This document shows positions 1 to 64,000 of a stretch of 64,000 nt of DNA, piece after piece; position 1 is the stretch's first letter; every line of letters begins with the position of its first letter. A model generated the notes under the pieces. The model had not been told where the DNA came from. It was given only the letters and a program-made list of their open reading frames with translations, and ran no database searches. Made by a program: the position numbers and the translations under genes. This DNA comes from Lysobacter sp. yr284 (lineage in GTDB: Bacteria > Pseudomonadota > Gammaproteobacteria > Xanthomonadales > Xanthomonadaceae): assembly GCF_900107375.1 (NCBI RefSeq), contig NZ_FNPT01000011.1:62001-126000 (forward strand). Direction: 5' to 3'.

Positions 1-1753
<1,753 letters not shown>

Positions 1754-2037
1754 GGGGGCTCCGTGCGAGATGCCGTGGCTGCGTGGGGACGACGCGAGGG
1801 GGTGGAACGCGAGACCGAAGAGGATAGCGGACGAGCGCCGCATCCGGCCTCGCCCGACCTGCCCTCAGTGTGCCGCAGCGCAACATGCCACGCAGCGCCG
1901 CGCTCTTAGACGATGGTCGTAAGCCGCGCAGACAGGCGTCTTTTTTCGACCAATGGCGAATGGTGGCGTCGCGGCCGCGGCGCGCAGGCTGGCCGCGGCC
2001 GCTCGTTCCGGGCGGCATTCCTCGGGAGGGAATCGCG

Positions 2038-3471
2038 ATGTTGTCTAGCCTGCTCACACGCGGCGCGGGGGCGCACGCCGGAAACCATGCCGGACGCGGC
2101 CGCTCGCTGCTGGCAGCCTGCGTGCTGCTGGCGCTGTTGGCGCCCGGCCACGTCCTGGCCCAGACCGCCAGGGAGAAAGCGCTCGAAGCGCGGGTGGCCG
2201 AACTGGAACGCATGGTCCAGCAACTGGCCTCGCAGCAACAGCAAGTGCAGACCCAGGTCACCGAGGTCAAGGCCGCGCAGGCCGCGTCGCCCGCGCCCGC
2301 GCTGGCGGCGACGGCGGCGCCCGCGGCCAAGAATCCGATCCAGTCGACCACGATCAGCCCTTCGGCCAACCCGGGCACGCGCTTCAGCTACGGCGGCTTC
2401 ATCAAGCTCGACGCCTCGGTCACCTCGACCGACGCCGGCGATATCGCCGACGGTTCGGTCGGACGCCTGTTCTACGTGCCCAAGGCGATCCCTGTGGGCG
2501 GCAAGGCCACCCGCGAAGGCGGCAGCGATACCGACATGGGCGCGAACTTCTCGCGCTTCTGGTTCGCCGCCGACACCGACCTGGACAGCGGCGACAAGCT
2601 CAAGGGCTATCTGGAATTCGACCTGTTCGGCGGCGGCTCGACCGCCTTCACCGGCAACGAAGTCGCCACCAACACCTACGCGCTGACCCTGCGCCACGCC
2701 TACGTGACCTGGAACAAGTGGCTGGCCGGCCAGACCTGGTCGAACTTCCAGGACGCCAACGCGCTGCCGGACACGGTCGACTTCCTCGGCCCGACCGAAG
2801 GCACGGTGTTCGTGCGCCAGGCGCAGTTGCGCTACACCAGCGGGCCGTGGTCGTTCTCGGTGGAGAACCCCGAGACCGTGTACACGCCCTACCGCGGCAA
2901 CATGGCCCAGGTCGCCGGCGACGACGGCGCGGTGCCCGACGTGACCGCGCGCTACACCGCCAAGGGCGACTGGGGCCACTTCAGCGTCGGCGCGCTGGCG
3001 CGGCAGCTCAAGTACCAGTCCGGCCGGATCAACGACAGCGCCACCGGCTACGGCCTGAGCGTGTCGGGCAAGTGGAACGTCGGCGCCAGCGACGACCTGC
3101 GCTACATGGTCACCGCCGGCAGCGGCATCGGCCGCTACGTCGGCCTGGCGCTCAACAACGACGCGGTGCTCGACGCCACTGGCGACCTGGAGAACATCGA
3201 CCTAGTCGCCGGCTTCGTCGGCTGGCGCCATGTGTTCAGCCCGAAGCTGCGCGGCAACCTGTTCTATTCGCGCGCGCAGTACGACAACCAGACCGCGCTG
3301 ACCGGATTGGGCATCACCAAGTCGGCGCAGTCCGCGCACGTCAACCTGATCTACACGCCGATCCCGAAGCTCGACATCGGCGCGGAGTACATCTGGGGCC
3401 AGCGCGAGATCGAGACCGGCGAGAAGGGCGAGCTCAATCGCTTGCAGACGCACGTGAAGTACAGCTTCTGA
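2038..3471 (+). CDS. DcaP-family trimeric outer-membrane porin
   Basis: 477-residue outer-membrane beta-barrel protein. I start it at the ATG behind a GGGAGGG ribosome site; an earlier in-frame ATG at 1870 would add 56 residues of non-signal sequence. Residues 1-42 form a long signal peptide ending GHVLAQ, about 43-80 are a heptad-rich Gln/Glu coiled coil (REKALEARVAELERM), then a Pro/Ala linker, then a barrel opening with RFSYGGFIKLDAS and ending in aromatic HVKYSF, the typical outer-membrane C-terminal signal. Coiled coil plus barrel is the architecture of DcaP, which in Acinetobacter passes negatively charged compounds such as dicarboxylates. Followed by a REP-like palindrome and the MHS transporter, so the two may form an outer/inner membrane uptake pair; substrate is not shown by sequence. 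Confidence 0.85.
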   Translation: MLSSLLTRGAGAHAGNHAGRGRSLLAACVLLALLAPGHVLAQTAREKALEARVAELERMVQQLASQQQQVQTQVTEVKAAQAASPAPALAATAAPAAKNPIQSTTISPSANPGTRFSYGGFIKLDASVTSTDAGDIADGSVGRLFYVPKAIPVGGKATREGGSDTDMGANFSRFWFAADTDLDSGDKLKGYLEFDLFGGGSTAFTGNEVATNTYALTLRHAYVTWNKWLAGQTWSNFQDANALPDTVDFLGPTEGTVFVRQAQLRYTSGPWSFSVENPETVYTPYRGNMAQVAGDDGAVPDVTARYTAKGDWGHFSVGALARQLKYQSGRINDSATGYGLSVSGKWNVGASDDLRYMVTAGSGIGRYVGLALNNDAVLDATGDLENIDLVAGFVGWRHVFSPKLRGNLFYSRAQYDNQTALTGLGITKSAQSAHVNLIYTPIPKLDIGAEYIWGQREIETGEKGELNRLQTHVKYSF

Positions 3472-3511
3472 TCGAAGCGACGCCGGGGCGGCGACCGCAT
3501 CGTCCCGGAAT

Positions 3512-3598
3512 CGTCATCCCCGCGAAGGCGGGGATCCAGGAACCTCAAGCGCTCTCGCACGAAACGCCCTGGATCCCCGCGTTCGCGGGGACGACGGG
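3512..3598. repeat. REP-like palindromic element, family A
   Basis: Two inverted arms, each itself a hairpin: GTCATCCCCGCGAAGG with its complement continuing to GGGGATCCAGG, a spacer of about 25 bases, then CCTGGATCCCCGC on to GCGGGGACGACGGG. The same family recurs near 5471, 42762 and 46150-46537. It lies between the porin and the MHS transporter, where a stable hairpin could protect or attenuate the upstream transcript. Confidence 0.85.
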
Positions 3599-3703
3599 AT
3601 GAAGGATTCGACGCGGCCGGCACGACACCGCGCGGCAAGACGAAAAGAAAAACGCCCCGGCGGGCTCCGGCCCGCTTCCATCCACTGTTCGGGGGAACAG
3701 CCC

Positions 3704-5368
3704 ATGTCCAGCACCACCGCCAGTTCCGCCTCGCCCTCGGCGCCGCTGACCAAGGACCACCGCAAGGTGATCTTCGCCTCCAGCCTCGGCACCGTGTTCG
3801 AGTGGTACGACTTCTATCTGTACGGCTCGCTCGCCGTGATCATCGGCAAGCAGTTCTTCGGCGGCCTCAACGAGACCAGCCAGTTCATCTTCGCCCTGCT
3901 CGCCTTCGCCGCCGGCTTCGCGGTGCGGCCGTTCGGCGCGCTGGTGTTCGGCCGCCTGGGCGACATGATCGGGCGCAAGTACACCTTCCTGGTCACCATC
4001 GTGCTGATGGGCCTGTCGACGTTCCTGGTCGGCATCCTGCCCAGCTACGCCACGCTCGGCATCCTCGCGCCGATCATCCTGATCGTGCTGCGCCTGCTGC
4101 AGGGCCTGGCCCTGGGCGGCGAGTACGGCGGCGCGGCCACGTATGTGGCCGAGCACGCGCCCAACGGCAAGCGCGGCCTGTACACCAGCTTCATCCAGAC
4201 CACCGCGACCATCGGCCTGTTCCTGTCGCTGCTGGTGATCTGGGGCTGCCGCAACTACCTGGGCAAGGAAGAATTCGAGTCCTGGGGCTGGCGCATTCCG
4301 TTCTGGGTGTCGGTGATCCTGCTCGGCGTGTCGGTGTGGATCCGCATGCAGCTGGCCGAATCGCCGCTGTTCCAGCAGATGAAGGCCGAGGGCAAGACCT
4401 CCAAGGCGCCGATCACCGAGAGCTTCTTCTCCAAGAACGGCAAGATCGCGTTGCTGGCCCTGCTCGGCGCGACCGCGGGCCAGGCGGTGGTGTGGTACGG
4501 CGGCCAGTTCTATTCGCTGTTCTTCCTGACCAAGACGCTCGGCATGGACCCCAACCAGGCCGACATCTTCATCGCCATCGCGCTGGCCCTGGCCACCGGC
4601 GGCTTCGTGTTCTTCGGCTGGCTGTCGGACAAGATCGGACGCAAGGTGATCGTGCTCGGCGGCTGCCTGCTCGCGGTGGTCACCTACTTCCCGGTGTTCA
4701 AGGCGATCACCCACAACGTCAACCCGGCGCTGGAAGCCGCGGTCGCCGCTTCGCCGGTCACCGTCACCGCCGATCCGGCGCGCTGCGCGTTCCAGTTCGA
4801 TCCGGTCGGCAAGGCCACGTTCAAGCAGTCCTGCGACGTGATCAAGTCGGCGCTGGCGAAGAAGGGCATTCCCTACCAGAACGCGCCCGGCCCGGCCGGC
4901 AGCGTGGCCACGGTGAGCATCGGCGGCACCGCGCTGAGCAGCTTCGAAGGCGAAGCGCTGGACAGCGCCGCGTTCAAGGCCCAGTCGGATGCGTTCGGCA
5001 AGCAGTTGACCGACGCCCTGGCCAAGGCCGGCTACCCGGCCAAGGCCGATCCGGCGCAGATCAACAAGCCGGCGGTGATCGCGCTGCTGACCTTCCTGGT
5101 GCTGCTGGTGACCATGGTCTACGGCCCGATCGCCGCATGGCTGGTGGAACTGTTCCCGACCCGCATCCGCTACACCTCGATGTCGCTGCCGTACCACATC
5201 GGCAACGGCTGGTTCGGCGGCTTCCTGCCGTTCACCGCGTTCGCGATCGTGGCGGCCACCGGCAACATCTACAGTGGCCTGTGGTACCCGGTGATCGTGG
5301 CGGCGCTGACGGTGGTGATCGGCGCGCTGTTCCTGCCGGAAACGAAGGATCGCGATATCACCGAGTGA
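3704..5368 (+). CDS. MHS-family MFS metabolite:H+ symporter
   Basis: 554-residue inner-membrane transporter of the metabolite:H+ symporter branch of the major facilitator superfamily (relatives ProP, KgtP, ShiA). Diagnostic segments: GTVFEWYDFYLYG in TM1 (about 29-41), the loop 2-3 motif GRLGDMIGRK (83-92), RLLQGLALGGEYGGA (130-144), the repeat GWLSDKIGRK (305-314) and TRIRYTSMSLPYHIGNG (486-502). The ATG follows a GGGGGAA ribosome site at 3691. Unusual is about 120 residues (335-455) between TM9 and TM10, predicted periplasmic, with two cysteines (361 and 377) that could pair. Substrate unknown; with acs and a DcaP porin adjacent, a carboxylate is a reasonable guess. A strong terminator follows. 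Confidence 0.9.
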   Translation: MSSTTASSASPSAPLTKDHRKVIFASSLGTVFEWYDFYLYGSLAVIIGKQFFGGLNETSQFIFALLAFAAGFAVRPFGALVFGRLGDMIGRKYTFLVTIVLMGLSTFLVGILPSYATLGILAPIILIVLRLLQGLALGGEYGGAATYVAEHAPNGKRGLYTSFIQTTATIGLFLSLLVIWGCRNYLGKEEFESWGWRIPFWVSVILLGVSVWIRMQLAESPLFQQMKAEGKTSKAPITESFFSKNGKIALLALLGATAGQAVVWYGGQFYSLFFLTKTLGMDPNQADIFIAIALALATGGFVFFGWLSDKIGRKVIVLGGCLLAVVTYFPVFKAITHNVNPALEAAVAASPVTVTADPARCAFQFDPVGKATFKQSCDVIKSALAKKGIPYQNAPGPAGSVATVSIGGTALSSFEGEALDSAAFKAQSDAFGKQLTDALAKAGYPAKADPAQINKPAVIALLTFLVLLVTMVYGPIAAWLVELFPTRIRYTSMSLPYHIGNGWFGGFLPFTAFAIVAATGNIYSGLWYPVIVAALTVVIGALFLPETKDRDITE

Positions 5369-5387
5369 TCGGGCGTCGCTTCGCACG

Positions 5388-5420
5388 ACTGCGCCGGCCT
5401 TCGGGCCGGCGCAGTTTTTT
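5388..5420 (+). terminator. Rho-independent terminator of the MHS transporter gene
   Basis: Hairpin with stem ACTGCGCCGGC paired to GCCGGCGCAGT, short loop CTTCGG, followed directly by six T residues, 20 bases past the stop codon. It is followed by GGGAATCGGGAATCGGGAA, an intergenic motif seen again near 42708. Confidence 0.92.
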
Positions 5421-5470
5421 GGGGAATCGGGAATCGGGAAGGCTACGAGCCGCTGCGCCTGCTACATGCC

Positions 5471-5555
5471 GTCGTCCCCGCGAAGGCGGGGATCCAGGGC
5501 TTCATCGCGACATATCTGTGGAGTCTCTGGATCCCCGCCTTCGCGGGGACGACGA
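5471..5555. repeat. REP-like palindromic element, family A
   Basis: Inverted pair of the GTCGTCCCCGCGAAGG type; arms end GGGGATCCAGG and begin CTGGATCCCCGC, with about 30 bases between. Same family as 3512-3598. It sits just upstream of the UDG-like gene. Confidence 0.85.
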
Positions 5556-5618
5556 CAACGCGCAGGCACCGCTGCTTGTCGCCGTTCCAGGGCCCAAGTC
5601 CGAACTACCATAAAGCCC

Positions 5619-6197
5619 ATGCCCTCCCTCCCCGCCCTGCTGCGCGAGGTCCGCGCCTGCACCCTGTGCGCCGCGCACCTGCCGCACGGCGTGCGGCCGG
5701 TGCTGCAGGCCAGCGCCACCGCGCGGCTGCTGATCGCGGGGCAGGCGCCGGGGCGCAAGGTGCACGAATCCGGCATTCCGTTCGACGACGCCAGCGGCGA
5801 GCGCTTGCGCGCCTGGCTCGGGCTGGACCGCGACACCTTCTACGACGCCGCGCGCGTGGCGATCGTGCCGATGGGGTTCTGCTATCCCGGCAAAGGCAAG
5901 TCCGGCGATCTGCCGCCGCGGCCGGAATGCGCGCCGGCGTGGCTGCCGCAGCTGCTGCCGCAGCTGCATGGCGTGCGCCTGACCCTCGCGGTCGGCCAGT
6001 ACGCGCAGGCCTGGCATCTGCCGGGTGCGGCCTCGCTGACCGAGGCGGTGCTGGATTGGCGCGCGCAGTGGCCGCGGTTGGTCGCGCTGCCGCATCCGAG
6101 CCCGCGCAACAACCTGTGGCTCAAGCGCAATCCATGGTTCGAACGCGAGCTGGTGCCGGCGCTACGCGACCGCGTCGCGCAGGCGCTGGCCGGGTGA
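5619..6197 (+). CDS. Uracil-DNA glycosylase superfamily protein, family-4-like
   Basis: 192-residue member of the UDG superfamily, DNA repair enzymes that excise uracil. Motif 1 region reads GQAPGRKVHESGIPFDDASG (41-60) and motif 2 region HPSPRN (159-164). Four cysteines, C14-x2-C17 and C88-x15-C104, match the spacing of the iron-sulfur ligands of family 4 (UDGa) enzymes, which I take as evidence for a bound [4Fe-4S] cluster. The start ATG at 5619 is chosen because the Cys motif normally lies within the first 20 residues; the longer open frame upstream runs into the REP element. Activity itself is not demonstrated; some relatives are uncharacterised. It converges on the TRIC gene with one base between stop codons. 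Confidence 0.75.
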   Translation: MPSLPALLREVRACTLCAAHLPHGVRPVLQASATARLLIAGQAPGRKVHESGIPFDDASGERLRAWLGLDRDTFYDAARVAIVPMGFCYPGKGKSGDLPPRPECAPAWLPQLLPQLHGVRLTLAVGQYAQAWHLPGAASLTEAVLDWRAQWPRLVALPHPSPRNNLWLKRNPWFERELVPALRDRVAQALAG

Positions 6198-6198
6198 G

Positions 6199-6804
6199 TC
6201 ACTGGTAGACGAACTTCGGCATTTCCCATTCGTAGCGGATCGCCATCAGGCGCACGGCGAATCCGCCGCCGAGGCAGGCCAGCACCGCGACGTTCTCGGC
6301 CACGCCCCAGCGCAGCAACGCCAGATAGGCCACGCCGGTCAGCAGCGAAATCACCGCATACAGTTCGCGCTGGAACACCAGCGGGATCTCGTTGCACAGC
6401 ACGTCGCGCAGCACCCCGCCGAACGCGCCGGTGAGCATGCCGGCGACGACCACGATCGCCGGCTGGTGGCCGCCTTCGCGCGCCACCGCGCAGCCGATCA
6501 GGGTGAAGGCGATCAGGCCCAGCGCGTCCAGCCACAGGAAGGTGCGGCGCAGGTAGTGCAGCTTCTTGGCCAGGAAGGTCGCCGCGAACGCGGCGCCGAC
6601 GGTGTAGCCCAGGTATTCGGGATGGCGGACCCAGCCCAGCGGATAGTGGCCGAGCACGATGTCGCGCAGCGAGCCGCCGCCGAGCGCGGTGACGCAGGCG
6701 ATGATGACCACGCCGAACAGGTCCATGCGCCGGCGCCCGGCGGCGAGCGCGCCGGTCATGGCTTCGGCGCTGATGGCGATGAGGTAGATGATCTGCAGCA
6801 ACAC
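6199..6804 (-). CDS. TRIC-type cation channel family membrane protein (UPF0126)
   Basis: 201-residue inner-membrane protein related to E. coli YadS/YicG and to trimeric intracellular cation channels. I place the start at GTG 6804 (second residue Leu: VLLQIIYLIAISAEAMTGAL); no ATG is available further up. Duplicated family segments are visible: ALGGGSLRDIVLGHYPLGW in the first half and GMLTGAFGGVLRDVLCNEIP in the second, with about seven membrane segments. A tandem glycine riboswitch lies 170 bases upstream on the same strand, so expression is expected to respond to glycine; this hints at a role in glycine or charge balance across the membrane. The transported species is not known from sequence. 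Confidence 0.88.
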   Translation of the reverse strand: MLLQIIYLIAISAEAMTGALAAGRRRMDLFGVVIIACVTALGGGSLRDIVLGHYPLGWVRHPEYLGYTVGAAFAATFLAKKLHYLRRTFLWLDALGLIAFTLIGCAVAREGGHQPAIVVVAGMLTGAFGGVLRDVLCNEIPLVFQRELYAVISLLTGVAYLALLRWGVAENVAVLACLGGGFAVRLMAIRYEWEMPKFVYQ

Positions 6805-6904
6805 GGGCGGGTCTCCGGCGAAGGTCGGGAAACCGCGGCGGCGGCGGAGACGGATGCGCGCGCAGGGCGCCGCGTCGCGGGGCGGACGCAGGCGGACGGC
6901 GGGA

Positions 6905-6930
6905 CTGCGCGCGCGCGAAGGCGCGCGCAG
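6905..6930 (-). promoter_or_regulatory. Leader hairpin between riboswitch and TRIC gene
   Basis: Near-perfect GC hairpin, CTGCGCGCGC paired with GCGCGCGCAG around a short loop, within the 170-base leader between the glycine aptamers and the GTG start. There is no T-run after it on the minus strand, so it is not a classic terminator; it could be part of the expression platform or act with Rho. Function inferred only. Confidence 0.35.
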
Positions 6931-6975
6931 CGATGCGCATCGGTTTCCGCAGCCTCGGCCGCGGCGCCGCTCCCG

Positions 6976-7172
6976 CTGTCCTTTTACCTGAGAGTTTGCG
7001 CGGCGCCGGCATGGCCGGGCCGCTTGCCCCTTCGGTGGGCCGTCGTTGCGGCCTCTCTCCAGATCGGCGATGTCGTTGCAGTGTTCCGGTTCTAAAAACC
7101 GGGCCTGAGCGATTATGGGAGCCTGCGCCTTCGGCGGGCGGCGGCCATGGGCCGGCGCCTCTCTTCTGCGAA
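6976..7172 (-). ncRNA. Tandem glycine riboswitch (two aptamers)
   Basis: Read on the minus strand, both aptamers show the conserved glycine-aptamer segments. Aptamer 1 (about 7172-7081): GAAGAGAGGC, GCCGAAGGCGC, ATCGCTCAGGC, ACCGGAACA. A 20-base linker follows. Aptamer 2 (about 7060-6976): GGAGAGAGGCC, ACCGAAGGGGCAAG, AAACTCTCAGGTAAAAGGAC. The order GGAGAG / CCGAAGG-GCAA / CTCTCAGG-AAAAGGACAG is diagnostic. The first gene downstream on this strand is the TRIC-family channel, not a gcv operon. Whether the switch is ON or OFF with glycine is not clear because no obvious terminator is seen. Confidence 0.92.
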
Positions 7173-7343
7173 CGGGCGGCATGGTAACAGCGGCGCCGCG
7201 GACGCCGCGCGTCCGGATCGGTCCGTTGCGCGCGCGCCGGCTTCGCGATCGGCCCGCAGGCGCGGCGCGAGCCGCGACCCCGCGCCGACGACGCAGGCGG
7301 GACGTCCGCGGACCGCAGCGCGCGCCGCCGCCCCGGCCCCGCG

Positions 7344-8084
7344 CTACTCGGCGCGATCGCCCGCCAGCGCGTCGATCATCGACTGCTCCAGCGAACCCGC
7401 CGGATCGGCGCGGATCGCATCCAGTTCGCCCGCGTCCCACTGCCGCCGCAGGCGTCCTTCGACCAGCAACGCGGCGCGGGTGATGAAGCGCTCGGCCACG
7501 TCCAGCGAATGCGTGGCCAGCAACACCGCCACGCCGCGCTCGCGCGCCAGTCGCTGCAGGTGGCGCTTGAGCGCGTAGGCGCTGAGCGGGTCGAGGCCGT
7601 TGAGCGGTTCGTCCAGCACCAGCAGCGGCGGCTCGCCGAGCAGACCCAGCGCGATCGCCAGTTTCTGCCGCGTGCCCAGCGAGTACTGGCCGATGCGGCG
7701 CTCCAGCATCGGCTGCAGCGACAGCGTCGCGCACAGCGCCAGGGTCGGTTCGGGAATCGCGTCCAGGCCGCGCGCGCCGGCGAACAGGCGCAGGCATTCG
7801 CGGCCGCTCAGCAGCGGCGGCAGCCGCGCCGGATCGACCGCGAAGCCGAGCGCGCGCTTGGCCGCGAGCGGCTCGCGGGCGAGGTCGTGGCCGCCGATCA
7901 GCACCCGTCCCGCGCTCGGCCGCAACAGGCCGGCCAGGCAGTGCAGCAAGGTGGTCTTGCCCGAGCCGTTGGGGCCGATCAGGGCGGTGAAGTCGCCCGG
8001 CGCCAGGCTCAGGTCGATGCCGTGCAGCACCGCGTGTTCGTCGTAGCGGTGGTGCAGGCCTTGCAGTTGCAGGGCCGGGCTCAC
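7344..8084 (-). CDS. ABC transporter ATP-binding protein (ABC-2 exporter type)
   Basis: 246-residue ATPase of an export system. Walker A GPNGSGKT (37-44), signature region YSLGTRQKLAIALGLL (the SLGxRQ form seen in ABC-2 exporters rather than LSGGQ), Walker B LLVLDEPLNGLDP and the switch histidine in LLATHS are all present. Starts at GTG and overlaps the permease stop as GTGA, so the pair is translationally coupled with the permease gene first. Substrate unknown. The next 150 bases downstream, up to the riboswitch, hold no gene that I can support. Confidence 0.9.
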   Translation of the reverse strand: MSPALQLQGLHHRYDEHAVLHGIDLSLAPGDFTALIGPNGSGKTTLLHCLAGLLRPSAGRVLIGGHDLAREPLAAKRALGFAVDPARLPPLLSGRECLRLFAGARGLDAIPEPTLALCATLSLQPMLERRIGQYSLGTRQKLAIALGLLGEPPLLVLDEPLNGLDPLSAYALKRHLQRLARERGVAVLLATHSLDVAERFITRAALLVEGRLRRQWDAGELDAIRADPAGSLEQSMIDALAGDRAE

Positions 8085-9067
8085 GGCCGCCGCTCCGCGC
8101 GCAGGGCCGCCAGCGCCGGCGCGCACAGCAACGCGGCGGCGGCCAGCAACGCCGGCGCGGCGCGCCAGCCCAGGCCGAGCAGGCCCGCACCGGCCGCCGC
8201 CAGCGCGCAGGCGCAGGCGAAAGCGAAGGCCGGATAGCGCCAGGCCGCGCGGGCGAAGCCGCGGCGCGGCACCGGCAGCGCCGCCAGCGCGCGCGCGGCG
8301 GCGGCGCTCGCCGCGGCGCAGGCCTGCGCGAGCAGGCTGAACCAGGCCAGCGCGGTGGCGATCAGCAACACCCCGGCGCCGCTGGCCAGCGCGGTCGAGC
8401 CCGGCATCGCCATCAGCACCGCGCCGAGCATCCAGGCGTGGCCGCCGCGGCGCCAGCGCAGCAGCGCCTCGCGCCGCTGCCAGTCGCACAGGTGCGGCAG
8501 GCGCGCGTCGTCGAGCCAGCGCAGGCCGAACAGCGGCTCGCGCGCGCCTTCGCGCACCCGCTGGGCCGGCCGCCGGCGCTGGCGCAGCGCGGCCGCCAGG
8601 CCGAGCGCGACGCCAGGGACGAGACCGGCGGCGAGCACCGCGAACGCGGTGCGCAGGCGCGCGCCGTCGCCGCCGAGCGCGAGCAGCAACGCCGCCGTCG
8701 CCGACAGCGCCGCCGCGGCGCCGAGCGCGGCCAGCAGCACCAGGGTGCGGGTGACCCGCGCCGGCGCCACTGGCGCGGCCGCCCACCAGCCGTGGCGCAG
8801 GGTGTCGTCGAGCGCGCCCAGGCGCGCGCGGGCGCTGGCGTAGGCGCAGGCCAGCGCGAGCAGTACGAACGGCAGCGGCAACTGCGCGACCAGCCGCGGC
8901 ACGGCGGCCGACAGGGCGGCGGCTTCGCCGCCGAACGCGCGCAGCAGCGGGCCGGCCGCGGCGACCGCCGCCAGCATCGCCAGGCCGCCGCGCCAACGCC
9001 GCCAACCGCCGCCGCGCAGGGCGGCGAGGCGGGCTTCGCGCAGCCAAGGATGGAACAGGGGCGGCAT
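8081..9067 (-). CDS. ABC transporter permease-like membrane protein
   Basis: 328-residue very Ala/Leu-rich integral membrane protein starting MPPLFHPWLREARLAAL, with roughly eight hydrophobic stretches and a central polar loop (QRRRPAQRVREGAREP). No sharper family signature is recognised. Its assignment as the membrane partner rests on the GTGA overlap with the downstream ATPase and on topology. The open frame extends upstream to 9220 only because REP sequence lacks stops; those residues (WEGLQARR-like) are repeat translation, so the ATG at 9067 is preferred. Confidence 0.75.
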   Translation of the reverse strand: MPPLFHPWLREARLAALRGGGWRRWRGGLAMLAAVAAAGPLLRAFGGEAAALSAAVPRLVAQLPLPFVLLALACAYASARARLGALDDTLRHGWWAAAPVAPARVTRTLVLLAALGAAAALSATAALLLALGGDGARLRTAFAVLAAGLVPGVALGLAAALRQRRRPAQRVREGAREPLFGLRWLDDARLPHLCDWQRREALLRWRRGGHAWMLGAVLMAMPGSTALASGAGVLLIATALAWFSLLAQACAAASAAAARALAALPVPRRGFARAAWRYPAFAFACACALAAAGAGLLGLGWRAAPALLAAAALLCAPALAALRAERRP

Positions 9068-9134
9068 GCGGCGAGGGTAGCGCGGATGGGTGGGCGCGGC
9101 GGCGCTCGGGCGGGCGCGGCGACCGGAGCCGGAA

Positions 9135-9265
9135 GCGTCGGGCCTGAAGGCCCTCCCACACAGGCCCTTCCGAAACACAGGCCCTTCCAAAAAGGCTCCT
9201 ACGAAAAGGCCCTCCCACAACAGCCCAAGCCCGGGCTGCTGTGGGAGGGCCTTCAGGCCCGACGC
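9135..9265. repeat. REP-like palindromic pair, family B
   Basis: Inverted copies GCGTCGGGCCTGAAGGCCCT (left) and AGGGCCTTCAGGCCCGACGC (right), each flanked by CCCACA/TGTGGG, about 80 bases apart. The interval holds three degenerate partial copies of the CCTTCC/CCTCCC core. Same family near 19871, 29247 and 52919. It fills the region between the permease and nucleotidyltransferase genes. Confidence 0.85.
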
Positions 9266-9289
9266 TGTCCTGTCGGCCCCGGCGACGCC

Positions 9290-10108
9290 TCAGCGCTCGC
9301 CCGCCACGCAGCGCCGCTGCAGCGCGTCAACCAGCGCGACCTCGCGCGCCCACGCCTCGACCCCGGCCCAGGCCCGCTCCAGCGCCGCGACCAGCACCGC
9401 CTCGTCGCCGAGTTCGCCGCGCGCGACCAGCCGGTACAGCTCCACCGCGCCGTCCGGCCCCGGCAGGTCGGCGGCTTCGTCGAACATCGTGCCGGCGCTG
9501 GCATAGACATGGCGCTCGGCCAGGCCGACCAGGCAGGCCAGGTGCACGGCGAAGTCGCCGGCCAGCAGCGCCAGCGGCTTGCGCGCATAGCGGTTGCGCA
9601 GCTTGCCGACCAGTTCGTACAGCTCGCCGACGACGATCTCGGCCATGGCCCGCTCCACCGCCGCGTCGTCGGGGTGCGCGGCCAGCGAGCGCAGGGTCTC
9701 GAACAGCGCGCCGTGGTCCGGCGCGATCCACAGCGCGCGCGCATGCACGAACTGGCCGTGGCTGATCGGCCAGGTCTCCTCGACGTCGCGCGCGAACGCT
9801 TCCACCGCGCTGCGCGACATCAGGTTGACCTCGGCCTTGCCGCGGCCGTGCACCCACTCCAGCGATTCGTCGAAGTCGGCGCCGAACGCGGCGTCGTCGA
9901 GCACCGCCCACAGCTCCAGGTCGGAATACGGCCCGTCGCTGTCGCGCGCGGTGGAGCCGTACAGCGCCACCGCCAGCAGGCGTTCGCCGAAGCGCTGGCG
10001 CAGGCGTTCGAGGATGAGGGCGACGAGGTCGCGGCGTTGCTCGGAAGCGACCGATTGCGGTCCGGCGAACAGGGTGTCGAGTTCGCCCTGGGGCAGTGCG
10101 TAATCCAT
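9290..10108 (-). CDS. ANT(4')-like aminoglycoside nucleotidyltransferase
   Basis: 272-residue nucleotidyltransferase resembling kanamycin nucleotidyltransferase ANT(4'). From memory of that family, matching segments are YGSTARDSDGPYSDLELW (50-67; metal ligands D63 and E65), KAEVNLMSRS (91-100; E93), ETWPISHGQF (111-120) and VVGELYELVGKLRN (159-172; E162 aligns with the catalytic base region). Length equals the family's 250-275. ANT(4') enzymes add AMP to the 4' hydroxyl of kanamycin, tobramycin and amikacin. The gene is not in a mobile context and has the host's base composition, so it looks intrinsic; true substrate could be different. Start ATG at 10108 gives MDYALPQGEL; nothing upstream is conserved. 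Confidence 0.82.
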   Translation of the reverse strand: MDYALPQGELDTLFAGPQSVASEQRRDLVALILERLRQRFGERLLAVALYGSTARDSDGPYSDLELWAVLDDAAFGADFDESLEWVHGRGKAEVNLMSRSAVEAFARDVEETWPISHGQFVHARALWIAPDHGALFETLRSLAAHPDDAAVERAMAEIVVGELYELVGKLRNRYARKPLALLAGDFAVHLACLVGLAERHVYASAGTMFDEAADLPGPDGAVELYRLVARGELGDEAVLVAALERAWAGVEAWAREVALVDALQRRCVAGER

Positions 10109-10335
10109 CGCGACTAGTTACCACGCGCATCGCGCGCGCGGCAATTGCGCAATGCGGGCGTTGCGACGCGCACGGCGCTTGCGGTGGGATAGACGGCGCA
10201 TCCGCTCGCCGCGGCGCGGCCGCATCGGTGGTGCCTGCAAAAGCGGCGCGAGCGCGAAAGCGCATGCGCGCCGCGACCGGTTACCCCACGGCCGCAGCGC
10301 GCGCCGCGCTTACACGCGCGGGCGCGGCCACGCGG

Positions 10336-10719
10336 TCACTGCGGCGGCGAAGCCAGCTCGCGCGCGTCGAGGAAACCGTCGCGGTTGCGGTCCTGGCGGG
10401 CGAAGCGCTCGGCCAGGGTCTTGCGGTGCGCTTCGCGGGTCAGCGGGGCGCGCGCGCCGCGGCCGCTGGCCGGTTGCTCGGACGCGTCGAGGACGCCGTC
10501 GCGGTTGGCGTCCATCGCGTCGAAGGCGTAGCTGAGCCAGTCCTGGTACTCCAGCAGCGACACCCGGCCGTCGCGGTCGGCGTCCATGCGCGCGAGGTAG
10601 TCGCCGGTAGAGGCCACTTCCTGCGCCGGCGCCGCCGCCGGCAGGGCGCACAGCGCGAGCGCGAGCAACGCGGAAAGCGACGGCGCCGAGGCCGGCAGGC
10701 GGAACGTGGGCAGGCGCAT
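10336..10719 (-). CDS. Secreted EF-hand calcium-binding protein
   Basis: 127-residue exported protein: signal peptide about 1-33 (LSALLALALCALPAAAPAQE), then three canonical 12-residue EF loops: DADRDGRVSLLE (46-57), DANRDGVLDASE (70-81) and DRNRDGFLDARE (110-121). All have D at 1, D/N at 3, D at 5, G at 6 and E at 12, so all should bind calcium. No catalytic domain. Function unknown; small periplasmic EF-hand proteins like this are common in xanthomonads. It is the last of three small secreted genes on this strand. Confidence 0.85.
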   Translation of the reverse strand: MRLPTFRLPASAPSLSALLALALCALPAAAPAQEVASTGDYLARMDADRDGRVSLLEYQDWLSYAFDAMDANRDGVLDASEQPASGRGARAPLTREAHRKTLAERFARQDRNRDGFLDARELASPPQ

Positions 10720-10814
10720 GCGCGCATCCGCGTAGGGGGGAGCGCGCAGCCTGCCGCGCGCGGGCGCGGCCGGCAAGGGTGCGGCCGGCGCGCGCGGCGC
10801 CGGCCGCGGCCGCG

Positions 10815-10988
10815 TCAGCTGTCGTCGACGCAGCAGCCGAAGCGGGTGCCGCCGAACTGGCAGCCGGACTTGGGCGCGCAGCCCTCGGCGTATTTGGTGT
10901 CGGCCTGGGCGGCGCCGAAACCGATGCCGGCGGCGAACAGCACGGCCAGCAACAAGGCGCGGGCGCGGCGGGTACGCAGGTGCTTCAT
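10815..10988 (-). CDS. Small secreted Cys-rich peptide, copy 1
   Basis: 57-residue protein with a strong AGGAGAACGCC ribosome site. Residues 1-29 are a signal peptide (MKHLRTRRARALLLAVLF then AAGIGFGAAQA); the mature part of about 28 residues has cysteines at 37, 43, 52 and 53, spaced C-x5-C-x8-C-C. The neighbouring gene at 11084 has the same spacing and a near-identical signal peptide end (GFGAAQA), so these are tandem paralogues. Four cysteines allow two disulfides. I do not recognise the family; secreted peptide, inhibitor, toxin or metal-binding roles are all open. Confidence 0.75.
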   Translation of the reverse strand: MKHLRTRRARALLLAVLFAAGIGFGAAQADTKYAEGCAPKSGCQFGGTRFGCCVDDS

Positions 10989-11083
10989 GGCGTTCTCCTG
11001 GAAAGGGGCGTTGGCGGGAAAGACCGCGCGCCGTCGCACCGGCGGCGCCGGATGCGGGCGGCCCGCGGCGGTTCGCCGGCGGC

Positions 11084-11248
11084 TCAGGCCGGATCGCAGC
11101 AGCCGCCGACCCAGGCGCCGTGCGGGCAGTTGTCGGAGGGGAAGCATTCCTGCGTCGCACCGGCCTGCGCGGCGCCGAAGCCCAGGCCGGCGGCGAACAG
11201 CGCCGACACGGCCAGCAGTTTGAAGCGCTTGCTGCGGAACAGTTTCAT
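11084..11248 (-). CDS. Small secreted Cys-rich peptide, copy 2
   Basis: 54-residue protein read directly from the minus strand: signal peptide about 1-29 (MKLFRSKRFKLLAVSALF then AAGLGFGAAQA), mature peptide GATQECFPSDNCPHGAW then VGGCCDPA. Cysteines 35, 41, 50 and 51 have the same C-x5-C-x8-C-C framework as the copy at 10815, although the residues between have diverged almost completely. GGAGAGAG ribosome site 7 bases before ATG. Purifying selection on cysteines and signal peptide with free loops is what one expects of a small disulfide-stabilised secreted peptide. Function unknown. Confidence 0.72.
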   Translation of the reverse strand: MKLFRSKRFKLLAVSALFAAGLGFGAAQAGATQECFPSDNCPHGAWVGGCCDPA

Positions 11249-11575
11249 CGTGCTCTCTCCTTGCGCGTGCGATCGCGGGCGCCGGTCCGTGGCGCGGGCG
11301 CGGTCACGGATGGTGGGTTCGTCCCTGGAGGCTCAAGCCGGAGGCGGGCGGCGCGCGGCGCGCGCGGGCGCAGGGGAGGCGGCGGGGCGTGGACGGTCGA
11401 TCCGCGGGCATGCGCCACCTCCGTGTGCGGCGCGGCCGGACAGCGGCGCCGGAATTCCCAAGCCCACGACGCTATCCGCGCCGCGTCGGCGCGGACGGAC
11501 CGGCGTCTCGTCCGCACAAAAACAAACCCGCGCCGGAGCGCGGGTTGGTCGGTATCGCCTGGCGCTGCGCGACGG
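11249..11575. other. Intergenic region upstream of the Cys-rich peptides
   Basis: No gene supported on either strand. It must hold the promoter for the two Cys-rich peptide genes (minus strand) and contains the desaturase terminator at 11515-11546. Very GC-rich; no clear -10/-35 pair seen. Confidence 0.6.
11515..11546 (-). terminator. Rho-independent terminator of the desaturase gene
   Basis: Minus strand: AACCCGCGC, loop TCCG, GCGCGGGTT, then TTGTTTTTGT, 30 bases past the desaturase stop codon. Confidence 0.88.
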
Positions 11576-12772
11576 TCAGTGCCGCACGGGCGCCAGGGCG
11601 TAGCCCTTGAGCCGTTCGGAGAACGCCTGCAGGGTGTGGATGCCGCTGGCCTCGGCTTCCAGGCACCAGGCGTGCAGGCGCTGCAGGGTGGCCTGGGCGT
11701 CGTGCGAGCGGTCGTCGAGCACCTGCGCCAGGCGCTGGCGGAAATCGGCCAGCTGGGCCATGCGCGGACGCTCGGCCACCCAGGTCTGCAGGCGCGCGCG
11801 GGCGCCGTCGTCGAGCCAGCGGCCGCCGTCGGCCAGGCCCTTGCGCAGGCGCCGCGGCAGCGCGCGCATGCGGTCGCCGGCGTCTTCGCGCAGGGTCGGC
11901 AGGGTCACGTTGCGGTAGAAGTCGGTCATGGCCTGGAAGCGGATCGCCAGCAGCGCCTTGAGCGTTTCGCCGTCGGGCATGGCGATGTTGGGGCGCACGT
12001 CGAGCGTCGGCGCGACCCGCAGCACCTTGGCCAGGCGCAGCGCGGCGAGGCCGCGGATCGCGGTCCAGCCGATGTCGAACTCCCACTTGCGCAGAGCGAA
12101 CTTGGCCGAGCTCGGGAACGCGTGGTGGTTGTTGTGCAGTTCCTCGCCGCCGATCCAGAAGCCCCACGGGGTCAGGTTGGTCGCGGTGTCGGTGGTCTCG
12201 AAGTTGCGGTAGCCCCACCAATGGCCCAGGCCGTTGACTACGCCGGCGGCCCAGAACGGGATCCACACCATCTGCAGCGCCCAGATCGCCACGCCGGCGA
12301 AACCGAACAGGGCGAAGCTCAGGAACAGCAGCAGCACCGGGCCCATGGTCGCGTGCGGGGTGTAGAGCTTGCGTTCGATCCAGTCGTCCGGGCAGCCCTT
12401 GCCGTACTTCTCGATGTCCTCGCGCTCGCTGCGGGCCTGGCGGTACAGCTCCACGCCGCGCCACATCACCGTGTCGATGCCCTTGAACTGCGGGCTGTGC
12501 GGGTCGTCCTCGGTCTCGCACTTGGCGTGGTGCTTGCGATGGATCGCCGCCCACTCCTTGGTGATCATCGAGGTGGTCAGCCAGGTCCAGAAGCGGAACA
12601 AGTGCGCCAGCACCGGGTGGAAGTCGACCGAGCGGTGCGCCATCGAGCGGTGCAGGTACAAGGTGACCGACAAGATGGTGAGCTGGGTCACCACCAGGAA
12701 ATACACGGCCAATTCCCAAAAGCGGGCCTGGACCAGGCCGCCGGCGAGGAAATCGATCAGGGACGCGGGCAT
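11576..12772 (-). CDS. Acyl-CoA / acyl-lipid delta-9 type fatty acid desaturase
   Basis: 398-residue membrane di-iron desaturase that introduces a cis double bond into saturated fatty acyl chains, adjusting membrane fluidity. The three histidine boxes are intact: HRSMAH near residue 42, HRKHH near 78 and HNNHH near 215, with the conserved GEELHNNHHAFPSSAKF segment. Four hydrophobic segments flank them. Beyond the catalytic domain (about 1-265) there is a C-terminal region of about 130 residues, charged and helical, seen in related proteobacterial enzymes. Start ATG at 12772 follows CGGAG; the frame is open a further 32 codons upstream without conserved sequence. A TATACA -10-like hexamer lies at 12843-12838 on this strand. 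Confidence 0.92.
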   Translation of the reverse strand: MPASLIDFLAGGLVQARFWELAVYFLVVTQLTILSVTLYLHRSMAHRSVDFHPVLAHLFRFWTWLTTSMITKEWAAIHRKHHAKCETEDDPHSPQFKGIDTVMWRGVELYRQARSEREDIEKYGKGCPDDWIERKLYTPHATMGPVLLLFLSFALFGFAGVAIWALQMVWIPFWAAGVVNGLGHWWGYRNFETTDTATNLTPWGFWIGGEELHNNHHAFPSSAKFALRKWEFDIGWTAIRGLAALRLAKVLRVAPTLDVRPNIAMPDGETLKALLAIRFQAMTDFYRNVTLPTLREDAGDRMRALPRRLRKGLADGGRWLDDGARARLQTWVAERPRMAQLADFRQRLAQVLDDRSHDAQATLQRLHAWCLEAEASGIHTLQAFSERLKGYALAPVRH

Positions 12773-13153
12773 TGCGAACTCCGGGGCAGCGATGGCTGGC
12801 GGCAGCCGTTGGGGTGGCGGGGCAATTAAAGGACAGTTGTATAGCCGATGATGCCACTTCGGCTCCACCGTTCGCGCCGGTACGGCCGGCCGAAGGCTGT
12901 GATGGGGTCGTGAATTCCAACGGGCAAGCCTCGGCGGACCGGGCAGGACGCGGCGGTTCAGGCGGACGACGGGGGCCTGTACGGTTCAGAAAACCGGGTG
13001 ACGGCGGTGGCGTGGAGGCCGGAATTGCGCCGCGAGCGGGCGGCTCCGCGGTCGCGGCTGGCGCCGCTCCTCCAGTCGGAAGCGAAGCTGCGCGGCCGCT
13101 CTGCAGGAGCGGCGCCAGCCGCGACCGCGCCCCCGCGAAGGCGTCGCCGCCGG
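12773..13153. other. Intergenic region with REP element
   Basis: Contains the desaturase promoter region (a TATACA hexamer near 12840, minus strand, about 65 bases from the start codon) and a family C REP-like pair at 13048-13130. No gene supported. Confidence 0.6.
13048..13130. repeat. REP-like palindromic pair, family C
   Basis: Arms GCGGTCGCGGCTGGCGCCGC and GCGGCGCCAGCCGCGACCGC in inverted orientation, about 45 bases apart; the usual CTCCTACAG boundary appears as CTCCTCCAG on the left and CTGCAGGAG on the right. Same family near 29332, 41661 and 59596. Confidence 0.85.
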
Positions 13154-14185
13154 CTATGCCTGCGCGGGCGCCCCGCCGCCCTGGATGCGCTCGCGCGCCG
13201 CGGCCAGCTCGCCGCGCGCGAACGCCTTGAGCGCGCCGCGCTCGGCCTTGGCGAACGGCGAACCCTTGCCGCAGTGGTCCAGCAGCAGGTTCAGGTCCTG
13301 CGCCTCGCCGAGCCGCTCGATCTGGCGCTTGTCGAACTTCGGCGCGTCCGCGCCGAGCCCGGCGCTCTTGAGCGCGCGCTGTTGCTGCGACAGTCGCCGC
13401 GCGCGCCGGCGCCAGTCGTGCCAGTCCTCGTCGCCGCCGCTGGCGCGGGCGCGTTCGCCGGCGCGGGCCACGCGTTGCAGGCTCGCCGCGACCGCCTCGC
13501 GCCAGTGTCCGGGCTGCAGTTGCGCCCACGGCATCGCGCGCAACGCGGCGCGCAGCACCTGCAGCAGGGCGCGGCGACGGCCCAGCCCCGGGTCGTCCTC
13601 GCGCGAACGGCGCGCCGCCGCGGCGCGCGCGGCGGCGGCGGCGCGGCGCGCGCGCGCCAGCAAGGTCCGCGCCTGCGGCGCGAGTTCGCCGCGCAGCAGC
13701 CGGTCGAGGGTCTCGACCAGCGCGTGCGCATCGCGCAGCGGCGACAGGTCGCGGTTGAGCGCGCGCAGTTCGCGGTCGACCAGGGCCGCGCCCGGCCCCA
13801 GCCCGTTCGCGCCCAGCGCCAGGGTGGCGCGGGCGCGGCGCAGGTTCTTGCGCGCCAGGTGCACGCCGGCGTGGATGCGGTTGCCGCCCCAGCCGAGCGC
13901 GTCCAGGGCCTGGTCGATCTCGCGCGTGGCGTGGGCGCGCAGGCGCTGGCCGGGCGGCCGCGCGGCCTTGGCCGCATCGGTGTCGCCGCGGCGGTCGGGC
14001 GATCCGGTGCGCTGCGGCGGTGTGCGCGCGGCGGCGGCGCGCCCCGATTCGGCCGGCGCCGGCGACGCGGCCCGGCGGGCCTGCGCGCCCGGCCTGTCCG
14101 AGCCGCGCGGCCGCGCGCGCGGCGCAGCGGACGGCGCGGCGGATTCGGCTCCCTCGGCGACTGCCTCGACCTCGGCCTGCGGCAT
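13154..14185 (-). CDS. CHAD domain protein
   Basis: 343-residue soluble protein. Residues 1-80 are a low-complexity Ala/Arg/Pro tail; the remainder is an all-helical CHAD domain with its conserved basic and histidine positions: RLRAHATREIDQAL, IHAGVHLARKNLRRARATL, DLSPLRDAHALVETL and DWHDWRRRARRLSQQ. CHAD domains bind inorganic polyphosphate and are often found on polyphosphate granules, sometimes fused to or next to CYTH triphosphatases; no CYTH domain is present here. Divergent from mutM with 86 bases between. Function beyond polyphosphate binding is not known. Confidence 0.85.
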   Translation of the reverse strand: MPQAEVEAVAEGAESAAPSAAPRARPRGSDRPGAQARRAASPAPAESGRAAAARTPPQRTGSPDRRGDTDAAKAARPPGQRLRAHATREIDQALDALGWGGNRIHAGVHLARKNLRRARATLALGANGLGPGAALVDRELRALNRDLSPLRDAHALVETLDRLLRGELAPQARTLLARARRAAAAARAAAARRSREDDPGLGRRRALLQVLRAALRAMPWAQLQPGHWREAVAASLQRVARAGERARASGGDEDWHDWRRRARRLSQQQRALKSAGLGADAPKFDKRQIERLGEAQDLNLLLDHCGKGSPFAKAERGALKAFARGELAAARERIQGGGAPAQA

Positions 14186-14271
14186 GGCGGACTCCCGCTT
14201 CGCATGGATTCGTAGAGCGTTTCGCGCCGACGCTGCGCGCGCCGGCCCGGACGGGATAGTACGCTGGGACC

Positions 14272-15084
14272 ATGCCTGAATTGCCTGAAGTCGAAACCAC
14301 CCGTCGCGGCCTCGCGCCGCACCTGGAAGGCCGTCACGTCGTCACCGCGATCCTGCGCCGGCCCGACCTGCGCTGGCCGATCCCGGAGGCGATCGAGGAA
14401 ACCCTGCCCGGCCAGCGCATCGACGCGGTGCGCCGGCGCGCCAAGTACCTGCTGGTCGACACCGCCGCCGGCAGCGCCCTGCTCCACCTGGGCATGTCCG
14501 GCAGCCTGCGCGTGCTGCCGGCCGACACGCCGGTGCGCGACCACGACCACGTCGACCTGCTGCTCGACGACGACCGGGTGCTGCGCTTCAACGACCCGCG
14601 CCGGTTCGGCTGCCTGCTGTGGCAGCCGCCCGGCGAGACCCACGAACTGCTGCGCGATCTCGGCCCGGAGCCGCTGTCGGACGACTTCGACGGCGACTAC
14701 CTGTTCGCGCTCAGCCGCGGGCGCAAGGCGCCGGTGAAAACGTTTTTGATGGATCAGAAAATCGTGGTCGGCGTCGGCAACATCTACGCCGCCGAAGCGC
14801 TGTTCGCCGCCGGCGTGTCGCCGCTGCGCGCGGCCGGCAAGGTCTCGCGCGAGCGCTACGCCGAGCTGGCCGGGGCGATCAAGGCGATCCTGGGCTACGC
14901 GATCCAGCGCGGCGGCACCACCTTGCGCGACTTCATCAGCCCCGACGGCGCGCCGGGCTATTTCGAGCAGGAACTGGCCGCCTACGGCCGCGGCGGCGAG
15001 CCCTGCCCGCGCTGCGGGCGGCCGCTCAAGCAGGCCAGCATCGGCCAGCGCACCACGGTCTGGTGCGGCCATTGCCAACGCTGA
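14272..15084 (+). CDS. mutM: Formamidopyrimidine-DNA glycosylase
   Basis: 270-residue bifunctional DNA glycosylase/AP lyase that removes 8-oxoguanine and formamidopyrimidines. Catalytic N-terminus [14 protein letters not shown] with Pro2 and Glu3 exposed after Met removal; conserved KYLL (K58 region), helix-two-turn-helix segment [14 protein letters not shown], and the C-terminal zinc finger with [10 protein letters not shown] and CGHCQR. Length matches E. coli MutM (269). The start is fixed by the catalytic proline. Confidence 0.97.
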
Positions 15085-15286
15085 ATGCGGCTGCGGCGCG
15101 CTCGCCGCGCCGCGACGCGTGTCCGGATCGGCGCGTGCTTGCCGTTGATCGCTGCGGTGCGCCGGCGTGTCATCGCGACGGCGCTTCGTGCGTTAGCGCG
15201 GCGGGGCAATTCGTGTGCATCCAGGGTGCCGCCTCAGGGCAGCCGATTGCAGCGTTCCAGCGCAGGTTTGCTGCCACCTGTGTCGC

Positions 15287-15314
15287 TTCCAAGCCAAGCT
15301 GAACGCGCTATAGT
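15287..15314 (+). promoter_or_regulatory. Candidate sigma-70 promoter of the ECF sigma gene
   Basis: A good -10 hexamer TATAGT (15309-15314) lies 22 bases before the ATG; the -35 candidate TTCCAA (15287-15292) is weak, spacer 16. A purine-rich GGGGG ribosome site follows. Sequence match only. Confidence 0.4.
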
Positions 15315-15335
15315 CTGGACCGAATTGGGGGCGAC

Positions 15336-15908
15336 ATGGCCGAAAGCGCTGACATCACGATCCTGCTGGACGCCGCCCGCGAGGGCGATCGCGGCGCGCT
15401 CGACCGCGTGCTCGCCACGCTCTACCAGGAACTGCACACCATGGCCCGGCGCCAGCTCGCCGGCCAGCACGGACAGACCCTGGACGCCACCGCGCTGGTG
15501 CACGAGGCCTATCTCAAGCTGGTCGGCCGGCGCGAAGCGCAGTTCGACGATCGCGCGCATTTCTTCGCCTACGCCGCATCCGCGATGCGCAGCGTGGTGG
15601 TCGACTACGCGCGCCAGCGCCTGGCGCAGAAGCGCGGCGGCGACCTGCACCGCGTCACCGAACTGCCCGACGACGTCGAAGGCGGCCTGCGCCTGGACGA
15701 GGACACCCTCGGCCTGGATTCGGCGCTGACCAAGCTCGCCGGCGTCGACCAGCGCCTGGCCCAGGTGGTGGAGCTGCGCTACTTCGCCGGCCTGTCGGAG
15801 CTGGAAATCGCCGCGCTGCTGCAACGTTCCGAGCGCAGCATCCGTCGCGACTGGCAAAAGGCGCGGCTGTTCCTGCTGGCGTCGCTGCAGGACGAACCCG
15901 GCCGCTGA
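15336..15908 (+). CDS. ECF-type RNA polymerase sigma factor
   Basis: 190-residue sigma-70 family factor with region 2 (about 5-95: LYQELHTMARRQL, DATALVHEAYLKLVG, HFFAYAASAMRSVVVDYAR) and region 4 (about 125-185: VDQRLAQVVELRYFAGLSE, IAALLQRSERSIRRDWQKA). The DATALVHEAYLKL and MRSVVVDYAR motifs are those of the ECF subgroup genetically linked to large Ser/Thr kinases with TPR repeats, and exactly such a kinase follows at 16035. Likely model: the kinase pathway sets the activity of this factor. No anti-sigma gene is adjacent. Confidence 0.92.
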   Translation: MAESADITILLDAAREGDRGALDRVLATLYQELHTMARRQLAGQHGQTLDATALVHEAYLKLVGRREAQFDDRAHFFAYAASAMRSVVVDYARQRLAQKRGGDLHRVTELPDDVEGGLRLDEDTLGLDSALTKLAGVDQRLAQVVELRYFAGLSELEIAALLQRSERSIRRDWQKARLFLLASLQDEPGR

Positions 15909-15952
15909 GCGCGCCCGCGCCGCGGTCCGCGCGCGCTGCGCGCCTGCAAGGA

Positions 15953-16030
15953 ATGCGCAACGCCATGATCGACATCGCCGTCGCTCCGCTGCTCTTGTTC
16001 GCCGCCCTGCGCGCGCGGGTGCGCGGCTGA
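15953..16030 (+). CDS. Possible 25-residue leader ORF before the kinase
   Basis: ATG preceded by AAGGA encodes MRNAMIDIAVAPLLLFAALR plus RVRG and stops 4 bases before the kinase ATG. The kinase start itself has no clear ribosome site, so this ORF could deliver ribosomes to it by coupling. A short hydrophobic peptide could also be functional. Evidence is only position and ribosome site; it may be chance in GC-rich DNA. Confidence 0.3.
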   Translation: MRNAMIDIAVAPLLLFAALRARVRG

Positions 16031-16034
16031 CTCG

Positions 16035-18857
16035 ATGGACGCCGAACGCTGGTTGCGACTTTCGCCGCTGCTCGATGCATTGCTCGAGTTGGAACCCGAT
16101 GCGCGCGCCGAACGTCTTCGCGAATTAGGCGCGGACGATCCGTCGCTGGCGGCGGAGTTGACTGAGCTTATTGGCCTGGAAGACGGCCACGAGGACTTCC
16201 TGTCCGAACCGCTGGTGACGCCGCAGCAGTCGGGCATGCGCCCGGGCGTGGAAGTCGGCACGTACCGGCTGGAAAGCCTGCTCGGCGAAGGCGGCATGGG
16301 CCAGGTCTGGCTGGCCTCGCGCGCCGACGGGCTGTACCAGCGCCGGGTCGCGCTCAAGCTGCTGCGGCCGGGCCTGACCGACACCAACCTGCGCACCCGC
16401 TTCACCCGCGAACGGCAGATCCTCGCGCGCCTGGCGCATCCCTACATCGCCCGCCTGCTCGACGCCGGCGTGACCCGCGACGGCCTGCCGTACCTGGCGC
16501 TGGAGTACGTCGAAGGCGAGCCGATCACCGACTACTGCCGCAACCAACGCACGCCGCTGGACAAGCGCCTGCGCATGTTCCAGCAGATCTGCGACGCGGT
16601 CAGCCACGCCCACGCCAACCTGATCGTCCACCGCGACCTCAAGCCGTCCAACATCCTGGTGACCCCGGCCGGCGACGTGCGCCTGCTCGACTTCGGCATC
16701 GCCAAGTTGCTCGACAGCAACGACGTGCCGCTGCCCGAGCAGACCCGCACCGGCGCGCGCGCCTTCACCCTGCACTACGCCGCGCCCGAGCAGGTGCGCG
16801 GCGAGCCGGTCACCACCATGACCGACGTGTACTCGCTCGGCGTGGTGCTGTACGAACTGCTCACCGATTCCAAGCCGTACAAGCTCAAGCGCCAGACCGA
16901 CGCGGAATGGGAAGAGGCGATCCTCGCCGCCGATCCGCTGCGGCCCTCGCAGGCGGTGCTGCGCTACGCCGACGCCAACGATCCCGACCTGGATCCGGGT
17001 TCGCTGCGCCGGCTCGGCCGGCAGCTCGCCGGCGATCTCGACAACATCGTGCTCAAGACCCTGGCCAAGCGCCCGGAGCAGCGCTACCCCTCGGTGGAAG
17101 CGCTGTCGCTGGACCTGCAGCGCTTCGAATCGGGCCGGCCGGTGCTGGCGCGCGCGCAGAGCGTGCGCTACCGGGTCAACAAGTACATGGCGCGCCACCG
17201 CTGGGCGCTGGCGACCGCGGCGCTGGTGGCGGTGGTGCTCAGCGCCTCGCTCGGCGTGGTCGCCTGGCAGGCGCGCGAGGCGGTGGTCGAGGCGGCGCGC
17301 GCGCAAGCGATGCAGGACTTCATGGTCGGCCTGTTCGAAAGCGCGCGCGGCACCCCCGAGGGCGAGGCGCTGGACCTGCGCGGCCTGCTCGACGCCTCGG
17401 TCGCACGCGGCAACCGCGAGCTGGCGCGGCAGCCGCGCGCGCGCGCCGAACTGTTCGGGGTGATCGCGCGCATGCGCACCGGCCTGGGCGACTACAGCGA
17501 GGCGCGCGCGCTGCTGCAGCGCCAGTCGCAGATCATCGCCGCCACCGACGACATCCCCGACAGCCTGCGCCTGGAATCGCTGACCCAGCGCGGCAAGGTG
17601 CTGCGCCTGCTGGCGCAGCCGCGCGACTGCGCCGCGCTGATGCAGCCCGCGCTCGACCTGGCCCGGCGCGAGCAGGCGCAGCTGCCGCTGCAATCCAGCG
17701 AGTTCTATTCCGAACTCGGCCGCTGCCGCCGCGCCAACGGCGAGCGCCAGGGCGCGCGCCAGCTGTTCGAGCGCTCGCTGGCGATCCGCCGCGAGATGCG
17801 CGAGAACACCGACGTGGGCGAGGTCGAGAACCTGATGGACCTGGCCGGCCTGCAGGCCGACGCCGGCCAGGGCCGCGAAGCGCTGCTCGGCTTCGAACAG
17901 GCGCGGCGCAAACTGCAACAGAGCGTCGGCGACCGCCATCCGCTGCAGGTCGAGATCGGCCGCAACCTGGCCGTGTTGCGGCGCGGGCTGGGCCGGCTCG
18001 ACGATGCCGAGCGCGACGCCAGCGAAGCCTTGGCGATCGCGCTGGAAGTCAACGGCGCGCAGCATCCGGCCACCCTGGAAGTGCGCCGGCAACTCGCCGC
18101 GCTGCACATCGACCAGGGCCAGTTCGCGCTGGCGCAGAAGGACCTGGAGCTGATCCGCAACCTGCTGGCCCAGCGCCTGGGCCCGGAGCACGCGGACCTC
18201 GCCGGCGTGCACAGCGCGCTCGGGGTGATCGCGTGGGAGCGCGGCGATCTCGAACGGGCGATGGCCGAACTCGAACGCGCGCTGCAGATCGCGCGCCGCC
18301 ATCCGCAGGCCGGTCGCCTGGCCGAGCTGATGTCCGAACAGGCCCTGGTGCTGCACGAAGGCGGCCGCGACGCGCAGGCGCGCGAGCTGCTGGAGCAGGT
18401 GCGGCGCCTGCGCATCCGCCAGGACGGCGCGCAGGCCGGCACGGTCGGCGAGAGCGAGCGCCTGCTCGGCGAGATCGACCTCGCCCAGGGCGCGCGCGAG
18501 ACCGCGCTGCAGCGCCTGCAACGCGCCCGCGCGCTGACCCGCGCGGCCTACGGCGAGCGCGACCCGCGAGCGCGCGCGGCCGAACTGTCGCTGTCGCGCG
18601 CCCAGGCCGCCGGCGGCGACGCCGCCGCGCTGGCGCACCTGGACGCGCTGGCGGAACTGCCGATCAACGACGAAGCCCTGCGCAAACTCGGCTGGCGCGC
18701 CCAGGCCTACGCCGCGCAACTGCGCTGCGCCGGCCCGCAACGCGGCCAGGCGCGCGCGCGGCTCGACGGCCTGCTGCGCAGCATCGGCGAAGCGCGGCCC
18801 GACGGCAGCGAGGTGCTGCGCGAGGTGCAGGCGATCCGCGCGACCTGCGCGGGCTGA
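16035..18857 (+). CDS. Transmembrane Ser/Thr protein kinase with TPR sensor region
   Basis: 940-residue kinase. Residues 75-365 form the Hanks-type catalytic domain: glycine loop GEGGMGQVW (84-92), ATP lysine K108 in VALKLL, catalytic loop HRDLKPSN (199-206), DFG (219-221) and APEQVRGE. One membrane segment follows at about 391-412 (ALATAALVAVVLSASLGVVA), placing the C-terminal 500 residues in the periplasm; these contain repeated helical pairs of TPR type (e.g. QHPATLEVRRQLAALHIDQG, HADLAGVHSALGVIAWERGD). The N-terminal 70 residues resemble a small helical domain usual in this kinase class. Forms a pair with the ECF factor just upstream. Ligand unknown. Confidence 0.93.
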   Translation: MDAERWLRLSPLLDALLELEPDARAERLRELGADDPSLAAELTELIGLEDGHEDFLSEPLVTPQQSGMRPGVEVGTYRLESLLGEGGMGQVWLASRADGLYQRRVALKLLRPGLTDTNLRTRFTRERQILARLAHPYIARLLDAGVTRDGLPYLALEYVEGEPITDYCRNQRTPLDKRLRMFQQICDAVSHAHANLIVHRDLKPSNILVTPAGDVRLLDFGIAKLLDSNDVPLPEQTRTGARAFTLHYAAPEQVRGEPVTTMTDVYSLGVVLYELLTDSKPYKLKRQTDAEWEEAILAADPLRPSQAVLRYADANDPDLDPGSLRRLGRQLAGDLDNIVLKTLAKRPEQRYPSVEALSLDLQRFESGRPVLARAQSVRYRVNKYMARHRWALATAALVAVVLSASLGVVAWQAREAVVEAARAQAMQDFMVGLFESARGTPEGEALDLRGLLDASVARGNRELARQPRARAELFGVIARMRTGLGDYSEARALLQRQSQIIAATDDIPDSLRLESLTQRGKVLRLLAQPRDCAALMQPALDLARREQAQLPLQSSEFYSELGRCRRANGERQGARQLFERSLAIRREMRENTDVGEVENLMDLAGLQADAGQGREALLGFEQARRKLQQSVGDRHPLQVEIGRNLAVLRRGLGRLDDAERDASEALAIALEVNGAQHPATLEVRRQLAALHIDQGQFALAQKDLELIRNLLAQRLGPEHADLAGVHSALGVIAWERGDLERAMAELERALQIARRHPQAGRLAELMSEQALVLHEGGRDAQARELLEQVRRLRIRQDGAQAGTVGESERLLGEIDLAQGARETALQRLQRARALTRAAYGERDPRARAAELSLSRAQAAGGDAAALAHLDALAELPINDEALRKLGWRAQAYAAQLRCAGPQRGQARARLDGLLRSIGEARPDGSEVLREVQAIRATCAG

Positions 18858-18858
18858 G

Positions 18859-19413
18859 TCAATCGCCGGCCGCTTCCTCCGCCAGCGTCGGAACCAGCTC
18901 CAGCAAGTCGGTGCCGCCGACGTCTTCGCCGGCCTGGGTCAGCAGCGTGGTGACTTGGCCGCGGTGATGGGTCTGGTGGTTGAAGAAGTGCAGCAACAGC
19001 AGGCCGAAGCGCCGGCGCGAGACCACGCCGCGGGTGTTGGCGTAGACCAGCGCCTGGTCGAGATCGGCCTCGGCGGTTTCGCCGACCCAGTCCACGATCC
19101 GCGCGTCGAGTTCCTCGCGCGCGGCGCGCAGCGCCGGCAGCGTGGCGTACGCGATCGCGCGCAGGTCGGTCTGGGCCGGTTGCGCGCGCAGCGGCTGCAG
19201 CGCGGCGAAGCGGGCCGGGTGCTCGGCGAAGCGGCGCAGCCAGATCCGGTCGGCCGTCATCAGGTGGTTGAGCGTGCCCAGGATCGAGCCGAAGAACGCG
19301 CCGCGGTCCTGAGCCACGGCCTCGGCCGGCAGGCGCGCGGCGGCGGCGTAGACGCGCTGGTTCATCCAGCGGTTGTACTCGGCCATCAGGCGGGCGTGGG
19401 CTAGCAGGTTCAT
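18859..19413 (-). CDS. DinB family metal-binding protein
   Basis: 184-residue DinB/YfiT-type four-helix protein. Start MNLLAHARLMAEYNRWMNQRV is the typical N-terminus, and the three metal-ligand histidines are seen in LNHLMTADRIW (about residue 51) and FFNHQTHHRGQ (about 138-142). Family members are presumed metal-dependent thiol transferases or damage-inducible proteins; substrate unknown. The frame is open 75 codons further upstream without conserved sequence. Convergent with the kinase gene, the two stop codons almost touching. Confidence 0.88.
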   Translation of the reverse strand: MNLLAHARLMAEYNRWMNQRVYAAAARLPAEAVAQDRGAFFGSILGTLNHLMTADRIWLRRFAEHPARFAALQPLRAQPAQTDLRAIAYATLPALRAAREELDARIVDWVGETAEADLDQALVYANTRGVVSRRRFGLLLLHFFNHQTHHRGQVTTLLTQAGEDVGGTDLLELVPTLAEEAAGD

Positions 19414-19465
19414 GCGTGGCTCCCGTGCGGCCGGCCGGGCCGATCGCTCGCGGGCGATTGTCGCA

Positions 19466-19714
19466 TCAGCGCCGTGGCTTGTCCGCGTGCGGGTCGGCGT
19501 AAGCGGCGAACACCGGCCGCAGGCAGAACACGCCGACGCACAGCACCAGGGCGAGTCCGATGAGCGAGCGGATTTCCGCGGCGAACAGCGGGTATGCGAG
19601 CGCCAGCCGGTCGGCCAGCTCCCGCGCCAGGAATGCAATGGCCACTGCCGATACGACGCAGGCCACGACCGTCAGCCCCGCGCGGCGCCTGCGGCCGCCG
19701 TGCGCCGGCTCCAT
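19466..19714 (-). CDS. Small hypothetical membrane protein
   Basis: 82 residues from the ATG at 19714 (MEPAHGGRRRRAGL), with two hydrophobic helices at about 14-32 and 48-68 (SLIGLALVLCVGVFCLRPVF) separated by a short loop. The frame stays open upstream to 19897, but this part is arginine-rich and ends in REP sequence, so the shorter form is preferred. No family recognised. Confidence 0.55.
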   Translation of the reverse strand: MEPAHGGRRRRAGLTVVACVVSAVAIAFLARELADRLALAYPLFAAEIRSLIGLALVLCVGVFCLRPVFAAYADPHADKPRR

Positions 19715-19870
19715 CGCGCCAGCGCCATCGGTCGCGCGGCCGGCGCGGCGGCGTATTCGAGATCGGCGCCGCAAGCGTCGCCGGTAGCCAGGTTGCAACG
19801 ACACAATACGGTCCTTGGTGATGGCGCCTGGGCGGGCGATGCGCGCAGCTCGATAGCGGCCGATACGACG

Positions 19871-19944
19871 GCGTCGGGCCTGAAGGCCCTCCCACAACAG
19901 CGGGGCCGACTCGGCCGTTGTGGGAGGGCCTTCAGGCCCGACGC
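19871..19944. repeat. REP-like palindromic pair, family B
   Basis: Two near-perfect inverted copies of GCGTCGGGCCTGAAGGCCCT plus CCCACAA, closely spaced around CAGCGGGGCCGACTCGG. This could fold into one long hairpin of about 30 base pairs downstream of tamB. Confidence 0.88.
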
Positions 19945-19998
19945 CTTTCGCTCAGGCGCGATCGGACCCGCAGGCGAAGCGCCCGCTCCGCCGCGGCC

Positions 19999-22900
19999 TC
20001 ACTTCTCCTTGCGCCAGTTCACCGACGCGCGGTTCTCCAGCGTGCTCGATTCGATCTCGATGTCGAAGCCCTTGCGCAGCAGGTACTTCAGCGTCAGCAC
20101 CTGGCCGGTGCCGAGCAGCGACACGCCGTAGCCGACGTACAGGCGCGGCGAGAGGTACTTGCCGACGCCAAGCACCGAGCCGCCAAGCGCGCGGCTTTCC
20201 ATCACGCCGGCGTCGTCGAGGCCGATCTTGGCGCCGAGCTGCGACGCCAGCAAACCGCCGCCGGCCGACAGCGCGGCGCTGGCGGCGTTGAGCTGCTTGC
20301 TCTCGTCGCCGGTCAGGTTCGACAGCGGACGGCCGAGGGTGAGGTAGGCCAGCGCTTCGGACTGCGAGCTGGCCGGATCGGACCAGACGTTGACCTGCGG
20401 CGCGCTGACCCGCCCGCCGATGTCGACGCCGGCCTTGACCGCGCCGACTTCGCGCTCGGCGCGCAGGTCCAGGATCGGATCGGACACCGGGCCGTTGTTC
20501 CAGGCCAGGTTGCCGCGCGTGATCTGCAATTTCTGTCCGTACGCCTCGTAACGCCCCTCGACGCTCAGCGCGCCGCTCGCGGTCATCTCGCGGCCCGGCC
20601 GCGAGCGCACCCGCATCTGCCCGCCGAGCTTGCCGTCCAGGCCGAAGCCCTTGAGCTTGACGTCGTCGCCGACGGCCAGGGTGAGGTCGAGCTCCAGCGG
20701 CGAAGAACCGGTGTCCTCGGGATTCACCGGATCGAGCACGACCACGTCCTCGGACACCGACACGCCCTGGTCCAGGCGCTCCAGATCGACGCGCGCCGAC
20801 GGAATGGTGACCTTGCCGGTGACGTTGAGCGGCTGCTTGGCCGCGTAGCGCACGGTGAGTTCGGGATTGGCCACCGCGCGCAGGTCGCGGGTGTCGGAGG
20901 CGAGCACGTTGGTGCCGCGGATGTTCAACACCAGCGGGGTGTCGTCGCCCTGCCAGCCGAGCGTGCCGTCGACGTTGAGCGTGCCCTCGCCCGAGCGCAC
21001 GCTGCCGGCGATGCGCGCGCTGCCGTCGGGCTGCGCGTCCAGGCGCACGTCGCCCTGCTGCAGCACGATGCCCAGCGACGGCACCTCGGTGGTGAACTGC
21101 GACAGCCGCGCCTGTCCGCTCAGCAGCGGCTTGCTGCGCGTGCCGGCCAGGCCGATGCGGCCTTCCAGCTTGCCCTTGGGCTCGACGATGTCGGGCGAGA
21201 ACAGCTCGATCCAGGTCAGCTCGTCGGTGTCCACCGCGACATTGCCCGACAGCGGCGCGTACGCGTCCCAGCCGGTGTCGACGGTGGCTTCGATGCGGCC
21301 GTCGTCGTTGAAACCGGACCTGAGTTCGGCGCTGAGCTTCTGGGTGTCGAAGCTGGCCTTGAGCGAGAGCGCGTTGTAGCGCACCAGCTCGCGCCGCGCG
21401 CGCTCGCTGAACTTCAGGCCGCCGCCGGCGGAGCTGAGGTTGAAGTTGCCGCGCCAGCCCTTGCCGGCCGGGCGCAGTTCGCCGTCCAGCGCGATCTCGC
21501 CGCGCAGGATCCACGGCCGCTTGTCGCTGCGCTCGGGCAGGTAGGGCTGCGCCAGCAGCAGCGGCAGGCCGTGGCCCTTGAGCTCGACGCCGCGGCGCGG
21601 CCAGTCGGCGGCCGCGCACAGCGAACCGCCGCTGCTGGAGACCAGGCAGGCGTCGTTGAAGCCGCCGCTGTCGCCGTCCCAGCGGAACGCGGTGGACTGC
21701 TGCAGGCGCCAGCTGGCGCCCTTGCTCGGCGTCAGCTGCAGCGACGCAAGCGCGCCCGACCACACATTGCCGCGCTTGTCGGCGTGGCCGGACAGATCCA
21801 GGTTGGCGACCTCGCTGCGCGCCTGCGCCTGCAGTTGCAGCGCTTCGACCGCGCCCTGCGCGTCCACGCTCAGCGACGACAGCGCGATGCCGGCGTTGAG
21901 TTCGCTGGCGCGCAGCGCCAACTGGCCGCCGCGGCCGCGCCAGGGCAGCTTGCCCTTGGCGCTGAAACTGGCGGCCTGGTAATCGCCGTACTTGAGCGCG
22001 CTGCCGGTCAGGTCGGCATCCACGTCGGGCGCATCGGCCGCACCGGTCAGCTTGAGCGTGCCGTTGAGGCTGCCGGTGGCGCTGGGCAGCAGATCGTTCA
22101 ACTGCAACGGCGCGAACCTGGCGTCGACGTCGATGCTCTGCGCGTACTTGCCCTTGGCCTCGAGCTTGCTGCCGCCCAGGCTCAGCGCGACTTCGCCTTC
22201 GTAGGCGTCGCCGCTGCCGCCGGTGGCGGCGCCGTGCATGAGGAAATTGCCGCGGCCGCCGAGCGGACGCTCGCGCAGGCGGCCGCCGAGCTTTTCGGCG
22301 CTGGCCTGGATCTCCAGCCCGCCGTCGTCGCGCACGCCGCCGGTGCTGGCGAGCTGGCCGTCGACGGCGCCCTTGAACTCCGGCACGAAATAGCCCGGAT
22401 CGAAGCCCGACAAGGTGGCCTTGAGGTCCCAGCCCAGCTTCGGCGCCCACGCCACTTCGCCGTTGGCGTCGAGCAGGCCGGTCGGCATCTTGGCCTTGAG
22501 CGACTTCAGGCTCATGCGCTGGTCGTTGCCGCGGCCGTCGAATTCCACCGTCGCCGCCTGCTTGTCGCGCAGCAGCCTGGCGTTGCCGATCGCCGCCCAG
22601 TCCTTGACCGTGCCGGCGAAACCGAAGTCGGCGCTTTCCAGCGTCACCGCCGGCGTGGCCGGCGCCTGCGCCGCCTGCGCGGGCTTGGCCACCGACTTGA
22701 GCGTGGTCGGCGGCGCCTGGCCGCCCCAGCTCAGGCCGCGCGCGTTGATCGAGAACTTGAACCGGCCGTTGTCGGCGTCGGTGAAATCGGCGTGGCCGCG
22801 CAGCGTCGCGGTACCGTCGAACAACCGCAGCGCCAGCGGCTGCACGTCGAGCACCTGCTCCTTCAACGACACCTTCGACGGCAGCACCTCGACCGCGAGC

Positions 22901-23895
22901 TCGCCCTGCCGGAACTCGCCTTCCAGCGCGGCGACGCCGCCGCTGCCCTGGGCGTCGAAGCGCAGCGCCATCGGCGTGTCGCTGGGCTTGGCGTCGGGCG
23001 CGGTCAGCAGGCCGATGTCGAGCGCGTCGGCCTTGGCGTGCAGGCGCCAGTCCGGCGCGTCTTCGTTGCCGCGCAGGGTCAGGGTCAGACGCAGCGGCCC
23101 CGGCGCGGCGCCGGCGAGGGCCACGTCCATGCGCGACAGGTCGCCGCGCGCGACCAGGCCCAGGCGCGGCGGCGTGCGGCCCGGCGCGCTCGGCAGCACC
23201 GCGGTGACGGTGAGGTCGGATTTGAAATCGCGGCTGGGCTGGTAATCGCCGTGCGCGGTGAAGCGGCCGCGGTCGGTGTCGGCGACGAGCTTCTCCACGT
23301 GCAGCTTGCCGGACTGCGCGTCGAGCCCGGCGCGCAGCTGGCGGATGTCGATGAGGTGCTCGCCGCCCTGGGCGATCTTGAAACCGTCGATGCGCACATC
23401 GTCGGCCTGCAGCGCCAGCGGCGGTTCGATCTGCGGCAGCACGTCGGGCCAGCGCGGCAGTTCGAAGGGTTCCTCGCTCTTCTCGATGTCGAGCGTGGCG
23501 CCCTCGACCTGGATCGCGTCCAGCCGCAGCTTGCGGCCCAGCAGCGGACGCAGCGCCGGATCGAGGTAGATCCGCTGCGCCGTGAACACCGTCTTCTTGT
23601 AGGCGAAGCGCACCCCGTGCAGGGTCAGCGGGCCCGAAAGCGGGCCTTCGGCCGATTGCCAGGTGAAGCTGGAATCGGCCGGCAGGCGCGAGACGATCTG
23701 CGCCAGCAGCACGTCGCGGCCGGCGATGGTGGAGATCAGCCAGTACGCGGCGAACGCGATCAGCAGGGTCAGCACCGCCGCGGCGATGCTGGTGCGCCAG
23801 GCCCAGCGTCGGGCCGCGGCGCGGCGGCGACGGCGGCGTTCGAGCAGCAGCTCCTGCGCGGTGGGGGTCGGCGGCGGCGGGGGCGTGTCGCTCAT
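19999..23895 (-). CDS. tamB: Translocation and assembly module subunit TamB
   Basis: 1298-residue inner-membrane-anchored periplasmic protein bridging to TamA at the outer membrane; TamB-like proteins are thought to carry lipids and aid outer-membrane protein assembly. A single N-terminal membrane segment (about 35-58) follows a basic stretch (LLERRRRRRAAARRW); the body is long repetitive beta structure, and the C-terminal DUF490 region ends with SPRLYVGYGVSLLGTGQVLT and ENRASVNWRKEK, typical of the family. Located 27 bases after tamA in the same direction. Length is normal (E. coli 1259). Confidence 0.95.
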   Translation of the reverse strand: MSDTPPPPPTPTAQELLLERRRRRRAAARRWAWRTSIAAAVLTLLIAFAAYWLISTIAGRDVLLAQIVSRLPADSSFTWQSAEGPLSGPLTLHGVRFAYKKTVFTAQRIYLDPALRPLLGRKLRLDAIQVEGATLDIEKSEEPFELPRWPDVLPQIEPPLALQADDVRIDGFKIAQGGEHLIDIRQLRAGLDAQSGKLHVEKLVADTDRGRFTAHGDYQPSRDFKSDLTVTAVLPSAPGRTPPRLGLVARGDLSRMDVALAGAAPGPLRLTLTLRGNEDAPDWRLHAKADALDIGLLTAPDAKPSDTPMALRFDAQGSGGVAALEGEFRQGELAVEVLPSKVSLKEQVLDVQPLALRLFDGTATLRGHADFTDADNGRFKFSINARGLSWGGQAPPTTLKSVAKPAQAAQAPATPAVTLESADFGFAGTVKDWAAIGNARLLRDKQAATVEFDGRGNDQRMSLKSLKAKMPTGLLDANGEVAWAPKLGWDLKATLSGFDPGYFVPEFKGAVDGQLASTGGVRDDGGLEIQASAEKLGGRLRERPLGGRGNFLMHGAATGGSGDAYEGEVALSLGGSKLEAKGKYAQSIDVDARFAPLQLNDLLPSATGSLNGTLKLTGAADAPDVDADLTGSALKYGDYQAASFSAKGKLPWRGRGGQLALRASELNAGIALSSLSVDAQGAVEALQLQAQARSEVANLDLSGHADKRGNVWSGALASLQLTPSKGASWRLQQSTAFRWDGDSGGFNDACLVSSSGGSLCAAADWPRRGVELKGHGLPLLLAQPYLPERSDKRPWILRGEIALDGELRPAGKGWRGNFNLSSAGGGLKFSERARRELVRYNALSLKASFDTQKLSAELRSGFNDDGRIEATVDTGWDAYAPLSGNVAVDTDELTWIELFSPDIVEPKGKLEGRIGLAGTRSKPLLSGQARLSQFTTEVPSLGIVLQQGDVRLDAQPDGSARIAGSVRSGEGTLNVDGTLGWQGDDTPLVLNIRGTNVLASDTRDLRAVANPELTVRYAAKQPLNVTGKVTIPSARVDLERLDQGVSVSEDVVVLDPVNPEDTGSSPLELDLTLAVGDDVKLKGFGLDGKLGGQMRVRSRPGREMTASGALSVEGRYEAYGQKLQITRGNLAWNNGPVSDPILDLRAEREVGAVKAGVDIGGRVSAPQVNVWSDPASSQSEALAYLTLGRPLSNLTGDESKQLNAASAALSAGGGLLASQLGAKIGLDDAGVMESRALGGSVLGVGKYLSPRLYVGYGVSLLGTGQVLTLKYLLRKGFDIEIESSTLENRASVNWRKEK

Positions 23896-23922
23896 CAGCT
23901 GCGGAAAGGTCCTGTGCGCGCC

Positions 23923-25923
23923 TTACAGGTCGGCGCCGATATTGAGATAGATCTGGAAACCCGAATCCGGGTCGTCGAGGCCGCGCGCGATGTCGATGCG
24001 CAGCGGGCCCACCGGCGAACGCCAGCGCACGCCGACACCCACGCCGGTACGCATCTTCAGGTCTTTCTGGTCGTCGAAGGCGCTGCCGCTGTCGACGAAC
24101 ACCGCGCCGCCCCAGCTTTCGTTGAAGTACCGCTCGTACTCCACGCTGCTGGTGACCACGTTCTTGGCGCCCAGCGCATACGCCTTGCGGCCGTCGCCCG
24201 CCGGGATGCGCGGGCCGACCTCGCGCCACTCGTAGCCGCGGATGCTGCGGTCGCCGCCGGCGTAGAAGCGCAGCGACGGCGGCATGTCGGTCAGCGAGTT
24301 GGTGAAGGTGTGGCCGATCTCGCCGCGCGCGATCAGCCGGCTGCGCTCGCCCAGGCCCTTGAACCAGCGGCCGGTGAGTTGCGCCTGGATGAAGTTCGCG
24401 TCCGAGCCCAGCGCTTCCAGGCCGCCGCGGATCAGGCCGGTGGCGCTGATGCCCTTGCGCGGATACAGCTTGTCGTCGACGTCGACGTACTCGGCGCGCA
24501 GCGAGGGATAGACGAAGGTCGCGGTGCGGTAGACCTCTTGCGTACTCGGGTCGTCGTCGAGTTCGTCGTAGTAGGCCCAGCGCTCGCGCAGGCCGTGCAG
24601 CGAGGCGGTCGCGGTCCAGTGCTGGTTGATCTTGCCGCTGCGGCTGGCGACCAGTTCGATCCGGCGCGAATCGATGTAGTCGGTCTGCTCGTCGCTGCCC
24701 TGCAGGCTGAAGGTGTACCAGCCGTCGAGCCAGGCGAACGCGGGAATGCGGTATTGCAAGGTCGCGGTCTTGCGCCGCTGGGCGAAGTCGATCTGCGCCA
24801 GCGCCTTGTGGCCGCGGTCGTTGACGTAGCGCCGCTCCACGCCCAGGCGCACGCCGGCGCCGCTGTCGGTGCCGTAGCTGACGCCGGCGGTGTAGATGCT
24901 GCGCTTGGCCGGGGTCAGGGTCACCTGCACCGGCACCTGCCCGTCCACGGCCTTGTCCGGCTGCGGCTCGATGTCGATGCTGGAGAAATAATCCAGCCGC
25001 GCCAGCGATTCGCGGAAGCGGTCGAGCTTGCCCTGGTGGTAGTAGCTGCCCTGCTCCCAATACACCAGCTTCTGCAGCAGGCTGTCGCGGATGATGCGCT
25101 TGGGCGTCTGCTCGAAGCCGATCGCGCCCATGTCGTAGCGCTGGCCGCTGGTCCAGACCAGGTCGATGTCGGCCGCGTGCTGCGCGCGCGTCACCTCGAC
25201 CCGGCGCGAAGTGAAATCCGCGTCGAAGTAGCCGCGCTCGGCGAGCCTGCGGCTGATCTTGGTCTTGCTGGCCTCGTAGGCCGCGTGGTCGAACACCTGC
25301 TCGGGGCCGGGCCGGAACGCGGCGAGGTCCTGGTTGAGATAACGGTCGTCGCTGCCGGCGCCGAGGATGGCGACGTCGGAGCGCCGCACCTTGACCGGCT
25401 CGCCCTTGTCGACGGTGATGGTGACCCGGATCGGCGGCGAGGACGCACCGGCGCGAGCCGGCGCCGCGGCGGGCGCATCGGTGGCGCCGTCGTCGGCGCC
25501 GCCTGCGTTGCCGCCATCGGCGGCGTTTTTATCGCCCTCGCCCGCATCCGCGCCGGCCGCGCCGCCACGCTCGCCCGGCGCGCCGGAATCGTCGCTGCGG
25601 GCCTGGGCCGCGGTGTCGGTCGAGGGCGTCGCGATCAAGCGAGTGCCGCGCGAGTCCTCGACCTTGATCGTCGGCGAGTAATAGCCGAACGGCTCCAGCG
25701 CTTCGCGGGTCTCGTTCTCGGCCTCGCGCAGCAGGTAGCCCAGGCGCCGCCCGGACAGCTCCTTGCCGATGCTGTCCACCAGCGACAGCGAGACCCGGAC
25801 ATTGTTGGTCATCGCCTCGTCCAGGCCGTGGATGTCGACTTTTTCGACCTTGGCCGCCTGGGCCGCACCGGCGGCTCCGAGGCCCAAGGCACCGGCGAGG
25901 AAGAGACGGGGAATCGATCGCAT
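23923..25923 (-). CDS. tamA: Translocation and assembly module subunit TamA
   Basis: 666-residue Omp85-family outer-membrane protein. Signal peptide 1-24 (MRSIPRLFLAGALGLGAAGA...), three POTRA domains (about 25-340), then a 16-strand barrel containing the Omp85 motif near FYAGGDRSIRGYEW and ending GFQIYLNIGADL. Between POTRA 1 and POTRA 2 there is a low-complexity Gly/Ala/Asp linker of about 62 residues (101-163), absent in E. coli TamA (577 residues), which explains most of the extra length. Start at ATG 25923 gives a normal signal peptide; the frame is open 18 codons further up without one. First gene of a tamA-tamB operon. Confidence 0.95.
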   Translation of the reverse strand: MRSIPRLFLAGALGLGAAGAAQAAKVEKVDIHGLDEAMTNNVRVSLSLVDSIGKELSGRRLGYLLREAENETREALEPFGYYSPTIKVEDSRGTRLIATPSTDTAAQARSDDSGAPGERGGAAGADAGEGDKNAADGGNAGGADDGATDAPAAAPARAGASSPPIRVTITVDKGEPVKVRRSDVAILGAGSDDRYLNQDLAAFRPGPEQVFDHAAYEASKTKISRRLAERGYFDADFTSRRVEVTRAQHAADIDLVWTSGQRYDMGAIGFEQTPKRIIRDSLLQKLVYWEQGSYYHQGKLDRFRESLARLDYFSSIDIEPQPDKAVDGQVPVQVTLTPAKRSIYTAGVSYGTDSGAGVRLGVERRYVNDRGHKALAQIDFAQRRKTATLQYRIPAFAWLDGWYTFSLQGSDEQTDYIDSRRIELVASRSGKINQHWTATASLHGLRERWAYYDELDDDPSTQEVYRTATFVYPSLRAEYVDVDDKLYPRKGISATGLIRGGLEALGSDANFIQAQLTGRWFKGLGERSRLIARGEIGHTFTNSLTDMPPSLRFYAGGDRSIRGYEWREVGPRIPAGDGRKAYALGAKNVVTSSVEYERYFNESWGGAVFVDSGSAFDDQKDLKMRTGVGVGVRWRSPVGPLRIDIARGLDDPDSGFQIYLNIGADL

Positions 25924-26381
25924 GGCACGGAGGATAACCGGTAACGGCTTGTATTGCTTAAGAATTTTTAACAACACGAGGACGCGTCAACGATGCGTGA
26001 TGCCATTGCGGCAAGGCGCTGCGGACGCGTCCTGCGCCTCGACGGCGCGCCGCGCCGGGCAGCGAACGGCCGGCGCCGAATCCATCGTCCGCCCTCCACG
26101 CCCGGCCGCCCCATCCAACGCCGGCACACAACGCAAGCGAAGGCCATCTCCCTACCCGTTGTGCATCGATTGCGGACACGGGTCGCATTACGCGCCGATG
26201 TATTGCGCACGACCGTTCGCAACGCGTAATTTCCGTGTCGGGGACTCGCTTACTTCTGCTTTTCGGCACCGCCGCGCCATGCCCGCGCCGCGCGGGCCAG
26301 GCGATTTCCCATGCGATGGAATCGTCCCCCAGGTGTGCGCCGCCGCTGCGGCGCCGCCCAGAACCCAGGAGTTCCGACACC
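25924..26381. other. Divergent promoter region between tamA and a TonB-dependent receptor gene
   Basis: 458 bases without a supported gene. An AT-rich patch (25940-25975, minus strand reading TTGTTAAAAATTCTTAAG) is the likely tamA promoter area. On the plus strand a sigma-70-like pair sits at 26203-26232. Confidence 0.6.
26203..26232 (+). promoter_or_regulatory. Candidate promoter of the TonB-dependent receptor gene
   Basis: TTGCGC (26203-26208) and TAATTT (26227-26232) with an 18-base spacer, 150 bases before the GTG start. No Fur box recognised. Confidence 0.35.
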
Positions 26382-29171
26382 GTGCACCGCCATCTGCTGA
26401 CCGCCGCCATCGGCGCCGCGCTGACCGCCGCCGCGATCGCCGCCCCCGCCCGCGCCCAGGACGCCGCGCCGCCCGCTTCGGCGCCGACCGAGATCGACAA
26501 GGTTACCGTCACCGGCTCGCTGATCCCGCGCAGCGAGATCGAGACCGCCACGCCGGTGATTTCCATCAGCGCCGAGAACATCAAGCGCCAGGGCTTCAAG
26601 GACGTCTACGACGTGCTGCGCGCGCAGCCGCTGGCCACCGGCGCGGTGCAGGACAGCCAGTACACCGGCGGCTTCACCACCAACGCCGAGCCGATCAGCC
26701 TGCTCGGCCTGGACCCGGGCTTCACCCTGGTGCTGATCGACGGCCGGCCGATGGCCGACTACCCGCTGCTCTACAACGGCCAGAGCAACTTCACCGACCT
26801 GGCCAGCATCCCCACCGCGATGGTCGAGCGCATCGACATCGCGCCGGGCAACCAGTCGGCGATCTACGGCTCCAGCGCCATCGCCGGCGTGGTCAACATC
26901 ATCCTCAAGAAGCGCGTCGACGGCACCCACCTGAACTTCCGCTTCGGCGGCTACGACGGCGGCGGCGGCGAGAACGCGCGCCTGCAGCTGATCGGCGGCA
27001 AGGAAGTCGGCGCCTTCAGCCTGACCTACGGCCTGCAGTACAGCATGCAGGACCCGATCTACGGCTACGACCGCCGCCGCATCGACTCGACCAACGACAA
27101 TCCCGATCCGGACGCGCGCTACGGCTCGCGCAACTTCGTGCGCATCAACGCCGACGTGCTGCCCAACGAATACATCGACCCGGGCGCGGCCTGCGGCGCC
27201 CTGGGCAACCTGTTCAACGGCACCCTGACCCGCGACTTCCGCCCCGGCCGCGGCTACTACTGCGGCAGCCGCGAAGACGTCGGCTACCTCACGATCATGA
27301 ACCGCAAGCGCGACCTCAGCGGCTACTTCAACGCGTCCTACGCGCTCAACGACCGCACCGAGCTGTACGGCACGCTGCTGGTCGGCCACAACAAGTCCGA
27401 AGCCAACCCCGGCACCCGTTTCTGGACCACCTCGGTGGACACCAACGGCATCTTCTACAACGACACCAGCGGCCGCTACGAGACCTACCAGCGCGTGTTC
27501 GCGCCGGAGGAAACCGGCGACGTCGACGCCACCAACGAGCGCCAGACCAGCGACTCCTACAACCTCGCCTTCGGCGGCCGCGGCAGCCTGGGCGAATCGA
27601 ACTGGAACTACGACGCCTACTTCGCCCGCTCGCAGTACAAGGTCGACAGCAAGCAGCGCTGGCTGCTCAGCGCGGCCGCCGACGACTTCTTCGAGCGCCG
27701 CTTCCTCGGCCCGGTGATCGACCACGTCGGCCCCTATCCGGTGTACGCGCCGACCGACGACAGCGGCTTCTACCGCGCGCTGACCCCGGCCGAGTTCAAC
27801 AGCATCACCGACATCATCCGCACCAAGTCCGAGACCTGGACCCAGAACTTCAACCTGCAGCTGACCAACACCGAGCTGTTCCACCTGCCGGCGGGCGCGG
27901 TCGGCTTCGCCACCGTGCTGCAGGCCGGCGAACAGTCGTGGAAGAACCCGACCGACCCGCGCGTGGTCGCCGGCGACTTCTTCAGCCTCACCGGCACCCA
28001 GGGCCAGGGCAAGCGCCGCAACCAGGCGATCGGCGTCGAGTTCCGCGTGCCGATCTTCAGCCAGCTCACCGCCAGCCTGTCGGGCCGCTACGACAAGTAC
28101 AAGAACGTCGGCGCCGGCACCGATTCCGACGGCACCTACAAGATCGGCCTGGAATACCGCCCGGTCGAGTCGCTGCTGCTGCGCGCCAACTACGCCACCG
28201 CGTTCAAGGCCCCGGACATGGCCTACGTGTTCGCCGGCGACAGCGGCTACTACACCAGCGTGGTCGACTACTACCGCTGCGCGACCGAAGAGCCCGACGA
28301 AAGCATCGGCAACTGCACCTACAACGCCGAATCGGTGTCCGGCCGCCGCAGCGGCGCCAAGGACCTCAAGTCGATCACCGCCAAGTCCTGGGGCGCCGGC
28401 GTGCTGTGGGCGCCCAGCGGCAACTTCGACGTCAGCGTCGATTACTACAGCATCAAGATCGACGACGAAGTCAACGACCTCAACATCGACGCGGTGCTGC
28501 GCAACGAATCGGCCTGCCGCCTGGGCCAGATCGACCCGTCGTCGCCGACCTGCGCGGACGCGCTGGCGCGCATCACCCGCCTGCCCGCGGACGCGCCGGT
28601 GCCGCTGCAGCTCGACAGCGTGCGCACCAACCCGATCAACGTGTCCAAGGAAGAAGTGCGCGGCCTGACCGCCAAGCTCAACTACCGCTGGCAGACCGAC
28701 AGCTGGGGCTCGTTCGCGCTGGGCGCGAACTACAACGTGACCCTCAAGCACGAGAACCAGCAGTACCCGGGCGACCCGACCATCGACTACTTGCGCGACC
28801 CGTTCTACTCCTCCGAGTTCAAGAGCATCGGCAGCGCCTCGCTGAGCTGGAACAAGGGCCCGTGGACCACGACCCTGTACGGCGTGCGCTACGGCAGCAC
28901 CCCGAACTACGCCGCCCAGGTCGACCCGTCCGGCTACTCGGCCGAGAACGGCGGCCGCATGCGCGCGCACCTGAGCTTCAACGGCAGCGCCAGCTACGAG
29001 TTCGGCGACGACCTGTCGCTGAGCTTCACCGTCAACAACCTGTTCAACAAGATGCCGCAGCGCGACAAGACCTTCGACGTCTACCCGTACTACAACTCGC
29101 TGAACTACAACATCTACGGCCGCTCGTACATGGTCGAGGTGAACTGGAAGTTCGGGGCCAGCTCGCAGTAA
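26382..29171 (+). CDS. TonB-dependent receptor
   Basis: 929-residue outer-membrane active transporter. I start at GTG 26382, 10 bases after AGGAG, which gives a clean signal peptide (1-26, HRHLLTAAIGAALTAAAIAA then PARAQ); 49 upstream codons have no signal character. Plug domain about 40-160: VTVTGSLIPRSEIETATPV, FTLVLIDGRPM and VERIDIAPGNQSAIYGSSAI with VVNIILKK. The barrel ends GRSYMVEVNWKFGASSQ rather than with a terminal Phe. The plug style (SLIPRSEIETATPV, GLGxxxTLVLIDGRP) is that of the large xanthomonad receptors annotated for peptide or carbohydrate uptake, but no substrate gene is linked. Extra cysteine pairs in the barrel (CGALGNL...YYC) suggest loop disulfides. Confidence 0.93.
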   Translation: MHRHLLTAAIGAALTAAAIAAPARAQDAAPPASAPTEIDKVTVTGSLIPRSEIETATPVISISAENIKRQGFKDVYDVLRAQPLATGAVQDSQYTGGFTTNAEPISLLGLDPGFTLVLIDGRPMADYPLLYNGQSNFTDLASIPTAMVERIDIAPGNQSAIYGSSAIAGVVNIILKKRVDGTHLNFRFGGYDGGGGENARLQLIGGKEVGAFSLTYGLQYSMQDPIYGYDRRRIDSTNDNPDPDARYGSRNFVRINADVLPNEYIDPGAACGALGNLFNGTLTRDFRPGRGYYCGSREDVGYLTIMNRKRDLSGYFNASYALNDRTELYGTLLVGHNKSEANPGTRFWTTSVDTNGIFYNDTSGRYETYQRVFAPEETGDVDATNERQTSDSYNLAFGGRGSLGESNWNYDAYFARSQYKVDSKQRWLLSAAADDFFERRFLGPVIDHVGPYPVYAPTDDSGFYRALTPAEFNSITDIIRTKSETWTQNFNLQLTNTELFHLPAGAVGFATVLQAGEQSWKNPTDPRVVAGDFFSLTGTQGQGKRRNQAIGVEFRVPIFSQLTASLSGRYDKYKNVGAGTDSDGTYKIGLEYRPVESLLLRANYATAFKAPDMAYVFAGDSGYYTSVVDYYRCATEEPDESIGNCTYNAESVSGRRSGAKDLKSITAKSWGAGVLWAPSGNFDVSVDYYSIKIDDEVNDLNIDAVLRNESACRLGQIDPSSPTCADALARITRLPADAPVPLQLDSVRTNPINVSKEEVRGLTAKLNYRWQTDSWGSFALGANYNVTLKHENQQYPGDPTIDYLRDPFYSSEFKSIGSASLSWNKGPWTTTLYGVRYGSTPNYAAQVDPSGYSAENGGRMRAHLSFNGSASYEFGDDLSLSFTVNNLFNKMPQRDKTFDVYPYYNSLNYNIYGRSYMVEVNWKFGASSQ

Positions 29172-29189
29172 GCGGGCGCGTCGCGATAA

Positions 29190-29222
29190 AAGAAAAAGCC
29201 GGCGAAAGCCGGCTTTTTCTTT
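29190..29222 (+). terminator. Rho-independent terminator of the receptor gene
   Basis: AGAAAAAGCCGGC, loop GAAA, GCCGGCTTTTTCT; ends in a T-rich run 20-50 bases after the stop codon. The A-run on the other side could make it act in both directions, although glyS ends 165 bases away. Confidence 0.92.
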
Positions 29223-29246
29223 GGCGTGGGAAGTCCCTTCCTTGCC

Positions 29247-29272
29247 TGTGGGAGGGCCTTCAGGCTCGACGC
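29247..29272. repeat. REP-like element, family B, single arm
   Basis: Single copy TGTGGGAGGGCCTTCAGGCT then CGACGC, one base different from the family B core. Lies between the receptor terminator and the glyS 3' end. Confidence 0.75.
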
Positions 29273-29331
29273 CCTTCGCTCAGGTCGCGACGCCATTCCA
29301 CGCTTCGGCCCTTCGCCGCATCCCGACTGCC

Positions 29332-29361
29332 GCGGTCGCGGCTCGCGCCGCTCCTACAGGA
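29332..29361. repeat. REP-like element, family C, single arm
   Basis: GCGGTCGCGGCTCGCGCCGC followed by TCCTACAGG, 27 bases before the glyS stop codon. Confidence 0.75.
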
Positions 29362-29387
29362 GGGCGCGACGCAGGCGCGGCGATGGG

Positions 29388-31571
29388 TCAGATCGACAGA
29401 TGCTCGATCGCCGCCACGCTGCCCAGGCGGTCGGACAGGCGCTTGAGCAAGGCCAGCCGGTTGTTGCGCACCGCCGCGTCGTCGACGTTGACCATGACCT
29501 TGTCGAAGAACGCATCCACCTGCGGCCGCAACCGCGCCAGGCGGCCGAGCACGGCGACGTAGTCGCGCTGGGCCAGCAGCGGATCGGTGTCGGCGACGGC
29601 GGCGTCCACCGCCTCGGCCAGCTCGCGCTCGGCCGGCTCGGCGAACAGCGCCGGGTCGATGGCTTCGGGAACCTCGCCCTCGACCTTCTTGAGGATGTTG
29701 CGGCTGCGCTTGTTGGCGGCGGCGAGGGCCTCGGCTTCGGGGAGCTTGGCGAATTCGGCGATGGCAGTGAGGCGGCGATCGAAGTCGGCCAGATTCGAAA
29801 CACGCAACGCAACCACGGTTTCAAATTGCTGCGCAGGAACTCCACGATCTGCGTAGTAGCTCCTCAAACGATCTATAACAAAATCATAAATTTCGCTGGT
29901 TTCAGCCAAAAATTCTTCGCGATTCAAAACTATCTGTGCGCTTTGCTCGGCACCAACGTCAATACCTGCAAACTGCGCCAACTCAGCAGCCATTTGCTTG
30001 CGCTTTTGCTCGGAATCGAGCTCAGCAACAATGACGCAAATTTGAGCCTTACGAATTGAATGAACGAAGTCGATGTCCACATCACCTTCGATCAGCGTTC
30101 TCGCCAAACCAAGAGCATTGCGCCGAAGAGAGAAGGGGTCCTTGTTCCCCGTTGGCTTTAAGCCCGCCTTAAAACCACCAGCCAGGGTATAAAGCCGCTC
30201 TGCAATGGCGACGACCTGACCAAGCTTAGATGGCGCGATCGAATCGCTGGAAAATCTCGGCATGTATGCGTAATCAATAGCATCAGCGACGGCCGCATCT
30301 TCTTTCCTTGCACTAGCGTAATAGCGCCCAGCGATGCCTTGCAGCTCGGGAAATTCGTTAACCATTCGAGACTGGAGGTCATTTTTTGAAAGTTCTGCCG
30401 CGCGCTTCGCTTGTACTGGATCGGCGCCACATTCTTTCGCAACTTCTACAGACAACCAAGCGACCCGCGCCACCTTATCGGCCACGCTCCCCAGCTTGTC
30501 CTGATACTTGACCGTCTTCAGCCCGTCGCCCATCGACGCCAGCCCCTGCTTCAGGTCCTCGTCGAAGAAGAACTTCGCATCGGCGAAGCGCGGGCGAATG
30601 ACGCGCTCGTAGCCCTTGCGCACCTCGGCCGCGTCGCGGCTCTCGATGTTGGCCACGCCGACGAAGCGCTCGGTCAGCTGGCCCGAGGCGTCGAGCACCG
30701 GGAAGAACTTCTGGTTCGCTTCCATCGTCGCGATCAGCGCTTCCTGCGGCACCGCCAGGAACTCGCGTTCGAAGCTGCAGGCCACCGCCACCGGCCATTC
30801 GGTGAGGCCGTTGACTTCTTCCAGGATGCCCTCGTCGATGCGCGCGCGGCCGCCGTCGGCGCTGGCGGCGGCTTCGACTTCGCGCACGATGCGCTCGCGG
30901 CGCTCGTCCGGATCGACCAGCACGAACGCGGCGCGCAGCGATTCGACGTAGTCCTGCGGCGCGCTGAACCACACCGGCTTGTCGTGCATGAAGCGGTGGC
31001 CGCGGCTCATGCGGTCGCTGCTCACGCCCAGCGCCTGCGCCGGCACCACGTCCTTGCCCAGCAGCGCCACCAGCCAGTGCACCGGACGGGCGAAGCCGTA
31101 GTCGTGGTCGCCCCAGCGCATCGGCTTGGGAATCGGCATCGCCGCGATCGCCTCGCGCACGACCTCGCCGAGCAGGCTGGCGGTGTCGGCGCCGGGCTTG
31201 ACCGCGCGGTGGACGAAACGCTCGCCCTTGTTGTCGCTGGTCTTCTCCAGCGCCGTCCACTCGACCCCGGCCTTGGCCGCGAAACCCTGCAGCGCCTTGG
31301 TCGGCTGGCCGTCGCCGTCGAGGGCGATGTTGAGATACGGCCCGAGCACTTCGCTGCGCTGTTCGGGCTGCTGCGTGTCGACCGCGCCCAGCAGCACGGC
31401 CAGGCGGCGCGGGGTGTACAGCGGCTTGGCGCCGTTGCGGTCGAAGCCGACGCCGCGCTTGTGCAGGCCGTCGAGCACGCCGTCGAAGAAGGCCTGGGCC
31501 AGGCCCGGCAGCGCCTTGACCGGCAGTTCTTCGGTGCCCAGTTCGATCAGGAGGGGTTGGGTCGTGCTCAT
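29388..31571 (-). CDS. glyS: Glycyl-tRNA synthetase beta subunit
   Basis: 727-residue subunit of the alpha2beta2 glycyl-tRNA synthetase; it binds tRNA-Gly while GlyQ carries the catalytic site. N-terminus PLLIELGTEELPVKALP, the segments MRWGDHDYGFARPVHWL and EANQKFFPVLD, HD-like RAAELSKNDLQSRMVNEFPELQG and DKDPFSLRR-type NKDPFSLRRNALGL (about 485-498), and a C-terminal anticodon-binding domain with KVMVNVDDAAVRNNRLALL are all present and the frame is intact. The central part, nucleotides 29821-30480 (about residues 364-584), has only about 50 percent GC and many A/T-ending codons, whereas both ends have about 60-70 percent: the gene looks like a recombination mosaic. Downstream of glyQ, separated by a 120-base hairpin-bearing gap. 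Confidence 0.97.
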   Translation of the reverse strand: MSTTQPLLIELGTEELPVKALPGLAQAFFDGVLDGLHKRGVGFDRNGAKPLYTPRRLAVLLGAVDTQQPEQRSEVLGPYLNIALDGDGQPTKALQGFAAKAGVEWTALEKTSDNKGERFVHRAVKPGADTASLLGEVVREAIAAMPIPKPMRWGDHDYGFARPVHWLVALLGKDVVPAQALGVSSDRMSRGHRFMHDKPVWFSAPQDYVESLRAAFVLVDPDERRERIVREVEAAASADGGRARIDEGILEEVNGLTEWPVAVACSFEREFLAVPQEALIATMEANQKFFPVLDASGQLTERFVGVANIESRDAAEVRKGYERVIRPRFADAKFFFDEDLKQGLASMGDGLKTVKYQDKLGSVADKVARVAWLSVEVAKECGADPVQAKRAAELSKNDLQSRMVNEFPELQGIAGRYYASARKEDAAVADAIDYAYMPRFSSDSIAPSKLGQVVAIAERLYTLAGGFKAGLKPTGNKDPFSLRRNALGLARTLIEGDVDIDFVHSIRKAQICVIVAELDSEQKRKQMAAELAQFAGIDVGAEQSAQIVLNREEFLAETSEIYDFVIDRLRSYYADRGVPAQQFETVVALRVSNLADFDRRLTAIAEFAKLPEAEALAAANKRSRNILKKVEGEVPEAIDPALFAEPAERELAEAVDAAVADTDPLLAQRDYVAVLGRLARLRPQVDAFFDKVMVNVDDAAVRNNRLALLKRLSDRLGSVAAIEHLSI

Positions 31572-31649
31572 GCGGTGGCCTTTGCGGTGTCGCCGCGCGT
31601 CCTGCGGACGGCGCCGGGAATGTTTCGACGATGCGGGGTAGAACCCTCA

Positions 31650-31685
31650 CCCCAACCCCTCTCCCGCGAGCGGGAGAGGGGCTTC
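31650..31685. repeat. Hairpin repeat between glyQ and glyS
   Basis: CCCTCACCCCAACCCCTCTCCCGC-type element, quoted in parts: CCCTCACCCCAACC then CCTCTCCCGC, loop GAGC, GGGAGAGGGG. An intergenic palindrome of the kind widespread in xanthomonads. Between co-directional glyQ and glyS it could modulate the transcript ratio of the two subunits. Confidence 0.7.
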
Positions 31686-31691
31686 ATGAGG

Positions 31692-32624
<933 letters not shown>

Positions 32625-32654
32625 GGTCTCGTCTGCGCTGCGGCAAAGCGGGTT

Positions 32655-32682
32655 AGTATAGCGGCGAGCCCTGAAATTTCAG
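32655..32682 (-). promoter_or_regulatory. glyQ promoter with a perfect 12-base palindrome
   Basis: On the minus strand a -10 hexamer TATACT (32660-32655) lies about 30 bases before the glyQ ATG. Where the -35 box should be there is the palindrome CTGAAATTTCAG (32671-32682). A dyad overlapping the -35 region is a plausible operator; the regulator is unknown. The divergent gene starts 60 bases away. Confidence 0.45.
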
Positions 32683-32741
32683 GACTTTTGCCCCGAGCCG
32701 GGCCATTATTGGCCCTCCCCCGCCGTACCCGCCAGCGCCCC

Positions 32742-33467
32742 GTGAAGCCGCCCTTCCTGATCCTCGAGACCGGCCAGCCGGTCCCCTCCATGCGCCGCCA
32801 TCGCGGCTTCCCGCATTGGATCCGCGTCGCCGCCGGCCTGGGCCGGGACGAGGCGGTGGTGGTCAACGTCGCGGGCGGCGACGCGCTGCCCGGCCGCGAC
32901 GGCTTCGCCGGGGCCATCGTCACCGGCTCCGGCGCGATGGTCACCGACCGCGCCCAGTGGAGCGAGCGCAGCGCGCAGTGGCTGGGCGAGGCCGCCCACG
33001 CCGGGCTGCCGCTGTTCGGCATCTGCTACGGCCACCAGTTGCTGGCGCATGCGCTCGGCGGCGAAGTCGGCAACCACCCGGGCGGGCGCGAGATGGGCAC
33101 GGTGCACCTGGAACTGCACCCCGCCGCCGCGGCCGACCCGCTGTTCGCCGGCCTGCCGGCGCGCTTCCCGGCCCAGGCCACCCACTTGCAGACGGTGCTG
33201 CGCGCGCCCGAAGGCGCGACGGTGCTGGCGCGCTCGGCCCACGACGCCTGCCACGCCTTCCGCTGGGGCGAGCGCGCCTGGGGCGTGCAGTTCCATCCCG
33301 AATTCAGCGCCGGCCACATGCGCGGCTACGTGCGCGCGCGCCAGGACGCGCTGCGCAACGAGGGCCTGTGCCCGCGCACGGTGACGCGCGAGATCAGCGC
33401 GGCGCCGCACGCGCGCCGGGTGCTGCGCCGCTTCGTCGGCCACGCCCGCGCGCTGCACGGCCGCTGA
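32742..33467 (+). CDS. Class I glutamine amidotransferase-like protein
   Basis: 241-residue GATase1-fold protein of the GMP-synthase-like group. Catalytic triad visible: nucleophile Cys95 in GICYGHQLLAHALGG and His185/Glu187 in VQFHPEF. The first strand KPPFLILETGQPVPSMR requires the GTG at 32742; the next ATG (32790) would remove it. No synthase domain is fused, so it either partners another enzyme or acts on gamma-glutamyl compounds. Divergent from glyQ. Confidence 0.88.
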   Translation: MKPPFLILETGQPVPSMRRHRGFPHWIRVAAGLGRDEAVVVNVAGGDALPGRDGFAGAIVTGSGAMVTDRAQWSERSAQWLGEAAHAGLPLFGICYGHQLLAHALGGEVGNHPGGREMGTVHLELHPAAAADPLFAGLPARFPAQATHLQTVLRAPEGATVLARSAHDACHAFRWGERAWGVQFHPEFSAGHMRGYVRARQDALRNEGLCPRTVTREISAAPHARRVLRRFVGHARALHGR

Positions 33468-33519
33468 CCGTGCCCGCCGCGCCGGCGCCGCCGCATCCGT
33501 CACGCCCGCCCGCTTCGCC

Positions 33520-34470
33520 ATGCCCGGAACCGATCCGATGACCCCGCCGATACGCAAGGTGCCGCTGACCCGCGGCGCGCAATGGCTGCTGCGCGCGATC
33601 AACCTGGGTACGCGCAATCCGCGCGCGATCTTCGGCGCCGCGTTGCTGCTGATCGCGGTGCTGTACCTGGTGATGTACGTGTTCACGATGCCGCTGCGGA
33701 TGCAAAGCGAGCTCGACCTGGAAGGCCTGTTCCGGATCCTGGCGATCGCGATGCTGGCCGCGGCGCTGGTCCTGCCGGTGCTGCTGGGCGGGCTGATGCA
33801 CGTGATCCGCGAGGCCGAGAGCGGCCGCCCGGTGCGCGCGCGCGACCTGTTCGCGCCGCTGCGCCTGCACCGCACCCTGCCGCTGGCGCTGCTGGGGCTG
33901 ATCCAGATCGCGCTGGCGCTGATCTGCGGCTCGCTGCTGCTGTGGGCCACCGGCGAGGATTTCTGGGCGCAGTACCAGGAGATGGTGCGCGGCGCGATCA
34001 CCGGCCGCATCAGCACCGTGCCGACCGCCGAGCAGCCGGCGCTGGTCGCGCTGGCGCAGCTGCTGTTCTATTACTTCAGCACCGCGGTGGTGCTGGTGTC
34101 GGTGCCGCAGATCATGTTCTCCGGGCTGGGCCTGTCGGACGCGGTCAAGCGCAGCTTCGGCGCCTCGCTGTGGAACCTGGGCTCGTACCTGTTCGCGACC
34201 ATGCTGTTCATGCTCGGCGCGATGCTCGCCGGCCTGCTGGTCAGCGTCGCCGCGTTGGTGGTGATGGTGCTGGGCGCCTCGGTCACGCCGATGCTCGGCC
34301 ACCTGCTGGCCTGGGTGCTGTTCACCGCCTACGGCATGGTCTTCCTGGTGGTGATGTGCGGCACCTGCTACTACGCCTGGCGCGATGTGTTCGCCCAGGA
34401 CGGCGATGTCGCGGCGGGCGGCGGCACGCCCCCGCAGCCGCCGGCGCGGCAGGACCGCTTCGAGGCCTGA
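33520..34470 (+). CDS. BPSS1780-family polytopic membrane protein
   Basis: 316-residue inner-membrane protein with about six hydrophobic segments (e.g. IFGAALLLIAVLYLVMYVF, IQIALALICGSLLLW, FATMLFMLGAMLAGLLV). The opening VPLTRGAQWLLRAINLGTRNP and the arrangement of helices match the family named for Burkholderia BPSS1780, of unknown function. Alternative start at ATG 33538 (MTPPIRKV) has a better-placed purine run and is equally possible. Converges on the tat-RDD operon. Confidence 0.75.
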   Translation: MPGTDPMTPPIRKVPLTRGAQWLLRAINLGTRNPRAIFGAALLLIAVLYLVMYVFTMPLRMQSELDLEGLFRILAIAMLAAALVLPVLLGGLMHVIREAESGRPVRARDLFAPLRLHRTLPLALLGLIQIALALICGSLLLWATGEDFWAQYQEMVRGAITGRISTVPTAEQPALVALAQLLFYYFSTAVVLVSVPQIMFSGLGLSDAVKRSFGASLWNLGSYLFATMLFMLGAMLAGLLVSVAALVVMVLGASVTPMLGHLLAWVLFTAYGMVFLVVMCGTCYYAWRDVFAQDGDVAAGGGTPPQPPARQDRFEA

Positions 34471-34504
34471 GCGCGGCCCGCCGCGCGCCTTCGCGGGCGG
34501 CGGC

Positions 34505-35200
34505 TTACAGCGCGGCGTACAGCGCTTCGTCCAGGCTCGCCTGCAACGCCCACGCCAGCCACACGCACGCGGCCAGCGCCGCCGCCAACTGCAGCAACAG
34601 CCATGCCCAGCCCCACAGCGGCAGGCCGCCGCCGCTGCGGTTGCGCACGCTGGCGCCGGCGAGGCGGTCGTGCAGGGCCAGGTGCTCGGGCTTGGCCATC
34701 GCCACCAGGTGGCCGATGTTGAAGCTCAGCCACGACAGCGCCCCGCCCAGGTAGCGCAGCGCCGCGCGCCCGGCGCCGAGTTCGCCGCCGTCGCGCGCGG
34801 CCACGTACAGGCCCAGCGCGCGCTTGCCCGGGGTGGCGCGCCACGACGTGAAGGCAATGCAGCCGACTTCGAGCGCGAAGCCGAGCACGGCGTAGACCAT
34901 CAGCCAGCCCAGCACCAGCCACAGCAGCGCCGCGCTGGCCGCGCCGGCCGCGGCGTGCACCTGCGGGTCGGCGCCGAGGCGGCCGAGGAAGCCGCCGAAG
35001 GCGAGGTCGTCGAGCGCGGAGGCGGCCATCGCGTCGGCCACGCGCTGGTTGACCGCGGCCCATGCATCCGCGGCGCGCGCGGCCAGCAACCGCCAATGGG
35101 CGGCGCCGAGCAGGCAGGTGGCGAGGGCGACCAGGGCCGCGTCCAGCGACCAGGCCAGGTAGCGCGGCCAGAACCCGGCGGGCGCGCCGGGCGCGCTCAC
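34505..35200 (-). CDS. RDD family membrane protein
   Basis: 231-residue membrane protein; the RDD domain begins APAGFWPRYLAWSLDAALVAL and continues through FTSWRATPGKRALGLYV and LHDRLAGASVRN, with the R-D-D pattern in these three segments. Four to five hydrophobic helices. GTG start overlaps the tatC stop as GTGA, so it is the last gene of the tat operon. RDD proteins have been linked to ion transport in a few species; role here unknown. Confidence 0.85.
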   Translation of the reverse strand: MSAPGAPAGFWPRYLAWSLDAALVALATCLLGAAHWRLLAARAADAWAAVNQRVADAMAASALDDLAFGGFLGRLGADPQVHAAAGAASAALLWLVLGWLMVYAVLGFALEVGCIAFTSWRATPGKRALGLYVAARDGGELGAGRAALRYLGGALSWLSFNIGHLVAMAKPEHLALHDRLAGASVRNRSGGGLPLWGWAWLLLQLAAALAACVWLAWALQASLDEALYAAL

Positions 35201-35982
35201 GGATCGCGCGCGTCGTCGGCCGGCTGCGTGCGCTCGGAGGCGACCCACTTGGCGGCGATGATGCCCAGCTCGTACAGCACGCACATCGGGATCGCCAGCA
35301 TCAGCTGCGAGACCACGTCGGGCGGGGTGATCACCGCGGCGACGATGAAGATGCCGACGATGGCGTAGCCGCGCGCCTCCTTGAGCTGGGCCGGCGTCAC
35401 CCAGCCCAGCAGCGCCAGGATCACCAGCGCCACCGGCACCTCGAAGCTGATGCCGAAGGCCAGGAACAGGATCAGCACGAAGTCGAGGTAGGCGTTGATG
35501 TCGGTCATCATCGACACCCCCGCCGGGGTGACCTTGACCAGGAAGCCGAACACCGACGGCAGCACCAGGAAGAACGCGAACGCGCAACCGGTGTAGAACA
35601 GCGCCAGCGCCGAGACCAGCAGCGGCAGGGCCAGGCGCTTCTCGCGCTTGTACAGGCCCGGGGCGACGAAGGCCCAGGCCTGGTACAGCAGCCACGGCAT
35701 CGAGATCATCAGCGCGGCGAAGAACGCCAGCTTCAACGGCGCGGCGAACGGCGAGGCCACCTCCACCGCGATCAGCTGGCTGCCGGCCGGCAGCTTGGCC
35801 AGCAGCGGCGTGGCCAAGTAGTGGTAGAGCTTGTTGGCGAACGGCAGCAGGGCCAGGAACACGATCATCAGGCCGGCCACGCCGCGCAGCAGGCGCGCGC
35901 GCAGTTCGATCAGGTGATCGAGCAGGCGCGGTTCGGGCGTGTAGTCGTTGGGATCGCCGGAGCGGGAATCAGCGTCGCTCAT
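35197..35982 (-). CDS. tatC: Sec-independent translocase subunit TatC
   Basis: 261-residue six-helix receptor of the twin-arginine translocase, which recognises RR signal peptides and exports folded proteins. Conserved segments: LLDHLIELRARLLR (N-terminal cytoplasmic), VEVASPFAAPLKLAFFAAL, LPLLVSALALFYTGCAFAFF, FGISFEVPVALVILALLGW and AAVITPPDVVSQLMLAIPM. Start overlaps the tatB 3' end by 14 bases; GTGA overlap to the RDD gene downstream. Confidence 0.97.
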   Translation of the reverse strand: MSDADSRSGDPNDYTPEPRLLDHLIELRARLLRGVAGLMIVFLALLPFANKLYHYLATPLLAKLPAGSQLIAVEVASPFAAPLKLAFFAALMISMPWLLYQAWAFVAPGLYKREKRLALPLLVSALALFYTGCAFAFFLVLPSVFGFLVKVTPAGVSMMTDINAYLDFVLILFLAFGISFEVPVALVILALLGWVTPAQLKEARGYAIVGIFIVAAVITPPDVVSQLMLAIPMCVLYELGIIAAKWVASERTQPADDARDP

Positions 35983-36508
35983 CGTTCGGCGTCTGCGCGG
36001 TGGAGGGGCGGTAGTCGGGCTGGCTGGCGCCGGAGTAGTCCAGGTGCGCCGGCTCGGCGTGCGCGGCGGCGATGTCGGCCGCGGCGATGCCGTGCGGGGC
36101 CAGGCGCTCGGACGCCGTGTCGTTCGGGGCGGCGTCGTGCTGGGCCGAATCCGCCGGCGCGGCCGGATCGCGCGGCGCGGCGGCGGCATCGTCGGCGGCC
36201 GCCGATGCGGCGCCGGTGCCGGCGACGCGGCGGTTCAGATCGTCCACGCCGTCGCGCAGGGCGCGGTCGCCGTCGCGCAATTGCTGCTGCGCCGAACGCA
36301 ATTCGTCCTGGGCCTGGCGCAGGCTGCGCTTGAGTTCCTCGTCGGCCAGCTCGCGTTCGAGCTCGGACTTGACCGAATACCACTGCGCGCGCGCGCGCCG
36401 CACCCACAGCCCGGCGAAGCGCGCCGCCTTGGGCAGGCGTTCGGGCCCGAGCACGATCAGGGCCACGATCGCGATCACGAAGACTTCCGAGAAGCCGATG
36501 TCGAACAT
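35969..36508 (-). CDS. tatB: Sec-independent translocase subunit TatB
   Basis: 179-residue single-span protein, partner of TatC in signal-peptide recognition. N-terminal MFDIGFSEVFVIAIVALIVL helix, the hinge GPERLPKAARFAGLWVRRAR with conserved Glu and Pro, then an amphipathic helix and a long Ala/Asp-rich disordered tail (about 95-179). Confidence 0.95.
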   Translation of the reverse strand: MFDIGFSEVFVIAIVALIVLGPERLPKAARFAGLWVRRARAQWYSVKSELERELADEELKRSLRQAQDELRSAQQQLRDGDRALRDGVDDLNRRVAGTGAASAAADDAAAAPRDPAAPADSAQHDAAPNDTASERLAPHGIAAADIAAAHAEPAHLDYSGASQPDYRPSTAQTPNDERR

Positions 36509-36546
36509 GCTTGCGGGCTATGCGGAAGAGGCGGGGCGGCGCCGGA

Positions 36547-36777
36547 TCAGCGCTGGTTGCGCTCGTCGTTGCGCGCGGACGTCGTGCTGTCGCTGCTGTT
36601 GCGGGTTTCGTCCTTGAGCTGGCCGGGCTGCTTGTCGTCTTCGTCGGCCATGCCCTTCTTGAAGCCCTTCACCGCATCGCCGAGGTCCTTGCCCACGCTG
36701 CCCAGGCGCTTGGTCCCGAACACCAGCAGAACAATCACAAGGACGATGATCCAATGACCGATGCCCCAGGCGCCCAT
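36547..36777 (-). CDS. tatA: Sec-independent translocase subunit TatA
   Basis: 76-residue pore-forming component of the twin-arginine translocase. [20 protein letters not shown] helix, hinge [20 protein letters not shown] with the FG-K motif and amphipathic helix, then a charged tail. First gene of tatABC-RDD. Confidence 0.96.
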
Positions 36778-36965
36778 GACGATGCTCGCTACTCAATGAT
36801 GAAGGGGCAAGGATACCGCAACCGTCCTTAAGCCGATGTGGCAGAAGTCCTGCTGCGCCACCGGCCGGAACCGGCAAGGTGCGGCGCACGCGCGTGCGCC
36901 GGCGAATGCGCCGGGGCCGCGACGGCGGCCCGCGCGCCAAGCGGGCGGACGCCGCCCGCACGGCG

Positions 36966-36991
36966 CGGTTTCCCGCCTGAATCGGGAAACC
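36966..36991. other. Intergenic hairpin after the SYLF gene
   Basis: CGGTTTCCCG, loop CCTGAAT, CGGGAAACCG: a perfect 10-bp stem 20 bases past the stop of the minus-strand SYLF gene. No T-run follows, so a terminator or transcript-end stabiliser role is only a suggestion. Confidence 0.45.
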
Positions 36992-37009
36992 GGCCTGCCG
37001 CGGGGCCGC

Positions 37010-37942
37010 TCAGGGCAGCGGCTCGACCTTGGCCGGGTTGGGCTGCGCCGGGACGTTCTCGAACGGCGCCGGCTGGCCCTGCACCGGCTGCGGTTGCGCC
37101 GGCTGGGCCGGCGCCAGGCGCTGGTAGGCCGGCGCCTGCTGCGGCTGCCCCGGCGCGGCGGCCGGCGGGGCCACGGTCACGCCGGGCGCGGGATAGACCG
37201 TGGTGCCCAGCTCCGGGCGCTGGTCCTCGGCCACGCGCTTGGCCCGCGCGGTCGCGCTGGCCTCTTCCAGGCGATCGCGGAAATCGACCACGGCACTGGA
37301 CGGCGGGCCGCTGGCGCGGCCTTCGAAGATCATCCGCGGGGTGTTGCCGGCGCCGTAGGCGGCCTGGTTGGCGTCGTCGTCGATCGACAGCACCGCGCCG
37401 TCGAGGGCGATGCCGGCGAACAGGCCGCGCGCGCGCGACCACGACCAGATCTCGGCCTTGAGCTGGCCGTCGGTGGCCGCCGCGGCGGTGCGCCCGACCG
37501 GGCCGGCGGCGACGCTGGCGTCGCCGCCGAGGGTCAGCTTGCCGTTGACGATCGAATCCAGGCCGCGCGCGCCGCGGAACACGAGCACGATGTCGGAGGA
37601 CTGCACGCCGGCCTGGAAGCCGACGCTGCCGCCGGTGAGCTTGATGAAGCTGGGGTTGGACCAAGTGCCGTCGGGGTTCTTCACCGACACCAGGCCGTGG
37701 CCGCGGCGGCCGCCGAACACCAGGCCGACCTTGAGCGTGTCGGGCACCACGACGATGGCGCGGGCCTCGTCGAACAGCTTGTCGGGAATCGCCGATTCGG
37801 GAATCTGCTGGATGTCGCCGAGCACGCGCACCGCGTCGCGGGCGCGCTTGTCCTCATCGGGACCGGCCACGGCGGCGGTGGCGGACAGGCCCAGGCTCAG
37901 GGCCAGGCTCAGACTCAGGAGGCGGGACTGCGGACGGGACAT
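37010..37942 (-). CDS. SYLF (Ysc84-like) domain protein, exported
   Basis: 310-residue protein with signal peptide 1-26 (LLSLSLALSLGLSATAAVAG). Residues about 45-225 form a SYLF lipid-binding domain: AIPDKLFDEARAIVVVPDTL, GLVFGGRRGHGLVSVKNPDG, FIKLTGGSVGFQAGVQSSDI, VAAGPVGRTAAAATD and LFAGIALDGAVLSIDDDANQ. The last 60 residues are Pro/Gln/Ala-rich. Eukaryotic SYLF domains bind phosphoinositides; bacterial exported ones are of unknown function. The ATG at 37942 gives the signal peptide. Confidence 0.88.
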   Translation of the reverse strand: MSRPQSRLLSLSLALSLGLSATAAVAGPDEDKRARDAVRVLGDIQQIPESAIPDKLFDEARAIVVVPDTLKVGLVFGGRRGHGLVSVKNPDGTWSNPSFIKLTGGSVGFQAGVQSSDIVLVFRGARGLDSIVNGKLTLGGDASVAAGPVGRTAAAATDGQLKAEIWSWSRARGLFAGIALDGAVLSIDDDANQAAYGAGNTPRMIFEGRASGPPSSAVVDFRDRLEEASATARAKRVAEDQRPELGTTVYPAPGVTVAPPAAAPGQPQQAPAYQRLAPAQPAQPQPVQGQPAPFENVPAQPNPAKVEPLP

Positions 37943-38403
37943 GGACGGCTCCGGCGGTGTGGTGCGAGCGATTCGCGGATGAAGGACGCCTGCGCGGGCG
38001 ACCGGACGTACAGACCGCGGCGGCGGCGATCGGTTCAAGCTAGTGCGGCGGCGATGAATCGCCACCGAACTGGCGCTGTACGGGCGGCCGCGCGCGAGCG
38101 CGCGATGGCGGCATTGTAGGCCGCGGCGGCGCGATCACGCGCCGATCCGCGTGGCCTCGGGGAAAATCCCCGGTTTCTGCCCGTGCGAACCCGACGACGG
38201 CGAGTTGCGCCGCGACGATCTGTCGCGCGACTGCGGCGCGAGCCGCGCCCGGCGGCCGCGACGGTGCGATTTCTGCGAGCGTTGCCAAGATTTCGCGGCC
38301 GCTCGGACCGCGCCGACGCCGGACCGCCAAGCCGTCCATCGACACCGTCGATGCCGGCGATCCGAACAAACGATGCCCCTCGCCCGCGCATGGATGTCAT
38401 CCT
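37943..38403. other. Intergenic region, SYLF gene / hemH
   Basis: 461 bases between divergently transcribed genes. Only arginine-rich shadow frames cross it; I see no RNA gene and no convincing promoter pair. A short ATG frame just before hemH (38389) is out of frame with it. Confidence 0.5.
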
Positions 38404-39402
38404 ATGCCCATGCCCGCTACCGCAAGCACCGACGCTCCCGCCGCCGACACCGCCGTGGTGCTGGTCAACCTCGGCACGCCCGACGCCGCCAACACCGCGG
38501 CCGTGCGCCGCTTCCTGTCCGAATTCCTGCACGACCGCCGCGTGGTCGACATGAGCCGCTGGCTGTGGTGCCCGCTGCTGCATTTCGCGATCCTGCCGCT
38601 GCGCAGCGGCAAGGTCGCGCACAAATACGCCAGCGTCTGGCTGCCGGAGGGCTCGCCGCTGGCGGTGCACACCCGGCGCCTGACCGAAGCGCTGCAGCGC
38701 GAGCTGCCGCAACTGCGCGTGCTGCACGCGATGCGCTACGGCCAGCCGTCGTGGCGCAAGACCCTGCAGCAACTGCGCGAGCAAGGCGTGAAGCGGGTGC
38801 TGGCGCTGCCGCTGTATCCGCAATATTCGACCACCACCACCGCCTCGGTCGGCGACGTGCTCGATGCGGCGCAGGGCCTGGACAAGCGCCTGGTCCACGA
38901 TTACCACGCCGATCCGGACTGGGTCGCCGCGGTGGCCGAGTCGGTCCGCCGCCACCGCGCCGCCAACGGCCCCGGCGAGCACCTGCTGTTTTCCTTCCAC
39001 GGCCTGCCGCAGCGGCTGGCCGCCGCCGGCGACCCGTATCCGCGCCAGTGCGAGGCCAGCGCGCGCGCGATCGCGCAGGCGCTGGGCCTGGCCGAGGACG
39101 CCTGGACGCTGAGCTATCAATCGCGCTTCGGCCGCGAGCGCTGGCTGGAGCCGGCCACCGTCGACACCCTGGCGGCGCTGGCCGCGCGCGGGGTGCGCCA
39201 GGTCGACGTGGTCGCGCCGGGCTTCGCGGTGGACTGCCTGGAGACGCTGGAAGAAGTGGCGATGATGCTGGCCGAGGATTTCGCCGCGCGCGGCGGCACG
39301 CTGCGCTACGTGCCCTGCCTCAACGAGTCGCCGGCGCATGCGCAGGCGCTGGCCGGGATCGTGCGGCGCGAGTTGGCCGAGTGGGTGGCGTCCGGCAGGT
39401 GA
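38404..39402 (+). CDS. hemH: Ferrochelatase
   Basis: 332-residue enzyme inserting ferrous iron into protoporphyrin IX, the last step of protoheme synthesis. [14 protein letters not shown] at the N-terminus, [14 protein letters not shown] (135-148), catalytic His199 in SFHGLPQR and Glu280 in DCLETLEE with the GFAVDCLET segment. No C-terminal iron-sulfur cysteines, as in most gammaproteobacteria. Single gene followed by a 360-base gap. Confidence 0.97.
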
Positions 39403-39762
39403 GCCGGTCGAGCGGGCTTCGGCCGCTGCCGAGCCGTTCGATTCGAACCGAATCGGCCGCTGCCGCAACCGGCGGCCTCGACGCCGGTCGATCCGAACCG
39501 GCCGGCTCGATGCCGGCCCGACGCCGCGCGGCAGCGCCGACCGGGACTGCGCACGCCGGCACGTTCCGCGGCCGCGGCCGGTGCGCGCTGTCACCGGCGC
39601 GTGTTCTCATGAGCGCCGTCGGCGCCCGCTGGTGAGCCTGCTCTAACCGGGGCTGCTTTAATCGAATCGATCCGGCCAAGCTCGGCCGGACCGACGCTCC
39701 ACGCCCCCGATTTTTCGCTCAAGCGCCCGCGTCCGGGCGCCGTTCCGCTACAGGATGCCGCG
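39403..39762. other. Intergenic region with clustered small palindromes
   Basis: No supported gene. From 39417 to 39515 it contains direct copies of CGGCCGCTGCCG (near 39420 and 39449) around the perfect dyad GATTCGAACCGAATC, and a second related dyad CCGGTCGATCCGAACCGG. These could form nested hairpins after hemH; they do not match REP families A-C. Confidence 0.5.
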
Positions 39763-40629
39763 ATGGCCGCACCGCAGGAATTCGTCGTCGATACCGTGTT
39801 CGGCCGCCTCGCCGGCTTGCGCAACGGCCGCAGCCACGCGCCCAAGCTGCTGGCGCTGCACGGCTGGCTCGACAATGCCGCCAGCTACGCGCCGATGGCG
39901 CCGTGGCTCGACGGCTACGACCTGGTCGCGCCGGACCTGCCCGGCCACGGCGCCAGCGCGCACCTGCCGGCGGCCGCCGAATACACCCTCATCGCCGGCG
40001 CGCGCGCCGCGCTGGCGGTGGCCGACGCGCTGGGTTGGGAGCGCTTCCACCTGCTCGGCCATTCGCTCGGCGGCGCCACCGCCAGCGTGCTCGCCGCGGC
40101 GGTGCCGCAACGCGTGGACAAGCTGCTGCTGATCGAGGCGCTGGGCTCGCTGTCCGAACCCGAGGAACGCGTCGGCACCCGCCTGCGCGAGGCCTTCGCC
40201 GGCATGGCCGCGGCCGGCGCCAAGCAGTTGCGCGTGTTCGACGACATCGCCACCGCGATCAAGGCGCGGATGATGGCCAACGACCTCAGCGAACCGGCGG
40301 CGCGGTTGCTGGTCGAGCGCGGCGTCGCCCCGGTGCGCGGCGATTCCGGCGCGGCCGGCTTCGTCTGGCGCAGCGACCCGCGCCTGACCCTCACCAGCGC
40401 GCAACGCATGAGCGAAGGCCAGATGCGTTCGCTGATCCGCGCGATCGACAGCCCGACCTGCATGATCTGGGCCGACCCCGCGCAGAGTTACATGCCCGAC
40501 GCGCTGCGGCGCGAGCGCGCGGGCCTGCTGCGCAACGGCGAGTTGCACACGCGCGCGGGCACGCATCACCTGCACATGGAACAGCCGGCGGTGGTCGGCG
40601 AACTGTTCCGCGGCTTCCTCGCCGGCTGA
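39763..40629 (+). CDS. Alpha/beta hydrolase
   Basis: 288-residue alpha/beta-fold hydrolase. Oxyanion-hole segment LALHGWLDNAASY (30-42), nucleophile elbow GHSLGG with Ser101, and catalytic-His region GTHHLHMEQP (266-275). PDLPGHGAS is also typical. Resembles the MhpC-like/serine hydrolase group; substrate not predictable. Monocistronic by position. Confidence 0.88.
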   Translation: MAAPQEFVVDTVFGRLAGLRNGRSHAPKLLALHGWLDNAASYAPMAPWLDGYDLVAPDLPGHGASAHLPAAAEYTLIAGARAALAVADALGWERFHLLGHSLGGATASVLAAAVPQRVDKLLLIEALGSLSEPEERVGTRLREAFAGMAAAGAKQLRVFDDIATAIKARMMANDLSEPAARLLVERGVAPVRGDSGAAGFVWRSDPRLTLTSAQRMSEGQMRSLIRAIDSPTCMIWADPAQSYMPDALRRERAGLLRNGELHTRAGTHHLHMEQPAVVGELFRGFLAG

Positions 40630-40761
40630 GCGGCGCGCCGCGGTCGCGACGCCGGCCAGCGCAGGCCGGCTTGCCCGCATCGGGTTGGCTGGTTCGAGCC
40701 GCGCAAACCGTGGGCGAATCGGCAGGCCGCGAACGCCGCCGTCCGAATCGCTGCGCCCACG

Positions 40762-41556
40762 TCAATCCTCGGCGGCGATCAGCTTGCGCAAGCGCGCCTT
40801 GAGCGCGCGGCCGCAGTCGCGGAAGTATTCGCGCTGCAGCCGCCAATCCGGGCAGCGCCGCTCGACCTCGCGCCAGAACGCGCGCGAGTGGTCGGCGTGG
40901 ATCAGGTGGCACAGCTCGTGCACCAGCACGTATTCGAACGCGGCCGGCGGCGCCAGCACCAGCGACAGGTCCAGCGACAGCGCGCCGTCCGGCGCCAGCG
41001 AACCCCACTGCGAGGACATCACCCGGTAACGCAGCCGCGTCGGCGCCCGCGGCAGTTCCGGCAGGTACTTGGGCAGCCAGCGGCCGACGTCGGCGCGGGC
41101 CTGGCCTTCGTAGAAGTCGCGCAGCGCGCGCTGCAGCGACTTCAGCGCGACGGCCTGCGGCGCGGCGATGTCGATGGCGTCCTCGCCCGGCTGGATGCGC
41201 AGGTAGCGCGCTTCTTGCCAGCGCAGCGGCACCTCCCCGCCGCGCAGCGGCAGGGTGTCGGTGGCGTGCGGCCGCAGGCCCGGCGCGTCGGTGCCGGCGC
41301 GGGCGATCTGCGCCAGCAGCCAGTCGCCGTGCTCGATCACGAAACGCTGCCCGGCGATCTCGCTGGCGCGCAGCGGCAGGGTCAGGCGCGGGCCGCGCTC
41401 GTCGACGCTGAGCTTGATCCGGCGCGCGCGCGGGTCGCGCACGCGCAGCACTTCGACGCGTTGGCCGTTGGCCAGGACGATGGCGACGGTCTCGCGCGAG
41501 ATCGTGCGCGGCGCGGCCTGCGGGGTGCCGGTCAGCAGGCGCAGAAGGCTCGTCAT
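40762..41556 (-). CDS. YgjP-like M48-type metallopeptidase family protein
   Basis: 264-residue protein of the YgjP/DUF45 group. Zinc site VHELCHLIHADHSRAFW contains HELCH (213-217) with further histidines at 220 and 223; SSQWGSLAPDGALSLDLSLV precedes it as in the family. Members are predicted zinc peptidases related to SprT/WLM; E. coli YgjP has also been described as acting on UTP. Biological role uncertain. Confidence 0.85.
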   Translation of the reverse strand: MTSLLRLLTGTPQAAPRTISRETVAIVLANGQRVEVLRVRDPRARRIKLSVDERGPRLTLPLRASEIAGQRFVIEHGDWLLAQIARAGTDAPGLRPHATDTLPLRGGEVPLRWQEARYLRIQPGEDAIDIAAPQAVALKSLQRALRDFYEGQARADVGRWLPKYLPELPRAPTRLRYRVMSSQWGSLAPDGALSLDLSLVLAPPAAFEYVLVHELCHLIHADHSRAFWREVERRCPDWRLQREYFRDCGRALKARLRKLIAAED

Positions 41557-41660
41557 GGGTGGGGGACCGCCATGGGCGAAGCATAGCGCGATGGCGCGAG
41601 GCTTAGGCGACGGCTCGCGGGCTCGGGCGGTGCGATGGGTTTGGCCGTGGTTGCGGTGTC

Positions 41661-41743
41661 GCGGTCGCGGCTTGCGCCGCTCCTACAGGGAGCAGCCGAG
41701 GCCGGCGTCTCGCCCTGTAGGAGCGGCGCGAGCCGCGACCGCG
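41661..41743. repeat. REP-like palindromic pair, family C
   Basis: GCGGTCGCGGCTTGCGCCGC then TCCTACAGGG, and inverted CCCTGTAGGAGCGGCGCGAG then CCGCGACCGCG; 20-base spacer. Best-preserved family C pair in the window, downstream of rdgC. Confidence 0.88.
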
Positions 41744-41782
41744 TTGGCGCAGGTCGCGGGGCAACCGCGACCCGCGCCGAAC

Positions 41783-42694
41783 TCAGGCCTCGACCTTCGA
41801 CAGCTTCAACGCTTTTTCCATCACCACGAACAGGCGCTTGACCTCCGCGCTCATCAGCGCGAAGCGCGCGTCCAGCTCGGCGCGCAGGCCGTCGCCGTCG
41901 CTGTGTTCGAGCTGGTCCACCGCGCCGTCGAGCAGCTTGAACTTGCGCACGATCAGGTCTTCGCCGATCACGAACGAGACGTGGTCGTCCAGGCTCAGCG
42001 CCAGGCGGGTGACCTGCTTGCCGGTTTCCAGGTGCTTGGCGATCTCGTCGCTCTCCAGCTCCTGGCGCTGGCACTTGACCACCGCGCCCTGGTCGACCGG
42101 GTCGCGCAACTCGCACTCGTCGCCGAGCATGATCCCGTCCGGCAGCGGTTCGCCGGCGACCCAGCCGGTCAGGATCGAACGCGGCGCGATTTCGGCGTTC
42201 AGCGGCAGCGCCGGGAAGCTGCCGACCGCGCGGCGGATTTCGCTGATGACGTTCTCGGCGCTCTTGCGGCTGGAGCTGTCGACGATCACCAGCCCGTGTT
42301 CAAGGTCAATGATCGCGTCGGTGCGGCTGGGCTTGATGAAGGCGCGCGGCATCAAGTCGGTGATCAGTTCGTCCTTGAGCCGCTTGCGGGTGCGGCCGCC
42401 GGGCTTGCGCCCTTCCTTCTGCTCGATCTCGGCCAGCTTCTTGGCCAGCATGTCGTTGACGACCGCGCCGGGCAGCAGGCGGTCTTCGCCGCCGACGGTC
42501 AGCCAGATCGCGCTGCCGATGCGGTTGCTGATGGCCGCTTCTTCATCGGCGCGCCCGAACGGCGAGATGAACCCGCGCGAGGACAGCTCCAACGGGCCGA
42601 CCGGCTTGAGCCGGCATTCCTCCAAACCCTTGTCGAGTTCGGTCAGGTCGTGGGTGGTGGGGAAGCGGAAGAACGTAAGGTTGCGAAAGAACAT
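41783..42694 (-). CDS. rdgC: Recombination-associated protein RdgC
   Basis: 303-residue DNA-binding ring protein that can limit RecA filament formation. Start MFFRNLTFFRFP and segments GFISPFGRADEEA, RLLPGAVVNDMLAKKLAEIE, ELITDLMPRAFIKPSRTDAI and SILTGWVAGEPLPDGIMLGD are characteristic; length equals E. coli RdgC (303). Confidence 0.97.
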   Translation of the reverse strand: MFFRNLTFFRFPTTHDLTELDKGLEECRLKPVGPLELSSRGFISPFGRADEEAAISNRIGSAIWLTVGGEDRLLPGAVVNDMLAKKLAEIEQKEGRKPGGRTRKRLKDELITDLMPRAFIKPSRTDAIIDLEHGLVIVDSSSRKSAENVISEIRRAVGSFPALPLNAEIAPRSILTGWVAGEPLPDGIMLGDECELRDPVDQGAVVKCQRQELESDEIAKHLETGKQVTRLALSLDDHVSFVIGEDLIVRKFKLLDGAVDQLEHSDGDGLRAELDARFALMSAEVKRLFVVMEKALKLSKVEA

Positions 42695-42761
42695 TCAGAG
42701 GCCGGGAATAGGGAATGGGAAGTAGGGAATCGGCGTCGCGGATGCCGCGCCTGCCGCGTGC

Positions 42762-42847
42762 GGTCATTGCCGCGAAAGCGGCAATCCAGAGACCTCGTGC
42801 GTCCCCGCACGTAAAGCCCTGGGTTCCCGCTTTCGCGGGAACGACGG
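42762..42847. repeat. REP-like palindromic pair, family A variant
   Basis: GGTCATTGCCGCGAAAGCGG then CAATCCAGAG, about 30 bases, then CCCTGGGTTCCCGCTTTCGC then GGGAACGACGG. Arms match family A with AAAG/CTTT cores. Preceded at 42705-42732 by GGGAATAGGGAATGGGAA, a short intergenic motif like that at 5421. Confidence 0.8.
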
Positions 42848-42864
42848 GGTGATGCGATGGGGAA

Positions 42865-43767
42865 TCATCCGATCCGCGCGACCGGATCGTCGGAGCCGGC
42901 CTCGTCCAGCCACACCGGCGCCTTCGACGCCGCGCCGCCGGCCGGCCCCAGGCCGAGGAAATCGAACAGCTTGGGATCGCTGAGCTGCGACGGCCGGATG
43001 TCGCCGAGCGCGCGCGCGATGATCTCCAGCCGCCCGGGCGTCTCGCGTTCCCAGGCGTCCATCATCCGCTTGACCTGCTTGCGCTGCAGGTTCTCCTGCG
43101 AGCCGCACAGGTTGCACGGGATGATCGGGAACCGGCGCGCGGCCGCGTATTCGACGATGTCGTCCTCGCGCACGTAGGCCAGCGGCCGGATCACCACGTG
43201 GCGGCCATCGTCGGACAGCAGCTTGGGCGGCATGCCGCTGAGCTTGGCGTGGAAGAACAGGTTCAGGAAGAACGTGGCGACGAGGTCGTCGCGGTGGTGG
43301 CCGAGCGCGATCTTGGTGAAGCCCTGCTCGGCCGCGTAGGTGTACAGCGCGCCGCGACGCAGGCGCGAACACAGCGAGCACATGGTCTTGCCTTCCGGCA
43401 CGACCCGGGTGACCACCGAGTAAGTGTCCTGCTCGAGGACCTTGTACGCCACGCCGACCGAGTCCAGGTACTGCGGCAGCACGTGTTCGGGAAAGTCCGG
43501 CTGCTTCTGGTCGAGGTTGACCGCGACCAGCTCGAACTTCACCGGCGCCTTCTTCTGCAGTTGCAGCAGGATGTCGAGCAGGGTGTAGCTGTCCTTGCCG
43601 CCGGACAGGCAGACCATGACCTTGTCGCCATCCTCGATCATGCCGAAATCGGCGATGGCGCGGCCGACCTGGTGGCGCAGGCGCGCGCCCAGGCGTTCGA
43701 GGTCGGCGGGGACGGCGTCGGCGCGGGCGCGGCGGACGGGTTCGGCTAGGGGCAGGACGGTGCTCAT
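42865..43767 (-). CDS. ttcA: tRNA 2-thiocytidine(32) synthetase TtcA
   Basis: 300-residue PP-loop ATPase that thiolates cytidine 32 of some tRNAs with an iron-sulfur cluster. PP-loop SGGKDS (55-60); cysteine pairs C130-x2-C133 (MCSLCS) and C218-x2-C221 (CNLCGS); ALGHHRDD (154-161). Start [11 protein letters not shown] at 43767; an ATG 15 codons upstream is less likely. Confidence 0.96.
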
Positions 43768-43897
43768 CAGGCCGCCGATTCTACGCCAAGGGTCGGTGAA
43801 CACGGCCCGCACCGCGCCCAGGCCCGCCGCGCGCGGGTTTCAGCGCGAGGCGCGACGGGCGATGACGGCGGACACGGCGGCGGTTTAAGCTCAGGCC

Positions 43898-44107
43898 ATG
43901 ACCGTCAGCGCCGATGCCGCCGAAATCGCCCACCAGCTGGCCGACCTGCGCCTGGAGCATCGCGACCTGGATGCGGCCATCGACCGGCTCGGCCTGGACC
44001 CGCAGGCCGACGAGCTCACCGTCAAGCGGCTCAAGAAGCGCAAGCTGTGGCTCAAGGACTGCATCGCCCGGCTCGAAAGCGCGCTGATTCCCGACGAACC
44101 GGCCTGA
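43898..44107 (+). CDS. YdcH family (DUF465) small protein
   Basis: 69-residue all-helical cytoplasmic protein: LADLRLEHRDLDAAIDRLGL and ELTVKRLKKRKLWLKDCIARLE are the two helices of DUF465, the second being the most conserved. Function unknown. Confidence 0.85.
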   Translation: MTVSADAAEIAHQLADLRLEHRDLDAAIDRLGLDPQADELTVKRLKKRKLWLKDCIARLESALIPDEPA

Positions 44108-44216
44108 GCGCCGGCGGCGCGCGCATGGCAGCTGTCATGCGCGCCGGGTGACGTCCCCGGGTGCAGCCGGCCGCAGCCCCTGTGCTACGGTGCGCGCACT
44201 CGCAACGGGCCCCGGC

Positions 44217-44831
44217 ATGGCGAACAAGGACGAACTGATCGGCGCAGCGCGCAACCCGTGGTGGCAGGCCGCCGCGGCCGTCGCCGCGATCGCGCTGGCG
44301 GCGACCGTCGCCCTGGGCGGATTCAAGCCGGCCCCGAGCAAGACCAAGCCGCTGACGAAGTACGCGGCCGGCCAGCGCGCGCAGTCCGGGGCGATGGCGG
44401 TGACGCCGCTGCGCGCCTGGGTGGCGCGCTACCGTCCCGGCGGACGGATCGAGCCGAACCAGCTGTACCTGGTGCTGCAGGCCGACATCGAGAACCGTAC
44501 CGGGCGCAGCTTCGGCAGCTACGACTACCTGATCAAGGACCTGATCCTGGTCGGACCCACGCTGGAGGCGGTGAAGGCCGACCTGCCGCTGGCGGCGGAC
44601 GACCACACCATCGTGGGCGACCTGCACCCGCGCCTGAAACAGCGCGTGGACCTGGTGTGGAAGCTGCCGCCGGGCTATGCCTACGCGCCGACCCAGGCGT
44701 TCGGCCTGTTCGGCCGCGACTACAAGAGCAAGGCCTACCTCAACGACGCAGGCGGCTGGATGCAGGACAAGCCCAAGGCCAAGTTCGTGTTGCCCGTGCA
44801 GGACCTGCGCGACCGGCTGGTGGCGCCGTGA
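44217..44831 (+). CDS. Single-pass membrane protein, first of a coupled trio
   Basis: 204 residues: short cytoplasmic N-terminus (MANKDELIGAARNPWW), one membrane helix (about 17-36) and an external domain of about 165 residues that looks beta-rich (NQLYLVLQADIENRTGRSFG, RVDLVWKLPPGYAYAP). The stop overlaps the next start as GTGA. The layout recalls small ion-response/DUF4352-like domains but I cannot name the family. Start at 44217 puts the helix at the N-terminus; the frame is open 23 codons further up. Confidence 0.7.
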   Translation: MANKDELIGAARNPWWQAAAAVAAIALAATVALGGFKPAPSKTKPLTKYAAGQRAQSGAMAVTPLRAWVARYRPGGRIEPNQLYLVLQADIENRTGRSFGSYDYLIKDLILVGPTLEAVKADLPLAADDHTIVGDLHPRLKQRVDLVWKLPPGYAYAPTQAFGLFGRDYKSKAYLNDAGGWMQDKPKAKFVLPVQDLRDRLVAP

Positions 44832-45472
44832 GCGCGCCCTCGCCCGCCCCGGCGCCGCCGGCCCCCGCGCGCTGGCGCCTGCCGCGTTGGCGCTGGCGCG
44901 ACGCGCTGTGGATCGCGCTGGCGCTGGCGGCGGTGGTGGCGCTGCGCAACGGCCAGTCCAGCTACGAACAACGCGACGCGCCGCTGCTGCAACCGGCGCC
45001 GGCCGCGCGCGCGGCCGGGCGCAACTTCGCGGTCGAGGTCGGCAAGCTCAAGGTCGCCCAGGCCTACCTGCTCAAGGGCGACTTCAGCCATCCCGAAGAC
45101 CGCGTGTTGCGCAGCCCCGGCGTGTGGCTGTCGGTGCTGGCCAAGGTCGAGGCGCTCGAGCGCCCGGGTTACCTGACCGCGCAGATCCGCACCCGCGACG
45201 GGCTGGTGTATGTCGCCTCCAACAAGGAGCGGCCGAAACTCAAAGGCATCAACCTCAGCGAGCGCGAGCTGGCGCCGGGCCTGGCCGAGACCGGCGCCTG
45301 GTTCTTCGAACTGCCGCCGGACAAGCTCGAAGGCGCGCACCTGCAGTTCTACTGGGGCCTGCTGCTGCCCGAAGGCGGCGACAGCCTGGTCGATGTCGAC
45401 CTGAAACTGGACAAGGCCGCGGCCGGCAAGCTGCTCGCCGACGCCAAGCCGGTCCTGGACCTGCGCATGTGA
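44828..45472 (+). CDS. Single-pass membrane protein, second of a coupled trio
   Basis: 214 residues from GTG: Pro/Arg-rich cytoplasmic start, membrane helix about 25-41 (ALWIALALAAVVALR), external domain with GRNFAVEVGKLKVAQAYLL, YLTAQIRTRDGLVYVASNKE and HLQFYWGLLLPEGGDSLVDV. GTGA overlaps on both sides mean translation of all three genes is linked. Function unknown. Confidence 0.7.
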   Translation: MSAPSPAPAPPAPARWRLPRWRWRDALWIALALAAVVALRNGQSSYEQRDAPLLQPAPAARAAGRNFAVEVGKLKVAQAYLLKGDFSHPEDRVLRSPGVWLSVLAKVEALERPGYLTAQIRTRDGLVYVASNKERPKLKGINLSERELAPGLAETGAWFFELPPDKLEGAHLQFYWGLLLPEGGDSLVDVDLKLDKAAAGKLLADAKPVLDLRM

Positions 45473-46107
45473 GCGCCACGCCGATGACGAGCACCGACGA
45501 CACCGCCGCCGCTTCGACCGCCACGCCCGCGGCCGGCTGGTGGCGACGCAACGCCGGCTGGCTGGCCGGCACCGCCGTGCTCGGCGCGCTGGCCTTGTGG
45601 CTGCCGTACCGCGACGCGCTGCGGCAGTACCGCCTGTTCAACCCCAGCATCGCGGTGGCCGCGGACCGGCACGACTGGACCGCCTTCGCCGGCGCGCGCT
45701 GGAAGCTGGTCGCGGCCGAATCGGTGCCGGCGCGCGACCCGCGCCTGCGCGGCCCGCTGCGCAAGGACGCCGAGGTGATCCTGCTGCGCTATGAAGTGAT
45801 CCCCGACTCGGGCACCAAGACCGCCGATCTCGACACCTGCCGCGGCGCGATCGTCGACGCCCAGGGCCGGCGCTGGGAAACCGGCGGCGCCGCCCTGCCG
45901 CGCCTGTCCGGCCCGCGCCTGCCGGAAACCTGCGGCAGCGGCTACGACGACGCCTTCAAGCAGGTGCTGGCGGTGCCGGGCCGGCCGTTCGCGTTCCAGC
46001 ACGCCTTCGTGCTGCCGCGCGGGCAGCGCCTGGGCGAGTTGCGCGCGCGCATCGAGATGAAGAATTCGGAAAAAGTCGGCGGGCGTTATCTGGAGTTCGC
46101 GCTGTAG
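45469..46107 (+). CDS. Single-pass membrane protein, third of a coupled trio
   Basis: 212 residues from GTG 45469 (ATG 45484 possible): one helix at about 26-44 (NAGWLAGTAVLGALALWLPY) and an external domain with two cysteines (DTCRGAIV and ETCGSGYDD) that could form a disulfide; EVILLRYEVIPDSGTKTADL and AFQHAFVLPRGQRLGELRAR suggest beta strands. Same plan as its two upstream neighbours, so the trio may form one complex at the membrane. Function unknown. Confidence 0.7.
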   Translation: MSATPMTSTDDTAAASTATPAAGWWRRNAGWLAGTAVLGALALWLPYRDALRQYRLFNPSIAVAADRHDWTAFAGARWKLVAAESVPARDPRLRGPLRKDAEVILLRYEVIPDSGTKTADLDTCRGAIVDAQGRRWETGGAALPRLSGPRLPETCGSGYDDAFKQVLAVPGRPFAFQHAFVLPRGQRLGELRARIEMKNSEKVGGRYLEFAL

Positions 46108-46572
46108 CCGCGGCGGCGGCAGCCGAGTTTCGCAGCGGCTCGTCCGCACCGTCGTCCTCGCGCGGGCGGGGTTGCAGAGGCTTCGGCTCCATGCCTCGGT
46201 GAAGCCCCGGATGCCCGCGTTCGCGGGCATGACGATAGGCGGGTTTCGCCGCGCCGCTACCAAACCGTCGCCCCCGCGCAGGCGGGGATCCAGAGACTTC
46301 AGCGCCATGCCTGGGCGAAGCTCCGAATGCTCGCCTTCGCAGGCACGCCGACATGTGGGTTTTCGCCGCGCCGCCACCAAGCCGTCATCCCCGCGAACGC
46401 GGGGATCCAGAGACTTGAGCGCCATGCCTGGGCGACGCCCCGAAGGCCCGCCTTCGCAGGCACGCCGACATGTGGGTTTTCGCCCCGCCGCCACCAAGCC
46501 GTCATCCCCGCGAACGCGGGGATCCAGGGCTTTATCGCGACACGGCCGCGAAGCCGCGCCAGCGCCTGCGCG
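46108..46572. repeat. REP-like family A cluster
   Basis: The whole gap is repeat DNA: one degenerate family A pair at about 46150-46235, then a 117-base tandem array at 46262-46537. No gene is supported; frames crossing it are repeat translations. Confidence 0.85.
46262..46537. repeat. 117-bp tandem repeat, about 2.4 copies
   Basis: Units begin at 46262, 46379 and 46496, exactly 117 bases apart. Each contains a family A arm (CCCGCGAACGCGGGGATCCA), GCGCCATGCCTGGGCGA, CCGCCTTCGCAGGCACGCCG and ACATGTGGGTTTTCGCC. The third unit stops after the first arm. Units 1 and 2 differ at scattered positions, so the duplication is not brand new. Confidence 0.88.
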
Positions 46573-47874
46573 TCACCGCACCCGAGGCAGCCGCGCGATC
46601 GCCCGGTCGAAGGTCGCCGCCAGCAGCACCACGCGCAACACATCGGTCAGCAGCGAAGTGCGGAACGACAGCGGCGTATTGAGGAACACGGCGTAGAGCT
46701 GCCCCTGCACCCGCTGCCAGCCCGGATCCGTCGGCCCGACCCACTGCTGCATCCAGCGCCACGACCACGAATCCAGGTACGCCAGCAGCTGCCAGCACAC
46801 GCACAGCGTCAGCAGCGCCGGCAGGCCCGCGCGCAGCACCAGGCGCAGGCTGTTGACTACCGGCACGCCCTTGCTGGTCCAGCCTGCGCTGGCCTTGTCG
46901 GCGAGCATGCGCAGGGTGAAGTGCATGGCCTTGAAGCGCGCCACCGCGCGCTCCAGCGGCGCGTCGGCTTCGTCGATGCGCTGGGCCTTGCGCAAGTCGA
47001 TGCCGTAGATAATCGCGGTGATCGCCAGCCAGATCAGCGGCAACGCCACCGCGCCGCCGGCGGTGGCGACGAACTCCCATACCGGCGCCAGCAACCGCTT
47101 GGCCGGCGCCAGCAACTTGAACAGCGCGGTCGGGCTCTCCCACCACTCGCCCACCGCCACGTACACCGCGCGCTGGTGCCACCAGTCCTGCCCGGCCTTC
47201 GCCATCTGCCCGATCGCGGCCACGCCGACGAACACCCAATAGGCCTCGCAGACCGTCGCCAGCACGCTCCACGCGGCGTGGCCGGACGCGCTGGCGCGAC
47301 GCTTGCTGAACCAGCGCACCGCCCAGGCCACCGCCAGCGCGATCCACAGGCCCTTGAGCGTCAGCACGTGGCGCAGGTCCTCGCGCTCCCACACGCCGAA
47401 GATGTAGGCGGTGGCGAAATAGCGGCGCAGGCTCTCCATCAAGCCCCAGCCGACGTAGTACGCGAAGAACGGCAGCAGCGCGATCGCCAGCGCGGTGATC
47501 CATTGCCTGCGCACCGCGCGCGAATCGGGCCGGGTGTCGGGCGTGACCGCGCCGCCGGCCAGCATCGGCAGCGACGGCCGCAGCGACTGGAACATGAAGA
47601 TGGTGCCGGCCAGCTGGGTCACGATCAGCACCGACAGCGCCGCGAACGACAGCAACAGCGAACGCTCGCCGAGCTTGACCGCCAGTTCCATCAACAGGTC
47701 GTAACAGACCCGCTGGGCGAAGAACCAGAACGCCAGCGCCGGCCAGTGCCGCCACAGCAGGCGCGCGGACAGCAGCGGGATTTCGCGCCAGGCGTGGGGG
47801 GCGTCGTCCTGTATGGAACTGGCTGCGCCGGACGCGGAGGCCGGCAGGGCGGCGGAACTCGGGCTGGAGGTCAT
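46573..47874 (-). CDS. Polytopic membrane protein of unknown function
   Basis: 433-residue integral membrane protein with about eight hydrophobic segments, including LLLSFAALSVLIVTQLAGTI, WITALAIALLPFFAYYVGWG, LWIALAVAWAVRW, VALPLIWLAITAIIYGIDL and PALLTLCVCWQLLAYLD. Many tryptophans; no recognised catalytic motif. The N-terminal 25 residues are Ser/Ala-rich. Flanked by the repeat array downstream and a LuxR-type regulator gene upstream in the same direction, 135 bases away. Confidence 0.7.
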   Translation of the reverse strand: MTSSPSSAALPASASGAASSIQDDAPHAWREIPLLSARLLWRHWPALAFWFFAQRVCYDLLMELAVKLGERSLLLSFAALSVLIVTQLAGTIFMFQSLRPSLPMLAGGAVTPDTRPDSRAVRRQWITALAIALLPFFAYYVGWGLMESLRRYFATAYIFGVWEREDLRHVLTLKGLWIALAVAWAVRWFSKRRASASGHAAWSVLATVCEAYWVFVGVAAIGQMAKAGQDWWHQRAVYVAVGEWWESPTALFKLLAPAKRLLAPVWEFVATAGGAVALPLIWLAITAIIYGIDLRKAQRIDEADAPLERAVARFKAMHFTLRMLADKASAGWTSKGVPVVNSLRLVLRAGLPALLTLCVCWQLLAYLDSWSWRWMQQWVGPTDPGWQRVQGQLYAVFLNTPLSFRTSLLTDVLRVVLLAATFDRAIARLPRVR

Positions 47875-48009
47875 TCGGCGAGGGCGGCGAACGGGTTCCG
47901 GCGATGGTAACGCGACTGGCGGGCGCCACCGCAGTGACGAGTATCAGGCGCCGCCGCCGGCGGTTCACCCAATCCCGCACCCCATGGGCGTCGCAGCGCG
48001 CGGCCAGGT

Positions 48010-49110
48010 TCAGTCCGGCATGGCCGAGAGCGCATCCATCATCCTCACCAGATCGGCCTGCTTGTGCTGCCCGGTCTTGTCGAAGATCGATTGCAGCCGC
48101 GCGCGGGCACTGGCCTTGGCGATGCCGACCGCGTCGGCCGCGGCATGCAGGTCGCCGTGTTCGCGTAATGCCAGCGCCAGCCGGGTTTCGGCATCGGTCA
48201 GCATGAACAAGGCCTTCAAGCGCGCCGCCGATACCGAAGGTTCGGCACTGCGCAAGGGCGCGACGATCAGCAGGTAGTGCACGCCGGTGTCGCCGGCACC
48301 GATGAACGCGCGCAAGCTCGCGAATGCGACCACGCACCGGCTCGCATCGTGAACCGGAAACAGCGCCGAGCAACCGGTGTCGCCGGCGCCGACCTGCTTC
48401 TTGGCTGCGCGCCAGTACCCGCAAGTGGTCGCGCACACCGGCATCAGTTCCGACGATCCGCGGCTTCGCCACCACCCGATCGAGTGCATGATCTCCGCGG
48501 CGTGATTGCGGTCGACCACGCGGAAGTCCCGGTCCAGCACGAATGCACCGTTGCGGCCTTGCTCGGCCCAGTGCGAACGCAAGCGCAATCCTTCGACCCG
48601 GCGGAACAAGGCATGGGCGTTGACCCAATGCCCTGCCAGGCGCTCGCACAGCGCGCGTTGCTCGTGCGCATAGGCGCCGGCGCGCTCGGATCGGCAGAAG
48701 GTAAGGAAGGCGCCGTGATCGCGTTCAAGTTGCGCGCACATGCCGACGCTGTGGCAGACATCGGCATGACGCAGGAAATCGGCGTAGTAGCGCGAGCGCT
48801 TGAAATCGCGCTTGGGGCAATGGTCGTCGCTGAAATTGACCGAGCCGGTGCGGATATGCGGCAGCGCGCGTTCGAACCAGATGTTCTCGCTCGCGAATTC
48901 GGTTTCGTAGCGCAACAGCTCCTGCGCACCGGCGCCGGAGATCAGGGGAATGGATGCGGTTCCGGCGCTGAAATCCTGCTGCAGCACCAGCGCGATGTGG
49001 CTGCCGGTAGCCGCGCACAGGCCGCGCAGGAAATCCTGCCAGCGTTCGGGGTCTGCGATGGCGCCGTAGAGATCGCCGAGCAGTCTGTCGTAGTCGCCGT
49101 CCGAAGCCAT
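48010..49110 (-). CDS. LuxR-type helix-turn-helix transcriptional regulator
   Basis: 366 residues. The C-terminal 60 form a LuxR/GerE DNA-binding domain: LTDAETRLALALREHGDLHA, AADAVGIAKASARARLQSIF, DKTGQHKQADLVRMM. The N-terminal 290 residues, cysteine- and histidine-rich (DHCPKRDFKRSRYY, CHSVGMCAQLERDHGAFLTF), resemble the PAS/GAF-like sensory region of proteobacterial LuxR-type regulators, not an acyl-homoserine lactone domain. Signal unknown. Start MASDGDYDRLLGDLYGAI is preferred to the ATG 14 codons upstream. Divergent from the secreted-protein gene at 49250, a possible target. Confidence 0.82.
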   Translation of the reverse strand: MASDGDYDRLLGDLYGAIADPERWQDFLRGLCAATGSHIALVLQQDFSAGTASIPLISGAGAQELLRYETEFASENIWFERALPHIRTGSVNFSDDHCPKRDFKRSRYYADFLRHADVCHSVGMCAQLERDHGAFLTFCRSERAGAYAHEQRALCERLAGHWVNAHALFRRVEGLRLRSHWAEQGRNGAFVLDRDFRVVDRNHAAEIMHSIGWWRSRGSSELMPVCATTCGYWRAAKKQVGAGDTGCSALFPVHDASRCVVAFASLRAFIGAGDTGVHYLLIVAPLRSAEPSVSAARLKALFMLTDAETRLALALREHGDLHAAADAVGIAKASARARLQSIFDKTGQHKQADLVRMMDALSAMPD

Positions 49111-49249
49111 GCCTGTGCGTCCTGTCAAGTAGCAAACGCCAGCTGCGCCCATGCTGCCACCGGCCTACAACCGCGGCAAGCCGGCGCGCAGTTCCGACCG
49201 CCCGCGCCGTCCCGACACCCCAACGCGGTCGATTCAGGAGGAAAGGACC

Positions 49250-49858
49250 ATGTTCAGGCCGATGTTTTCACTCAGCGTTTTTGTGCTTTTTGTGTGCGCT
49301 GGAACCAGCCATGCGGCGAGCACGCCGTTCGTCGTGGTTCGTCAGACCATCGACTCGGTGATGGCGCCCAAAACCCCGATCGACGTTTTCGTCGAATGCG
49401 CCAACAACGCTACCTGCCGCGGGCTGGCCGACGCCGGCGGCAGTTATCTGGGCATGCAGCCTGGCGAGATCTCGGCGGCGCTGGCGCGGGTGCCCGCGCC
49501 CAGGCGCGCGGGCGAGGAGTCGTGGATTTCCATCGAGCTTCCGACCGGTTATCAGTACTGTCGCTCGTCGATCCGCACGATCTCGGTCGTGCCCGCGAGC
49601 GGCGACCGCGCCTCGGTGATGGGCGCGACGTCGAATCCGCGTGGAGTCGGCGTGTACACCTGGACGCCGAAGGGGAAGTTCGGCGATGGCAGAAGTTGGG
49701 TCGAAGCGGAGTACACGGTCTACGGCGTGCGCGACGACCTCGCCGAGCGCAAGCGCGCGCAAGGCGCGTGCCGCCCGATCGGCGGCGAGCTGATCAGCTG
49801 CCGCGGCGCCCGCGGCGTCAACAAAGGCATGCCCGCGTGCGGGCTCAAGGAAGACTGA
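49250..49858 (+). CDS. Secreted protein of unknown function
   Basis: 202 residues with an excellent AGGAGGAAAGG ribosome site. Signal peptide 1-23 (MFSLSVFVLFVCAGTSHAA). Mature part has six cysteines (in FVECANNATCRG, QYCRSSI, GACRPIGG, ISCRGARG, PACGLK), so three disulfides are likely, and a beta-rich centre (GVGVYTWTPKGKFGDGRSWV). No family recognised. Divergent from the LuxR-type regulator, 139 bases between starts. Confidence 0.75.
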   Translation: MFRPMFSLSVFVLFVCAGTSHAASTPFVVVRQTIDSVMAPKTPIDVFVECANNATCRGLADAGGSYLGMQPGEISAALARVPAPRRAGEESWISIELPTGYQYCRSSIRTISVVPASGDRASVMGATSNPRGVGVYTWTPKGKFGDGRSWVEAEYTVYGVRDDLAERKRAQGACRPIGGELISCRGARGVNKGMPACGLKED

Positions 49859-49918
49859 AGCCGGGCACTACTCCGCCTGACAGGCGAGTCGCGGCAACGG
49901 CTCGCCTGCAGGTCCCGC

Positions 49919-52783
49919 TTACTCGCCGGATGCCGGCCGCGTACCCTCGGCCGCCGGCTTGGCCGCCATCTCCGGACTGATCTTCTCGATCGTATGCCGC
50001 AGTTCGCGGCCGAGGATGACCTTGGCGTCCTTGGCCCAGGTGTCCAGGCGTTGGTCGAAGGCCAGCTTGTTTTCGCTGTCGGGCCACACCAGGCGCAGCT
50101 CGCGCAGCTTCTGGATGAAGCCGCGGAACAAGGTCTTGTCGAAGAATTCCGGCGCGGCCGGGGCGTACAGCAGCGACAGCCGTTGTGCCGCGAGCTGGCA
50201 CAGGCTCTCCAGTTCCGCCGCCGACAAGGTGCCCGGGCCGTTCTTCACCAGCACCGAAATGGCGATGTAGTAGCGCTCGAACGCCTGTTGCAGCGAGTGG
50301 CCGATGGCACGCAGACGGAACACTTCGTCGGTCTGGCCGGCGTTGCGGGCGAGGATGCCGCCGTCGTCGTCGCTGACTTTCTCCAGCAGGCCTTCGCGGA
50401 TGAACACCTCGACCGTGCGCGCCAGGCGCTGGGCGAATTCGTCCTCGCTCCACGGCAGGAACAGCTCGGCCTGCAGGAACGGGTACACGCTGCGGCCCAG
50501 GCGCAGCACGCCGGCCAGGCTCATGCGCCGGTTGTGCTGGAAGCAGCAGGCGATCCACGAGGCGGCGGTGAACAGGTGCAGGACGTTGTTGCGGAAGTAG
50601 CTCAGCAACACCGCCTTGTCCTCGTCCACGCCGAGCACGTCGCCGAGCGGATGGGCGATGCGCTCGAGCACGTTGATCTCTTCGCCGTGGGCGACGATTT
50701 CCTGCGGCGTGTGCGGGGTCACGGTGACGCGGTCGGAGTACGGCAGTTCGGCCAGCAGGGTCTTGCTCAGCGCGATCTGCGCGAGCAGGTCGGCCTCGCC
50801 CATCGCGTGCTTGGGCGTGGACAGCAGCGCCAGCGCCAGCAGGTTGATCGGGTTGACGTCGGCGGCGCGGTTGACGTTGACCTGGATCCGCTGCGCCAGC
50901 GCATCGACGGTGTCGGACAGCCACTGCGGCTTGTCGTCTTCCTCCAGCGGGCGGCCGTCCCACTGCGGCGCGTGCTCGGCGAGCATGTCGCCGAGCTTGA
51001 TCGGCTCGCCGAAGTTCACCACCACCTGGCCGTAGTTGGAGCGCAGCACCTTGGGAATGCCCCACAGCAGCTGCCAGATCGATTCCTTCTCTTTCGGCTT
51101 GCCCGACAGTTCGTCGAGGTAGCTGTTGCCCTCCATCAGCTTCTCGTAGCCGATGTAGACCGGCTGGAACAGCACCGGACGGGTGGGCTGGCGCAGGAAG
51201 CCGCGCACGGTCATCACGATCATGCCGCCCTTGGGCGGCAGCAGCCGGCCGGTGCGCGAGCGCCCGCCTTCGATGAAGTACTCGATCGAGTAGCCGCCGG
51301 CGACCAGCTGCGCCACGTATTCGGAGAACACCGCCGAGTACAGCGCGCTGCCGCGGATGCTGCGGCGCAGGAAGAACGCGCCGCCCTTGCGCAGGATCGT
51401 GCCGACTACCGGCAGGTTGAGGTTCACGCCGGCGGCGATGTGCGGCGGCACGATGCCCTTGGTGTACAGCAGGTAGCTCAGCAGCAGGTAGTCGAGGTGG
51501 CTGCGGTGGCAGGGCACGTACACCACTTCGAAGCCGGGCGCTTCCTGCTTGAGCTTGTCCAGGTGATGGACCAGCACGCCGCGGTAGATGCGGTTCCACA
51601 CCGGGGTCAGCAGGAAGCTGGCCGAGCGCACCACCGGGTGCGAATAGTCGGCGGCGATCTCGTAGGCCATCGCATGCGCTTTCTTCCACGCCTCGGCGAC
51701 ATCGGTGCTGTCGCGGCGGGCCTGGTCGGCGATGGCTTCCTTGACCGGGTCGCTGGCGAGCACGCGGTCGATCAGCATGCGCCGGGTCGACAGGTCCGGC
51801 CCGATCACCGCCGCGCGGATGCGGCGGAAGTGGGTGCGCAGCACGCGCGAGAGCTTGCGCACCGTGCGTTCGGGCTCCAGCCCTTCGTCGACGATGCCGC
51901 GCAGCGACACCGGCGGCGAGAACCGCACCGTGGTGTGGCGGCCGTTGAGCGCGATCGCCAGCAGCCGGCGGAAGCGGCCGACCAGGGTCCAGTTTTCCGA
52001 GAACAGCACCGAGAACCAGCCGCTGGTGCGGTCCGGCGCGCGGCCGACGAAGATCGACACCGGCACCAGCTGCACGTCCAGGGCGCGGTCGCCGCGGTGC
52101 GCGTCGAGCAGCCGCGCCAGCGAGCCCGAATGGGTCTTGGCCGACGGCGGCCCGGCCGGCGCCAGGGTGCCGGCGTTGCGCCGCGACAGCGCGACGTAGG
52201 CGCGCTTGCGCCCGAGCGGATCGCCCGGCAGCGGCTGCAGCGGCGAGGGCAGGCCGCTCTCGCGGCAGGCGCGCTCCAGGATCAGCGCGTTGGACAGGCC
52301 GTAGTCCTCGAGCACGTAGCAGACCGGGCGGCCGTGCCATTGCTCGGCGATGTGCTGCTGTGGGTTCTTCGGCTCGATGGTCAGCGAGACCCACGGCGCC
52401 ATCAGCTGGCCGAGCAGGCGCGCCCACCACGGGCGCGGCGCGGGCGCGGCCGGGTCGGCGGCAGGCGCGGCCGCCGCGGCGGGCGCGATCGGCAACTCGG
52501 CTTGTTCCGGGTCGTGATCGGGTGCGGCGGGCGGGTCGGTGCGGCCGGGCGCGGCTTCGCCGCGCTCGGCGGCCACGGGGCCGGGACGATCGGAAGGATT
52601 CGGGTCGGACGCTTGGGGCATGTTCGATGGGGCTGGCGTGGCGCTGGCGCGGCCCTGCTCCGGGTCGGCGGCGGGATCGGGTCGATCCGTCGCGGCCGGC
52701 GCGGCGTCGCCCGGTGCAGGCGCGGCATCGGCCGGCACGGCGTCGGGGAACGGCAGGGGCGTCTGTTTCGGCATTGCCGGCAT
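49919..52783 (-). CDS. plsB: Glycerol-3-phosphate acyltransferase
   Basis: 954-residue membrane-bound enzyme acylating sn-glycerol-3-phosphate at position 1, the first step of phospholipid synthesis. Acyltransferase blocks: HRSHLDYLLLSYLLY (block I HxxxxD), GAFFLRRSI (II), YFIEGGRSRTGRLLPPKGGM (III) and VLFQPVYIGYEK (IV). E. coli PlsB is 807 residues; here about 115 extra N-terminal residues are Ala/Pro/Asp-rich and disordered, before WWARLLGQLMAPWVSLTIEP where the conserved protein begins. Confidence 0.95.
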   Translation of the reverse strand: MPAMPKQTPLPFPDAVPADAAPAPGDAAPAATDRPDPAADPEQGRASATPAPSNMPQASDPNPSDRPGPVAAERGEAAPGRTDPPAAPDHDPEQAELPIAPAAAAAPAADPAAPAPRPWWARLLGQLMAPWVSLTIEPKNPQQHIAEQWHGRPVCYVLEDYGLSNALILERACRESGLPSPLQPLPGDPLGRKRAYVALSRRNAGTLAPAGPPSAKTHSGSLARLLDAHRGDRALDVQLVPVSIFVGRAPDRTSGWFSVLFSENWTLVGRFRRLLAIALNGRHTTVRFSPPVSLRGIVDEGLEPERTVRKLSRVLRTHFRRIRAAVIGPDLSTRRMLIDRVLASDPVKEAIADQARRDSTDVAEAWKKAHAMAYEIAADYSHPVVRSASFLLTPVWNRIYRGVLVHHLDKLKQEAPGFEVVYVPCHRSHLDYLLLSYLLYTKGIVPPHIAAGVNLNLPVVGTILRKGGAFFLRRSIRGSALYSAVFSEYVAQLVAGGYSIEYFIEGGRSRTGRLLPPKGGMIVMTVRGFLRQPTRPVLFQPVYIGYEKLMEGNSYLDELSGKPKEKESIWQLLWGIPKVLRSNYGQVVVNFGEPIKLGDMLAEHAPQWDGRPLEEDDKPQWLSDTVDALAQRIQVNVNRAADVNPINLLALALLSTPKHAMGEADLLAQIALSKTLLAELPYSDRVTVTPHTPQEIVAHGEEINVLERIAHPLGDVLGVDEDKAVLLSYFRNNVLHLFTAASWIACCFQHNRRMSLAGVLRLGRSVYPFLQAELFLPWSEDEFAQRLARTVEVFIREGLLEKVSDDDGGILARNAGQTDEVFRLRAIGHSLQQAFERYYIAISVLVKNGPGTLSAAELESLCQLAAQRLSLLYAPAAPEFFDKTLFRGFIQKLRELRLVWPDSENKLAFDQRLDTWAKDAKVILGRELRHTIEKISPEMAAKPAAEGTRPASGE

Positions 52784-52918
52784 TATGCCTATTCGGCCCC
52801 AGGCCGGGCCCCGGACGGCGGGCCGCGGCGCGGCGGCCGGCGACGGGACGCATGTGTGCCCTGGGTGGCGACGCCGGCGTCACCGCGCCGGCGGCGGTTG
52901 CCGCGGCGGTCGGCCGCT

Positions 52919-53007
52919 GTTGGGGGAGGGCCTTCAGGCCCGACGCGGTTGCGCCAAGTCATCGCGATCCGACCGAACGGCGTCGGGCTTGAAGGCCCTG
53001 CCACAGC
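52919..53007. repeat. REP-like palindromic pair, family B
   Basis: GGGGGAGGGCCTTCAGGCCC then GACGC, about 32 bases, then GCGTCGGGCTTGAAGGCCCT then GCCACAG in inverse orientation. It occupies the gap between plsB and the lipoprotein gene. Confidence 0.82.
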
Positions 53008-53034
53008 AGCGGTACCGGCTCCGGGCGAGCCCGC

Positions 53035-54402
53035 TCAGCGCGGTTTCGGCGGCTCGACCGCGGCCGCGGCCGGCTTGGCCGCGGGCCGGTTGCCGGGCTT
53101 GACATCGGCCGGGAACGATTTGCCCGCGGCGGCAGGTTTTGCCTCGCTCGCAGCGGGTTTCGCGCCCGCCGCGGGGCGGCCGCCCACGGTGGCGGGCCTG
53201 GCCTCGGCGGGTTTGCCGTCCACCGGCTTGCTCTCTCCAGGTTGGGACCCGGCCGGCTTGCCGACAGCGTCGGGCCGCGCCGCGGTCGCCTTGCCCGCAG
53301 CGTCGGACCGGGCCTCAGCCGCCGTCGAATGGGCCGCGCCCACCTGTTTGGCCTCTTCGATCGCCGCGCCCGGCACGGCCGCCGGCCCCGCATCGGCCTG
53401 GCCGCCGGCAGGCGGGGCCGGCGCCGCGACCGGCGCGGCAGGCGCCGCCGCCGGCTTGGCCGCCAGCGCCGACGGCGCCCGCGCCTGGACCTTGGCCAAC
53501 GCCGCCAGCCGCTGCGCCATCGTCGCCGACGGCGCCGGCTTGCTCGCCGCCTCGGTCTCGGCGCGGGCGTGGCGCAGCACGTCGCTGAGGTACCAGCGGC
53601 CGTCGATGCGCTCGACCAGCACATAGGCGTCGACCGGCTGCCCGGCCAGTTGGTAGCGCACCCGCACCCGCGCGGTGTCGCCGGTCTGTTCGGCCAGGCT
53701 GGCGTCGACGCTGTCCAGCGCCGCGTCCAGGCCCAGGCCGTAGTCGCCGAGCACCTGCTTGAGCCGCTCCACGAACGGGCCGAGCCGGCGCAGGCTGCGG
53801 TCCATGCCGGCCTTGGCGAACCCGTCCGGGCCGGCCAGCCCGGTCGCACGCGCGGCCGAGACCAGCTGCGGGATCGCCTCGCGCGCGCGCCTGGAGTCCC
53901 CCAGCGGCGCGGTCTGCGCCCAGCCGCTGAGCGCCTCGATCAACTGGGCGTGGTGGTCGCGCTCGGTCTCGCTGTAGCCCGGCTCGCTGCGCACGTACTG
54001 GCTGGCGAACAGGCCCAGGGTCTTGGCCGCGGACTGCAGTTCGGCGTCGGCGCCGGCGAACTGGCGGCGGTAGGTCGCCACCAGCTTGCGCTCGGCGTCC
54101 TGCTCGGCCAGGGCCGAGATGAAGGAAGGAAAGCGGTCGTCCAGCGGCAGCTCGGTCAGCGGCCACACCGTGCGGCCCTGGCTCCAGGCCTGCTCCAGGC
54201 GCTGGTGCAACTCCGGCGGCACCGCGTGGCGGGCGTAGCCGGCCAGGTCGTTGCGGCGCAGGTCGGACACCAGCTGGGTCACCGCCTGCGCCGGCAGGGT
54301 CGGCACGGTCTCGACCGGGGCCGGATCCGGGCCGCAGCCGGCCGCCGCCAACAGGACGGCGGTCGTCAGCACGGCGGCGCTGGCGCGTCGAACGAGAGAC
54401 AT
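53035..54402 (-). CDS. Lipoprotein with low-complexity Ala/Pro/Lys tail
   Basis: 455 residues from ATG 54402. Signal peptide with lipobox LAAAGC (cleavage before Cys23). Residues about 35-300 are helical and soluble with no recognised domain (VTQLVSDLRRNDLAGYARHA, LPLDDRFPSFISALAEQDAE, GQPVDAYVLVERIDGRWYLS, the last resembling a stress-tolerance/NTF2-like strand pair). The C-terminal 130 residues are repeated Ala-Pro-Lys-Gly words such as GKPA and AEARPA, possibly spanning periplasm or peptidoglycan. Function unknown. Divergent from the fimbrial operon. Confidence 0.75.
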   Translation of the reverse strand: MSLVRRASAAVLTTAVLLAAAGCGPDPAPVETVPTLPAQAVTQLVSDLRRNDLAGYARHAVPPELHQRLEQAWSQGRTVWPLTELPLDDRFPSFISALAEQDAERKLVATYRRQFAGADAELQSAAKTLGLFASQYVRSEPGYSETERDHHAQLIEALSGWAQTAPLGDSRRAREAIPQLVSAARATGLAGPDGFAKAGMDRSLRRLGPFVERLKQVLGDYGLGLDAALDSVDASLAEQTGDTARVRVRYQLAGQPVDAYVLVERIDGRWYLSDVLRHARAETEAASKPAPSATMAQRLAALAKVQARAPSALAAKPAAAPAAPVAAPAPPAGGQADAGPAAVPGAAIEEAKQVGAAHSTAAEARSDAAGKATAARPDAVGKPAGSQPGESKPVDGKPAEARPATVGGRPAAGAKPAASEAKPAAAGKSFPADVKPGNRPAAKPAAAAVEPPKPR

Positions 54403-54752
54403 ACGGGCGGAGGCTCTGGCGCGGAGCGCATCCGCGGACCGGCATCTTGGCCCCGGCTCCGGCGGGGCACAAGCCGCGGGCTCACCCTGGCTCACCTTTG
54501 CGACCCCACCGCACAGTTAGCGACGGCATGGGTCGAAGCGTGAAGACGCAGCGCGTCACTGCGCGTTTGTGCGCGATCGTCCAGATATGCGGCTGAACGG
54601 GTACGGCCCGCCGTCTTGTGAAGGGGGTCACCCGCAGCGGCCCGACGGCATGGCTAAGTTGCCCGCGCTGGCATGTTTTATGCGTTCTAAACGGGCAAAC
54701 CCGGCACAAAAGCTCGCCCGACCATCGCGCCCCGCGCGCAGGAGAACGAACC
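54403..54752. other. Promoter region of the chaperone-usher operon
   Basis: 350 bases between the divergent lipoprotein gene and the first fimbrial gene. Base composition drops around 54640-54710. It contains the sigma-54-like site at 54669 and an AGGAG ribosome site at 54739. Confidence 0.6.
54669..54684 (+). promoter_or_regulatory. Candidate sigma-54 promoter for the fimbrial operon
   Basis: TGGCATGTTTTATGCG: GG and GC are exactly 10 bases apart as needed for -24/-12, with 2 mismatches to TGGCACG-N4-TTGC. It would start transcription near 54695, about 58 bases before the first ATG. No enhancer-binding protein gene is nearby. Confidence 0.45.
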
Positions 54753-55256
54753 ATGCGTTCCGTATCGAGCCGTAGCGTCCTCGCTGCCTTGGCCCTGGCC
54801 GCCGCCGGTCCCGCGTTCGCGGCGACCGACACCGCCAACCTCAACGTCACCATCACCATCACCAGCGTCTGCGACATCCACACCACCGCGCCGCTGCCGG
54901 TCAACTTCGGCAGCGTGTCCTCCAGCGCCACCAACGTCGACCAGCAGGGCCAGCTGACCGTCAACTGCACCCCGGGTACGGCCTACACCATCGGCCTGGA
55001 CAACGGCCAGAACGGCACCGACGTGAACAGCCGCAAGATGGCCAACGGCGCCAACCTGGTGCCTTACCAGCTCTACCGCGCCGCCGCGCGCGGCCCCACC
55101 GACGTGTGGGGCAGCACCGTCGGCGCCGGCGGCAACGTGCTGGCCGGCAGCGGCACCGGCGCGGCGGTCAACCTGCCGGTGTATGGGCGCACGCCCAGCG
55201 CCAACTTTCCCGCTGGTACTTACAATGACGTGGTGATCGCCACGGTCACCTACTGA
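54753..55256 (+). CDS. Spore coat U-domain pilin (CsuA/B-like major subunit)
   Basis: 167 residues: signal peptide 1-23 (AALALAAAGPAFAATD) then one SCPU domain. Family marks: TVTITITSVCDIHTTAPL, FGSVSSSATNVDQQGQLTV, NCTPGTAYTIGLDNGQNG, LVPYQLYRAA, and the C-terminal FPAGTYNDVVIATVTY. Two cysteines form the conserved disulfide. As first gene of an archaic chaperone-usher operon it is the likely main shaft subunit. Confidence 0.92.
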   Translation: MRSVSSRSVLAALALAAAGPAFAATDTANLNVTITITSVCDIHTTAPLPVNFGSVSSSATNVDQQGQLTVNCTPGTAYTIGLDNGQNGTDVNSRKMANGANLVPYQLYRAAARGPTDVWGSTVGAGGNVLAGSGTGAAVNLPVYGRTPSANFPAGTYNDVVIATVTY

Positions 55257-55266
55257 CCGCCCCGGC

Positions 55267-56025
55267 ATGGGCGGCGGCCGGTTGCGACAGGCAGTCCGCA
55301 CCTTCGCGATCCGGCTGGCGCTGGGCGCGGCGCTGGCGGCGCCGGCCTGCCCGGCGTCCGCCGCCGGCCTGCAGGTCACCCCGACCCAGCTGACCCTCGC
55401 CCGCGACCGCCCGGCCGACGCGCTGTGGCTCAGCAACACCGGCCCGGCCACGCTGCGCGCGCAGGTGCGGGTGTTCCGCTGGGTCCAGCAAGACGGCCAG
55501 GAGCGGCTCGACCCCGATCCCGGCTTGGCGGTCAGCCCGCCGATGCTGGAACTGGCGCCCGGCGCGCGCCAGCTGGTGCGGGTGATCCGGCTGGGCGCGC
55601 CGCCGGCGCAGGAAACCGGCTACCGCCTGATCGTCGACGAACTGCCGCCGGCCGAAGCCGCCCAGGCCCCGGGCCTGCAGTTCGTGCTGCGCTATTCGGT
55701 GCCGGTGTTCCTGGCCCCCGCCGCGGCCGCGCCGATCGCACCGCGACTGCGCGCGCAGCTGCAGTTCGAGGGCGAGCGGCCGTTCCTGGCGGTGGACAAC
55801 CGCGGCGACCAGCACGCGCAACTGGCCGACCTGAGCTTCGTCGACGCGCAAGGCCAGCGCCACGCCATCGCCGCCGGCCTGCTCGGCTACGCCCACGCCG
55901 GCCAGCGCATGCGCTGGGCGCTGCAGGCGCCGGCCGCGCTGCTGCGCGGACCGGGCACCCTGGAAGCGAGGATCAATGGCGAACCCGACGCGCAGGCGCT
56001 GGCGCTGGACCCGCCGGCTCGCTGA
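55267..56025 (+). CDS. Periplasmic fimbrial chaperone (CsuC-like)
   Basis: 252 residues, signal peptide about 1-33, then two PapD-type Ig-like domains: LQVTPTQLTLARDRPADALW, LSNTGPATLRAQVRVFRWVQ, LAPGARQLVRVIRLG and GYRLIVDELP in domain 1, LAVDNRGDQHAQLADLSFVD in domain 2. It folds subunits and hands them to the usher. Begins 10 bases after the pilin gene and overlaps the usher gene by 50 bases if the longer usher start is used. Confidence 0.92.
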   Translation: MGGGRLRQAVRTFAIRLALGAALAAPACPASAAGLQVTPTQLTLARDRPADALWLSNTGPATLRAQVRVFRWVQQDGQERLDPDPGLAVSPPMLELAPGARQLVRVIRLGAPPAQETGYRLIVDELPPAEAAQAPGLQFVLRYSVPVFLAPAAAAPIAPRLRAQLQFEGERPFLAVDNRGDQHAQLADLSFVDAQGQRHAIAAGLLGYAHAGQRMRWALQAPAALLRGPGTLEARINGEPDAQALALDPPAR

Positions 56026-58399
56026 AGCCATGCCGGCCGGCCTGCTCCTGGCGTCCCCGCCGGGCCTCCCGGCCGAGCCGCCGCCGCGGCCGCCGCTGGC
56101 CCAGGCGGGCGCGGCCCAGGCCGGGGCGGCGCAGGCGACCAGCATGAACCTCTACCTGGAAGTCAGCCTCAACCAGACCGCGTTCGGCCCGCCGCAGCCG
56201 TTCGAGCTGCGCGCCGGCCGGCTCTACGCCAGCGTCGCCACCCTGCGCGCGATCGGCTTCGCCCTGCCCGGCCGCGACGGCGCCGAAACGCTCGCGCCGG
56301 ACCAACTCGCCGGCACCACGGTGCGCTTCGACGCCGCCCAGCAGCGGGTCGCCATCGACGCGCCGCTGTCGCTGCTCGACCTGCGCACGCGCCGCCTCAA
56401 CGCGCCCGACGCCGAGGCGCCGCGCGCCACCGCCTCGCCCGGCCTGCTGCTCAACTACGACCTTTATGCCAGCCGCGACGACCGCAGCGACAACGCCACC
56501 GCCTTCGTCGAAGCGCGTGCGTTCGGCCTGGGCGGCGGCGCGTTCGCCGACAGCGTGCTGAGCCAGACTGGGGTGATCCGCCACTACCGCGAAGACGGCG
56601 CGCCGCGGCGCACCGATTCGATCCGCCTGGACACCAGCTGGCGCTGGTCGCAGCCCGAATCGATGTTCGCCGTCACCGTCGGCGACGTGATCAGCGGCCA
56701 ACTCGACTGGACCCGGCCGCTGCGCCTGGGCGGGGTGCGCTTCGGCCGCGACTTCGGCCTGCAGCCCTACCGCATCACCACGCCGCTGCCGACCCTGGCC
56801 GGCGAAGTCGCGGTGCCCTCGGCGGTGGACCTGTACGTCAACGGCATCCGCCAGTACAGCGGCGAGGTCCAGCCCGGCCCGTTCCAGCTGACCACCGTTC
56901 CCGGCATCACCGGCGCCGGCAGCGCGCAACTGGTGGTCACCGATGCGTTCGGCCGCACCCGCACCCTCGACTTCCCGTTCTACGCCGCGCAGCAACTGCT
57001 GGCCAAAGGCTTGTCGGACTGGTCGGTGAGCCTGGGCGTGGCGCGCCAGGACTACGCGCTGCGCTCGTTCGAATACGCCAGCGCGCCGCTGGCCAGCGCC
57101 GACCTGCGCTACGGCCTCAGCGACCGGCTGACCGTGCAGGCCCACGGCGAAGGCGGCGACGGCGTGAGCGCTGCGGGCGTCGGCGCGGCCTGGCTGCTGG
57201 GCCAGGCCGGCGTGTTCGGCGCCTCGCTGAGCCACGGCCGCGACGGCGACGCCGCCGGCTGGCAGTACAGCGCCGCCTACAACTGGAGCAACGGCCGTTT
57301 CAACTTCGCCGCCGACACCCAGCGCAGCCACGGCGACTATCGCGACCTCGCCTCGCGCTACGGCCTGGGCGCGCCGCGGGTCAGCGAGCGCGCGGTGGTC
57401 GGCTGGAGCGATGCGCGCCTGGGCAGCCTGGGCCTGAGCTACGTGCGCCTGCTCTACCGCGGCGAGGAACCGGCGCGCTACGCCGGCGCCACCTGGAGCC
57501 GCAACCTGGGCACCCGCGCCTTGTTGAGCCTGTCCTACAACCAGAACCTGGACCGCAGCGCAGACCGCACCGTGTACCTGGGCTTCAACCTCAACCTGCA
57601 GCCCGACCCGGGACGCCCCGGCACCCAGCTCAGCGTCTCGGCGCAGCGCGCCGGCGGCCTCGACCAGGCCGCGATCGACCTGACCCGCCCGGTGCCCGGC
57701 GACGGCGGCTTCGGCTGGCGCCTGCAGGCGCGCGGCGGCGACAGCGAGGAAGGCGCGCTGGCCGAAGCGGCGTGGCTGACCGAAACCGGCCGCTTCAACC
57801 TCGGCTACGCGCGCCAGGGTTCGCGCGACTACGGCTACGCCAGCGCCAGCGGCGCGCTGGTGTGGATGGGCGGGCACGTGTTCGCCGCGCGCAACGTCAG
57901 CGACGCGTTCGCGGTGGTCTCCACCGGCGTGCCCGGCGTGCCGGTGCTGCTGGAGAACCGCCCGTTCGGCCGCACCGACGCCGACGGCATGCTGCTGGTG
58001 ACGCCGCTCAACGCCTGGCAGCGCAACCGCATCGGCATCGATCCGATGGAACTGCCGGCCGACACCCGCCTGGACCGGGTCGAGACCGACGCCACCCCGC
58101 GCGACCGTTCCGGCACCGTGGTGCACTTCGCGATCGACACCATCCGCGCCGCGGTGCTGGCGCTGCGCGACGACGCCGGCGCGCCGCTGCCGCTGGGCAG
58201 CGCGGTGCGCGCCGGCAACGGCGAACAGGCCGTGGTCGGCTACGACGGCGAGACCTACCTGGAACAGTTGCAAGCGCACAACCAGCTGCGCGTGCTGACG
58301 CCGGCCGGCGCCTGCGTGGTGCGCTTCGACTACCCCGCCGACGCGCGCGGCATCGCCCGGCTCGGCCCGTTGCCGTGCGTGCGCGAGGCCGCGCCGTGA
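55976..58399 (+). CDS. Outer-membrane usher (CsuD-like)
   Basis: 807 residues in this form. Segments: MNLYLEVSLNQTAFGPPQPF (N-terminal domain), barrel with QPYRITTPLPTLAGEVAVPS, AVDLYVNGIRQYSGEVQPGP and FQLTTVPGITGAGSAQLVVT (plug/middle), LYRGEEPARYAGATWSRNLG, and C-terminal domain with VPVLLENRPFGRTDADGMLL. It threads chaperone-subunit complexes across the outer membrane. Start is uncertain: ATG 55976 inside the chaperone gene gives a basic-then-hydrophobic N-terminus; ATG 56030, 5 bases after the chaperone stop, also works and removes 18 residues. Confidence 0.93.
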   Translation: MANPTRRRWRWTRRLAEAMPAGLLLASPPGLPAEPPPRPPLAQAGAAQAGAAQATSMNLYLEVSLNQTAFGPPQPFELRAGRLYASVATLRAIGFALPGRDGAETLAPDQLAGTTVRFDAAQQRVAIDAPLSLLDLRTRRLNAPDAEAPRATASPGLLLNYDLYASRDDRSDNATAFVEARAFGLGGGAFADSVLSQTGVIRHYREDGAPRRTDSIRLDTSWRWSQPESMFAVTVGDVISGQLDWTRPLRLGGVRFGRDFGLQPYRITTPLPTLAGEVAVPSAVDLYVNGIRQYSGEVQPGPFQLTTVPGITGAGSAQLVVTDAFGRTRTLDFPFYAAQQLLAKGLSDWSVSLGVARQDYALRSFEYASAPLASADLRYGLSDRLTVQAHGEGGDGVSAAGVGAAWLLGQAGVFGASLSHGRDGDAAGWQYSAAYNWSNGRFNFAADTQRSHGDYRDLASRYGLGAPRVSERAVVGWSDARLGSLGLSYVRLLYRGEEPARYAGATWSRNLGTRALLSLSYNQNLDRSADRTVYLGFNLNLQPDPGRPGTQLSVSAQRAGGLDQAAIDLTRPVPGDGGFGWRLQARGGDSEEGALAEAAWLTETGRFNLGYARQGSRDYGYASASGALVWMGGHVFAARNVSDAFAVVSTGVPGVPVLLENRPFGRTDADGMLLVTPLNAWQRNRIGIDPMELPADTRLDRVETDATPRDRSGTVVHFAIDTIRAAVLALRDDAGAPLPLGSAVRAGNGEQAVVGYDGETYLEQLQAHNQLRVLTPAGACVVRFDYPADARGIARLGPLPCVREAAP

Positions 58400-59415
58400 G
58401 CGCGCGCGCCGCGCTGCTGCGCTGCGCGCTGGCGCTGCTGGCCGCGCTGGCCTGGACCGCGCCGGCGCAGGCGGCGACCTCGTGCACCGCGGGCATGACC
58501 AACCTCGCCTTCGCCGCGACCACCGGCGCGGTCGTCGACGCCACCGCCACCCTCACCGTCACCTGCACCACCGGCGCGCTGTCGCTGCTGGCCAAGGCGC
58601 GGGTCAACATGTGCGTGAGCATCTTCAGCGGCACCGACGGCGGCGGCACCCTGGCGCCGCGGCGGATGATCAACGTGCCCGGCGATGCGATGCAGATGCA
58701 GCTCTACACCGACAGCGCGCGCAGCCAGATCTGGGGCGCGCGCGGCAATGCCACCGTGCCCAACTTCCTGCCGCTGCTGTTCGACTACGACGTGCCGCTG
58801 CTCGGCGGCAGCCAGACCCTCACCGCGACCCTGTACGGCCGCATCCCCGCCCAGGCCGCGCTCAACGCGGGGACCTATACCAATCGCTTCACCGGCGCGG
58901 CCGACACCCGGATCGAGTTCCAGTTCGCCGAATCGCTGATCGGCGCGCCGCCGATGCCGGCGTCGTGCATCAGCGGCGGCAGCACCGGTACGCCGGTCGG
59001 CTTCCCCTTCACCGTCACCGGCTCGGTCCCCAACAGCTGCGCGCTGAGCCCCAAGCCGGTGCCCACCCTCGCCTTCGGCAGCGTCCCCGGCCGCGTCATC
59101 GCCAACCTCGACCGCACCACCGCGATCGGCCTGACCTGCACCGGCCGCACCGCATGGCAGCTGGGCATCGGCAACGGTCTCAACGCCAGCGGCAGCATCC
59201 GCCGCATGCGCAGCGCCGGCGGCCAGTTCGTGCCGTACGAGCTGTACCGCGACAGCGGCCGCAGCCAACGCTGGGGCACGACCCTGGGCACCGACACGGT
59301 CGCCGGCACCGGCACCGGCGCGGCGCAATCGCAAACCGTGTATGGGCGGGTGGCGCCGCAAGTAGCCACGCCAGGCAGCTACAGCGACACCGTCGTGGTG
59401 ACCGTCACCTACTGA
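58396..59415 (+). CDS. Two-domain spore coat U protein (CsuE-like tip adhesin)
   Basis: 339 residues from a GTG overlapping the usher stop as GTGA. Signal peptide 1-27 (ALLAALAWTAPAQAATSC), then two SCPU domains: about 28-180 (TATLTVTCTTGALSLLAKAR, QMQLYTDSARSQIWG, LTATLYGRIPAQAALNAGTY) and 190-339 (PFTVTGSVPNSCALSPKPVP, GQFVPYELYRDSGRSQRWGT, GSYSDTVVVTVTY). A two-domain last subunit is the hallmark of the tip adhesin in Csu pili of Acinetobacter. Completes pilin-chaperone-usher-tip. Confidence 0.9.
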   Translation: MSARAALLRCALALLAALAWTAPAQAATSCTAGMTNLAFAATTGAVVDATATLTVTCTTGALSLLAKARVNMCVSIFSGTDGGGTLAPRRMINVPGDAMQMQLYTDSARSQIWGARGNATVPNFLPLLFDYDVPLLGGSQTLTATLYGRIPAQAALNAGTYTNRFTGAADTRIEFQFAESLIGAPPMPASCISGGSTGTPVGFPFTVTGSVPNSCALSPKPVPTLAFGSVPGRVIANLDRTTAIGLTCTGRTAWQLGIGNGLNASGSIRRMRSAGGQFVPYELYRDSGRSQRWGTTLGTDTVAGTGTGAAQSQTVYGRVAPQVATPGSYSDTVVVTVTY

Positions 59416-59595
59416 AGCGGCCTTCGCGTACCGCGGTAACCCGCATGGCCTGGCCACAGGCGCGGCGCAAGCCGCGACCGCGCCAATCGCACGACGACGA
59501 AACCGCCCGAAAGACGCCGCGCCGCAACAGCGATCGAAAAACCCACGCATGCGGGCGGCGACTGTTTATCCAGCGTTCGTCGTCGTCGGTGCGCC

Positions 59596-59625
59596 GCGGT
59601 CGCGGCTCGCGCCGTTGCCGCAGGG
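59596..59625. repeat. REP-like element, family C, single arm
   Basis: GCGGTCGCGGCTCGCGCCGT then TGCCGCAGGG; the boundary differs from the TCCTACAGG consensus. Confidence 0.65.
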
Positions 59626-59638
59626 GATGCAGACACCG

Positions 59639-59670
59639 CGAAAAAGAAAAAGGAGGCGCGAGGCCTCCTT
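59639..59670 (-). terminator. Rho-independent terminator of the acid phosphatase gene
   Basis: Minus strand: AAGGAGG, loop CCTCGCG, CCTCCTT, then TTTCTTTTT. It lies about 160 bases after the acid phosphatase stop, giving an unusually long AT-rich 3' leader-out region. Confidence 0.75.
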
Positions 59671-59763
59671 CAAATCCGGCTTGCGCCGAAGAGTACGAGT
59701 TGTGGCATGGCCCCGGCCGTGCCGGGATGCGGGCAGACTAACGCCGCAGCCGAGTTAATGCAA

Positions 59764-59782
59764 TACCTGAAGTATTGCGATG
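59764..59782. other. AT-rich perfect dyad
   Basis: GCAATACCTGAAGTATTGC, arms GCAATAC/GTATTGC around CTGAA, in the middle of about 65 bases of AT-rich DNA (59755-59820), the lowest-GC intergenic stretch in the window. Could be a transcript-end hairpin or a protein-binding site; no evidence for either beyond symmetry. Confidence 0.5.
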
Positions 59783-59832
59783 TAAGTATTTGATTTACCT
59801 TGAAATACAATCACACGGAAGCCTGAGACGCG

Positions 59833-60774
59833 TCAGGGCGCCAGGTCCAGCGCCTTGCGCTTGGCCTCGCGCCGCGCGTCGCGCGACTGGCTGTAGTCGT
59901 TGTTGAAGGTCATCGCTTCCCACGAACCGTAGCTCGGGTTCGGCAGCATCCACCAGCGTTCGCCGAACCAGTCGTGGTACTGCTCCAGCAGGCCGTCGCG
60001 GCCTTCGGGCGTGTTCGCCACCACCTGCACGAAGTCGCCGATCTGGTCGCCGAACTGCATCAGCACGCGGTACTGCTTGCCGGCCAGCAGGCGCCGGCAG
60101 TTCTTCTCGCTGCCGTTCTGTTCGCAGCCGTCGACCACCGTGCCGAGGCCGAGGAACACCGAGTCGTCGGCGACCGGCAGGCCGGCGCTGCGCAGGTTGG
60201 CGAGGGTCGCGTCCTTGAGGTGCACGGCGCGATTGGACAGGTACAGGATCGTCACGCCCTTGGCCTGCGCGGCCTTGGCGAACTCGACCACGCCGGGCAC
60301 CGGCTTGGCCTTCTTCTCCGCCACCCACGCGTCCCAGGTGACTTCGTCGTATTCCTTGCCGTCGCGCACCAGCCGCGCCTGGTACGGCGAGTTGTCGAGC
60401 ACGGTCTCGTCCACGTCCATCACCACCGCGGGCTTGAGGCCCTTGGCGGCGTTGCCGCGCTCTTCCGGCACCAGCGCGTCCCAGTTGGGCTGCTTGAGCG
60501 CGACCTCGAGCTTGTCGGCGGCGGCGCGATAGATCGTCTCGGCGCTGGCGCGGTACTCGACCGAGCGCTGCATCCACAGCACCGCGTTGAGGTTGTCGTC
60601 GGCGCCGGTCGGCTTGGCGACGGCGGCCGGCGCCGTCGCGGCGGCGGGCTGGGCGGCGGCCGCGGGCGCGTCGGCATCGGCCGACGGTCCCGGCTGCGGC
60701 TTGCACGCGGCCAGCGCCAGCGCGCAAGCGAGCGCGGCGACGGGAACGCGGGCGAGAGAGGCGCGGATCTGCAT
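59833..60774 (-). CDS. HAD-type acid phosphatase, lipoprotein e(P4) family
   Basis: 313-residue outer-membrane or periplasmic lipoprotein; lipobox LAAC with Cys24, then an Ala/Pro linker (25-58). The HAD class C catalytic motif is VVMDVDETVLDNSPY (D120 nucleophile, D122), followed by VTILYLSNRAVHLKDATLAN (motif 2 Ser) and FGDQIGDF (motif 4). NLNAVLWMQRSVEY before the domain is typical of the e(P4)/acid phosphatase family, which dephosphorylates nucleotides outside the inner membrane. Confidence 0.92.
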   Translation of the reverse strand: MQIRASLARVPVAALACALALAACKPQPGPSADADAPAAAAQPAAATAPAAVAKPTGADDNLNAVLWMQRSVEYRASAETIYRAAADKLEVALKQPNWDALVPEERGNAAKGLKPAVVMDVDETVLDNSPYQARLVRDGKEYDEVTWDAWVAEKKAKPVPGVVEFAKAAQAKGVTILYLSNRAVHLKDATLANLRSAGLPVADDSVFLGLGTVVDGCEQNGSEKNCRRLLAGKQYRVLMQFGDQIGDFVQVVANTPEGRDGLLEQYHDWFGERWWMLPNPSYGSWEAMTFNNDYSQSRDARREAKRKALDLAP

Positions 60775-61119
60775 GCGCTGGAATCCCCTGGGAAAGTGCG
60801 GGGAGTGTAGGCCGCGGCGCGAAAGCGTGTCGAATGCGCGGGGCGGCGCGAGGGTTGCGGTCGGGCGCCCCGGGGCGCAGCTGTGCCGGCTGAGCGTCGC
60901 GCAGCGGCACAGCGCCCCGCGTGGCGAAAAGCCGATCGTTGCAGCCTGGCAACAGGCTCGGCCAAGCCGATGCCCGGTTTCGGCAAGCTTTGTGCGGACA
61001 GGTCAGTCAGGACGCCATTCCCCGGCCTCGCGCGGCCCGCCGCAGGCGTCGGCGGGAATCCCGGCGGGCAACCCGACGCCGCGGTCGCGGCCGACGCGCC
61101 GCGACCGTCGCAGGCGCCG
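60775..61119. other. Intergenic region
   Basis: 345 bases between two minus-strand genes. Holds a hairpin with arms GCTGTGCCG and CGGCACAGC (about 60882-60914) and a degenerate GCGGTCGCGG-type repeat arm near 61080. No gene supported. Confidence 0.5.
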
Positions 61120-61710
61120 CTACAGCGCGTCGTCCTCGTCCTTGCGCCGCTGGCGCGCGCGCCGCAGCTTCAGTTCGGTACCGTGCGCCGTGCACTCGGC
61201 GATCACCGCGTCCGCCCACGCGCGGGTGACGAGGAAGCTGCTGCCGCTGATTTCGGCCTGGGTTTCGCGCACGTGGCTGTCCAGGTCGATGCGCGCCTTG
61301 GTCCGGTACCAGCCCAGTCCGAGCGAATCGTAGCGATAGCCCGGATCGGCGCAGCCGTTGCGGTTCAGCGACACCAGCAAGATCGCCCGCCGCTGCGGCC
61401 AGTACACGCGTACGAAGTCGTTGCCGTCGTCGTCCTCGCGCACCACCCGGCCGATATGCAGGGCGTTGACGCCGCGCGCGCCCTGGTCGTCGACGATCTG
61501 TTGCAGCAACGAGGCCAGGCACGGCCAGTCCGGATGCGCGCGCGGCTCGGACAGCGCGGCGCCGGGCGGCGCGTAGCGCTCCGCCTCGTCGGCCAGGGCG
61601 CACGGCGCCAGCGGCAGCAACGCCAGCGACAGCGCGGCCGCGCGCAGCCAGGCCGCGCGCGACGGCGCTTGCGCGGCGCGGCGCGCGCGCGGAACGAATC
61701 CGGCCGTCAT
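61120..61710 (-). CDS. Exported protein of unknown function, coupled to RidA gene
   Basis: 196 residues; basic start then hydrophobic signal segment (AAALSLALLPLAPCALADEA, cleavage near 41). Mature part has HPDWPCLASLLQQIVDDQGA, VYWPQRRAILLVSLNRNGCA and CTAHGTELKLRRARQRRKDE. ATG overlaps the upstream RidA stop as ATGA, so the two are co-translated. No family recognised. Confidence 0.72.
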   Translation of the reverse strand: MTAGFVPRARRAAQAPSRAAWLRAAALSLALLPLAPCALADEAERYAPPGAALSEPRAHPDWPCLASLLQQIVDDQGARGVNALHIGRVVREDDDGNDFVRVYWPQRRAILLVSLNRNGCADPGYRYDSLGLGWYRTKARIDLDSHVRETQAEISGSSFLVTRAWADAVIAECTAHGTELKLRRARQRRKDEDDAL

Positions 61711-62180
61711 CGCGGCTTGCCCGCCGTGCGCGGCGCCTGCGCGATGCACTCGACCTCGACCTTGGCCCCCATCGCCAGCCCCGAGGCCGCCAGTGCGCTG
61801 CGCGCCGGGAACGGCGCGCTGAAGTGCTTGCGATAGACCGCATTGAACGCCGGCCAATCGCCGATGTCGGCCAGGAACACCGTGCACTTGACCACATCGC
61901 GCATCGACGCGCCGTGGCGTTCGAGCACGGCGCGGATGTTGCTCAACGTCTGCTCGGCCTGCGGCCCGATCCCGCCCTTCGCCAACGCGTTGTCGGCGCC
62001 CGGCACGGTGCCGATCTGGCCCGACAGGAACAGCAGCTCGCCGCTGCGCACCGCTTCGGAGAACGGCAGCCCGGCCGCCGCCGGATCGGGCGAGGCGAGG
62101 AATTCGGGGCGCTCGCCGGCGCACGCGGCGGCGGCGGCGAAACACAGGCTCAAGCCCATCGCGGAAACGCAGCAGCGCAT
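61707..62180 (-). CDS. RidA family protein with signal peptide
   Basis: 157 residues. Residues 25-150 are a RidA/YjgF/YER057c domain: FSEAVRSGELLFLSGQIGTV, GIGPQAEQTLSNIRAVLERH, VVKCTVFLADIGDWPAFNAV and PARSALAASGLAMGAKVEVE, where the Arg in PARS is the imine-binding arginine. Cytoplasmic RidA removes reactive enamines; this one starts with MRCCVSAMGLSLCFAAAAAC, a signal peptide or lipobox, so it is expected outside the cytoplasm. Alternative start at 62216 adds 12 basic residues before the same hydrophobic segment. Confidence 0.85.
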   Translation of the reverse strand: MRCCVSAMGLSLCFAAAAACAGERPEFLASPDPAAAGLPFSEAVRSGELLFLSGQIGTVPGADNALAKGGIGPQAEQTLSNIRAVLERHGASMRDVVKCTVFLADIGDWPAFNAVYRKHFSAPFPARSALAASGLAMGAKVEVECIAQAPRTAGKPR

Positions 62181-62272
62181 GATCGTCGACCTCGTCCGAT
62201 GAAGTGGCCGGATCATCGTCCGCCGCCGCGCCGCTGGCAAGCCGCGCGCGTCGCCGTGCGGCAGCGGCGCGG

Positions 62273-62788
62273 TCAGGCCTCGCGCCGGTACAGCCAGAAA
62301 TCGCGCGGCTGCCCGCGCACCGCGCGCAGGCCCGGCTCCAGCCGCACGCGCCGGAACCCGCATTTGTCCAGCACGCGCTGGCTGGCCGCGTTGCTGTCCA
62401 GCGCATACGCCTCCACCCGCCGGTAACCGCGCCGCTCGAACCCCCACTGCGCCACCGCCGCGCACGCCTCGCTGGCGATGCCGCGGCCCCACTGCGCCGG
62501 ATGCAGGTTGTAGGCGATCTCGCCGCCGCGCGGCGCGTCGAGCACGGTGTGGAAGCCGACCGTGCCGACCAGTTCGTCGAGGTCGTCGACGATGGCGAAC
62601 AGCGCCGGCGCGTCGGCGCGGAACGGATTGGACGCGGCGATCTGCGGATACAGCGCGCCGATCCCGTCCAGGCGCCAGCTGGTGTGCTCGACCGCATCGG
62701 GCCGCGACAGATAGGCGAACCACGCCGGCGCGTCGGCCATGGCCATCGGGCGCAGGTGCAGGCCGACGCGGGCCAGGACCGGCATCAT
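62273..62788 (-). CDS. GNAT family N-acetyltransferase (RimJ/RimL type)
   Basis: 171 residues starting MMPVLARVGLHLRPMAMADA. Acetyltransf_3-like: IVDDLDELVGTVGFHTVLDA, AYNLHPAQWGRGIASEACAA (acetyl-CoA loop QWGRGIA), VEAYALDSNAASQRVLDKCG and FWLYRREA. This subfamily acetylates protein N-termini or antibiotics; target unknown. Frame is open 19 codons further upstream. Confidence 0.88.
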   Translation of the reverse strand: MMPVLARVGLHLRPMAMADAPAWFAYLSRPDAVEHTSWRLDGIGALYPQIAASNPFRADAPALFAIVDDLDELVGTVGFHTVLDAPRGGEIAYNLHPAQWGRGIASEACAAVAQWGFERRGYRRVEAYALDSNAASQRVLDKCGFRRVRLEPGLRAVRGQPRDFWLYRREA

Positions 62789-62910
62789 CGCGGCGCTGCG
62801 GTCGACGAAGGAGGATGCCGCACGATCATGCGCGAACCGATACACCAGGACCGACCGCGATCATCGCAGCTTTGCCGCCGCGCGGCATCGCCGCGCGCGC
62901 CGGCGGGGGT

Positions 62911-62997
62911 TGGTGCCCAAGGCGGGAGTCGAACCCGCACGGCCTTGCGGCCACCGGCATCTGAGGCCGGCACGGTTGCCAGTTACGTCACTTGGGC
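62911..62997 (-). tRNA. tRNA-Leu (CAG), copy 1
   Basis: 87 nt with encoded CCA. Acceptor GCCCAAG/CTTGGGC, anticodon loop CTCAGAT (anticodon CAG), long variable arm TGGCCGCAAGGCCG as in class II tRNAs, T loop GTTCGACTC. Confidence 0.95.
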
Positions 62998-63014
62998 GAA
63001 GCGTGTGGCGATGT

Positions 63015-63099
63015 TGGTGCCCGGAGCGGGACTCGAACCCGCACCGCCTTGCGGCCACGGTTTTTAAGACCGTTGCGTTTGCCGTTTCGCCATCCGGGC
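63015..63099 (-). tRNA. tRNA-Leu (UAA)
   Basis: 85 nt with encoded CCA. Acceptor GCCCGGA/TCCGGGC, anticodon loop CTTAAAA (anticodon UAA), variable arm TGGCCGCAAGGCGG, T loop GTTCGAGTC. Confidence 0.95.
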
Positions 63100-63123
63100 G
63101 GATGGATCGCGTTTCGATCGGGT

Positions 63124-63210
63124 TGGTGCCCAAGGCGGGAGTCGAACCCGCACGGCCTCGCGGCCACCGGCATCTGAGGCCGGCACGGTTGCCAGTTACG
63201 TCACTTGGGC
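63124..63210 (-). tRNA. tRNA-Leu (CAG), copy 2
   Basis: 87 nt with encoded CCA; identical to the tRNA at 62911 except for one base in the variable-arm loop (GCGAGGCC for GCAAGGCC). Anticodon CAG. Confidence 0.95.
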
Positions 63211-63227
63211 GAAGCGTGTAGCGATGT

Positions 63228-63313
63228 TGGTGCCCGGAGTGGGGATCGAACCCACATGGCCTTGCGGCCACCGGCTTCTGAGGCCGGCGCGTCTTCCGTT
63301 TCGCCATCCGGGC
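63228..63313 (-). tRNA. tRNA-Leu (CAG), second type
   Basis: 86 nt with encoded CCA. Acceptor stem and D arm match the UAA gene at 63015, but the anticodon stem-loop is CCGGC-CTCAGAA-GCCGG, giving anticodon CAG, and the T stem differs (GTGGG/CCCAC). Confidence 0.92.
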
Positions 63314-63330
63314 GGATGGATGTTGCGAAG

Positions 63331-63416
63331 TGGTGCCCGAAGCGGGACTCGAACCCGCACGGCCTCGCGGCCACAGCCATCTCAGGGCTGCACGTTTGCC
63401 ATTACGTCATTCGGGC
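63331..63416 (-). tRNA. tRNA-Leu (GAG)
   Basis: 86 nt with encoded CCA. Acceptor GCCCGAA/TTCGGGC, anticodon stem CAGCC/GGCTG with loop CTGAGAT (anticodon GAG), long variable arm. First transcribed gene of the five-gene cluster. Confidence 0.95.
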
Positions 63417-63755
63417 GTGGATACCGCGGCTGCGGACGCAGGCGCGCAGCGTCCCGCGCCGCGCCGGCGAAGGCGCAGCGAAGTCGGAGGTGGGTGCGAT
63501 GCCGGAAGGCGGAAACGACGAAGGCGCCTTTCGGCGCCTTCGAGTCGTACCGCTAGCGGCCCCGGCCGATCCGCTTGGGATCGGACGATGGGCTCAACGT
63601 AGTCGGATTCCGCTCGAACGCACGCCAGCGTCGCGACGATGCAGTCGCGCGCTCAGGCGTAGTCGGCGGTGAGAGATGATGTCCATGCGCGCAACATAGC
63701 AAAACCAAAATCGCGCAATCAAGTGCCGGCGCGATTTTTTTCTGCGCGCATCGCA
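63417..63755. other. Leader region of the tRNA-Leu cluster
   Basis: No gene supported. Holds a perfect hairpin CGAAGGCGCC-TTTC-GGCGCCTTCG (63519-63542) and the bidirectional hairpin at 63703-63741. On the minus strand TTGATT and TATGTT, 18 bases apart, lie at about 63725-63696 and could be the tRNA promoter, although they overlap the terminator-like hairpin. Confidence 0.5.
63703..63741. terminator. Bidirectional terminator-like hairpin
   Basis: AAAATCGCGC, loop of about 12, GCGCGATTTT; T-run of seven on the plus strand, GGTTTTG on the minus strand. It follows the stop codon of the minus-strand GNAT gene by about 15 bases, so it likely ends that gene. Confidence 0.7.
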
Positions 63756-64000
63756 TCACCGCGAGGCGATGCGCGCGACCTGCAACGACACCTGCTTGGC
63801 GCCGCCCGCCAGCCACTGCGTCCCGACTTCGCCGAAACCGTATCGCGCATGGAAACGGCTCGAAGCCTCGTTGAACGGAACGATGTAGAACTCCGCCGCG
63901 ACCGTATCGAAACCGCGGCCGCGCGCGAACGCGAACAGGTCGTCGTAGAGCAAGCCGCCGATCCGGCGGTTGCGGTGGCTCGCGGCGACCGCGATGCGAT
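63756..64000 (-). CDS. GNAT family N-acetyltransferase (5' end outside window)
   Basis: The visible C-terminal 80 residues begin RIAVAASHRNRRIGGLLYDD, which is the acetyl-CoA pyrophosphate loop, and continue FYIVPFNEASSRFHARYGFG as in the GNAT C-terminal half. The frame is open to the window edge, so the start is not seen. Second GNAT gene flanking the tRNA cluster; the two are not close paralogues. Confidence 0.85.
   Translation of the reverse strand, partial: RIAVAASHRNRRIGGLLYDDLFAFARGRGFDTVAAEFYIVPFNEASSRFHARYGFGEVGTQWLAGGAKQVSLQVARIASR

What the first reader, a model, noticed from the sequence alone, without database searches (positions are those of the whole stretch)
29821..30480. Low-GC mosaic tract inside glyS
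My hand count over these 660 bases gives about 331 G+C (50 percent), with one 60-base line at 37 percent, while the next line upstream in the gene is 65 percent and the rest of the window is near 70. The edges are abrupt, the reading frame is intact, and the encoded residues (about 364-584) still read as GlyS. The simplest explanation is homologous replacement of part of an essential housekeeping gene by DNA from a lower-GC relative. Alternatives are an embedded antisense RNA or selection for weak structure or slow codons.
Basis: partly seen in the sequence, partly recalled or inferred. Interest (0 to 1): 0.75.

Follow-up and report, generated by a model that had tools for sequence, protein, structure and literature searches.

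The report
Swappable arm in essential tRNA enzyme
A piece of an essential enzyme that loads glycine onto tRNA has been replaced in this bacterium, and in its relatives the same small segment differs from species to species and is shared across genera, like alleles kept in circulation by some unknown pressure.

Summary
The low-GC tract is real: best-fit edges are glyS codons 371-593 (window 30461..29793), GC3 0.47 inside, 0.93 outside. Against the closest relative (G008) the protein is 98% identical on both sides but 75, 10 and 43% over residues 371-500, 501-558 and 559-593. Segment replacement is the simplest reading.

It is not a one-off. Residues 501-558 are a hypervariable segment ('arm') right after the tRNA-reading helix. 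In 28 disjoint pairs of close relatives the arm is under 40% identical in 20; the preceding HD part is under 90% in 3, the anticodon domain in 1, the helix after the arm in 19. In one genus, 30 of 35 species carry 10 arm classes. Classes cross genera; a tree of residues 1-370 rejects each of five tested classes as one clade. Within classes the arm evolves as constrained protein. Arms not shared with the nearest sister dip more in GC.

My reading: recurrent import of arm alleles, favoured by something that recognises GlyRS. The exchange is well supported; the selecting agent is inferred. I found no description in print.

The parts
29388..31571 (-). glyS, glycyl-tRNA synthetase beta subunit, 727 aa
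   Evidence: ORF; PF02092 E 4e-182 and PF05746; AlphaFold2 model mean pLDDT 94 matches E. coli GlyRS beta 7yse, TM 0.74 by query, 0.83 by target
29793..30461 (-). low-GC replaced tract, codons 371-593
   Evidence: maximum-likelihood changepoints on GC3; drop of identity to the nearest relative
30072..30461 (-). residues 371-500: HD-domain part within the tract; 75% identical to the nearest relative, GC3 0.50; includes the tRNA acceptor-stem reading motif GNKDPFSLRR
   Evidence: motif role from passages of PMC9908026 mapped by the alignment
29898..30071 (-). residues 501-558: hypervariable arm, this gene's allele (no classmate among 131 long arms)
   Evidence: model: helix 502-534, turn, helix 551-575
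29793..29897 (-). residues 559-593: helix after the arm and what follows, 43% identical to the nearest relative
31692..32624 (-). presumed glyQ, alpha subunit, upstream partner gene; no tract (GC3 0.95)
   Evidence: ORF, GC3; the name is recalled, no family search was run on it

Best explanation
The tract is one allele of a recurrently exchanged cassette inside the glyS gene of Lysobacteraceae. The variable core is an arm (window residues 501-558), modelled as a helical hairpin, directly after the helix that reads the tRNA-Gly acceptor stem. Homologous recombination through the conserved sequences on either side replaces the arm, usually with the helix that follows it and sometimes, as here, with several hundred bases of linked HD-domain DNA. 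The arms exist as many discrete, mutually unalignable classes that circulate across genera. They tend to be AT-richer than their hosts, most clearly when the allele is not shared with the sister species. I infer that diversity is favoured because some antagonist (a phage protein, toxin or other inhibitor) recognises GlyRS by its arm, so that a lineage gains by importing a different, still functional arm. Supported by data: replacement, recurrence, class sharing across genera, protein-level constraint within classes, absence from a sample outside the order. Inferred: that the arm protrudes, the recombination route, the antagonist, selection for novelty, and the reason for the low GC.
For: Edges and composition. 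Identity 97/98/75/10/43/98% to G008 along the protein. Of 28 disjoint pairs with N-part identity >=95%, arm identity is <40% in 20, the HD part <90% in 3, the anticodon domain <90% in 1, the helix after the arm <90% in 19. In four pairs of genera g20 and g30 nucleotide identity falls from mostly 90-100% to 24-48% at the arm and recovers within tens of codons; three Lysobacter pairs show broader shoulders. In genus g30, 30 of 35 species: flanks 94-97% identical on average, arms 28%, ten classes of sizes 7,5,5,3,2,2,2,2,1,1. 131 long arms fall into 72 classes (cut-off 0.35 of the self score, my choice); 22 have two or more members and at least eight of those cross genera. Class labels need 46 changes on the tree of residues 1-370, minimum 21, shuffles 57 or more; AU tests on 67 of the 185 genes reject one clade for the five classes tested (p 1e-66 to 9e-5). 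Within classes dN/dS in the arm is 0.02-0.56 in the 34 of 40 pairs with a finite value. Arms not shared with the nearest sister have a median GC3 dip of 0.33 (n 59), shared ones 0.09 (n 14), p 6e-5. In 140 kb around glyS of the pair G118/G183, glyS is the only internal one of the 12 largest divergent patches listed. No second GlyS match in the window's genome, so no silent cassette detected there.
Against: No antagonist, donor or linked partner was found. The tract in plasmids and phages gave only matches under 60% identity, those annotated being glyS; three arms, each in one collection, gave none; ten arms match no Pfam or PHROG family convincingly. Class frequencies in g30 are more even than neutral but not significantly (F 0.14 vs 0.185, p 0.12). 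Within-class dN/dS shows purifying, not positive, selection. One genome per species, so coexistence of alleles in a population was not seen. For residues 371-500 the tree does not reject vertical descent of this gene (AU p 0.53). Some lineages keep one high-GC arm (L006/L008, L011/L012). A first version of the regional control listed other ORFs with internal low-identity windows, e.g. one of 5155 aa in G118/G183; they fell out by its demand for 90% identity outside the patch or by lying at an ORF end.
Confidence: 0.55

Rival explanations
1. Single recent homologous replacement of part of glyS from a lower-GC relative, of no special meaning.
For: Fits the window gene alone: abrupt change, 98% flanks, low GC.
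Against: The same place is hit repeatedly in the family; no donor above 67% over most of the tract in 297 family genomes; in the 140-kb control region glyS is the only internal one of the 12 largest patches listed.
Confidence: 0.1
2. Neutral permissive arm: the arm may be any stable extension, recombination here is frequent for mechanical reasons (conserved anchors on both sides), and alleles drift between lineages without selection.
For: Arm length and modelled fold vary; class frequencies in g30 do not depart significantly from neutral; strongly conserved flanks could serve as anchors.
Against: Purifying selection within classes; imports mostly spare the HD part and anticodon domain; classes recur across genera; 20 sampled genera of other orders have a 22-33 residue segment and no GC3 dip above 0.2.
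Confidence: 0.25
3. In situ change: relaxed constraint or a local AT-biased mutation process rewrote the segment without import.
For: Tree of 371-500 does not reject kinship with the sisters; the HD part is still most like Lysobacter (80% to L004 and L007).
Against: Different codon in 60 of 98 unchanged residues over 130 codons, next to DNA about 97% identical; classes shared across genera; within-class purifying selection.
Confidence: 0.05
4. Nucleotide-level constraint: embedded RNA, antisense gene, slow codons or weak structure at a domain border.
For: Mean GC3 of 130 long-arm genes dips at the same place (0.60-0.62 at 501-560).
Against: Short-arm genes hardly dip there (0.84); some long arms are 0.85-0.95 GC3; no Rfam match at E <= 1 in the tract; the arm DNA is not conserved between close species.
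Confidence: 0.04
5. Escape from GC-biased conversion explains the low GC: unalignable alleles cannot pair, so they drift to the mutational AT bias although the site is often exchanged. This is an add-on to the main explanation.
For: Dip is larger in arms not shared with the sister; GC content of a gene rises with evidence of intragenic recombination in bacteria (abstract of PMC4450053).
Against: In the window gene the dip runs 130 codons into alignable HD sequence; foreign origin followed by amelioration fits the same numbers.
Confidence: 0.3

Closest known systems
Alpha2-beta2 bacterial GlyRS, beta subunit (GlyS)
   Same: Fold, domains, conserved tRNA-reading motif; match to 7yse.
   Different: E. 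coli and 20 sampled genera of other orders have a short segment (22-33 residues in the 20) where Lysobacteraceae often carry a 38-74 residue variable arm.
Multi-allelic recognition loci exchanged by recombination (recalled: restriction specificity subunits, surface antigens, immunity genes)
   Same: Discrete deep classes, sharing across species, sharp edges with near-identical flanks, AT-rich alleles.
   Different: Inside an essential cytoplasmic translation enzyme; no known partner; no silent cassette detected in the window's genome.
Ordinary mosaic housekeeping genes
   Same: Homologous segment replacement with intact frame.
   Different: Replacement recurs at one place of about 60 codons in many genera, with unalignable contents.
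Xanthomonadales 2-aa insert in GlyS (PMC3568101, passages)
   Same: Same protein and order.
   Different: A short conserved insert used as a marker; the passages seen do not mention a variable arm. The supplementary figure was not seen, so its position is unknown to me.

Membership tests
GlyRS beta subunit (PF02092) | Pfam profile over residues 7-587 plus DALR anticodon domain | tested here: met
GlyRS beta subunit (PF02092) | HD-domain motif reading the acceptor stem (G-x-KDPF-x-LRR) conserved | tested here: met
   positions P473, G475, D478, L482, R483, R484 invariant in 93 sequences; role from passages of PMC9908026
Trans-species multi-allelic polymorphism | Allele classes shared between species and genera, contradicting the tree of the rest of the gene | tested here: met
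   tree of residues 1-370; classes
Trans-species multi-allelic polymorphism | Several alleles coexist within one population | not testable with these tools
   the collections used hold one genome per species
Trans-species multi-allelic polymorphism | Allele frequencies more even than neutral | tested here: inconclusive
   g30: F 0.14 vs 0.185 expected, p 0.12
Variation from silent cassettes in the same genome | Further donor copies of the cassette in the genome | tested here: not met
   one match only in G000 at E <= 0.001 with the full protein and with the tract
Intein, intron or other inserted mobile element | Inserted unit with its own nuclease or splicing blocks, or non-coding sequence | tested here: not met
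   arm is 58 codons, in frame; other arms are protein-constrained within classes, no convincing family match, no Rfam match in the tract
One-off transfer from a lower-GC relative | Identifiable low-GC donor | tested here: not met
   no listed match above 67% over most of the tract in 297 family genomes; plasmids and phages under 60%

The most novel reading that the evidence does not exclude
The arm of GlyRS is a recognition tag in a bacterial conflict: phages or competitors carry proteins that bind GlyRS through the arm or the adjacent tRNA-reading surface, and Lysobacteraceae escape by trading whole arm alleles across genera. This would be a multi-allelic, incompatibility-like system built into an essential translation enzyme. 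Two related viral contigs carry a small protein with a GlyRS-like HD piece (PF02092, E 5e-16 and 3e-16, about 45 residues; the window residues matched are 445-486, the arm starts at 501), which hints that phages can exploit this surface, though their host is unknown.
Probability: 0.3. Interest if true: 0.9.

Novelty: new variant of a known kind. Interest (0 to 1): 0.72.

Why it matters
Aminoacyl-tRNA synthetases are usually treated as core genes and used as phylogenetic markers (recalled). Here one of them holds a small cassette that behaves like accessory genome: swapped between genera while most of the gene stays put. If an antagonist drives it, GlyRS would be an unrecognised battleground, and the arm classes would point to the partner. 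If not, it is still a clean natural case of how a core gene can host freely exchanged, AT-rich alleles, and a caution for GlyRS-based trees and for inhibitor design against the HD domain as proposed in PMC9908026 and PMC8464048 (passages).

Tried and rejected
Embedded RNA: Rfam search of 28501-33500 found nothing in the tract at E <= 1. Phage or plasmid origin: the tract gave only matches under 60%; three arms searched, each in one collection, no match; window GlyS in IMG/VR by short patterns, no match, by profile five loci, best 57% over a 42-residue piece and 42% full length. Arm as a known domain: ten arms against PHROGs and Pfam, nothing convincing. Donor in the genus: 20 of 20 genomes match the tract; besides itself the best-scoring is 61% identical, the highest over most of the tract 67%, and 76-78% over its first 130 residues only. 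Evenness test: not significant. The first regional control used a filter that missed or ranked glyS low; it was replaced by a patch search. Literature: no paper on a variable arm or recurrent exchange in glyS in the searches (open-licence PubMed Central only; judged from listings, except PMC9908026, PMC8464048, PMC3568101 and PMC4866539, of which I saw passages, and PMC4450053, of which I saw abstract and outline).

Sampling limits: the 185 genes are 110 loci, 30 and 100 fetched, identical copies dropped (240 to 185). The fetched ones come from the listed part, which favours genes like the window's and hence long arms, so the share of long arms is not a family estimate. Of g30 the five lowest-scoring of 35 species got no locus and are not. 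The class survey is 20 genes taken near the top of a listing of 138 matching genomes. Genus codes and names can denote the same genus (equal contig lengths: L054 and L165, L058 and L164, L078 and L190), so class c0 spans at least 7 genera and c1 at least 5. Alignment between arm classes has no meaning; arm identities are from pairwise global alignment.

Full report
Observation. glyS (window 31571..29388, minus strand) carries a real low-GC tract. The 660-base GC scan of the window has its minimum there, 49.8%, and the next lowest separate window is 62.7%. GC3 changepoints fall at codons 371 and 593. At four-fold sites the tract has A+T 55%, the rest of the gene 1-2%. The genome has one GlyS match.

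Replacement. The nearest relative, G008 of the same genus (Lysobacter, judged from genes identical to those of named loci), is 97, 98, 75, 10, 43 and 98% identical over residues 1-180, 181-370, 371-500, 501-558, 559-593 and 594-727 (the arm value is from the pairwise alignment, it is 4% in the multiple alignment). Where the two share the residue in 371-500, 60 of 98 codons differ. The simplest account is replacement of the segment. A donor was not found, and the short tree of 371-500 does not by itself reject descent with the sisters (AU p 0.53; the window's branch is 0.34 against 0.036-0.057 for the four sisters).

Recurrence. I collected 185 distinct glyS genes of the family and a few of the order. 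Residues 501-558 correspond to a length-variable arm, mostly 20 to 74 residues. Arm GC3 lies more than 0.2 below the N-terminal part in 92 of 185 genes: in 2 of 53 with arms under 30 residues and in 90 of 132 with longer arms. Averaged over 130 long-arm genes, GC3 is about 0.6 at 501-560 and mostly 0.82-0.92 elsewhere; 53 short-arm genes have 0.84 there. Among 28 disjoint pairs with N-terminal identity of at least 95%, median identities are 0.97 (N part), 0.97 (HD part), 0.24 (arm), 0.83 (559-593) and 0.97 (anticodon domain); arms are under 40% in 20 pairs, and 559-593 is under 90% in 19, so the exchanged piece usually includes the helix after the arm. In four g20 and g30 pairs nucleotide identity drops from mostly 90-100% to 24-48% at the arm and recovers after it; in three Lysobacter pairs the drop has broader shoulders. 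Within Lysobacter several low-GC tracts reach beyond the arm, as in the window gene, in L003 and L004, and in L015, where the anticodon domain is also only about 70% identical to its relatives.

Classes. 131 arms of 38 residues or more cluster into 72 classes at my cut-off, 50 of them single. Multi-member classes recur in distant genera: c0 (13 arms) in at least 7 genera, c1 (11 arms) in at least 5. On the tree of residues 1-370, labels of the 22 shared classes need 46 changes (minimum 21; 500 shuffles gave 57 or more), so classes are partly inherited and partly exchanged. The AU test, on 67 of the genes, rejects each of classes c0-c4 as one clade. In genus g30, 30 of the 35 species found fall into ten arm classes, and 386 of 435 species pairs have arms under 35% identical although the flanks average 94-97%. 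The evenness of those classes is not significantly above neutral (p 0.12).

The arm behaves as protein. In 40 same-class pairs with arm identity of at least 60% (not independent), dN/dS was 0.02-0.56 in 34, synonymous change was saturated in 4, one pair was identical and one had two nonsynonymous changes only. In many of these pairs synonymous divergence of the arm exceeds that of the N part, so even same-class arms in congeners are often older than the split or came in separately. The window's own arm has no classmate, so this was not tested on it.

Structure. The model of the window protein (mean pLDDT 94) matches E. coli GlyRS beta (7yse, TM 0.74 by query, 0.83 by target). The arm is modelled as a helical hairpin, helices 502-534 and 551-575, with block pLDDT from 96 at its base to 67 at the turn. 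The 74-residue class in L208 is modelled differently, with two short strands and extra helices (block pLDDT 60-95). The arm follows the helix whose N-terminus and preceding loop contact the first base pairs and U73 of tRNA-Gly in E. coli (passages of PMC9908026; alignment). I saw secondary structure and confidence only, so that the arm protrudes, and where it points, is not determined.

Range. In 20 genera of other orders of the class the segment is 22-33 residues and shows no GC3 dip above 0.2. The three genomes of a neighbouring family of the order (f2) have segments of 39-55 residues with lower GC3 in or next to them.

Control. In 140 kb around glyS of G118 and G183, of the 12 largest divergent patches listed among 124 ORF pairs (overlapping frames included; identity outside the patch at least 90%), eleven lie at or within 7 columns of an ORF end and only glyS is internal. 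In the window against G008 (77 ORF pairs), glyS and one region near 50 kb have patches with at least 50 columns on both sides among the 12 listed. An earlier, looser filter listed other ORFs with internal low windows, including one of 5155 aa.

Why low GC. Arms shared with the nearest sister dip by a median 0.09 (n 14), unshared ones by 0.33 (n 59; p 6e-5). This fits recent import followed by amelioration, or escape of unalignable alleles from GC-biased conversion (abstract of PMC4450053). The data do not separate these.

Mechanism. Recombination in the conserved flanks would move the arms; import is common, the contents are diverse, constrained and widely shared. I take diversifying pressure by an antagonist as most likely and neutral exchange of a permissive arm as the main rival. 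No antagonist was found. A lead: two related viral contigs (L315, L316) encode a protein of 173-179 residues whose C-terminal part matches PF02092 (E 5e-16 and 3e-16, residues 119/120-164), the piece of GlyRS with the tRNA-reading motif; their host is unknown and no further relative was found in IMG/VR by short patterns.

Verdict. Observation confirmed, interpretation partly right; the feature is a recurrently exchanged, hypervariable arm of GlyRS in Lysobacteraceae, of which the window holds one allele with long linked flanks, most likely recently acquired.

Noticed in passing
L315:2653-3174 and L316:2653-3192: Two related viral contigs (IMG/VR) encode a small protein with a GlyRS beta HD-domain piece (PF02092, E 5e-16 and 3e-16) covering the tRNA acceptor-stem reading motif; no PHROG match.
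   Followed up: partly
window about 49850-53000: Against G008 an indel of about 75-95 columns shows in two overlapping ORFs; the only other internal patch besides glyS among the 12 largest listed in the window comparison.
   Followed up: no
window 31641-31686, minus strand: Sub-threshold Rfam match to Antizyme_FSE (35 bits, gathering 40) between the presumed glyQ and glyS; the stretch holds a GC-rich hairpin by eye, probably chance.
   Followed up: no
L015 (same gene as L052, Lysobacter sp. Root76), codons about 450-690: Low-GC tract extends through the anticodon-binding domain, which is only 67-72% identical to the 17 relatives compared.
   Followed up: partly
H25, H26, H27: glyS is annotated on records labelled Acinetobacter phage MD-2021a and Microcystis phage MaAM05 (240-274 kb); whether true phage genes or contamination was not checked.
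   Followed up: no
L025, L049, L053, L066, L078, L079, L082: A second length-variable insert of very roughly 15-50 residues lies further on, near residues 589-593 of the window protein, in several lineages.
   Followed up: no
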